The notes beneath the pieces are model-generated. The model saw only the letters and a list, made by a program, of their open reading frames with translations, did no database searches and was not told where the DNA came from. A stretch of 33,192 bases of DNA from a virus, in IMG/VR virus record IMGVR_UViG_3300037793_000035, positions 1 through 33,192 of that record; one strand, written 5' to 3'. How positions within the stretch are numbered: the stretch's first letter is position 1; each line of letters starts with the position of its first letter. Position numbers and translations under genes: made by a program. This document shows, piece after piece, positions 1 to 33,192 of the stretch.

Positions 1-567
1 GATCCCCCGTGGATCGGGGAAGCTCGACTGGCCGACGTAGACCCCGTCCTGCTCGTAGACCCCCACCCCTTCGGCGAGGTAGTTGTCGTTGAAGCCGAGG
101 ACGCTGTTGGCCGTTCCGGTGAGGACCTTCAACAGCTGGCCGGAACCTGTGCCCGTCGAGCGGAGCTGCAGGTACGTGCTGCTGTTCTTGGTCAGCACGT
201 AGGCCGCGAACCCATCGGGGCTCGCTGCGTTGATCTGATCCTTCACCTGGCTCGCGCTCAGGTTCGCTCCGGTCGGATCGCTGAACGTGAACGTCTGGGT
301 CGCCCCGTTGTTCACGCTCACCTCCAACGTGAGCGTATTCAACCCCGCGTAGTCGCCGGGGTTCTCGGCATTGAGGATCGCCGGCACCGATGCCACTGCG
401 TCCGTATTCACGACCTGGTTGCCCGTAGCATCAGCCTCGAGCGCCTCCAGGACCTGGAAAGCAGGGGCAACAGCGCAGGGAACCAGCGTCGGGGTGACGA
501 TGGTCGGGCTGACCGATCGAAACTCCTGGATGACTTCTACGCCAGGCTGCGGGAGCTCAGTAGCCAT
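1..567 (-). CDS. Tail sheath protein, N-terminal part (cut by window edge)
   Basis: The 189 visible residues start MATELPQPGVEVIQEF, a Pro-Gly-Val opening typical of contractile tail sheath proteins, and continue with VSPTIVTPTLVPCAVAPAF. From about residue 75 there is a beta-rich domain (NTLTLEV, QTFTFSD, DQINA, then LTGTANSVLGF). This domain also occurs in the two tandem proteins at 4915-5808. In a virion, the sheath contracts to drive the tail tube through the host envelope. The start is the ATG at 565-567, with AAGGAGG six bases upstream (574-580). The gene follows a leftward run of neck and tail candidates, which fits the assignment. The C-terminus, where sheath homology is strongest, lies outside the window, so the call rests on the N-terminal signature and context. 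Confidence 0.6.
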   Translation of the reverse strand, partial: MATELPQPGVEVIQEFRSVSPTIVTPTLVPCAVAPAFQVLEALEADATGNQVVNTDAVASVPAILNAENPGDYAGLNTLTLEVSVNNGATQTFTFSDPTGANLSASQVKDQINAASPDGFAAYVLTKNSSTYLQLRSTGTGSGQLLKVLTGTANSVLGFNDNYLAEGVGVYEQDGVYVGQSSFPDPRGI

Positions 568-583
568 TACGGGCCTCCTTCAA

Positions 584-1441
584 CTAGACCTTGGACTCTT
601 GCTCTAACGGGATCGACCTTGAGCTGCTGGACACCACCCGGATCTGCCGTCCCCGGATGCTAGCAGGCTTCAGACGCGCCTGCCTAGCAGCAATCCGGTC
701 CGAACGACCCGGCGCCTGCTCCCCCCACAGCCTCACACCCGTGGTCTGCGCATGGGTGAGATTCTGCTGTGCAGGATTCAGACGCGTCCTGAATCTCATG
801 GCGATCTCGTTGAGAGGATGAATCGGCCTGCCGTTCCAATCACTGGCGAGCGGCGTGACCGTGTCTGACCATTGCAGGAAGAACGGACACGTGACTGTGC
901 ACGCGAGCCATTCCCCTTCAGTATCACCCACGACCAGTTCTCCAGCCGGGGTTACTGAACCTATCTGGTTGTTCCTACCCACCTCGTGGAACAGAGTCTC
1001 CACACAGAAGATCTTCCGGAGAATCCAGATCATGCGTGCGCACTGCCATGCGATGAACCTGGCCTCTTGCCGGACACGAGAGAGACAGTGGAGCGACATG
1101 TTGCCTGGGACTAGGTCTGTGTGTCTCTCCTGAGCGTTCTTGATGGAGATCCCCACCATGTCATCCAGGGATGATCCATTGAACCTGGTCGGTCCCAGAA
1201 CGGCGATGATGGACGGCCGCTGTTCGGTGGCCTCGAGCCTGATCGGGTTCTCCTCGGTGATCACCAGCTCCGTCTCGCTGATCTCAGGGAGCCAACGATA
1301 GCAGCCTGGGTCGCGCGCCTCGAAGATCGTCTGGAGGAAAGCGATGAAGCCCCGCACCGCGTAGTTCAGCGGATCATCGAGGTACGTGTCCCCGGTGTCT
1401 GCTGTGCTATGGACGGTGCTGCTAGGGTCTGGAGCTTTCAT
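584..1441 (-). CDS. Virion protein of unknown function, next to the sheath gene
   Basis: This 285-aa protein is not recognised. The N-terminal half is mixed alpha/beta (YAVRGFIAFLQTIF, TELVITEENPIRLEATE), the middle holds an aromatic and hydrophobic stretch (FIAWQCARMIWILRKIF), and the last 60 residues are Arg- and Gln-rich and probably disordered. The ATG overlaps the stop of the upstream 99-aa gene as ATGA, so translation is probably coupled. It ends 16 bases before the sheath gene. In myoviruses, tail terminator or tail-completion proteins often sit next to the sheath gene, so such a role is possible by position only. No catalytic motif is visible. Confidence 0.5.
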   Translation of the reverse strand: MKAPDPSSTVHSTADTGDTYLDDPLNYAVRGFIAFLQTIFEARDPGCYRWLPEISETELVITEENPIRLEATEQRPSIIAVLGPTRFNGSSLDDMVGISIKNAQERHTDLVPGNMSLHCLSRVRQEARFIAWQCARMIWILRKIFCVETLFHEVGRNNQIGSVTPAGELVVGDTEGEWLACTVTCPFFLQWSDTVTPLASDWNGRPIHPLNEIAMRFRTRLNPAQQNLTHAQTTGVRLWGEQAPGRSDRIAARQARLKPASIRGRQIRVVSSSSRSIPLEQESKV

Positions 1442-1737
1442 TTGCCTTCTTTCAGATACTGATCAACGCGCCTTCTATGTCTGCTGGTGGTCAGCCCGGC
1501 CGCCCCACCAAGAACGGCCAACGCTATTGGCAGAGCCGACTTCGGGACCCTCTTGGCGATGCGCGGCTGCTTGAACCAGCGGCTTATCGCATGCCCCGTC
1601 AGCGCTCCGGCCCCTGCTCCAACCCCGGTGGCCGCCACCGTCTTGAGGTGACGCTTGAGCATCTCCTTGTCGACGCGGCGATCCTCGCTCTTCGCGATCT
1701 TCTCCAGCTCGTCGTAGAATGCCGCGTAGCTGATCAT
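1438..1737 (-). CDS. Small glycine-zipper protein with DELxKIA N-terminus
   Basis: The 99-aa protein begins with an acidic amphipathic segment (FYDELEKIAKSED). This is followed by a Gly/Ala-rich hydrophobic stretch (ATGVGAGAGALTGHAI), a basic linker, a second hydrophobic segment (ALPIALAVLGGAAGL) and a basic end (RHRRRVDQYLKEGK). Two short membrane-compatible helices separated by a basic loop suggest a membrane-interacting or tightly packed helical protein. The N-terminal motif recurs in other small virion-operon proteins here (10468-10770, 24436-24741). Start and stop overlap both neighbours by four bases (ATGA). Function is unknown; delivery to the host membrane or an inner-virion role are guesses. 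Confidence 0.55.
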   Translation of the reverse strand: MISYAAFYDELEKIAKSEDRRVDKEMLKRHLKTVAATGVGAGAGALTGHAISRWFKQPRIAKRVPKSALPIALAVLGGAAGLTTSRHRRRVDQYLKEGK

Positions 1738-2642
1738 TCTCCGTATCCATAGATCGCGAATACACCTTCGATTGCTTCGTCCTCAAAACCATCGAGGTTT
1801 TGGGGATTTGTGAAGTTCCTCATCGGGCTCGGTTCAAAGTCTCGCAGATCTTCCACCCTGATGGGAAGCTGAAACTCGATGTCCCCCTTGATCAGCTCGT
1901 GTAGCACTAGCTCCTGGCGGACGATCGCTCTCAGCCTCTCCGTCGGGGTTATCTTAACTACCCGCCATCTCCTGTTTTCTGCTTCAACGATTATATCGTC
2001 GGGCTTCAGCAGTGGGAAGTTAGGTAGTCGCGCTGTGGTGTCGGATTGTTGGCGCTCCGTGATCGGGATGCGCTGCACCGATTTGGAGTTCGGGTCGATC
2101 TGGACGAAGATCTCGATCGGATCGAAGTACCCGCGAGCGAACCCGGTGCCGTAGCAGGTCAGACAGTGGGACCGCTTCCGCTGACTGGTGTGGCCCTTGC
2201 CCTTGGACGGCCCGTCAAAGCAGTGCGGGCAGTGCTGGCCGAAGGTCCGGACTGGGAAGACGAAGCAGCGGCGCCCAGCGAACTCTTCCCAGAGCAGTCG
2301 CTCGAGCCGCTGCACCTCTTCGGCGATCAGGTCCGGAGCTGCGTGGAACGTGAAGGCATCGGAGTAGACCTCGTTGGTCGTGTCCGCCTTCTCCGTGCTT
2401 TTGATCCGATAGTAGAGCTGGCGATAGCGATGGAGTAGGTTGACCCGGTTATCAATGAACCGGTAGCGATCCTCGAACGGCCCGGCGACCAGGTCCCATG
2501 GGCCATGAGGTGACTCGCTCCGGAAGAGCTCCATCTGGAAGTCGTGGGGATCGAGAGTGGTATTCTCAATCTCCCAGGTAACCTCCAAGAAATCCAGAGA
2601 AAAACTCCGGACGAGTGGGTCTTTGATCACCAGGTTCGCCAA
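1734..2642 (-). CDS. Neck/connector-like virion protein with FN3-like domain and zinc knuckle
   Basis: The 302-aa protein has an N-terminal part of about 100 residues whose strand pattern resembles fibronectin type III (LEVTWEIENT, FQMELFRSE, RQLYYRIKS). A helical stretch follows, then two Cys pairs about 20 residues apart (CPHC near 136-139 and CLTC near 160-163) that could bind one zinc ion. The rest is beta-rich (DPIEIFVQIDP, DDIIVEAENRRWRVVKI), as in head-tail connection proteins. The start codon is TTG at 2640-2642, directly after the TAG of the upstream gene, with AAGGA at suitable spacing inside that gene's end. The role as neck or tail-adaptor protein is inferred from position between capsid and sheath genes. 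Confidence 0.5.
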   Translation of the reverse strand: MANLVIKDPLVRSFSLDFLEVTWEIENTTLDPHDFQMELFRSESPHGPWDLVAGPFEDRYRFIDNRVNLLHRYRQLYYRIKSTEKADTTNEVYSDAFTFHAAPDLIAEEVQRLERLLWEEFAGRRCFVFPVRTFGQHCPHCFDGPSKGKGHTSQRKRSHCLTCYGTGFARGYFDPIEIFVQIDPNSKSVQRIPITERQQSDTTARLPNFPLLKPDDIIVEAENRRWRVVKITPTERLRAIVRQELVLHELIKGDIEFQLPIRVEDLRDFEPSPMRNFTNPQNLDGFEDEAIEGVFAIYGYGE

Positions 2643-3590
2643 CTACTTGTCCTTCGTCATGTCAAAAGGGTGGTCTACCCCCGCGATCTGACGTCCGGCC
2701 AGGGCAGCCGCGGCCAGCTTGATGTGCTCGGGGGCTCCACGAGTCAGGCGCATCGACCTCTCGGCGATCTCCGCCTTGGCCTCCGCACCCTTCTCCTTGC
2801 CCTTGTCACTCTTCAGCGCTCTCCGGGCTACCTCGGCCGCAGTCAACGCACCAGCACCAGCCAGGTACTTCTTGCCGTGCTCACCGACGTGGAACCCGGC
2901 TCTCTCTAGCTTGCCCATCCCCTTCGTCTCGGCCCGACGCGCCATCTCATTGAGGCTGCGAATGGCCTTCGGAGAGACCACCGTGTCCCCAGCGACAGGA
3001 CCACCACCACCGAGGGACGTCTTCGACGGCTTGGTCTTCGCCCCGGCGAATCGGCGCCCGCCCTTGAAGGCTTCGCCGACACGACCGATCAGCTTCTTCG
3101 CAGCCTCGGTCCTCACCCCGGCCGTCACCTCCATCCCCTCCTCGTCACCCTGGGACTGCTTGAGCTTGCCGGGCTCCTTCTTCTCCTCGCCGCTCTTCTG
3201 ATCGCCGATGGGAGCGGCCTCGGGGTCGTCCCCCTGGCTCATCTTGGCCTTGCAGGCAGACGCCCACTTGGCCAGGACCCGGCCAGCCTTGTCGGCGATG
3301 GCCGCAGCCTCCTTGGTGACCTGGCTCGTCGTCCGGGTCTCCTCGTGGCGGGGAGCAGGATTGGTGTTGTGCTCCTTGTCCACCTGCTTCCGAGCAGCCT
3401 GCTGCTTGGCGTCCATCTCCTTGCCTTGGGCGGCATCGGGAAGCGGCGCCTCGGCGGACCCGCCCACGGCTTCCTTGATCAGGAATGCCTCGAGCTCGTC
3501 CTTGGGCAGGGAGGCCATGAACTCGTCCAGCTCGGCCCCCGCCGTCTTTTCGATCTCATCTTCGTACATCTTGGTCAGGAAGTCGTCCAT
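2643..3590 (-). CDS. Disordered, charged virion-operon protein with K-x-A motifs
   Basis: The 315-aa protein is Ala-, Lys- and Glu-rich with no recognised fold. The N-terminus carries two acidic helix-like segments ending in KTA and KEA (EDEIEKTAGAELDEF and DELEAFLIKEA). These match the N-terminal motif of other proteins in this operon. A long hydrophilic middle (about 45-160) is followed by a Gly-rich basic part and an Ala-rich C-terminal helix ending in KLAAAALAGRQIAG. The next gene starts immediately at its stop codon. The composition resembles inner-head or scaffold-like proteins, but nothing assigns a function. Confidence 0.5.
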   Translation of the reverse strand: MDDFLTKMYEDEIEKTAGAELDEFMASLPKDELEAFLIKEAVGGSAEAPLPDAAQGKEMDAKQQAARKQVDKEHNTNPAPRHEETRTTSQVTKEAAAIADKAGRVLAKWASACKAKMSQGDDPEAAPIGDQKSGEEKKEPGKLKQSQGDEEGMEVTAGVRTEAAKKLIGRVGEAFKGGRRFAGAKTKPSKTSLGGGGPVAGDTVVSPKAIRSLNEMARRAETKGMGKLERAGFHVGEHGKKYLAGAGALTAAEVARRALKSDKGKEKGAEAKAEIAERSMRLTRGAPEHIKLAAAALAGRQIAGVDHPFDMTKDK

Positions 3591-3599
3591 CTCATCCTC

Positions 3600-4904
3600 C
3601 TACGCGGCCGGGGGACCAGCCGGGCTCGGTGGTTTCGGCGGACCACCCTGGGCGCCGCCTGGCGGTTTCATCGCTGGAGGAGCTCCTCCGGGAGCTCCGC
3701 CCATCCCTCCTGGCCCTGCCGCTGCCGGGGGTGCCGGAGGCGGACCAGGGGGTGCAGCTGCCTGCTCTGGCGGGGCTCCCCCTGCTGGCGGTGCCCCTTC
3801 TGCCGGCGCACCTTCTGGAGGTGCAGCTTCTGCCGGTGGAGCACCCGGAGGCGCTCCGCCTTCCTGCATGCCCGGCATCGGACCCTGCGGTACCGGTGCG
3901 GGCGGGACTTGCTGGGTCGGGTCCTGCGCGATCAGATTCATCAGGGCCTGGCGGTAGGCCGTGATCGTCTGCCGCAGGGCGATGTTGGCCTGCTGCGCCG
4001 CCAGTGACTCATCTCGTGCCTGCACGGCATCCTGCTGAGCCATCTGGGACTGCTGCTGAGCCATCATGGTCTGTTGCTGGGACTGCTCCTGCTGAGCGGC
4101 CATGTTCTGCTGCTCGACCTGGCGCTCCTGGTCGACCTGCTGAACCTGCTGCTCCGCCATGTCGGCGCGCTCGGTAGCGTCCTGAGCCTGGGCCTGAGCC
4201 TCCTCGGCCTGCTGCCGGAAGAACTCGAGCTCGTTGGCTTCCTGCTGGGCAGAGAGGAACTCATCCAGCGGGCTGGTGCCGACCCCATCCTGCACCGGGA
4301 TCTCCGTGGACTCGCCGTCGACCGGCTTCTTCTCTGCCGAGGTCTTCTCTATCGAGGCTTTCTTCGGTCGGTAACGGGCCTTGACCCTCCGCCGATCGAT
4401 CTCCCCACCAACCGTCTTGCCAGTGGTGTAGCCAAGCAAGCCGGCTATGGCCGAAGCCTTCAGGGGATCGACCTTGCCCTTCTTAGCAGCGAGAATCCCA
4501 GCACCTGCACCACCCAATGCACCCAGCACCTTGCCGATGTTCTCGCCACGCTTCCGGCGAACCCGAGAAGCGTGGGTGATGTCCTGGGAGACCGAGCTCC
4601 GGAGACCAGAGAGGATCCCCTTCTTCTTAGCCTCCCGCACCTCGCCGCGAAGCTGCTCGCGCGCACGCTGCCGCATGAGGGCAGCGATCTGTTCCCGGTG
4701 CGACGGGTAGTCCTGAGCTTCCTTCTCGAGCTCGGGCTCGGGTTCTGGCTGCATGGCGGCGGCGAGCTTGATCGCGTCCAACTCTTCTGGAAGCGGCGCC
4801 CCGGAGGCGAGCTTGAGCATCACGAAGTGCTCCGCAGCCTTTACCCACGGAATCCCCGCTGTTTTCTCTTCTCCGGCCAACAGCTCGTAGAGTTGATCAC
4901 TCAT
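3600..4904 (-). CDS. Low-complexity virion protein: glycine zipper, Gln-rich coiled coil and Pro/Ala/Gly tail
   Basis: The chosen start is the ATG at 4902-4904, because AAGGAG lies six bases upstream; an ATG 18 bases earlier overlaps the previous gene and lacks a good site. The 434-aa product opens MSDQLYELLAGEEKTAG and contains several K-x-A tripeptides. At about 125-165 it has a Gly-rich hydrophobic stretch (VLGALGGAGAGILAA) followed by Arg-rich sequence. Residues near 225-320 form a Gln/Glu-rich coiled coil (QQVQQVDQERQVEQQN). The last 100 or so residues are almost only Pro, Ala, Gly and Glu, with collagen-like spacing. Such architecture fits a fibrous or flexible virion component. No homologue is recognised. 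Confidence 0.5.
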   Translation of the reverse strand: MSDQLYELLAGEEKTAGIPWVKAAEHFVMLKLASGAPLPEELDAIKLAAAMQPEPEPELEKEAQDYPSHREQIAALMRQRAREQLRGEVREAKKKGILSGLRSSVSQDITHASRVRRKRGENIGKVLGALGGAGAGILAAKKGKVDPLKASAIAGLLGYTTGKTVGGEIDRRRVKARYRPKKASIEKTSAEKKPVDGESTEIPVQDGVGTSPLDEFLSAQQEANELEFFRQQAEEAQAQAQDATERADMAEQQVQQVDQERQVEQQNMAAQQEQSQQQTMMAQQQSQMAQQDAVQARDESLAAQQANIALRQTITAYRQALMNLIAQDPTQQVPPAPVPQGPMPGMQEGGAPPGAPPAEAAPPEGAPAEGAPPAGGAPPEQAAAPPGPPPAPPAAAGPGGMGGAPGGAPPAMKPPGGAQGGPPKPPSPAGPPAA

Positions 4905-4914
4905 CGGAGACTCC

Positions 4915-5343
4915 TTACTCATGGATCACGCCAACGCGCTGGTTTTCCAGGTGAAATACCGTCAAGACATCAGCGAGTGCCACCGCATTGGCACCCACCG
5001 TTGTGTCCGCTCCAGGCAGTCCGAGGAGCGGATTGGCCGTAGCGCCCGCACCGGAACCGAGAAGGACATGCGTCGGAGTCGTGAACGTCAGCCTTGGGTT
5101 ACCAGGAGACTGGTGACCGTAGTTCCTCAGCGTGGCGGCTCCTGCCTTGACAGCGTTGATCTGAGCAACGACCGCTGGCCAGCGAAGCTCGGTGCCACTG
5201 AAGGTGACCTCGCTGCCATCGATCGTGAGCTTCAGACCGTCCAAATTGAAGGGACCATGCCCTACGGGCGACCCCACAATGACGTCGTTGAGGTAATCCA
5301 CCAGCTCTTGTGGATTGTCGAATGTGCGCGTCGCATACGCCAT
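4915..5343 (-). CDS. Virion beta-domain protein, paralogue B of a tandem pair
   Basis: The 142-aa protein starts MAYATRTFDNPQELVDYLND and ends DVLTVFHLENQRVGVIHE. It is clearly related to the upstream 151-aa protein (FDNPIELADYLNG ... DVLTIFHLENQRIGVIHQ). The middle has the LTI...VTF...QINA...ANPLLGL pattern seen also in the sheath N-terminal domain at the left edge. It is probably a structural tail or neck protein with a beta-sandwich-like domain. TAGGAG overlapping the stop of the upstream paralogue serves as ribosome binding site six bases from the ATG. The two genes are only nine bases apart. Exact role unknown. Confidence 0.6.
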   Translation of the reverse strand: MAYATRTFDNPQELVDYLNDVIVGSPVGHGPFNLDGLKLTIDGSEVTFSGTELRWPAVVAQINAVKAGAATLRNYGHQSPGNPRLTFTTPTHVLLGSGAGATANPLLGLPGADTTVGANAVALADVLTVFHLENQRVGVIHE

Positions 5344-5352
5344 CAGCAGCTC

Positions 5353-5808
5353 CTACTGGTGGATCACCCCGATCCTCTGATTCTCCAGGTGAAAGATGGT
5401 CAGTACATCTCCGGATGCTACAGCATCAGTCCCCACCGTGGTATCCGCAAGCGTGGCGAACCCGAGGATCGTATTGGCCGTGCCATCCTTATCGATGACA
5501 TAACCTGCCGCTATCACTGTGATCCTGACTTCTGCCGGCACGGAGTGAGCGTAGTTCTTCAGGACCACGTTGGCCATGTTGGCGTGGGTCGCATGGATTT
5601 GATCCATGATCTCCTTCGGCAACAGACCTTCACCCGAAGCATCTGCGAAGGTAGTGGTCCGATCTGCCACACCATCGTTGATGATCAGAGTCAGGTTATG
5701 CAGGCCCTTCACTCGAGCATTGACCACGAACGGATTGCTCAGAGGAATACCGTTGAGGTAGTCCGCCAGCTCGATCGGATTGTCGAACTCTCGGTGAATG
5801 AACGGCAT
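5353..5808 (-). CDS. Virion beta-domain protein, paralogue A of a tandem pair
   Basis: The start chosen is the ATG at 5806-5808, which overlaps the upstream stop as TGATG and has GGAG eight bases before it; an in-frame earlier start would lie inside the upstream gene. The 151-aa product (MPFIHREFDNPIELADYLNG) shares its N- and C-termini with the next gene. Its centre (LTLIINDG, TTTFADASG, MDQIHATHA, TANTILGFATL) aligns with both that gene and the sheath domain. This points to a duplicated tail or neck structural domain. It has no Cys and no catalytic motif. Confidence 0.6.
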   Translation of the reverse strand: MPFIHREFDNPIELADYLNGIPLSNPFVVNARVKGLHNLTLIINDGVADRTTTFADASGEGLLPKEIMDQIHATHANMANVVLKNYAHSVPAEVRITVIAAGYVIDKDGTANTILGFATLADTTVGTDAVASGDVLTIFHLENQRIGVIHQ

Positions 5809-6323
5809 CAGTACACTCCGTACCAACCATTGACGAAGAAGTACTCACTCTGAACCCCAGTCGGTTGACCGAACAACTGGGAGATGTTCAGCGAGACCTT
5901 CCGCTGCGTCTTCTCCGTCTCGTACTTGTTCTGGAAGTCCCGGATCCACTGCATGAGCGCAGGCGCCTTGTCCGAGACACCCACGCTGATACCCCCATCC
6001 GAGAACTTCAGATGGTTGCGCGTCTGCAAGATCCCGACGGACTGAAGGAGCGCAATCGCCGTCCCTCGCAAGATGAAGGATTGGTAGTGCATCTCCAGGA
6101 GCTGATCGAGGGTGTAGTAACCGATCGGCGGAGGGGTCCCTGCGAAGTCACTCAAGCAATCGAGGATCGCCCAGGCGATCATTCGATCAGAATGCTCCTG
6201 TCCCTTGACCAGCCGATTGAGCTGGGGGTGGTCCCTCATGAATAACCGGACGGTCTGAATGAACGCGTTGAACTTCTCGCTCACTCCGGGGATGCCGCCC
6301 AGTCCTTGCAGCTCTGGCGCCAT
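5808..6323 (-). CDS. Probable neck/head-tail junction structural protein
   Basis: The 171-aa protein is largely helical: SEKFNAFIQTVRLFMRDHPQ, then RMIAWAILDCLSDFAGTPPP, then RGTAIALLQSVGILQ and LKFSDGGISVGVSDKAP, ending in a Tyr-rich tail. The middle part resembles a conserved helical structural protein seen near capsid and neck genes in large myoviruses, from memory only. It lies between the two proteins with basic tails downstream of the capsid gene and the tandem beta-domain pair. AGGTGATCG precedes the ATG. The connector role is inferred from position. Confidence 0.5.
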   Translation of the reverse strand: MAPELQGLGGIPGVSEKFNAFIQTVRLFMRDHPQLNRLVKGQEHSDRMIAWAILDCLSDFAGTPPPIGYYTLDQLLEMHYQSFILRGTAIALLQSVGILQTRNHLKFSDGGISVGVSDKAPALMQWIRDFQNKYETEKTQRKVSLNISQLFGQPTGVQSEYFFVNGWYGVY

Positions 6324-6330
6324 CGATCAC

Positions 6331-6690
6331 CTACTTCTTGCCGCCGCGCTTCTTGCTCTTCTTCTCCGGAGCGACCTCGACCGTCGGGTCCTTCGACTTG
6401 TCCGTCGTCTCAGTGACCTCGATCTTGGGAGCTTCCTTCGGCGGATCCGGCACGATCGGCTTGGCCCCAGGGTTCTCTTGGACCTTTTTCCGAAGCTTGG
6501 CAGGAGTGTACCCCGCCAGCTTGAGGACCCCTTCGTCAGCGAGGGCCTTCGCCTGACGGCAGTAGGCCACCTCATCTGGAAGCGAGTCGTGGATGTGCCC
6601 CTCTTGGTCGACGACTTTGCTACTGTTGGGGAGCACACGCCACTTGCGCAGCTTCACTCCCCGATCTGTCAGATTGGTGACCTTTGCCAT
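6331..6690 (-). CDS. Small virion protein with Lys-rich tail, downstream of capsid gene
   Basis: The 119-aa protein has a compact N-terminal part of about 70 residues (VTNLTDRGVKLRKWRVLPN, LPDEVAYCRQAKALADEGVL). The acidic/Pro-rich linker that follows ends in a strongly basic terminus (EKKSKKRGGKK). The tail and the N-terminal pattern resemble the neighbouring 174-aa protein, suggesting an old duplication. It could bind DNA or the capsid surface. AAGGACTGAT precedes the ATG. Function unknown. Confidence 0.5.
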   Translation of the reverse strand: MAKVTNLTDRGVKLRKWRVLPNSSKVVDQEGHIHDSLPDEVAYCRQAKALADEGVLKLAGYTPAKLRKKVQENPGAKPIVPDPPKEAPKIEVTETTDKSKDPTVEVAPEKKSKKRGGKK

Positions 6691-6691
6691 A

Positions 6692-7216
6692 TCAGTCCTT
6701 CTTTCGGCCTCGCCGTTTCGACTTCGTGTCCACCTTCACCTCTTCCTTCACCTCTACCACGTCCTCCACCTTCACCTCTTCCTCCACTTCTTCCTTCACC
6801 TCTTCCTCCTTCGGAGGAGGTGGCGGCGGCGCAGCCATCTTCTGGGGTGCGGCCGGAACTGTCTTGCCCTCCGGCACGGGCTGGGGCGTCTCGTCCACCT
6901 TCATCGCCCCGTTCGGCTTGGTGTAGACCAACCGACCGTCTGGCAACGAGGTGACTCGGAGCCCATCTGGCAGGTAGAGAGCCACCTGCCCATCGAGGAC
7001 CATCTGCTTGATCTGATCCTTGTGGACCTCGAACTCCTCGGGGGACAACGGCAGCTTCTTGTTCCGAAGCAGGCGCCGAGCCCCGATGAAGAGCTTGAAT
7101 CGGTGGCGGGAGGCCGATTTTGCCCGGTGGAGGCGCGAGCCGACCCTCCGCACCACGTTCTTGACATAGTAGGTCTGGGCCGGCGCTGCGGCCACCTTCT
7201 TGGCTTCCTCGGCCAT
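6692..7216 (-). CDS. Virion protein with Glu/Lys repeat and basic tail
   Basis: The 174-aa protein has a basic N-terminal domain (YYVKNVVRRVGSRLHRAKSA, then FKLFIGARRLLRNKKLPLSP). A segment LPDGLRVTSLPDGRLVYTKP follows, then a poly-Pro patch, then an alternating Glu/Lys/Val stretch of about 45 residues ending KSKRRGRKKD. The end parallels that of the next gene. TAGGAGG sits just upstream of the ATG and partly overlaps the T-rich tail of the terminator that follows the capsid gene. A role on the capsid or with packaged DNA is possible, but no family is recognised. Confidence 0.5.
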   Translation of the reverse strand: MAEEAKKVAAAPAQTYYVKNVVRRVGSRLHRAKSASRHRFKLFIGARRLLRNKKLPLSPEEFEVHKDQIKQMVLDGQVALYLPDGLRVTSLPDGRLVYTKPNGAMKVDETPQPVPEGKTVPAAPQKMAAPPPPPPKEEEVKEEVEEEVKVEDVVEVKEEVKVDTKSKRRGRKKD

Positions 7217-7224
7217 CTCAACCT

Positions 7225-7261
7225 CCTAAAAGAAACGCCGACGCCCCGAAAGACGTCGGCG
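7225..7261 (-). terminator. Intrinsic terminator after the capsid gene
   Basis: A perfect 8-bp inverted repeat (7236-7243 CGCCGACG with 7254-7261 CGTCGGCG, 10-base loop) is followed on the leftward strand by TTTCTTTT (7235-7228). It lies 37 bases past the major capsid stop and before the next gene, whose Shine-Dalgarno overlaps the end of the T-run. It probably ends most capsid transcripts and lets a fraction continue into the neck and tail genes. Confidence 0.75.
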
Positions 7262-7298
7262 CCTCGGATAGGGTAACAGTCTCCCCTGCAGGTGGGAA

Positions 7299-8423
7299 CT
7301 AGTAGCTCTCGACCTGCGGGTAAACCAGACCGTCGGAGACGCGGTTGTTCACCGCACCGAGGTCTTCCTCCTCGACCGGGATCGCGCCCGACAGAATGCC
7401 GTCCGCGTCCAACGAGGTGGCGTCACCCGAGTACAGCTCCAGCTTCCGCACCGACGCGATGTTGATGACCGACATGGCGATGTCCTCCCAGGACTGCCAC
7501 GTGATCAGGTTCGCGATCTTGTCGATGTAGAACTTGGTGTTGTTCAGGATGTAGAACTTCCCGAAGAAGTCCGGCTTGGTGAAGCAGTACACATTGCCCG
7601 GACGGAGGATGTCCGTCTTGATCGTGCGGGTGTAGGCCCGCCCGAGGAGCATGTTGTACTTGTAGCCGTCGACCGTGGTCTCCGACTGCACGCGGTCACC
7701 GAAGTCCTCGACGGTCCACTGCAGGATGTCGTCCCAGTCCACCTCGGTGATGAGGACCATCTCCGCCCGCAGGCGGTTGCCGTCCAGCATCTTGAAGAGG
7801 TTGACGAAGTCCGGCCGCTGCACCGGAAGAACCGTCGCGTCGTCGGCGGTGTGGGTCCTGGCGAGCTCGCCCTTGCGGACCGAGAACTCCACGACCGAGC
7901 CGGCCACGATGCCCGACTTGTTGAGGGTGGTGACGGCACCGCCGTTGGCCTCCGCCTGGAGAGCCTGGACGGCCGCCTCGATGTGGATCGTGAACTCCCG
8001 ATCCTCGATCTCCTGGATGTCCTTGACCGAGTTGTCCTCGATCACCTTCGTGATCGGCATCTCGTAGGCCAGGAGCTCCTGCTCGGTCTTCTCGAACTTC
8101 TCGCTCGAGATGGTGAAGAACGCCACCTCGGCTCGCGGCGCCTGGATGAAGCGCGCCGTGGGCTGACCGCGGAAGTTGATCGCCATCGCCCGGCTCTGCG
8201 GCTCGATGTCCACGATCTTCACGAGGGTGTCGTGGTTGACAGACCGCTGGCAGTCCGTGCGGGTGACCATCTGGGGCGGAATGATCTTCCGCGAGTAGGC
8301 CACCTCACGGAGCCGGTCACGCACGTAGGTGCCGCCGTACTCCGCCAGCTTCTCTTTCCCTTCAGCCGTGCCCAGCTTCTGGGAGAAGAGATCGTTCAGG
8401 ATCCTTGCGGGAACGCTGCTCAT
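7299..8423 (-). CDS. Major capsid protein (HK97-fold type, inferred)
   Basis: The 374-aa protein is the right size for an HK97-fold major capsid protein. It has an N-terminal helical segment (ARILNDLFSQKL, YVRDRLREVAYSRKIIPPQ), a mixed domain with an acidic helix (EKFEKTEQELLAYEMPITK) and a long central helix (EFTIHIEAAVQALQAEA). The beta-rich C-terminal half includes MVLITEVDWDDILQW and YCFTKPDFFGKFYILNNTKF. It is preceded by a candidate decoration protein and followed by a strong terminator, the usual setting for a highly expressed capsid gene. AAGGAG lies eight bases before the ATG. No fold search was possible; the call rests on sequence pattern, size and position. Confidence 0.75.
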   Translation of the reverse strand: MSSVPARILNDLFSQKLGTAEGKEKLAEYGGTYVRDRLREVAYSRKIIPPQMVTRTDCQRSVNHDTLVKIVDIEPQSRAMAINFRGQPTARFIQAPRAEVAFFTISSEKFEKTEQELLAYEMPITKVIEDNSVKDIQEIEDREFTIHIEAAVQALQAEANGGAVTTLNKSGIVAGSVVEFSVRKGELARTHTADDATVLPVQRPDFVNLFKMLDGNRLRAEMVLITEVDWDDILQWTVEDFGDRVQSETTVDGYKYNMLLGRAYTRTIKTDILRPGNVYCFTKPDFFGKFYILNNTKFYIDKIANLITWQSWEDIAMSVINIASVRKLELYSGDATSLDADGILSGAIPVEEEDLGAVNNRVSDGLVYPQVESY

Positions 8424-8471
8424 CTTCGTTCTCCTTTTTCTCCTTGTCGATCCTTCGTTTCTCCCGCTGGC

Positions 8472-8924
8472 CTAGACCAGGGTCTGGAAGAACCGGAGCT
8501 TGTTTCCGTTGTTGGCCGGCATCCGGGTGACAAACCCGATCACCGAACCGGACGAGTAGTTCTTGAGGCCGGATCGGTTGACGGTGTCACCGATGTCGAC
8601 CGCGGCGTCGATGCCCAGGCTGTTGCCCAGGGCCAGACCACTGGCAGCGAACACGAGGGTGTCAGCCTCGTAGGTTCCGCCTGCCAGCACGGTGGTGCGG
8701 CTGCCCGAGACAGCCTGCACGTCGTAGCGGCCCTTCTCCATGAAGAGCGCGAAGCCGAGGCCGTCGGCCGCGGCACGGATCAGCTTGTAGCTGTCGTTGA
8801 CGAAGAGGAACTCCCCTTCGATCAGCGCATCGGTGGTGCTCGCCTTGGCGAGATCCGGGTCATTGAGCGGCCAGACACGGCGCTGGAGTGCCTGGGCTTC
8901 GGTGACCAGCTCGAAGTACCTCAT
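8472..8924 (-). CDS. Candidate head decoration/stabilisation protein
   Basis: The 150-aa protein is beta-rich and Gly-rich without coiled coil: LIEGEFLFVNDSYKLIRAA, YDVQAVSGSRTTVLAGGTY and GSVIGFVTRMPANNGNKLRF. It lies directly upstream of the major capsid gene, with GGGAGG a few bases before its ATG. Small beta proteins at this position in tailed phages are commonly capsid decoration or stabilisation proteins. The functional call is by position and composition. Confidence 0.5.
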   Translation of the reverse strand: MRYFELVTEAQALQRRVWPLNDPDLAKASTTDALIEGEFLFVNDSYKLIRAAADGLGFALFMEKGRYDVQAVSGSRTTVLAGGTYEADTLVFAASGLALGNSLGIDAAVDIGDTVNRSGLKNYSSGSVIGFVTRMPANNGNKLRFFQTLV

Positions 8925-8973
8925 CGGTATTCCTCCCTTAGTTCTGGTTCTTCACGTTTGTGGAGTCAGGTAA

Positions 8974-9354
8974 CTACTCGAGTCCTCCGAGGAGGTACGC
9001 TTCCAGAGCGTTATCCCCCTGACCGTGCTCCTCGTCGCTGCCCAGCTTCGCGATGCTGCCGTCCGGCGCCGTCATCTCTACTGCTTCCTCGATGGCGTCG
9101 AGCGACTTGCCCTGGGACGCGGCCTCCTTGATACGATCACAGGTGTCGGAGAAGTCGTCTCCGTAGGAGATCTTCTTCTCTTCCATCCTGCGAGCGATCT
9201 TCTCGATTCGGTCGCGCTCCTCGAACTCCGCGATTCGAGCGTCGGCGGAAGCCAGTTTCTCCTTGAGCTCATCCCTTTCGGAAACGAGCGCACGGAGAAC
9301 ACCGGGAACTTCCGAGTAGACCTGCCATGCCTTGTTGGCGCTGATCTTCTCCAT
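8974..9354 (-). CDS. Coiled-coil protein upstream of the capsid genes, possible scaffold
   Basis: The 126-aa product has a coiled-coil core (RALVSERDELKEKLASADAR, IAEFEERDRIEKIARRMEEK) followed by a helical acidic part and a short tail ending EAYLLGGLE. Its ribosome binding site is strong (TAGGAGGAAACC before ATG). Short coiled-coil proteins just before the capsid gene are often scaffolds. It is unusually small for that, so a different inner-head role is equally possible. No homologue recognised. Confidence 0.45.
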   Translation of the reverse strand: MEKISANKAWQVYSEVPGVLRALVSERDELKEKLASADARIAEFEERDRIEKIARRMEEKKISYGDDFSDTCDRIKEAASQGKSLDAIEEAVEMTAPDGSIAKLGSDEEHGQGDNALEAYLLGGLE

Positions 9355-9363
9355 GGTTTCCTC

Positions 9364-10452
9364 CTAGTACCCGCCTCCGACAGGCATGTCACCCGTCGAA
9401 GTCTTCTCTTTCGCTTCCTGCTTGGCCGAGATCATGCCCTTCAGTTTCTCGGCCTTCTCCTTTTGCTCGGGCGTCGCATCCTCCGACGCCCCCTCCTCGG
9501 CGATTTTCACCAGGAGAGCCCTCGCCGCTGCGGACTCCATGGCGGAAGCGATCTTCACGCCGGCTTTGCCCGTGTTGGTGAGGTTGTTGTGAAGGACCGG
9601 ATCCGTGCTCTTCTTCTGAGCTGGTTCGTCGAGAACCTCACCCATCCGTGCCTTGGGTACGGCCTTCGCCTTCGTCTTCTTGTAAGCAATGGCCGCCGCG
9701 TTGCTGGCGATCATGCTCTTTTGCTTGTTGACCTCACCGGGCTGGGAGGGGACACCCTGCTCCGCCACGTCCGCGCCCTCCGGGCTGCTCTGGTGAGGGT
9801 TGGTGACCTTGCCTTGGATCTTGGCCTTGTTCTCGGCATCCGCGGCGGTCTTGTTCATGATGGACAGAATCCGCTGGACCTGGGCCTGCTTCATCTTGTC
9901 CTGGTTGGTCCAGTCCTCCGACCCGCCCGGACGATCGTTCATGTCCGTGTGCAGAGCGGTGTCCCGGTTGGTCTGTCCCGGCGAGGGGACATCCTTGGGC
10001 GGGTTCTTCGGCGCCTGTTGCTGCTTGGTCGCCTCACCCGTTTCGGTGGACTGCATGCCGGTGCCGCCCGGAACGGTGTCCAGGTCGGTTGGCACAGCGC
10101 CCGGTCCCTTCCCAGCACCGAGGCCCTTGTCGGCCTGCGGCGGGGTGTGGCTCGGCCGCGGCTCCGGCTTCCCGACAGCTTCCTTCAGAAAGTGCTCGTT
10201 GCAGTACTCCAGAGCGCTGGCCAACTTCTCCACGAAGACCGCCGAGGTCTTCTCGACGTCAGCCGGTGGTTCCTCGTTACGCTCGGGAGCGGTGCTCGCG
10301 TTCTCTGCCGGAGTCTGCGGGGACGCCGGAGGCCCGTCCTTTTTCTTCTTCTTGGACTCCTCCGACTCTACCTCACCCTCCATCGCCGTCTTGACGAGGC
10401 GATCGGACTCGGTGAGGGTCTGTCGGACCATGTCCTGAAGCGAGAATCGCAT
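9364..10452 (-). CDS. Disordered K-x-A-rich virion-operon protein
   Basis: The 362-aa protein is mostly hydrophilic and Pro/Lys/Glu/Gln-rich, with no folded domain visible. It opens MRFSLQDMVRQTLTESDRLV followed by KTAMEG. Further K-x-A segments sit in short helices: VEKLASALEYC and HFLKEAVGK near 75-95, ILSIMNKTAADAE near 200, and GVKIASAMES and LLVKIAEEGA near 300-320. A run of five Lys lies near residue 35. AGGAGG precedes the ATG. The gene lies between capsid-protease-like and capsid genes. An internal head protein or scaffold processed during maturation would fit, but this is inference. Confidence 0.5.
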   Translation of the reverse strand: MRFSLQDMVRQTLTESDRLVKTAMEGEVESEESKKKKKDGPPASPQTPAENASTAPERNEEPPADVEKTSAVFVEKLASALEYCNEHFLKEAVGKPEPRPSHTPPQADKGLGAGKGPGAVPTDLDTVPGGTGMQSTETGEATKQQQAPKNPPKDVPSPGQTNRDTALHTDMNDRPGGSEDWTNQDKMKQAQVQRILSIMNKTAADAENKAKIQGKVTNPHQSSPEGADVAEQGVPSQPGEVNKQKSMIASNAAAIAYKKTKAKAVPKARMGEVLDEPAQKKSTDPVLHNNLTNTGKAGVKIASAMESAAARALLVKIAEEGASEDATPEQKEKAEKLKGMISAKQEAKEKTSTGDMPVGGGY

Positions 10453-10467
10453 CGGGTCCTCCTAATA

Positions 10468-10770
10468 TTATCGTACCCCAAACACCACGTTTGGCGGCGG
10501 CACATGCCGGGCCATTGCACCCTGTGCTGGGTTCGTGATGGGCGGAGTCTCCTTGTTCGGTTGAGAGTACTTCTGTTGCTTCCCGTACTTCGATCCGGGC
10601 ATGACCAACTTGGGGCTGAGCTTCCCGGGAGCCGTCGGCGCCTTCGGCTGCTGCGCCCCGGGCAGTTTCGTCCGGGGAGCACCCACCGTCTTGGGCGAGT
10701 CTTGCGGACCACGGGCTTGAGCCGCGATCTTGATCAACTCGTCCAGGAATGATGCCATATCGAATCCCAT
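10468..10770 (-). CDS. Small Pro-rich protein with FLDELIKIA N-terminus
   Basis: The protein is 100 aa from the first ATG; a second ATG four codons later (10756-10758) gives MASFLDELIKIAAQ, which better matches related N-termini in this window. Neither start has a strong Shine-Dalgarno. After the amphipathic N-terminal segment the chain is Pro/Lys/Gln-rich and probably unfolded, ending in PPNVVFGVR. The pairing of a conserved short N-terminal motif with a disordered body recurs across the operon. Function unknown. Confidence 0.45.
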   Translation of the reverse strand: MGFDMASFLDELIKIAAQARGPQDSPKTVGAPRTKLPGAQQPKAPTAPGKLSPKLVMPGSKYGKQQKYSQPNKETPPITNPAQGAMARHVPPPNVVFGVR

Positions 10771-10791
10771 CTCAGCCCCAAGCAGTCGGAG

Positions 10792-11427
10792 CTACTTGTT
10801 CCACTCCACGGGGAGGCCAGCCTCCTCGCAGATCTTGAGCGCGCGAGTCTCCACCGCTTGCTTGAACGCCGCGGCGAGCTTCTCCTTCTGATCCGGCTGC
10901 TCCTGCTGCGGCTGCTGGATCAGGTTGCCCTCGGCGTCGATGTAGCCGGCTTCCTTGGCCATCTCGAAGGCCCGCCGCTGCGCGAGCTCCTCGAGGACCC
11001 CAGCCTGCTTCTCCTCCTCCTTGGGCTTCTCCTCTTTCTTCTCTTCCTTCTTCTCCTCGCCACCCTCCTTCTTGGGCGGGAAGGGGAAGGGCGGAGCGCC
11101 GGCCGCCTTCTGGATGTTGCCGAGCTCGTTCCACATCGAGTGGGCCACGATCCTGCCGAGATAGTCGGCCTCGGCCGCCTTCTCCAGGAACTCCGGGCTC
11201 GGCTCGTCGTTGGTCTCGGTCTGCGCCTCCGGCTGCGCCTCGGCGGTCTTCTCCGTGTAGAGCTCGTTGACCATCTCTGCGATGTCGCTCTCGGAGAGTT
11301 TGTTCAGATCGATCCCTTGTTCCTCCGCCAGCTTCACCAGAAACTCGGCGGCGGCCACCTTCTGCAGGTCTTCCTCGTTCATCTCGGGCTGACCCGTTCC
11401 GTAGATTGCAGCGAGCTGCTCGTCCAT
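10792..11427 (-). CDS. Acidic/Lys-rich helical virion-operon protein
   Basis: The 211-aa protein begins MDEQLAAIYGTG and is helical and highly charged. It has many K-x-A tripeptides: LQKVAAAEFLVKLAEEQ, YTEKTAEA, LEKAAEAD, IQKAAGAP, AKEAGYID and KEKLAAAF. A Pro-rich patch is followed by a Glu/Lys tract (about residues 118-141), and the end is CEEAGLPVEWNK. AAAAGGAG precedes the ATG. It may be an internal or scaffold-like head protein by position between protease-like and capsid genes. No enzyme motif is visible. Confidence 0.5.
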   Translation of the reverse strand: MDEQLAAIYGTGQPEMNEEDLQKVAAAEFLVKLAEEQGIDLNKLSESDIAEMVNELYTEKTAEAQPEAQTETNDEPSPEFLEKAAEADYLGRIVAHSMWNELGNIQKAAGAPPFPFPPKKEGGEEKKEEKKEEKPKEEEKQAGVLEELAQRRAFEMAKEAGYIDAEGNLIQQPQQEQPDQKEKLAAAFKQAVETRALKICEEAGLPVEWNK

Positions 11428-11505
11428 TTGATCACTCCTTTTGATCTCGACTGTTTATCTTCGGTCCGGTGATCCCGTGTCTTCGAGGTACGAGGCCCCT
11501 AACGC

Positions 11506-13530
11506 TCACCGCGTCAGTCGCGTAGCAACCTGCTCAGCCTTCTGAGCCGTGCCTGGCGCGACAAGTTTCTTTCCGACTCCTTTGATCCCCTTCAGGATCG
11601 ATCTGGGGATCGTCGATCCCTGTTGGTGCAAAGCGCCCATACCCGCTAAGAACATCACGAGTTTGGGGTTCTCCGCAACCAACTCCGTCAAGTTCCCCAC
11701 TGGCGGCGCTGCTCCCTGCATCGCCCGGCTTCTCTTGTACCGAGCTAATTGGGACAGGGCCCACGCTCCACCCAGCGCCCCGAAGAGCACTTTCGGATCG
11801 ACCTTGCCCGCTGCCGTCTTGTGGAACTCGTCGATCAGAGACGATCCCTGCACTGCACTCCACAAATCCGCGTGCTGGTTGACGATGTCTGCTGATCCCA
11901 CGAAGCATCCTGCTACCTTTTCCAGGTAGCCATTATAAGCTGCGGAGATCTTGCGTAGGAAGGGATCATCTTTCGATTTCACTTCCGATTCGGAATCATC
12001 ATCCGGCTTGCAGATCGTGATCCGAACCATCCGCCGCTTGGCTACCGGTTCCAAGATACTACGGTCTTCCAGGAATGGCAGCAAGACCTTCTTCAGCATT
12101 TCGCTGAAGTGGCCTGATCCGGTCGGGACTGATCGATCAACCTCATCTACTGGCGGGAACACATCGCCCTTCTGATCGAGATCGTCTGCGAGGGGCTTTT
12201 TGCCCAAACGGACGATCGTGATCCGTTGGAATTCCCGAGGACGAAGGATCATCCCCATCGAGGTCGGTGTAGACAGCGCCTCGCTCAGGTCGGACTTCCC
12301 CAGACGATCGAGAACTTCGTCTGGGAGATCAGGTCCGGGCTTTTCTGCGGGCATCGCCTTTCCACCGAATTGGGACGGGGTAACATCCTTTATAATCTCC
12401 GCACCCTTGTTCTGGGAAGCCTTCTTCCGCAGCATGGCCCTGACCCGGTCTGCCGCATTGGCGTTCTCCGGAATCTTCGGGTCAGGCACGTCTTCCCCCA
12501 CCATCTTGGGTTCGTGGACTATATCCTTTACGGTCTTGAGGCCACGGTAGGTCCGCATCCGGGAGAGGAGGTCCTCAACCGGCTTGGGGATGTCCGGTAT
12601 CTCCGGAATCTCGAAGGCGACCTTCTCGAAGTCCTTCTCGACCTTCGGCTGCTCGTAGCCCAGCTGCTCCGCGACTTTCCAGGAGGGGACGACATATATT
12701 GACCCCCCAGGATGTGCCGAACCTAGCTTTGCCATGACTTTTGCTGTCTTGTCCGCGCCAATGAACACGAACGAGATGTCGAAGAACCGCGGGTAGTCGT
12801 TGATCGCGTAGACCTTCCGACCATCCGGCATGATCTTGTTGAGCATCGTGCGGAGATGCACACAGTAATCATCCCGGGTGACAGACAGACCGCGGATTGG
12901 ATCACGCTTGTGGTACAGAAGAACAGCGTGACCAACTGATCGGTGACGCAATGGGTCGTAGGTAGCCTGAGCCTTGCGGTACTTCTTCCAGTCCAGGCAG
13001 TAGGAACAGAGGTCGTACGGGACTTTGCAACCCATACTGACGTCAGGGAACATGCCCTGATCAAGCTTGTCTACGACGTCGGTGGCAGCGAACTGCTGAG
13101 CGCGGAGCCGGTCGATCACTACGACGAGCTCGACGCGCCTCATGTCGCTGTTCCAGACCGAGAGGTCCACCTTACCGAAGGACTTGCTCGGGTCCTTGTT
13201 GACGTGGTGCTTGTAGGGGTGGGCCTGGTAGAAGGTTTCGTACCCGTAGACAGGCCCCTTGTGGATCAACGATGGCTCGGGGAAGTAGTCCCCGTTGATG
13301 TTGCTTCCCCAGAACTCTCCAGCTCCGAGGGCGTTGACCAACACGAAGATCTTGTTGGGGTGTGGTTGCAGCTTCTCCAGGTACCGCTGGACCTCCGGCA
13401 GCATGGGCGATGCTGCCTTGCCCATGGCGAAGAACTCAGCTGCCTTGTCGATCTCTCCGGGCTGGAAGATCTGAACAAGGCGCTCGCCCTGCTCTTGGCG
13501 AGCCTGGAATTGACAAACCTTGATTATCAC
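11506..13530 (-). CDS. Capsid maturation (prohead) protease-like protein with long C-terminal extension
   Basis: The 674-aa protein starts at GTG (13528-13530), overlapping the upstream stop as TAGTG. The first 260 residues look like a prohead serine protease: a strand and Gly-rich loop (GEFWGSNINGDYFPEPSLIH), HH at 108-109 in YKHHVNKDPSKSFGKV, a beta segment RRVELVVVID (131-140), and a candidate nucleophile Ser165 in FPDVSMGCKVPYD. Cys168, Cys175 and Cys178 cluster right after it. In such families a His and a Ser form the core of the active site. The last 400 residues are an unusual extension with K-x-A motifs (YLEKVAG, DEFHKTAAGK) and a Gly-rich hydrophobic segment (FGALGGAWALSQLARYK), and may be self-processed. 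The family assignment is from motif pattern only. Confidence 0.55.
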   Translation of the reverse strand: MIIKVCQFQARQEQGERLVQIFQPGEIDKAAEFFAMGKAASPMLPEVQRYLEKLQPHPNKIFVLVNALGAGEFWGSNINGDYFPEPSLIHKGPVYGYETFYQAHPYKHHVNKDPSKSFGKVDLSVWNSDMRRVELVVVIDRLRAQQFAATDVVDKLDQGMFPDVSMGCKVPYDLCSYCLDWKKYRKAQATYDPLRHRSVGHAVLLYHKRDPIRGLSVTRDDYCVHLRTMLNKIMPDGRKVYAINDYPRFFDISFVFIGADKTAKVMAKLGSAHPGGSIYVVPSWKVAEQLGYEQPKVEKDFEKVAFEIPEIPDIPKPVEDLLSRMRTYRGLKTVKDIVHEPKMVGEDVPDPKIPENANAADRVRAMLRKKASQNKGAEIIKDVTPSQFGGKAMPAEKPGPDLPDEVLDRLGKSDLSEALSTPTSMGMILRPREFQRITIVRLGKKPLADDLDQKGDVFPPVDEVDRSVPTGSGHFSEMLKKVLLPFLEDRSILEPVAKRRMVRITICKPDDDSESEVKSKDDPFLRKISAAYNGYLEKVAGCFVGSADIVNQHADLWSAVQGSSLIDEFHKTAAGKVDPKVLFGALGGAWALSQLARYKRSRAMQGAAPPVGNLTELVAENPKLVMFLAGMGALHQQGSTIPRSILKGIKGVGKKLVAPGTAQKAEQVATRLTR

Positions 13531-14048
13531 TAGCTCATCGCGCCCTTGGCTGCGGCACCCATGGCAAACTCGCGGGCTCCGCTACCTCCTCGAGCTTGAC
13601 TGATATTCTTCTGCGCATCAGTCAGCATCTTTATCGTCTGCGCATCCACGTAGGGAGGGTCAGACATCTCGAGCGTCCGGCGCACGAATGATCCAGCCAT
13701 CAGAGGATCGGAAGCGATCGAGGGCGCGGCCTTGCGAAGCGAGTTGTATGTCAGCTGGACGTTGCCCGCGTCCATCTTCTCGAGGTGTGGGTTGGCCGAC
13801 ATCATGGCCTGGAAGTCCTTCTGCTTGCCGAAGCGCTCTTGGATGGAACGAATGCCCTTCTCCGCTCCAGTGATGCCAGCTCCGATGCCAAGACCGACAG
13901 CCACCGGAGGCACAGCCTTCCCCGCCCCCTCCGCCAGGGCCTTGCCGCCAGCCGCCAGCCGCGGAAACCTCTTGCCGAAAGCCTTGGCTGCGTCGCTCAG
14001 CCAGCCCGCTTCCTTCTTCATCGCCAGGAACTCGTCGAGAGGATTCAT
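13530..14048 (-). CDS. Small glycine-zipper virion-operon protein
   Basis: The 172-aa protein opens MNPLDEFLAMKKEAGWL, a variant of the recurring acidic N-terminal motif. A basic helix follows, then a Gly/Ala hydrophobic stretch (VAVGLGIGAGITGA) and a helical C-terminal part (VQLTYNSLRKAAPS, FVRRTLEMSDPPYVDAQTIK). The ATG overlaps the upstream stop as TGATG and has GGGGG upstream. It may be a membrane-active or inner-head protein; no family recognised. Confidence 0.5.
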   Translation of the reverse strand: MNPLDEFLAMKKEAGWLSDAAKAFGKRFPRLAAGGKALAEGAGKAVPPVAVGLGIGAGITGAEKGIRSIQERFGKQKDFQAMMSANPHLEKMDAGNVQLTYNSLRKAAPSIASDPLMAGSFVRRTLEMSDPPYVDAQTIKMLTDAQKNISQARGGSGAREFAMGAAAKGAMS

Positions 14049-14341
14049 CAGTACCCCCGCTGCGCCTGGCGCTGGGCCCGGCGATACTTCCAGAGTTTGT
14101 ACTTGTACTTCATGCGCTCAGCAGGATCAGACTTCCAGGCTGCGATACCGCCAGCCCCTAGCCCGAGATGAGGCATGTACCGGACCAGACCACCAGCAAT
14201 ATCGTGGCCTTCACCCTCCAGCTTCTTCGCCGCTGCCTCTGATCCCTCGCGAGCTGCAGACCAGATCTTCTTGAGGATGCCGGGCTTGCCCTGCGCCACC
14301 TTCAGCAGGCGGAGCGCATGCGCCATCTCGTTCGGGCTCAT
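14048..14341 (-). CDS. Small basic virion-operon protein
   Basis: The 97-aa protein has an N-terminal helix with K-x-A (HALRLLKVAQGK), a Gly-rich short hydrophobic patch (HLGLGAGGIAAW) and a very basic aromatic tail (MKYKYKLWKYRRAQRQAQRG). The tail could bind nucleic acid or membrane. Its start overlaps the upstream stop as ATGA and its stop overlaps the next start as TGATG, so it is translationally coupled on both sides. Function unknown. Confidence 0.5.
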   Translation of the reverse strand: MSPNEMAHALRLLKVAQGKPGILKKIWSAAREGSEAAAKKLEGEGHDIAGGLVRYMPHLGLGAGGIAAWKSDPAERMKYKYKLWKYRRAQRQAQRGY

Positions 14342-15273
14342 CTGGTCAGCTCCTTGAGCCGTGCATTCACAGCCTCGAGCTGCTCATCGATCAACCCCAC
14401 CGCCGTCTCCAGCTTGCGATGCTCCGTCGCTACCTTGGTGAAGGTCGTGAAGGTCGTGATGAGTGGGTGTTTGGGATTCGGAACGGAGCGACCCGCGGTC
14501 TTGGTCAAGGATGAACCAAGGTCGGTCGTACTGTGGCCTTTCTCGCTCAGATGCTGGCCGATCTCCGTCATCGCGGTCTTGAGAAGGAAGAGGTTGGGGC
14601 TGAAGGGGGCGAGGGCCCTCGCCACATCCCCAAGGGAGGATCCACCAGCAACTACCTGCTCTGCTTCCTTGCACAGATCACCCCTCACGTCATTGAACAA
14701 CACCCCAGAGGAGATGCACTTGCTGCGCAGATGATCACGAGCGCCAGCCAGCTTGACTCTGAGATCATAGACCTCATCGACCTGCTCGTACCTGGCGTTG
14801 TGATCAGGCGGGGAGAGTACCTCGGCCACCTTCTCGAGGTCGCTGGACACACCGAACATCCCTGCGAGGAGGTGGTCGTTGGCGCCAGCGATCTTGTAGT
14901 GCCCAGTTGGAGGCTCGTAACCGGCCTCCTTGACGTGGTTGACAGCGGGATGAGCGCCGTCGTTCAGGTCACGGAGCACCTTGCCCGGATCTGCCGGGCC
15001 TCCAGAGAAGGTGACGTTGCGTACCTCCCCGCCCTTTTCGAACTCGTTGAGGTAGGCAGAGGTGTTGGCGAACTCGCACACCCTCTTGACCTGCTCGGGT
15101 GCGAGCCGGGCCTCCTTGGTGACCTCCACCACGGCCTCGCTGAGATCAGTGCCGCACTGACCGTACAGGCTGGCCGCCTTCTTACCCATCAGCTCGAGTT
15201 GTTCTGGATCGATCTGTCGTGCGGCCTGCTGTTGTGCAAGACCGAGTGGGATAGCCCCAGGCTGATCGCTCAT
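14338..15273 (-). CDS. First gene of main virion operon; helical protein with ten K-x-A motifs
   Basis: The start is the ATG at 15271-15273 (MSDQPGAIPLG); an in-frame TTG 18 bases upstream lies almost at the predicted transcription start and is unlikely. The 311-aa protein is helical and contains ten K-x-A tripeptides, for example EVTKEARLA, HVKEAGYE, HYKIAGAN, DLEKVAEV, LCKEAEQV, FLLKTAMT and SLTKTAGR. It ends in a likely coiled coil (KLETAVGLIDEQLEAVNARL). GAAGGGGA serves as ribosome binding site. It is the first gene after a sigma70-like promoter. No known family; an inner-head substrate of the operon's protease is a hypothesis. Confidence 0.5.
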   Translation of the reverse strand: MSDQPGAIPLGLAQQQAARQIDPEQLELMGKKAASLYGQCGTDLSEAVVEVTKEARLAPEQVKRVCEFANTSAYLNEFEKGGEVRNVTFSGGPADPGKVLRDLNDGAHPAVNHVKEAGYEPPTGHYKIAGANDHLLAGMFGVSSDLEKVAEVLSPPDHNARYEQVDEVYDLRVKLAGARDHLRSKCISSGVLFNDVRGDLCKEAEQVVAGGSSLGDVARALAPFSPNLFLLKTAMTEIGQHLSEKGHSTTDLGSSLTKTAGRSVPNPKHPLITTFTTFTKVATEHRKLETAVGLIDEQLEAVNARLKELTR

Positions 15274-15298
15274 TGCTGGTCCCCTTCGCAATGTTCAA

Positions 15299-15328
15299 AT
15301 CATAGGGTCGCACTTCTTGCAGTGTCAA
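15299..15328 (-). promoter_or_regulatory. Sigma70-like promoter of the main virion operon
   Basis: On the leftward strand TTGACA (15328-15323, perfect match to the -35 consensus) is followed after 18 bases by TATGAT (15304-15299, five of six matches to -10). Transcription would begin near 15292, about 19 bases before the ATG of the 311-aa gene. This suggests that host RNA polymerase can read the virion operon. Confidence 0.65.
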
Positions 15329-15340
15329 CCACTTGAAGCC

Positions 15341-15370
15341 CTGAACAAGGCCCCCTAGTATTGGTATCAT
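15341..15370 (+). promoter_or_regulatory. Extended -10 promoter candidate for the 168-aa gene
   Basis: TGG-TATCAT (15362-15370) forms an extended -10 element. CTGAAC lies at the -35 distance (15341-15346, spacer 18). An overlapping alternative is TTGAAG (15333-15338) with TAGTAT (15356-15361), spacer 17. The same arrangement occurs before 16013, at 19305 and before 31094. Confidence 0.45.
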
Positions 15371-15396
15371 GATCTGAGACTCTGTGGGAAGGGAAC

Positions 15397-15903
15397 ATGG
15401 CCGACGAAGAAAGGATCCGACTGCTGGAGGCCCAGGTCTCCTTGCTGGAGAAGCACATCAATTTCTTGCTCAAGGTCCATGGCCTTGACACATCGATCTT
15501 CCGGCACGCTGACGACGAGATACTCCTGGAACTATACCGGGATGCGGTGATGCTACTGGGCTACGACCCGGAAGATATCGATGAAGAAATCATCCGAAGG
15601 TGGGCCGACACCTTCCTCCAGCTATCGGAGTACGAGTTCACCAGGCTTCAGCCCTTGGTGAACTACGATCATACCTGGGAACCGTTCTACCAACTCTGCA
15701 TCAGGATGATGACAGTCGTCCGACACCACAAAGACATCGGCACAGACATCGGTTTGCAGCAGCTCTACGCTCTGCTCGACAAGGACCGACAGAACCTACG
15801 CGATGCCGGCATCATGATGATCAAGATGTGCGGCAACAAGCTCCCCACCAACATCAAAGTACTGCTCCGAGGCAATGAGATCATGGATCTCTTGCCACAG
15901 TGA
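15397..15903 (+). CDS. Accessory protein, unknown, rightward gene between virion operon and terminase
   Basis: The 168-aa protein begins with a short coiled coil (RIRLLEAQVSLLEKHINFLL) followed by an acidic helical region (HADDEILLELYRDAVMLLG, DPEDIDEEIIRRWADTFLQL). A helical C-terminal half contains LCIRMMTVVRHHKD and GIMMIKMCGNKLPTNIKVLL. GGGAAGGGAAC precedes the ATG. It runs opposite to all neighbouring virion genes and has its own promoter candidate, which suggests a separately controlled accessory (early or regulatory) gene. It is not recognised. Confidence 0.55.
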   Translation: MADEERIRLLEAQVSLLEKHINFLLKVHGLDTSIFRHADDEILLELYRDAVMLLGYDPEDIDEEIIRRWADTFLQLSEYEFTRLQPLVNYDHTWEPFYQLCIRMMTVVRHHKDIGTDIGLQQLYALLDKDRQNLRDAGIMMIKMCGNKLPTNIKVLLRGNEIMDLLPQ

Positions 15904-15929
15904 AAAACTGATCAAGATCCTGGCATAAG
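15900..15929 (+). promoter_or_regulatory. Extended -10 promoter candidate for the 107-aa gene
   Basis: TGG-CATAAG (15921-15929) with GTGAAA (15900-15905) upstream, spacer 18, in the short gap after the 168-aa gene. It matches the pattern of the other rightward sites in this window. The -10 hexamer begins with C, so it may be weak. Confidence 0.35.
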
Positions 15930-16012
15930 CACTTTGAAGCGGAATGAGATTAATTCTTAGGTCGCTTCAGAGTTTGGCCAAACCCTTGAGAAACCCCAAA
16001 CAGGAGCAGAGG

Positions 16013-16336
16013 ATGAACGAAGAGGAACGCAAAGAGTTCGAAGCCATGAAGGCGCAGCTCGAGGAGCTGAAGCGGGAGAACCCGAACGCCAGAAAGATGA
16101 GACTGATCGAGTTCCTGCTCGCGCACGAGATCGATCACTTCCAATCGGCCTGGCGCTACAGGTGCTGGAAGCACCTGGCTCAGGGCCTGCTCGGTGTCGC
16201 CGCGAAGGTGCTGTTTGTCCTGAAGGTCGCCACGGGCATCCGCAACCGCCTGTCCGGTCCGCAGGTCATCGAGGCGCCCGTCGAGGTGCCGCAGGCGATC
16301 GAGGATGGCCCCGTCCTGGAGGCCGTCGGCGAGTAA
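16013..16336 (+). CDS. Small coiled-coil protein with hydrophobic helix
   Basis: The start is the ATG at 16013, preceded by CAGGAGCAGAGG. Upstream in-frame codons are not convincing as starts. The 107-aa product has an N-terminal coiled coil (EERKEFEAMKAQLEELKREN), an aromatic-basic segment (SAWRYRCWKHLAQ), a hydrophobic helix that may be membrane-spanning (GLLGVAAKVLFVLKVATGI) and an acidic Val/Pro-rich tail. It could be a small membrane-anchored accessory protein. Function unknown. Confidence 0.5.
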   Translation: MNEEERKEFEAMKAQLEELKRENPNARKMRLIEFLLAHEIDHFQSAWRYRCWKHLAQGLLGVAAKVLFVLKVATGIRNRLSGPQVIEAPVEVPQAIEDGPVLEAVGE

Positions 16337-16396
16337 TCTCCCGTCCGGGAGACGAAAAGCATTCCACGAAGAAGCCTCACGGCTTCTTTAGCGTGG
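16337..16396. terminator. Paired hairpins between converging genes (bidirectional terminator candidate)
   Basis: Hairpin one: TCTCCC/GGGAGA (16337-16342 with 16347-16352). Hairpin two: CCACG then AAGAAGCC (16364-16376) pairs with GGCTTCTT then CGTGG (16381-16396) around a TCAC loop with a three-base bulge. The second overlaps the terminase stop. The gene to the left runs rightward and the terminase runs leftward, so both transcripts end here. U-tracts are weak on both sides. Confidence 0.5.
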
Positions 16397-19291
16397 GACC
16401 TTCTGCTTCATGGGAGTGATGATGTCTGGTCGTGGTCTGACGATCATCGAACCGAGCATGCAGTAGAGGATCGAGTGGAAAGCATCGTCCGTCTTGCCCG
16501 GCGCCTTCTTGTACTCGATCATCCTCTGCCTCTCGTTGTACTCCGAGAAGATGTTGAGGATGTCCGAGGCATGCGGCTCGATGAAGTCGTTCCAGCAGGG
16601 GAAGTCTACCTTGCGGTCCTTGAACGCTGCGAAGATATCGCTCATCACCTCCGAGCGATGGACCATGTACCGAAGCAGATGCTCTTCCCAGTACACCTTC
16701 TTTTTTTGCTTCGGGTTGTACTGGAACTTGACCACTCGATTGGGACCGAACTGTTTGATCAACCTGTCGTTCTGCCAGAAGCCACCACCATAGTCCACAC
16801 CAACCACCCGGCAGCGCATCTGGGCGATCATCTGTGCGACCTTGTCCAACTGGACGTCCGGGTCGAGGTCCTGCCCGGTGAACCTATGAATCCAGAAGAT
16901 GGAGAAGTTGTCTTTGCTACCACTGAGGTAGGTGCCGAAGCTGATCACAGTGTACGTGTTCTCACCCGTGTTCCCCTGATACGCAACGCAGCCGTTCCGC
17001 TCCGTGACGATGTATCCAGAAGGGACCTTGCAGCAGTAGACCTTCCCTGTGTAGGGCACAGTCTTGATCTTCTTGCAGGGGGTATTGAATTGGTAGTCTC
17101 TCCCAAGAGACCACATCGCCCGCCACCGTGTCTTGCGGTTCCCTTCTGCCGGCTTGTGTAGACGGACCACGCAACGCATCCCGAGTCGAATACACAGCTC
17201 CTGGAAGTCCTCGCACAATCCCTTGGACGTGGAGTAGTAAGCACCGCTCGTGCAGTTGTCTCTGGGATCCTCGTACCCGTCTCCCGCCACCATCGCATCG
17301 AACAGCACCCACAACTGGTACGGAGGGAGGTCTAGGAACTGACGAGGGATACGCTTCTGGTCACCGGGGTACCCCATGTTCTCTGCGAACCAGTGCCAGT
17401 ACTGCTTACCGCTGATCGTCCAGTTAAGGTCACCCGTCTCAGTGTTTGGGTACTCCGCGTACGGGATCCTTGCCCTCTCCAAACACTCTTTGATCTTCGC
17501 AGACGTCTCGGGAGATGCTGTCTCCCGCTGAGACATCTTGATGCAGTAGGGGAGGATCGTGTTCGGGTCTGGCTTGCTTGGGCGGAGGCACACCCCACCC
17601 TCAGAGAGGACGTAGCCCAAGAACTCGAGCCAGTCCTCCATCACGAAGACTTTGTCCTCGCTCCCAGCATATCCAGGACTCTTCGGCAGACCGGGGAGGG
17701 TGAACTCAGACTGGTCGGTGCCCACCCAATTCACATGACCAACGAACTTGATGTTGCCGCCTCGAGCCACGGTCTGTTCCGCAGGCTCAGTCTTCCACGA
17801 ATCGAGTACCTGATGACCAACCCTCATGCGGTGGGTGCCTGTGAGCATCATGTCCAACCCACCCTTGGTCTCGAAGTGGTAGAGCGGACCGTCCCACTCC
17901 TTCACTGTCCGGACCTCCGGCTCGACTAGGGACATCTCCCTCGTATCAGGGTCCCACTGCGCGACCCGATCTCCGTCATCCAGGTCCTTGAAATACTTCC
18001 AACCGTCCTGAGTGAGGATGCGGGTCTGATCGTCGTGACAGCCCCAGTCGATACCGCAGTAGACTTCCTTCCCTTGAACCACCTTCTTGAGTGACTCGAT
18101 GTCCCCGAGCCGGATGTGGGGCTGACAACATGCCTTGACCTGGGCACGAGTGATCGGACGAGTGCCGGAGTCGTAGGACAGACCCAGCTTCTCGTTCATG
18201 AACTGAGCTCTGGAGTACTGCTCCTGTGCCTCGAGCACCTCCTGCCAGTCCACCCAAGGCACCATGATCTGCGGGATGCGATAGCCCTCGAAGGTGACAC
18301 GCTCCTTGTTGTCGTCTCGTATGGGCTGCAGCGCAGCCCATCGTGCCCGAGGATCACGTGCGCTGATCTCCTGTTTGCATTTGTCGCAGATCAGCCCTTT
18401 CTGACCGATATTCTTCTCGTCCAGGACATTCCAGTGCCACGACGTGGGATCCTTCGGAGTGCCGTGGCGATCACAGGGGACAACCCACTCGTTCTGGGTG
18501 GAGAACTCCGTCCAGTACTTCTCGATCGTATTGTCATTACTCTTCGGAGTGCCGGAGTAGATGAACAGCTTGTACTTGGAGTGGAACGCACACTGCTCGA
18601 TGATCGGGATGTTGTCGATGAGGATGTCCTGGATCTCATCGATCTCGATCAGGTCAGCAGGGATACCACGGACACGGTCAGCGGTGAGGTATGCGTAGCG
18701 GAGTCTGATCTGGGAGAAGTTGATCAGCTTCTTGAAGAAGACAGCTTGGTTGATCTTGCTGGAGGTGTAGGCTTTGATCAGCGGGGATGCCTCGATGACA
18801 TCCTTCAGCCGGTCGTTGGAAAACACCTTCGCCTGCTCCGCGGAAGGAGCAACGAACAGGCAGCGGAAGTTGTTGGTCAGTGCTGAGTAGCACAGCAGTC
18901 TGTTGCCCAGCGTCGTGCTCTTCTCCACCTGCCTTCCGCACTTGAGCAGCACCTTGTCTGCCGGCGTGTCGTAGATGCGGCGGAGGTACTCACGTCCCTC
19001 GAACCTGAAGTCACTGACTGCACCAGCTTCTGGCACACGGATGGCTGTCTCTGCGAACTCGGATGGCGAGACGTTGTAGGCAAGCAGATCGATATTGGTG
19101 TCCAGCAGGTCATCTGCTGTGGGATCTGGTGGCTCCTCATCGATGCCGAAGTCGGTGGGGTTCCCATCATCATCGTAGTCGAACCACGGCTCGCTGACTG
19201 GCTTGCCATCGTGATCGACAAGGGAGTAGACCAGCGGCACGATGGATGCAGACTGTAGAACATCTGCCTCTGCTAAATTGATCGTAGCCAT
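16388..19291 (-). CDS. terL: Terminase large subunit with in-frame intein
   Basis: The 967-aa precursor contains the packaging motor. The ATPase domain has Walker A CGRQVEKST (118-126), Walker B LIEIDE (214-219) and the coupling-type motif SGTPK (246-250). A Cys cluster (C273, C302, C305) may bind zinc. The nuclease domain starts at GIDWG (413-417, catalytic Asp415), continues after the intein with TGENTYTVISFG, then VVGVDYGGG and the late acidic motif KTDDAFHS. Residues 418-774 are an intein; the spliced protein would be about 610 aa, usual for this family. The enzyme translocates and cuts DNA at the portal. TAGGA lies upstream of the ATG, which follows a 210-bp non-coding gap. Translation stops inside a terminator-like hairpin. 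Confidence 0.92.
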   Translation of the reverse strand: MATINLAEADVLQSASIVPLVYSLVDHDGKPVSEPWFDYDDDGNPTDFGIDEEPPDPTADDLLDTNIDLLAYNVSPSEFAETAIRVPEAGAVSDFRFEGREYLRRIYDTPADKVLLKCGRQVEKSTTLGNRLLCYSALTNNFRCLFVAPSAEQAKVFSNDRLKDVIEASPLIKAYTSSKINQAVFFKKLINFSQIRLRYAYLTADRVRGIPADLIEIDEIQDILIDNIPIIEQCAFHSKYKLFIYSGTPKSNDNTIEKYWTEFSTQNEWVVPCDRHGTPKDPTSWHWNVLDEKNIGQKGLICDKCKQEISARDPRARWAALQPIRDDNKERVTFEGYRIPQIMVPWVDWQEVLEAQEQYSRAQFMNEKLGLSYDSGTRPITRAQVKACCQPHIRLGDIESLKKVVQGKEVYCGIDWGCHDDQTRILTQDGWKYFKDLDDGDRVAQWDPDTREMSLVEPEVRTVKEWDGPLYHFETKGGLDMMLTGTHRMRVGHQVLDSWKTEPAEQTVARGGNIKFVGHVNWVGTDQSEFTLPGLPKSPGYAGSEDKVFVMEDWLEFLGYVLSEGGVCLRPSKPDPNTILPYCIKMSQRETASPETSAKIKECLERARIPYAEYPNTETGDLNWTISGKQYWHWFAENMGYPGDQKRIPRQFLDLPPYQLWVLFDAMVAGDGYEDPRDNCTSGAYYSTSKGLCEDFQELCIRLGMRCVVRLHKPAEGNRKTRWRAMWSLGRDYQFNTPCKKIKTVPYTGKVYCCKVPSGYIVTERNGCVAYQGNTGENTYTVISFGTYLSGSKDNFSIFWIHRFTGQDLDPDVQLDKVAQMIAQMRCRVVGVDYGGGFWQNDRLIKQFGPNRVVKFQYNPKQKKKVYWEEHLLRYMVHRSEVMSDIFAAFKDRKVDFPCWNDFIEPHASDILNIFSEYNERQRMIEYKKAPGKTDDAFHSILYCMLGSMIVRPRPDIITPMKQKVPR
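16970..18040 (-). mobile_element. Intein with LAGLIDADG-type homing endonuclease inside terL
   Basis: The 357-residue insert (precursor residues 418-774) begins with Cys418 (CHDDQTRILTQDGWKYF) and has the block B TxxH motif (LTGTHRMRV, His487). It ends VYCCKVPSGYIVTERNG then CVAYQGN, with Asn774 terminal and Thr775 as the first residue of the C-extein. The penultimate residue is Gly, not the usual His, a variation also met in phage terminase inteins. Two LAGLIDADG-like helices are visible: LEFLGYVLSEGG (about 555-566) and LWVLFDAMVAGDGY (about 660-673), so the endonuclease may be active. It splits nuclease motif I immediately after GIDWG, so uncleaved precursor should lack nuclease function. 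Confidence 0.88.
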
Positions 19292-19304
19292 GTGATCTAT
19301 CCTA

Positions 19305-19334
19305 CCGAAAGAAGTTCCAGGGTCCAGGTATAAG
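19305..19334 (+). promoter_or_regulatory. Rightward promoter-like motif in the terminase gap
   Basis: AGG-TATAAG (19326-19334) with CCGAAA (19305-19310) upstream, spacer 18. CCGAAA and GGTATAAGAA are shared with the site before the 31094 gene, which also has CCGAAA at the -35 position. It points rightward, away from the terminase start and into the structured non-coding gap. No gene in that direction has this strand, so it would drive a non-coding transcript. Confidence 0.4.
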
Positions 19335-19340
19335 AATAGT

Positions 19341-19501
19341 AGTCGCCCCGAAGGAGCTAGCCTTCATCCCTGGGGCGGAGTAGAGGGCCAGCACCCAAAA
19401 TAAAACCGCTGATATCTGAGCGGACTGCTGATGCCCTGCTGTTTAGGGTAAATGGAGGCGCCGCTCAGGTATCTAACGACCGGCCGAAAGGCCGGTTCTA
19501 C
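19341..19501 (+). ncRNA. Structured non-coding RNA candidate next to terL
   Basis: No credible ORF lies in 19292-19501. Read rightward, several helices can form. P1 is 19344-19349/19372-19377 with internal stem GAAGG/CCTTC (19350-19354/19361-19365). P2 is 19384-19393 with 19426-19437, ten pairs with a two-base bulge. P3 is CCGCT/AGCGG (19406-19410/19419-19423). P5 is ACCGGCC-GAAA-GGCCGGT (19479-19496), a seven-pair stem with a GNRA loop. In addition 19411-19423 can pair fully with 19461-19473 (13 pairs, one G-U), either as a pseudoknot from the P3 loop or as an alternative to P3. The G-U pair and GAAA loop favour the rightward strand. The candidate starts just after a promoter-like motif. Alternatives are a packaging-site DNA element or a leader of the leftward terL mRNA. 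Confidence 0.4.
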
Positions 19502-20023
19502 TTAGCCTGCAACCCTGAGTGCCACCTTCGCTACCGCTGCCTCGAGGTGGCTCTTCGGCATCGCCACACTCTTCGGCTCCGGCATGATCACCGACCAACT
19601 GTCCACCTCTGGGTAGTAGGTGATCTTCTGCTCGGTGTACTTGAAGTGTTCCGCGAAGACAGCGCGAAGGATCTCCTCGAAGCCTGGCCACCACGGATGC
19701 GCTGCCAGGTCCTTGTTCGCCTGCTGCGCCACGCGCTGCTGCATCTCGGTACGCTGAGGCTCTCGGCACTCCTTGGCGTACTGCTCCATGGCAGTGTGAG
19801 CCTCATCGTAGATCTTCTTCCGATCCTTCTTGAAGAGGTGGAAGATCAACAGACCATCTTTCAGTCCGAACGATCCGACCACCTCCCCCTTCTCCACGTC
19901 GAAGAAATCGGGGATGGCTTCCTTCAGGTTGTCCGCGAGGTTGTCCTGCGGTGCTGCCTCCAGTCCCTTCTTCTCCGCATCGGAGATGAAGAAGGGGAGC
20001 TTCTCTACTTTAGCCTCAGCCAT
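19502..20023 (-). CDS. Unknown protein upstream of terL
   Basis: The start is the second ATG (20021-20023), because GGAGG lies exactly six bases upstream; the first ATG would leave no spacing. The 173-aa protein (MAEAKVEKLPFFISDAEKKG) has an alpha/beta part (EVVGSFGLKDGLLIFHLFKK), a long Glu/Gln-rich helix (EAHTAMEQYAKECREPQRTE) and an aromatic C-terminal region (HPWWPGFEEILRAVFAEHF). It overlaps the previous gene by eight bases. The location between a DNA-binding-like protein and terL suggests a packaging or head role, not proven. No family recognised. Confidence 0.5.
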   Translation of the reverse strand: MAEAKVEKLPFFISDAEKKGLEAAPQDNLADNLKEAIPDFFDVEKGEVVGSFGLKDGLLIFHLFKKDRKKIYDEAHTAMEQYAKECREPQRTEMQQRVAQQANKDLAAHPWWPGFEEILRAVFAEHFKYTEQKITYYPEVDSWSVIMPEPKSVAMPKSHLEAAVAKVALRVAG

Positions 20024-20903
20024 GATCATCCTCCATCATTCGATCAGCCATGGTCACCACACCATCGGTGCCTTCACCTGACTGACTGAAGTTCGGCCCT
20101 GCCACCTCCTCGATCGCCGGGACAGCTTCCTTGTCCTTGCGGAGGCGGAACTTCTCGAACGCCGCGAGCACGTCCTTCAGTGCCACGTCGCTCTGACGCA
20201 TCTCAGACTCGGCTGCCCTGATCACATCCATGTAGTTCTTCATCATCTTGGAGTGCGCCAGTGATGCAGGCTGACGTTCTGTCTCTAAGACTTTCATGAA
20301 TGCGATGTCCCTCATCCTCCGGGCGACGGTGCCGGTGTTCAGTCCTGTCGGAGGACCAGACATCCCGGCTACCCACGGCACCAGCTTGCCCGCCATGTCC
20401 GGCGCGGCTTTTAGTATCGTGATCCGATCGAATGCTCCCGGCCTATCGTCCAGGAACTCAGCCCACTCGTGCATTGAGAGCAGGCTCTTGTTCCAGAAGT
20501 AATGACCGAAGGCACGGACGCCGTCCGGAGTGAGTGTGATCCCATGGTGCGAGTTCAGTCTGCTTACGACCTCTTCCAACCGCAGTGGACTCAGCAGGAG
20601 CTGCTCCACATCAGCACGCAGCTGGGGCACTGCGATGATCTCGTAGGCTTCCTTGACAGCACCGTTCGGGAACCAAAGGTCAGCGATCTTGTTCTGTCTC
20701 AGGTACTCCTTGCACTCAGCATCGGTGTCGTCCCAGGGATCTGGGCGCTCACCCATCTCGTTCTCCAGCTGCTCGATGTAGCGACTGGAGATGCCCTCCA
20801 TCCCGTACTCCTCCATCATGCGCAGAATGGTGTTCGTATCGAACTTCCTCTGCGAGATGAGGTACTTGATGAAGTTCTCACTCGGGCTGCGTGAATAGGC
20901 CAT
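20016..20903 (-). CDS. Candidate terminase small subunit or DNA-binding protein
   Basis: The 295-aa protein is helical. Near residues 100-135 the segment LSPLRLEEVVSRLNSHHGIT followed by LTPDGVRAFGHYFWN has a helix-turn-helix-like layout. Before it is a long helical N-terminal part (FIKYLISQRKFDTNTILRMM), and after it a helical region with an oligomerisation-like Lys/Glu stretch. Small terminase subunits bind DNA through an N-terminal helix-turn-helix and lie just upstream of the large subunit. Here one gene intervenes, and the protein is longer than typical, so the call is tentative. It starts three bases after the previous stop. Confidence 0.4.
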   Translation of the reverse strand: MAYSRSPSENFIKYLISQRKFDTNTILRMMEEYGMEGISSRYIEQLENEMGERPDPWDDTDAECKEYLRQNKIADLWFPNGAVKEAYEIIAVPQLRADVEQLLLSPLRLEEVVSRLNSHHGITLTPDGVRAFGHYFWNKSLLSMHEWAEFLDDRPGAFDRITILKAAPDMAGKLVPWVAGMSGPPTGLNTGTVARRMRDIAFMKVLETERQPASLAHSKMMKNYMDVIRAAESEMRQSDVALKDVLAAFEKFRLRKDKEAVPAIEEVAGPNFSQSGEGTDGVVTMADRMMEDDHG

Positions 20904-20906
20904 GCC

Positions 20907-22913
20907 CTATGCCTGCGGTGTAGTTCCCAGCTCCCTGAGCCCGGCCACCACCTTGTCGAGATGGACCAGCGACTTCTGCAGGGCCCCCTCGTCTACCGAG
21001 CTCAGTCCCAGCCGCGCAGCCACGAGCAGCTCGGACAACTTCTTGATTGCGTCCTCGATCTCCGGCAGATAACTGCAGAAAATCGAGATGTTCTCCGGGT
21101 TGAGGAACCCGACGGAGAGGATCTTGTCCACCGACGTTGGGTCCTCGAGCGGCGCTGCCTCCTTCAACAAGTCCACCCGAAGGTCCGGCATCTTCTCGAG
21201 GAAGTCCACGGCACCCCTGCGAGCCGCCGCGTACTTCTCTTTCATTGTAGTGACTGGGAGGGCCTCGATCCAGCCCTCAGTCTTGCCCTGCCTCCGCATC
21301 TTGACGAAGGCTTCCTTGATCTGCCCCGGCTCCTCCCCCAACAACGCGGCCATGAACACCGCATCGTCCAGGTCCAGGAACTTGGTGTCCATCACCCCGG
21401 CTAGCTTGTCGATGGTCTGTCCCTCGAAGGAGAAGAGCTGACCATCCGTGATCACACGGACTGCGCTGGGCATCGCCTTCGCTTGCGCCATCTTGGTGAA
21501 GGCATCCGGCGTGGCCGCCAGGTTGATCGGGCTGGGCAGCGGAAGGAACCCACACTCCGCGGGGATACTGTACTGACCCTCCCCTTGGACCGCCACCTCC
21601 TTCAGCCCCTCCGACAGGGTGATCTCGCAGGTCTCACCAAGCACGGTCTCGGCGACATATACGGACCCCCCTGGTGATTCCAGTTCCGATTTTACCTCGA
21701 CCGGGACGAGTGCCTGAGCGCCGGAGGGCGTGGAGTAGTAGAAGCAGCCGAGCCCCTGCGGCGTGGCATCCAGCACGTCCGTCTGCCTGGCCACCGGGAC
21801 GCCCGCGATGTTCTCCTGCATGGCAGACTCGCTGCCATTGGAGAACACTGCCATCGGCAGGACCTCCCCGGTGAATGCCATCACCTTGGGGAAGACCCAG
21901 CCCACCATCTCCTTGTTCTCATCCTCGGACCGCACCTTGTACAGCCCGAAGCTATCGATGACTCCGACCTCCAGGTCCTGGAGCGTCTCCTTCTTGGCCG
22001 GCGCAGCGGTGACCGTGGCCGTCCCGTCCGTCTCCACCTTGGACACCAGGTCTCCGCCCAGGGCGCCGACCGCAGTCGGGCGATCGACATCCTCCGCATC
22101 GGGGATGATGGCCTGGCGGGACGCCGTCTTGATCCGGAAGCCACCAGGGATCTTCTTGATCTGGACTACATCCGGCTCGACGATGGCGCGCGCCTGCTTC
22201 ATCAGGTCGTTGCCTGTTGGGTTCGGCTTCGCCTCCACCTGTGCCAGCTTGGAGATGAACGGCATCACCGCCTCGTTCGCCAGCAGTGCCTGGCGAAGAC
22301 CGTGGTCTTCGTTGAGCCTGGTGGTGACACTCTCTACGTGAGCTTGCTTCACCGTGGGGAGGATGGCGTCCATCAACAGCGGTGGCTTGACCGAGGCCGT
22401 GTGCGTCACGCCGCCACCCACATCGGAGACGATCGGACCTCGAGCTCCACCGTACTGCCGGTGTGGCGGGTAGAGCTGCTCGATCATCGACATGTCTCCG
22501 GGGCGCTTGCGGATGGCCTCGAAGAGGGAGGGACGGAAGAGAGCCTTGCGCAGACGCTCGTCGGTCAGCGGCTCCACCTGTCCCTCGCACATGATCAGGT
22601 CCAGTGGGGAGAGCCTGCCATCCTTGATGATCACGGGGATGAGGATCTTCTTCTTCCCCTTGGTCTCGTCCGGCGTGGCGTCGTCCCTGGGATTGATCGC
22701 GAGCTTGTTGAACAGCTCGACGTGTCCCATCGCGTAGCGGCGATCAGCATCGACGTCCCGGAGCACCACCTTCGGCGAGTAGTCGCTGGCGAAGGGGACC
22801 TGGCGGTACAGCTCGTCCAAGATCTGAGTCGGCCACTCCTCTGGGTCCTCACCCATGCGGGCTTCCATACCCAGCTTCTCGAACGTCAACTTGGAATCAA
22901 GAAAGAGATCCAT
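20907..22913 (-). CDS. Large virion-operon protein of unknown function
   Basis: The 668-aa protein is not recognised. The N-terminal 170 residues are globular (ASDYSPKVVLRDVDADRRYA, ILIPVIIKDGRLSPLDLIM). The middle is beta-rich (DLEVGVIDSFGLYKVRSED, MVGWVFPKVMAFTGEVLPM), and the C-terminal third is helical with K-x-A segments (AFTKMAQAKA, TIDKLAGVMD, IKEAFVKM, DLLKEAAPLE). GAGGTGATC precedes the ATG. It follows the tail spike gene and a 91-aa gene. It could be an internal or tail-associated virion protein that travels with the RNA polymerase or spike; that is inference from context. Confidence 0.5.
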   Translation of the reverse strand: MDLFLDSKLTFEKLGMEARMGEDPEEWPTQILDELYRQVPFASDYSPKVVLRDVDADRRYAMGHVELFNKLAINPRDDATPDETKGKKKILIPVIIKDGRLSPLDLIMCEGQVEPLTDERLRKALFRPSLFEAIRKRPGDMSMIEQLYPPHRQYGGARGPIVSDVGGGVTHTASVKPPLLMDAILPTVKQAHVESVTTRLNEDHGLRQALLANEAVMPFISKLAQVEAKPNPTGNDLMKQARAIVEPDVVQIKKIPGGFRIKTASRQAIIPDAEDVDRPTAVGALGGDLVSKVETDGTATVTAAPAKKETLQDLEVGVIDSFGLYKVRSEDENKEMVGWVFPKVMAFTGEVLPMAVFSNGSESAMQENIAGVPVARQTDVLDATPQGLGCFYYSTPSGAQALVPVEVKSELESPGGSVYVAETVLGETCEITLSEGLKEVAVQGEGQYSIPAECGFLPLPSPINLAATPDAFTKMAQAKAMPSAVRVITDGQLFSFEGQTIDKLAGVMDTKFLDLDDAVFMAALLGEEPGQIKEAFVKMRRQGKTEGWIEALPVTTMKEKYAAARRGAVDFLEKMPDLRVDLLKEAAPLEDPTSVDKILSVGFLNPENISIFCSYLPEIEDAIKKLSELLVAARLGLSSVDEGALQKSLVHLDKVVAGLRELGTTPQA

Positions 22914-22922
22914 CTGATCACC

Positions 22923-23198
22923 TCACGTGATTTTTCCGGGGCCGAGTGTACCACCGCCCGTGACAACAGCGCAGGTCAAAAGGTGCTGAACCACCGACTC
23001 GGCCACTGCTTGAGCGATGACCTTCGCAGTGCCGGCGTCCATGAACACCTCGCCCGAGGTCACCTCGGCTTGCGGGTCGACCGTCCCGTCATCCTGCGGT
23101 GCCATGGAGATGCTAGTCTTGACAGGGAATGTGCCGATCGGAATCGACTTGAGCTTTGCCTCGATCATTGACTGCAATGCTGCTGGAACAAGAGGCAT
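22923..23198 (-). CDS. Small tail/baseplate-associated protein, unknown
   Basis: The start is the ATG at 23196-23198, overlapping the spike stop as TAATG; longer readings run into the spike gene. The 91-aa product begins MPLVPAALQSMIEAKLKSIP, has a helix VIAQAVAESVVQHLLTCAVV and ends GGGTLGPGKIT. The Gly-rich end is reminiscent of small baseplate or spike-associated proteins. The direct coupling to the spike gene supports a baseplate role, but the family is unknown. Confidence 0.5.
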   Translation of the reverse strand: MPLVPAALQSMIEAKLKSIPIGTFPVKTSISMAPQDDGTVDPQAEVTSGEVFMDAGTAKVIAQAVAESVVQHLLTCAVVTGGGTLGPGKIT

Positions 23199-24436
23199 TA
23201 CTTCACCCTGACCTTCTTGGAAACCAGTGTCTTGACCGTAGCAGCCTGGACTGGAGGCGCTCCTGTACCCGGATGCGTATGACTGGCCAACCACTGAATC
23301 AGCTTATCACCAAGGACCGCTGGCTCGGAAGCGCTCTCCGCTCCTAGTTTCAGTACCCTGGCTTCGATCACCTTGTCCTTCGACCACGTCTCCTTGCTCG
23401 AGGACTTACCGGTGACCGTGTGCTCTCCCTCGATCGTCTCGTCCTGCTTGCCCACGACCTTGATGGTCCGGTCTCGGTTGACAGTGAGCTCCTGGTCCCG
23501 CTCGACCGTCATCTTGTGGTCTTCTTTGATCTCCTCCGTCCTGGTCTTGGCCTGCATGACGTAGGAGTTGCCATCCCGATCGATGCGGAGGGCGAACTTG
23601 GGGATCCCAATGATCTCCTCGTTCTTGATGTCGATCAGCTTCGGATTGATCACCACTTCAGCAAAGGTGGTGTTCCCATTGGGCACCTTGTCTGCATCCT
23701 TAAGGGAGCCGAGGCTGACTTTGATCGAGGCTTTCTCATCCGCTGCGAACTCTCGAGCGTAGATGGTGAAGTCCGTCGGAGCGTCACCACCTGGGTCCTT
23801 CTCGCTCCGTTCCACTGTCCAGGACAGAGTACCGGCAGCGCTGTTCAGCTCGTAGTTCTCACAGAAGTCCCGGATGTAATTGAGCAATGGGATGTACGCG
23901 CGCTGGGCGATGTGCGTTGCGCCCAGCTGCAGCACTCCACCGCGCCGGAGCACCATGAAGTTCTCATCCCTGCCGGCGATGTAGATGTCACCGGGGTTGA
24001 GGATCGGACGGCCGGCTCTGAAGCTAGCGTCTGAGGGATTGGTCGGCCAGGTCGTAGAGCCACCAGAGGTGGTGCTCTTGGCCTTCGGCATGTCCTCTTC
24101 AGTCTCGACGCTGGGGTCGTCGATGCTCTTCTGGAGGTTGGCCGAGTCTGCTCCCTCCATCTCAGGTCCGGAGGTGAACCCCATGATGAACGGAGGGTCA
24201 TCGTCGGAGGGGAAGCAGACCACAGCGATGGCTCCGACCTCCGGGATGCAGGTGATACCTTCCCCGTTGTTGTAGTGCAGGTACGGGGTCATGATCTGGA
24301 GATCGGGTATCTGCTTGCCCGAGTACTGCGACACCCAGTCAACGGTGTAGTTCTTCACGTTGACGTTGGCGATGGTGCCCGTCTCGATCTTCGCGGCCTT
24401 CTCACCAGACGTAGCTTGCGAGTTCGGAAACGTCAT
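23198..24436 (-). CDS. Central tail spike/baseplate puncturing protein (gpV/gp5-like)
   Basis: The 412-aa protein has an N-terminal OB-fold-like domain (IANVNVKNYTVDWVSQYSGK, then VGAIAVVCFPSDDDPPFIMG), as in the tail spikes of contractile phages. A region around GDIYIAGRDENFMVLRRGG follows, and near 300-365 a series of short beta repeats (HKMTVERDQELTV, DRTIKVVGKQDETIEG) typical of trimeric beta-helix needles. The C-terminus has SHTHPGTGAPP, a metal-binding-type HxH motif found in such spikes. The protein would form the tip that pierces the host envelope. Start and stop overlap its neighbours (TGATG and TAATG). No lysozyme domain is evident. Confidence 0.72.
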   Translation of the reverse strand: MTFPNSQATSGEKAAKIETGTIANVNVKNYTVDWVSQYSGKQIPDLQIMTPYLHYNNGEGITCIPEVGAIAVVCFPSDDDPPFIMGFTSGPEMEGADSANLQKSIDDPSVETEEDMPKAKSTTSGGSTTWPTNPSDASFRAGRPILNPGDIYIAGRDENFMVLRRGGVLQLGATHIAQRAYIPLLNYIRDFCENYELNSAAGTLSWTVERSEKDPGGDAPTDFTIYAREFAADEKASIKVSLGSLKDADKVPNGNTTFAEVVINPKLIDIKNEEIIGIPKFALRIDRDGNSYVMQAKTRTEEIKEDHKMTVERDQELTVNRDRTIKVVGKQDETIEGEHTVTGKSSSKETWSKDKVIEARVLKLGAESASEPAVLGDKLIQWLASHTHPGTGAPPVQAATVKTLVSKKVRVK

Positions 24437-24741
24437 CAGTCGCCGAGGACTGCCTTACCAGTGCCATAAGCACCGAGACCGGTGAGTGCACCGGCTGCAC
24501 CCATCTGTCCATAAGCCGACCCGGCCAGGCCCTTCAGTCCACCGGCCCGATAGATGTTCTTCATCCGCTCCCAGTGACCAGGGCCACCCTTCACAGTGGC
24601 CATCGGCCCTGACTTCGATCCCAGTTGACTGAGCCGCTTGAACCCTTTCGAGAGGAACTTGGCTCCCGAACCAAGTAGCCCGGCTTCCTTTTGAATCTGT
24701 TCTAGTTCATCGAAGAACGCTGTTGTCATGTGCTCGTTCAT
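24436..24741 (-). CDS. Small Gly-rich protein coupled to the RNA polymerase gene
   Basis: The 101-aa protein opens MNEHMTTAFFDELEQIQKEA, another example of the recurring acidic N-terminal motif, and ends in a Gly/Ala stretch (GLKGLAGSAYGQMGAAGALT). The first ATG overlaps the polymerase stop as TGATG with GGGGG seven bases upstream; a second ATG at 24727-24729 is possible. It lies between polymerase and spike genes. It may be a packaged companion protein, but function is unknown. Confidence 0.5.
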   Translation of the reverse strand: MNEHMTTAFFDELEQIQKEAGLLGSGAKFLSKGFKRLSQLGSKSGPMATVKGGPGHWERMKNIYRAGGLKGLAGSAYGQMGAAGALTGLGAYGTGKAVLGD

Positions 24742-27700
24742 CAGTAGTCCCCCAGTAGATCCTTGCCGAACTCAGCGCCGTAGACGGCAGCCGGGATCGG
24801 ATGTGTGCCGTGGATGTTGGACATCCAACCCTTGGCAGCAGCCTCCGGAACCGATTGGCCAAGCCTCTCGTGGTTGAGCCGTGCCATCCAGTCCTCGTGC
24901 ATCTCCAAAGGCAGGACGTTGACGCCCTTGAGGATCGGCTGATGAGTGATCGGCTTCTTCCCCTTGGGTGTCGCACGGTTTAGGTTAGCAACCAGAGTCG
25001 TCGGTGCATAGTCCCCACGTATGAACTGGGGATGATCTCCAGGATCATCCACCTTGGTGAGGTTGGTCATGGCCTTGACTACGACCTCGGTATTCTTCCT
25101 GCGAATACCATGCGGTCCGTAGATCTTGTGTAGCTCATCGGCCAGGTACCCTTGCACCGGCTCGACTCCAGTGAGTGGGAGCATCTCGTGAGGATTGACC
25201 GGGCCGCGGGAGATCGCCGCTCCCTTGCGGACCTGCACTCCCTTCTTCAACTGCTTCCCTTGATACGTCGGGATGCCTCGCCGCTGCGGGACGTAATGTC
25301 TCTTCCCATCGATGAACACGTTGTGTCCGCCCGCGGGATCCTGCTGGACATCTGTCACCTTCCCGGCTGTGGTAGCCAGCGTGGCCGAGCCCTTGAGTGT
25401 GGCTGGGAACTGCAGCAGGTCCTTGACTCGCTGGAACTCGTCGACGATGTCCTCCATCGAGGCAGCGCTGCCGCCTGTGTGGAAGGCTTTCATCGAGAGC
25501 TGGGTAGCACGCTCACCCAGTGACTGCCCGGCCAGGATGCCGACGTTGAGTCCCTTCTCCGGCAGCGAGCCGTCTTCGGTCAGGCCGTAGCACCTCTTGC
25601 AGATGCCGGGGCCATGCTGACAGCGGAGCGGGGAGCGGACCACCACCTTGCCGACCTTGTTGTTCCGCAGTGTGTTGCGTACGTCGGGAGTGATCAACGT
25701 GCCACGGCGGAGCGTCTTGGTCCCGGCCTTGACCGGAGCAGCGAGGAAGCGATCGAGCACGTCCTTCTCATCCACACCCAGCGAGATCCCCTTGTCCGTC
25801 CCGCAGTCATCGTCGGCGATCAAGTTGTTCATCACCGAGTTCATGATCTGCTTCGAGACATAGCCAGGCTCCTGTACCTCCTGCACCTTCTGAATGATCC
25901 CCTTGCGCGCGCCGGACATCGAGGTCCAGTAATCAGCCAGGTCCAGACCCTCAGCATACGATCGCCGCACCGGCTCCGGGATGATCTCTCCCTTCGCATT
26001 GGCGATCAGCATCGGAGCCATCTTGATCTGGCGCAGAGCATCCATGCCTGGCTTGATGCCCGCATGATTCATCGTCATCAGACCACTGTCCGACTCGGGT
26101 ATCGCTTTCAGCCCCTGCTGCATCTGCTGCGTGGCCTTGTCGTAGATCTGAATGACCTTGGCATCCTTCTGCGCCTGCGTCCCAGCTCCCCTCCGCACCG
26201 CTCGAGCAGCCGTGTCGGCTGCCTTCATCACGGCGTCGCGCTTCGTCTTCTCCGGCTTGATGTCATCGAGCCCGATGGAGAAAGCTGTAGCCGTGGACCA
26301 CTGGTTACCCAGGTTCTTTAATCTGTTAACTGACTCACCAAAATCATTGCGGTGGTTCTTGGCCAGCTGGGCGAGCAGCTCCTTCTGATCCTTGCCGCTG
26401 AGCGCCTCCTTCTTCTTGAGGAAGCTCTTCCGCATCGCAGAGGGCAGGGCCTCAGCCACCATGAACCGGCCAGTCGTGGAGGTCAGTCCACCGACACGGA
26501 CCTGATCTGTGTAGCCCACCTCCCCCTTCCGGACCGCCGCCTTCACATCGCTGATGGTCTTGAAACTCTTGTTGGTTTTCCTCCCCACCTGGGTGATCCC
26601 ATACAGCCCGAGCTGGGTCTCCAGCGTGGGCGTGTACATGATTGCTCCGGAGGCCGGACTGAAGAGGTTGCGGGAGGGCAGCATCTTCTTCGCCTCCTCC
26701 ACCGCGTTGTGACTCACCGGTACGAAGGCAGCCATCGCATCGCCATCGAAGTCTGCGTTGAACCCGGAGGTGACGAGGGGATGGATCTGTACCGCCTTGC
26801 CGCCTACGATCCTCGGCTTGAATGCCTGGATGCCATACTTGTGCAGCACGGGATCCCGCTTCAACAGCACAGGACGCTGCGAGACAGCCCGCTCGAGCGC
26901 CTTGTTGACCATCTCTCCACCCTCGTCGATCTGTTTGCGCGCGGCCAGAGGGGTCATCCCAGTCAGTCCTCGCAGCTCCCGGACCACGAAGGGCTTGTAC
27001 AGCTCGAGCGCTGCCTTGCGTGGGATCCCCACCTCATCCAGGCCGAGCGCAGGCTCAGGGATGATGGTCGAGCGCATGGACAGGTCCTGCTTGCGCTGCA
27101 CCAGCTTGCTCTGGAAGAACCCGTGCTTCGGAGAGCCGATCTTCTTGCCCGTCGGCCTGCCCTTGGCCAGCTCTGGCCGCTTCCCTGCGATGATGTCCAG
27201 CACACCACGGTAGGGCTGGGTAGCATGACCACCGACACCAGTCAGTGCCTTGAGCCCATCGTAGACAGCCTCCCGGAGCTCGTTGCCCTCCTCCACCGGC
27301 ATCAGTGGGTTGGTGGAGATCTTCTTGTACTGATCGGCGGCCTTGCCCAGCGCCTTGTACAACCCGTTCATATCCTCGATGTTCAACGTACCATCTGGCA
27401 GCTGACCGATGGGACGGAACGACGGCGGGAGGACCGGCACGTTCGTCATCATGTAGGCAGCGCGTGCCGAGAGACCTGCCTTGTCCAAAGCCCGGAGATA
27501 CTTGACCTTCCTGTTGGCCCGGTCGAGGCGGTTACCCTTGAGGTTCTGGTTCTCGAGCTGCTCCTGTGCTTCCGCCAGCGCCTTCTTCGTATCGATGCCC
27601 TTGAGCATCTGATCAATCGCCTTGCCCCCCACCAGACCCTGATCAATATCAGTGATCACCTTCTTGGTCTTCGGGTCGTAGGCTCGTCGGCCGGCGATGA

Positions 27701-30700
27701 CGTCGTTGTACTCCTTCGAGGTTAGGCCAGTCAGAGACTGCACCGATTTCTCGAAGACCGGGTTGGGCATGGGCTCTGGCAGTTTGATATGGGCCCACTT
27801 CGTTCCCTCGAGGCCACCAGTCACCTTGGGATCGAAGAGCCCACCCTTCTCTGGCTTGAGGTCCTTGGCTCGGACCATCCGCCCAGCGTCTTTGATCTCC
27901 CCGTTGCTCATCGCCACGATGTCACGGTCTGTGAACGGGACGAGCTGGAGGTTGTTGCCCTCCTTCTTCACATTGAGGCCGAGGGCATTCATGTAGCCGG
28001 TGAACTTCTTGTACGCGAAGGTCGGCCGCGGTGCGGGCAGTGGCTCGCCAGCCTGCAGGGCAGCCCAGAAGTCATCGCCCTGAGCTGCATCGCTCTTGAG
28101 CGTCTGCATCTCCCGGAGGTTGTGCTTCGCCCCGTGGGCTAGCATAGAGTAGAGCCCCAAGGTACCGAGGGACTGAGCGCCATGAGCACCACCACCCTTC
28201 GGGACCATGTCCTTGTCGTAGACATACCCGGGGCCCCCAGCTCTGGCGCGGAGCTTCTTATCGACCTGGTGGTGTAACTTGATCATGTACTGTGGTCCAA
28301 CCAGTACATCGCCAAGTTTCCGTCCGGACTTGGGATCGAACACCGCTTCTTTGTCTGTCAGCCCAGCAGCCTTGAGGTCCTTCGTCACCTGGGCATGCAG
28401 GTCGGCCCCGGGCTGGAAGTTCTTCACCTTGTACGGCTTGCCTGTCTTCTCTGCGATCTTCGCAGCGGCAGTCTCGAGGACCTGGCCGAGGTTGGTCCTG
28501 CCTGGGACACCGGTTGGGTTCAGCAACACATGCAAGGGATTGCCGTCCTCAAGCCGGGGCATCTCGTCATCCTTGATGATCTTGGTGACGATGCCCTTGT
28601 TGCCGTGGCGTCCCGCCATCTTGTCGCCGACCTCCATGGGCTCGAGCGTCTTGACGTGGACCCCGACCTTCTTGCCTCGCTTGACCACCTCGGTGACGAC
28701 ACCGGGATGATCAGCTTCCCAGCGGAGGCTGGCGTCTCGGTAGGGACGGACCAGGGACTTGTGGATCTTGGCGAGCTCGGCGTCCTCTCTGCGCTCCTCA
28801 TCTGACGGCTGGCGCAGGGCAGCGATGATCGTATCGCCTGGCATGACGATCTGACCTGTCTTGGCCACACCATCATCGTCCAGCTTGCCGGCCTGCTCAT
28901 TGGAGATTCGATCAGGATGGTAGGCCCGGAACTTGGACTTGGACAGGACGTGAGTCTTGTCTCGCTTCAGGGTCTTGCGGTGCAGGTGCTCGCTCGAGAG
29001 CTTCTTGGCCGCCGACTCGCTGATGACGATGCCGTCCTCGAAATTGTACCCCTTGTACGGCATGTACCCGACCTTGAGGTTCGTCCCCAGAGCTAGCTGA
29101 CCATCACGTGTGAAGTTGGTGTCCGCCAGAGGCTGGCGGTGCTTCACCGTGTCACCCGCCTTGACCAATGGCTCGGAGTGCAGGTAGCTCTTGTCCGCAT
29201 TGAGAGGGAAGTGATCATAGAGATGAATCTCATGCTCCTTCCCGTCCTTGTCAGTGATCAGGACTGCATCCTTCTTGACGCGCTTGACTGTGCCGGCAGC
29301 AGTAGAAGGATGCCCAGCGAAGGATCCCATGATCGCATCGAAGGTGTGCTTCTCCCCAGCCTTGCTCTGGACCAGTGGTGCCTCCCTGTGCTTCAGGGAG
29401 ATCGCCTGCTCCATGTGGCGCCCGGCCATCGTGCTGCGGTTGGGGTGGTCAGCAGCCATGAAGGGCACGAGGTTCGACGCCATCGAGAACATCTGGATGG
29501 GGTCCTTCATGACGTAGTCGGCCTCTTTGAGGGAACCTTCCCGCACCTCATTGTTCGGACCGCTGATCTTGATCCGTGTGCCCACCGCCTTCGGCTTGCC
29601 CTTCTCCCACGTCACCTGGTCTGGAAGCACGACGTCAGCCTGGAGCATCCTCTCTGGGCTCAGGTTCTCTGACCTGCCAGTCTTGAGGTTGTACATGCTG
29701 ATCGTCACATCGTGTCCGGTCTTCTTGACACCAATGGGCAGACGTAGCGAGACACCCGTTGACTTCCCCTCCGGAGTATGGATCGGATCAAGGTAGCCGA
29801 GGTGACTGGGATCGATCAGCTTGGCTTCCTCCGAGATGCCGTGCGCACTCTTGATCCCACCCTCACCAGTGATCGTGGTCTTCATCTGACCGTTGATCAT
29901 CTCGAGAGGATTGATCTGATCGGGCACGTTCGCCAGGCTGGTTCGGTACATCATCTTGACCGGACGGTTGAACATGTCGGGACCGACGATGTCCTGGACC
30001 TTGCGCTTCCGATCCAATGTGTTCTGGACACGACGGATTATGTCCCTCGAGCCCTTCTGCAGTCGTTCCCCGAAGAAGTCCTCGGTCGAGTGCAGTTCCT
30101 TGAACATCAGAGAGTCGCGAGGATCTGGAGCCTCCTTGCCCTGGGAGACACGGAGCAGCTTCCTGGAGGCATCCATCAGGGCAGTGCCAGTCACCACCTT
30201 GTGTGGAGTACCCAACGTCTTTCGGTTGACATCAGGCAGCATCTCTGTGTTGGCGAAGGTCTCTCGGAGATGCTCGCGGGCTGCGTCCACACTGGGAGCC
30301 TTCTCACCAGTCGAGGCTTTGTAGAACTTGGTCAGCGCCTTCTCAGAATCGGCTGCGTTGTCTCCGAAGATGGCCGGGCCCCACTCCTGCTCGATGGACT
30401 GATCATCAATGCCCATCTCGTGCAGCAAGGGGCGCAGTGGGATGTTGGACGTCCCGTACCCCATGGTGAATCGTCGGTTCTTGGGATCGAAGTCGAGGTT
30501 GAACCCTCGCCCCTTGCGGAGGTTGACCTGGGACTGGAGCTCGCCGTTGTCCTTGACCCTGGTGTAGATCCCTGACTTCAGCCGCCACTGGTTGTCGATC
30601 TGATACTCCTGCCCGTCCACGATGTGGGAGTACCGCTTCGTGTGCTTGGGCAGGTCGAGGAGCTTGAGCTTCTTCTGATCAACTCGCTTGCCAGACTTGT

Positions 30701-30926
30701 TGTCCACCAGCGAGAGCGTAGCCTCGACTGGGACAGCCCAGGTCCTGTTGGCGATCTTCGCAGCCTTCTGCGAACGGATGTCCCCAATGTTGAGGTTGTC
30801 GTTGACCTCTACCTTGTCCAGCTTGAGCGTGTGCTTCTTGCCGACGATGGGGAAGAGACCGTCGACCGTGCCGGTGACCTGATCTTTCAGGATTGTGAAC
30901 CCCTCTTCGGGGGAAAGACGCGCCAT
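24741..30926 (-). CDS. Single-chain DNA-directed RNA polymerase, fused beta and beta' parts
   Basis: The 2061-aa protein carries beta-subunit motifs first. These are DPSHLGYLDPIHTPEG (TPEG at 384-387), PFMAADHPNRSTMAGRHM, YMPYKGYNFEDGIVISE (GYNFED 626-631), GDKMAGRHGNKG (767-778), and HGAQSLGTLGLYSMLAHGAK just before EMQTLKSD near 943. After about residue 990 the beta' motifs follow directly: EKGGLFDP (about 1028), VLPPSFRP, KQDLSMRSTIIPEP, IQAFKPRIVGGKAVQIHP, the catalytic NADFDGD (1390-1396; Asp1392, 1394, 1396 bind Mg) and the zinc ligands Cys1708, 1769, 1776, 1779. Trigger-loop His1816 lies in MKAFHTGG (Lys1813 where E. coli has Arg). The N-terminal beta' zinc ribbon is missing, and no alpha, omega or sigma gene is nearby. 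GGAGG lies six bases before the ATG. Cellular beta plus beta' are about 2700 aa, so this is compact. It is the first gene of a leftward packaging/tail operon. Confidence 0.93.
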   Translation of the reverse strand: MARLSPEEGFTILKDQVTGTVDGLFPIVGKKHTLKLDKVEVNDNLNIGDIRSQKAAKIANRTWAVPVEATLSLVDNKSGKRVDQKKLKLLDLPKHTKRYSHIVDGQEYQIDNQWRLKSGIYTRVKDNGELQSQVNLRKGRGFNLDFDPKNRRFTMGYGTSNIPLRPLLHEMGIDDQSIEQEWGPAIFGDNAADSEKALTKFYKASTGEKAPSVDAAREHLRETFANTEMLPDVNRKTLGTPHKVVTGTALMDASRKLLRVSQGKEAPDPRDSLMFKELHSTEDFFGERLQKGSRDIIRRVQNTLDRKRKVQDIVGPDMFNRPVKMMYRTSLANVPDQINPLEMINGQMKTTITGEGGIKSAHGISEEAKLIDPSHLGYLDPIHTPEGKSTGVSLRLPIGVKKTGHDVTISMYNLKTGRSENLSPERMLQADVVLPDQVTWEKGKPKAVGTRIKISGPNNEVREGSLKEADYVMKDPIQMFSMASNLVPFMAADHPNRSTMAGRHMEQAISLKHREAPLVQSKAGEKHTFDAIMGSFAGHPSTAAGTVKRVKKDAVLITDKDGKEHEIHLYDHFPLNADKSYLHSEPLVKAGDTVKHRQPLADTNFTRDGQLALGTNLKVGYMPYKGYNFEDGIVISESAAKKLSSEHLHRKTLKRDKTHVLSKSKFRAYHPDRISNEQAGKLDDDGVAKTGQIVMPGDTIIAALRQPSDEERREDAELAKIHKSLVRPYRDASLRWEADHPGVVTEVVKRGKKVGVHVKTLEPMEVGDKMAGRHGNKGIVTKIIKDDEMPRLEDGNPLHVLLNPTGVPGRTNLGQVLETAAAKIAEKTGKPYKVKNFQPGADLHAQVTKDLKAAGLTDKEAVFDPKSGRKLGDVLVGPQYMIKLHHQVDKKLRARAGGPGYVYDKDMVPKGGGAHGAQSLGTLGLYSMLAHGAKHNLREMQTLKSDAAQGDDFWAALQAGEPLPAPRPTFAYKKFTGYMNALGLNVKKEGNNLQLVPFTDRDIVAMSNGEIKDAGRMVRAKDLKPEKGGLFDPKVTGGLEGTKWAHIKLPEPMPNPVFEKSVQSLTGLTSKEYNDVIAGRRAYDPKTKKVITDIDQGLVGGKAIDQMLKGIDTKKALAEAQEQLENQNLKGNRLDRANRKVKYLRALDKAGLSARAAYMMTNVPVLPPSFRPIGQLPDGTLNIEDMNGLYKALGKAADQYKKISTNPLMPVEEGNELREAVYDGLKALTGVGGHATQPYRGVLDIIAGKRPELAKGRPTGKKIGSPKHGFFQSKLVQRKQDLSMRSTIIPEPALGLDEVGIPRKAALELYKPFVVRELRGLTGMTPLAARKQIDEGGEMVNKALERAVSQRPVLLKRDPVLHKYGIQAFKPRIVGGKAVQIHPLVTSGFNADFDGDAMAAFVPVSHNAVEEAKKMLPSRNLFSPASGAIMYTPTLETQLGLYGITQVGRKTNKSFKTISDVKAAVRKGEVGYTDQVRVGGLTSTTGRFMVAEALPSAMRKSFLKKKEALSGKDQKELLAQLAKNHRNDFGESVNRLKNLGNQWSTATAFSIGLDDIKPEKTKRDAVMKAADTAARAVRRGAGTQAQKDAKVIQIYDKATQQMQQGLKAIPESDSGLMTMNHAGIKPGMDALRQIKMAPMLIANAKGEIIPEPVRRSYAEGLDLADYWTSMSGARKGIIQKVQEVQEPGYVSKQIMNSVMNNLIADDDCGTDKGISLGVDEKDVLDRFLAAPVKAGTKTLRRGTLITPDVRNTLRNNKVGKVVVRSPLRCQHGPGICKRCYGLTEDGSLPEKGLNVGILAGQSLGERATQLSMKAFHTGGSAASMEDIVDEFQRVKDLLQFPATLKGSATLATTAGKVTDVQQDPAGGHNVFIDGKRHYVPQRRGIPTYQGKQLKKGVQVRKGAAISRGPVNPHEMLPLTGVEPVQGYLADELHKIYGPHGIRRKNTEVVVKAMTNLTKVDDPGDHPQFIRGDYAPTTLVANLNRATPKGKKPITHQPILKGVNVLPLEMHEDWMARLNHERLGQSVPEAAAKGWMSNIHGTHPIPAAVYGAEFGKDLLGDY

Positions 30927-31093
30927 GTGACCCTCCGATCTTCGAGAACTCCAAGGCTCTCTGCGGATGGTGTGTCCTAGACAACCTACCAGATGATCGG
31001 TTGATCAGACAACCGAAATACTTTCAGCAGCTTGGTATAAGAAGAGGGTAGAGGAAAAGCAGGAACTAACCCACAGCCCAGAAGGAGTGACTC
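30927..31093. promoter_or_regulatory. Divergent control region between polymerase and rightward cluster
   Basis: This 167-bp gap separates divergent genes. It holds two direct copies of AGACAACC (30979-30986 and 31007-31014). An inverted repeat GGTTG...CAACC surrounds TGATCA just before the second copy. The rightward promoter candidate begins at the edge of that copy, so a repressor bound there could control it. For the leftward polymerase gene only a weak candidate is visible (TTGTCT at -35 and a poor -10), so its promoter is unclear. Confidence 0.4.
31013..31041 (+). promoter_or_regulatory. Extended -10 promoter candidate for the rightward cluster
   Basis: TGG-TATAAG (31033-31041) has five of six -10 matches plus the TGn extension. 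CCGAAA at 31013-31018 is at the -35 position with a 17-base spacer. Transcription would start near 31048, about 46 bases before the ATG at 31094. It is the best of four similar rightward sites. Confidence 0.55.
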
Positions 31094-31249
31094 ATGCCCT
31101 TTGGCCCCGAAGACCCCATCGATGAGACCATCGACAGCGCCCCGTCGATTGACGATGGGCTGAGTGATTTTGAGGACCTGATCGATGGCGAGATCGATCA
31201 CGCGGACGATGACAACGTCGTCACCTATGAAGATGACGAGGATGATTGA
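31094..31249 (+). CDS. 51-aa highly acidic protein
   Basis: The ORF starts at ATG 31094, with AAGGAG six bases upstream. It gives MPFGPEDPIDETIDSAPSID, then DDGLSDFEDLIDGEIDHADD, ending VVTYEDDEDD. More than a third of residues are Asp or Glu and there is no Lys or Arg. It is the first gene after the rightward promoter, divergent from the RNA polymerase gene. Very acidic small phage proteins sometimes mimic DNA or bind host polymerase or nucleases; this is only a possibility here. Confidence 0.6.
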   Translation: MPFGPEDPIDETIDSAPSIDDGLSDFEDLIDGEIDHADDDNVVTYEDDEDD

Positions 31250-31322
31250 AATCGTTCTCTGGTCCTTCCTCTCTACGGTACTCATCATCCTGGTTGACAC
31301 GCTGAGATGTATGAGTGCCTAG
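31233..31322 (+). CDS. Possible 29-aa single-pass membrane peptide
   Basis: An overlapping ORF (ATG 31233, or 31242 for a 26-aa form) encodes MTRMIEIVLWSFLSTVLIIL followed by VDTLRCMSA, a clear hydrophobic helix. It overlaps the end of the 51-aa gene and the start of the next gene in other frames. No good ribosome binding site is visible, so it might be translated only by coupling, or be chance. Confidence 0.25.
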   Translation: MTRMIEIVLWSFLSTVLIILVDTLRCMSA

Positions 31323-31771
31323 AGATCAACCCGCAGGAGCTGTGCGCTCTGTGCGGTCACCCACTCGAGGACCATGACTTAGTTTTTGTTGAGTCAGGAT
31401 CTATCGTGCCAAGAAAGCGCGACCAGAACACGAGGTACTTCCTCGCGGACTGGCGCTTGCCTCAGCCTAACCAGCCCGACAATCCAGTGATGCGGTTGTA
31501 CCACTTCCATTGCTTTCAACAACTGGCGCAAGGAGAGCCGTGGAAGGTCAACCCACCTGACTGGGAGTGTCATCTATGTGATCGATCGGACTTCCGTCGT
31601 GAGCGTTGGGCTTTTCAGATAACGGTAGGGAAGGTGGGAGAAGATTTCTCCTATGTTCCCGATCCGGAGATAGGAAAGCAGGGAATCGTCTGCATTCCCT
31701 GTACTACTGCCCTCTTCGGTGACGGAGATGATGAAGAGGGCGAAGCACTGCTCTTCGGAGCGGGAGGATGA
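31307..31771 (+). CDS. Double zinc-knuckle protein, unknown
   Basis: The 154-aa protein has two likely zinc sites. The first is CALCGHPLEDHD followed by YHFHCF, a treble-clef-like CxxC...HxxC. The second is WECHLCDRSDF followed by GIVCIPC, a CxxC...CxxC pair. The C-terminus is acidic (FGDGDDEEGEALLFGAGG). The ATG lacks a strong ribosome site. It stands in the rightward accessory cluster between the acidic peptide and the duplicated-domain protein. Nucleic-acid or protein binding is plausible; no family recognised. Confidence 0.5.
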   Translation: MYECLEINPQELCALCGHPLEDHDLVFVESGSIVPRKRDQNTRYFLADWRLPQPNQPDNPVMRLYHFHCFQQLAQGEPWKVNPPDWECHLCDRSDFRRERWAFQITVGKVGEDFSYVPDPEIGKQGIVCIPCTTALFGDGDDEEGEALLFGAGG

Positions 31772-31774
31772 CAA

Positions 31775-32500
31775 ATGAGGCGCGGGTCGCAGTTGGTAAT
31801 CGACCGTGCGCTACAAGCTCTAGGAATAGAAACAAGAAATGATCTTGATCTCCTCTGCCACAGGGAGCTGCGGTTGGAGGTCAACACGTACTTGCACTTG
31901 AGTTCCCTACGCAGTGACTTGGTTTGGGCGGCGGCAAATCCGGATGGTGAGCGGCGGCGGTCTTTCGATCCCTTATGCTTTTGGTTTCCGAAGGACAAGA
32001 CATTGTCGCTCATCAAAGAGCTTGTGGCGCCGAAACCTGGGAGCTTCGAGTACCGTTTCAAGAAGTTCGCGGATTACTTCCGCCGTTTCAGAGCAGCACA
32101 ACATCTGAAACGCCAAGAACGCACTGCATCGCGGGAGGAGATGCGGTCTCTCCTAAGCAAGTGTCTCCAAGAGAAACTGATCGAGCGTAACGTCTACCTC
32201 TGGTATCGATCACTGGAAGACAAGAGGTTGGTCTGGGTAGACGTCAACCCGTTCAACGATCGGAGGAAGAACAGGACCCTCGATACCATGAACCTATGGT
32301 ATCCAAAGCAGCTCGCTATCCAGACGCTGAGTGATCTCTACAGCTTCGAGAGCGACAGCTTCGAGGAAGAGTTCAGCGGCATGAGTGCCTACTTCCGAGG
32401 GTTCAGAACGGCATGCGAGATCAAGATCGAGCTGGTGAAGGAGCAGCTCAAAGAGATGAGGCGAGGGGAGCAGGCACAGCTTCAGCTAAAATGGTGCTAG
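31775..32500 (+). CDS. Protein made of two copies of one domain, unknown
   Basis: The 241-aa protein contains an internal duplication. Residues about 25-112 and 123-217 share NTYLHLSSLRSDLVWAAANP / NVYLWYRSLEDKRLVWVDVN, then LCFWFPKDKTLSLIKEL / MNLWYPKQLAIQTLSDL, then FADYFRRFRAAQHLK / MSAYFRGFRTACEIK. Each copy is helix-strand-helix with conserved Trp and Arg residues and a closing aromatic-basic helix. GGGAGG is upstream of the ATG. The stop overlaps the stop of the converging gene in the palindrome CTAG. Basic residues suggest a nucleic-acid or protein-binding role; not recognised. Confidence 0.55.
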   Translation: MRRGSQLVIDRALQALGIETRNDLDLLCHRELRLEVNTYLHLSSLRSDLVWAAANPDGERRRSFDPLCFWFPKDKTLSLIKELVAPKPGSFEYRFKKFADYFRRFRAAQHLKRQERTASREEMRSLLSKCLQEKLIERNVYLWYRSLEDKRLVWVDVNPFNDRRKNRTLDTMNLWYPKQLAIQTLSDLYSFESDSFEEEFSGMSAYFRGFRTACEIKIELVKEQLKEMRRGEQAQLQLKWC

Positions 32501-33192
32501 ACCAGCGCGGCTTCGTGGCCCCGCTGCGGTGGCTTCTGCTCAGGCAGAGGTCTCGCAGCGGCGGTCGCAGCCCTGCTGGGGCCGTTGCTCCCGCTTGCCA
32601 TTAGCCCCAGAACGACGTCGTAGAGCTGGGGCTGACGCTGGCGAAGGACAGTCAGCGCCTGCGGCACACGATGCGGAGGCAGGGCCTTGACCCTATCAGC
32701 TATCTGCCTGGCCAACAGGAGCAGGTCCACGTTCTGCCGGCCAGCGAGGTCGGTGCCTGTAGTCTGCGGGCCGATCTTGTTGACCTGCTGCAGCGTGAGA
32801 GGAGACTGGATACCGTTGGGCGCAGCAGTCACGAGCTCGGGCTGACGTGGCTGAGCCTGGTGCTGCGGAGCCGGCTGCTGTGGTTGCTGCCCCTGCTGGA
32901 GTGCGATCTGATCTTGCATCATCTGTGTCTGCTGCGCACCCTGGAAGGCGATCTGGTCCTTCATCATCTCGTTCTGGATGGCAGCCTGCTCGATCATCTG
33001 CTGCTTCTGGACCTTGTTCTGCCACTTCATCTGGACCAAGGCAGCCTCACCCTCCATCTCCGCCTGCATCAGCCGCTGCTTCTTCATAGTCTCTGCGCGG
33101 CGAGCACCCTCCCTCTCCATGATCTGGTCTTCCTTCTGCGAATCATGATCAGCGTCCGCACAGAGAGACTCATCGGAGATCTTCCCAGCCTG
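32497..33192 (-). CDS. C-terminal part of Gln-rich virion protein, possibly portal (cut by window edge)
   Basis: The reading frame is open from the right edge (QAGKISDESLCADADHDSQK before the first internal ATG at 33120), so the true start lies outside. The visible 231 residues are a Gln/Met-rich helical part (MKKQRLMQAEMEGEAALVQM, QKQQMIEQAAIQNEMMKDQI), a Pro/Gln linker and a helical end (ADRVKALPPHRVPQALTVLR). Portal proteins of large phages often end in such Gln-rich tails, and no other portal is present in the window. That assignment is a guess. Confidence 0.45.
   Translation of the reverse strand, partial: QAGKISDESLCADADHDSQKEDQIMEREGARRAETMKKQRLMQAEMEGEAALVQMKWQNKVQKQQMIEQAAIQNEMMKDQIAFQGAQQTQMMQDQIALQQGQQPQQPAPQHQAQPRQPELVTAAPNGIQSPLTLQQVNKIGPQTTGTDLAGRQNVDLLLLARQIADRVKALPPHRVPQALTVLRQRQPQLYDVVLGLMASGSNGPSRAATAAARPLPEQKPPQRGHEAALV

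What the first reader, a model, noticed from the sequence alone, without database searches (positions are those of the whole stretch)
19305..19501. Structured RNA candidate with alternative 13-bp pairing next to the large terminase gene
In a window where genes overlap or touch, a 210-bp gap stands out. On the rightward strand it has a promoter-like motif, two compound stems, a GAAA-capped seven-pair hairpin, and a 13-base segment (19411-19423) fully complementary to 19461-19473 that competes with a local hairpin or forms a pseudoknot. CCGCT is duplicated (19406, 19461), as in switching RNAs. The location beside terminase invites comparison with phi29 packaging RNA, although that RNA has a different context. 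It may instead be a packaging (pac/cos) DNA site.
Basis: partly seen in the sequence, partly recalled or inferred. Interest (0 to 1): 0.75.

Follow-up and report, generated by a model that had tools for sequence, protein, structure and literature searches.

The report
Structured phage RNA beside terminase gene
The gap next to this uncultured virus's DNA-packaging gene very probably encodes a small folded RNA with its own viral promoter; related viruses keep the shape and the promoter while the letters drift, but what the RNA does is not yet known.

Summary
Gap 19292-19501 separates a leftward gene from the leftward large terminase (16388-19291) and folds far better than chance on the + strand (z -4.5).

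The rightward-RNA reading gains strong support. GGTATAAG (19327-19334), with an AA-containing -35 box about 17 nt upstream, occurs at this spot in 30 distinct relatives. Across eight related records it points away from terminase 73 times against 12, and elsewhere it precedes genes with ribosome-binding sites. At terminase it instead opens a noncoding, strongly folding stretch: 5' hairpin, long central hairpin, and a GC-rich 3' hairpin, mostly GNRA-type. In 20 relatives of the window's clade the mean z is -4.7, against -0.7 for coding controls. A sister clade has a different RNA in the same slot, with a conserved internal loop and clear covariation (7 of 11 pairs changed on both sides). No Rfam family matches.

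Nothing ties it to packaging except position, and some relatives lack it. The switch, phi29-pRNA and cos readings are unsupported; a pac site is not excluded. The G-U versus A-C test does not distinguish RNA-level from DNA-level selection.

Verdict: a new structured phage ncRNA, transcribed divergently from terminase. The mechanism I find most likely, inferred only, is a shape-dependent, protein-binding RNA made from the phage's early/middle promoter class.

The parts
19306..19334 (+). Promoter: -35 box CGAAAG (19306-19311), 17 nt spacer, -10 GGTATAAG (19327-19334)
   Evidence: GGTATAAG exact in 26 of 30 distinct relatives at this place, AA of the -35 box in 29 of 30; 73 vs 12 strand bias against the terminase direction in eight related records; precedes SD+start-codon genes elsewhere
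19341..19501 (+). Predicted structured noncoding RNA, about 160 nt (start inferred 6-8 nt after TATAAG, 3' end inferred at the last hairpin)
   Evidence: z -4.53 on + strand; same architecture in 20 relatives, mean z -4.7 vs -0.66 in coding controls
19343..19378 (+). 5' hairpin with loop motif GCUAGCC
   Evidence: fold; TAGC in the same stretch in 15 of 30 relatives vs 3.5 expected from shuffles (relatives are not independent)
19411..19473 (+). Central long hairpin: 19411-19423 paired with 19461-19473, inner stem between
   Evidence: fold; an equivalent long hairpin with unrelated sequence in most window-clade relatives
19406..19423 (+). Competing 5-bp local hairpin CCGCT/AGCGG; on the - strand it is followed by TTTTATTTT and looks like a weak terminator
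   Evidence: T-run not conserved in most relatives
19479..19496 (+). 3' hairpin ACCGGCC-GAAA-GGCCGGT next to the stop codon of the convergent gene
   Evidence: equivalent GC-rich hairpin in all 20 window-clade RNAs, loops mostly GAAA/GTAA/GCAA on the + strand
16388..19291 (-). Large terminase, carrying an intein-like insert at about residues 420-780
   Evidence: phrog_675 E 2.5e-58, GpA_ATPase; insert absent in relatives; weak intein matches
19502..20029 (-). Upstream leftward gene (175 aa, no family), convergent with the RNA
31034..31250 (+). Second copy of the same promoter (31034-31041) with an SD and a 53-aa acidic ORF; supports promoter identity and direction

Best explanation
The gap encodes a structured noncoding RNA of about 160 nt, transcribed rightward, divergently from the large terminase, from the phage's own GGTATAAG promoter class and ending at a GNRA-capped GC-rich hairpin. 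Shown computationally: the promoter motif, its genome-wide direction, the noncoding character, and a fold conserved while the sequence drifts. Inferred: that transcription starts near 19341 and stops at the 3' hairpin; and that the RNA works in trans through its shape, as a binding site or scaffold for a phage or host protein, rather than by base-pairing, because stem sequences are nearly free to change while architecture, the 5' loop motif and (in the sister clade) an invariant internal loop flanked by covarying helices are kept. I put the RNA itself at about 0.8 and the protein-binding mechanism at about 0.35.
For: GGTATAAG with AA of a -35 box at this position in 30 distinct relatives. In eight related records it runs opposite to terminase 73 times vs 12; the reversed-pattern control gives few matches in either orientation. 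Elsewhere it precedes SD-bearing genes whose first 50 nt have mean z +0.25, while at terminase the first 50 nt have mean z -1.78. In distant relatives the same promoter drives a 120-157 aa protein gene starting 3-7 nt after TATAAG, fixing direction and +1. Whole-RNA folds in 20 relatives: mean z -4.7 vs -0.66 for coding DNA. Window: z -4.53. Sister-clade core: 7 of 11 pairs with changes on both sides, covariation score 0.545 vs 0.206 shuffled, highest at slide 0. RNA-bearing loci cluster on the terminase tree. RNA body about 55% identical (near background) between phages with 84% identical terminase DNA, yet both fold at z about -7.6.
Against: No transcript data. G-T and A-C mismatches inside helices are equally common (18 vs 18 in helices shared by both strands; 9 vs 2 in E. 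coli RNA controls), so there is no sign that RNA pairing on one strand is what is selected; this fits DNA-level structure, or function on both strands, equally well. The window clade could not be aligned as a whole, so its covariation is argued from independent folds rather than a formal test; a few members (L024, L008, L089) fold only weakly. The 3' hairpin has no clear U-tract. Nothing identifies a bound protein.
Confidence: 0.68

Rival explanations
1. DNA-level site: the inverted repeats are a packaging (pac) or replication-start site beside terminase, and the promoter is incidental or makes a primer RNA.
For: Position beside terminase; no G-U over A-C excess; in most relatives both strands fold comparably well (mean z -4.7 and -4.3).
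Against: A directional promoter of the phage's own class points into it; sequences of the repeats are not conserved, as a protein-recognised DNA site would need; GNRA-type loops dominate on the + strand only; many related contigs run through the gap, so it is not a fixed end; no clear GC-skew switch in the window.
Confidence: 0.15
2. Leftward leader: the folds act in the late mRNA running from the upstream gene into terminase, as an attenuator or barrier with segments 1:2 antiterminator and 2:3 terminator.
For: On the - strand CCGCTCAGATATCAGCGG is followed by TTTTATTTT, the only terminator-like site found in 19200-19600.
Against: Weak 5-bp stem; found once vs 0.3 expected in shuffles; T-run after the stem absent in most relatives; - strand fold weaker in the window (z -2.83).
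Confidence: 0.08
3. Packaging RNA analogous to phi29 pRNA, needed by this terminase.
For: Always found beside terminase in the loci seen; stems drift while the fold is kept, as is known for phi29-type pRNAs (own knowledge).
Against: No Rfam match; terminase is an ordinary GpA-type large subunit; L025, L058, L063 and L157 have no such gap at terminase; loci were fetched via terminase, so adjacency is partly by construction.
Confidence: 0.07
4. Cis-acting antisense or insulator: rightward transcription into the 3' end of 19502-20029 and away from terminase limits late read-through early in infection.
For: Promoter direction and convergence with the upstream gene; 3' hairpin sits at the stop codon of that gene.
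Against: Does not explain conserved folds and the invariant internal loop of the sister clade.
Confidence: 0.12

Closest known systems
phi29 packaging RNA (pRNA, RF00044)
   Same: Small structured phage RNA; fold kept while sequence drifts; encoded by a tailed phage
   Different: No Rfam match; different fold (three hairpins in a row); GpA-type terminase; some relatives lack it; no packaging evidence
GOLLD and ROOL phage-associated RNAs
   Same: Structured phage RNAs of unproven role
   Different: Those are far larger with conserved sequence (own knowledge); no Rfam match here
Phage small regulatory RNAs such as P4 CI RNA or P1 c4 (own knowledge)
   Same: Short, structured, promoter-driven phage RNA
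   Different: Those act by base-pairing to phage targets; no target found or sought here, and stem sequences are not conserved

Membership tests
phi29-type packaging RNA | Match to the Rfam covariance model RF00044 | tested here: not met
   No gathering-level match in the window; at E up to 5 only an unrelated 16-nt match in the gap
phi29-type packaging RNA | Helix joining 5' and 3' ends, three-way junction and two interlocking loops | tested here: inconclusive
   MFE shows a 5' hairpin, central hairpin and 3' hairpin, with only a short closing helix near the 3' end; pseudoknots and intermolecular loops not modelled
phi29-type packaging RNA | Required for DNA packaging | not testable with these tools
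   needs a cultured relative
Riboswitch or attenuator leader | Lies upstream of a gene on the same strand | tested here: not met
   The + strand RNA runs into the 3' end of the convergent gene 19502-20029(-)
cos site / fixed genome end | Assemblies break or end there | tested here: not met
   Many related contigs span upstream gene, gap and terminase without a break
pac site | Headful packaging begins there | not testable with these tools
   no reads or termini available
Structured noncoding RNA gene | Own promoter on the same strand | tested here: met
Structured noncoding RNA gene | Fold conserved with compensatory changes | tested here: met
   Formally for the sister-clade core; for the window clade only through independent folds and a five-sequence subgroup in which 5 of 38 pairs show changes on both sides
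Structured noncoding RNA gene | RNA-level selection on one strand (G-U over A-C) | tested here: inconclusive
   18 vs 18; controls 9 vs 2

The most novel reading that the evidence does not exclude
A trans-acting RNA component of the packaging or head-filling machinery in a large-phage lineage with an ordinary terminase, standing in the slot where more distant relatives encode a small protein from the same promoter: an RNA-for-protein replacement at the terminase locus.
Probability: 0.07. Interest if true: 0.9.

Novelty: new member of a known kind. Interest (0 to 1): 0.55.

Why it matters
Phage genomes rarely spare 200 bp for noncoding DNA. A promoter-driven RNA kept at one spot in some 30 uncultured phages, with a fold that outlives its sequence, is a good candidate for a new phage RNA family absent from Rfam. 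The sister clade's invariant internal loop gives a concrete handle for finding a partner, and the same slot switching between protein gene and RNA gene across the lineage is an unusual comparison. If it proved to act in packaging it would be a second, independent packaging RNA.

Tried and rejected
Rfam at gathering and relaxed thresholds on the window and a sister locus: nothing. DNA-level search in cultured phages: nothing; protein search of terminase in cultured phages: only 29-36% identity over part of the protein, plus intein-type matches to DNA methylase genes. Reading CTTATACC as a leftward terminase promoter: rejected, since the complementary GGTATAAG is the oriented motif genome-wide. 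Leftward terminator/attenuator: T-run not conserved. Strand test by G-T vs A-C: uninformative. Sister-clade motif scan in all viral contigs: 23 stretches; eight (four distinct phages) lie beside this terminase, the rest look like chance or unrelated sequence. A short leaderless peptide reading (..EDSHHTIP..) seen by eye in the L086/L087/L120 subgroup does not extend to others. The neighbour protein of distant relatives has no family and is not found elsewhere in the RNA-bearing records searched. Literature searches found no earlier description (titles and abstracts only). No covariance model was built: window-clade sequences are too divergent for a plain alignment.

Full report
Context. The window is a 33 kb virus record. 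Most genes run leftward. The gap 19292-19501 lies between a 175-aa gene of unknown family (19502-20029, -) and the large terminase (16388-19291, -), so it is upstream of terminase. The described features are present; the 13-base pairing has one U.G wobble, and the gap folds better than shuffles mainly on the + strand (z -4.53 vs -2.83).

Promoter. Reading the terminase-upstream region of related phages showed an octamer that is GGTATAAG on the + strand. Over 30 distinct loci TATAAG is invariant, GG nearly so, and AA of an upstream box is present in 29. In eight large related records the octamer lies opposite to terminase 73 times and along it 12 times, while the reversed octamer used as a control is rare (terminase direction). 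Elsewhere it stands before Shine-Dalgarno-bearing genes on the same strand. A second copy in the window precedes a small acidic ORF on +. In distant relatives the same promoter at terminase drives a homologous 120-157 aa protein whose start codon lies 3-7 nt after TATAAG. These agree that the promoter fires rightward into the gap. That this class is early or middle is an inference from its opposition to the terminase/structural strand.

Noncoding and structured. At terminase in the window's clade and its sister clade, what follows is noncoding. In the window clade (23 distinct loci) the order is: 5' hairpin starting at or within a few bases of the predicted +1, linker, long central hairpin, GC-rich 3' hairpin beside the stop codon of the convergent gene, with GAAA, GTAA or GCAA loops in most. 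Length is 124-242 nt in the 20 measured. Mean z is -4.7 (+) and -4.3 (-) in those 20, -0.66 for coding controls. The first 50 nt average z -1.78, against +0.25 for 28 other GGTATAAG transcripts. Sequence turns over fast: RNA bodies of L084 and L094 are 55% identical (near background), terminase DNA 84%, and both fold at z about -7.6.

Covariation. The sister clade (L029, L098, L099, L100, L103, L110, L136; also L007 and L068 with a variant promoter) has a different RNA with an invariant internal loop, CTAGYTG ... CATCCGA, between two helices. On seven sequences 90.8% of cells pair, 7 of 11 pairs change on both sides, and the covariation score is 0.545 against 0.206 for shuffles, falling away when the strands are slid (RNAalifold agrees). 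In a five-sequence subgroup of the window clade a nine-pair long-range helix between the 5' hairpin region and a segment near the 3' end is nearly invariant. The window clade as a whole was not formally tested.

Distribution. On a terminase tree, window-clade RNAs fall in one well-supported set of 27 rows with two RNA-less exceptions (L025, L058); the sister-clade RNAs cluster too. L007 and L068, first counted as lacking it, do carry the sister-clade RNA. L063 and L157 lack the gap, so the RNA is not obligatory beside this terminase; it might lie elsewhere in their genomes, which are fragments here.

RNA or DNA? If RNA pairing on + were selected, G-T mismatches should exceed A-C ones inside helices. 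They do not (18 vs 18 in shared helices, 73 vs 76 in all). E. coli RNA controls gave 9 vs 2 and 100 vs 69. The numbers are small, but this is the main unexplained point: it allows DNA-level structure or function on both strands. The directional promoter and the one-sided GNRA loops are why I still prefer RNA.

Mechanism. Drifting stems with constant shape and short conserved loop segments suggest recognition by a protein rather than base-pairing. The partner is unknown, and the protein-binding step is inference. Packaging is suggested only by position, and the loci were gathered through terminase, so adjacency is partly by construction.

Novelty. No Rfam match and no cultured relative with more than about 36% terminase identity. 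Phage structured RNAs of unclear role are a known kind; this looks like a new family of that kind.

Noticed in passing
window 16388-19291 (-), residues about 420-780: The terminase carries an intein-like insert: relatives without it are about 600 aa, the segment matches DNA methylase genes of mycobacteriophages (probably through a shared intein) and weakly the AceL NrdHF intein (6zgq).
   Followed up: partly
window 31034-31250 (+): Second GGTATAAG promoter with SD and a 53-aa very acidic ORF, divergent from a 2061-aa probable tape-measure gene.
   Followed up: partly
L119 784-1270: An HNH-endonuclease-like gene (read by eye) is inserted between the RNA promoter and terminase.
   Followed up: no
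L101, L102, L106, L107, L122, L126: Terminase is interrupted near residue 103-110 by roughly 1.2-1.5 kb (intein or intron not determined).
   Followed up: no
L137, L139, L141, L144, L148, L150, L151: Same divergent promoter slot holds a 120-157 aa protein gene whose start codon is 3-7 nt after TATAAG, i.e. apparently leaderless; no family match.
   Followed up: partly
5' hairpins of the RNAs and leaders of other GGTATAAG transcripts: TAGC/TAGCC 18-28 nt after TATAAG recurs (15 of 30 loci vs 3.5 in shuffles), also in some coding cousins; possibly a shared leader signal.
   Followed up: partly
L185 from 1500: A GGTATAAG in the 137 kb record is followed by a sequence without an obvious nearby start codon; a possible second noncoding transcript.
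   Followed up: no
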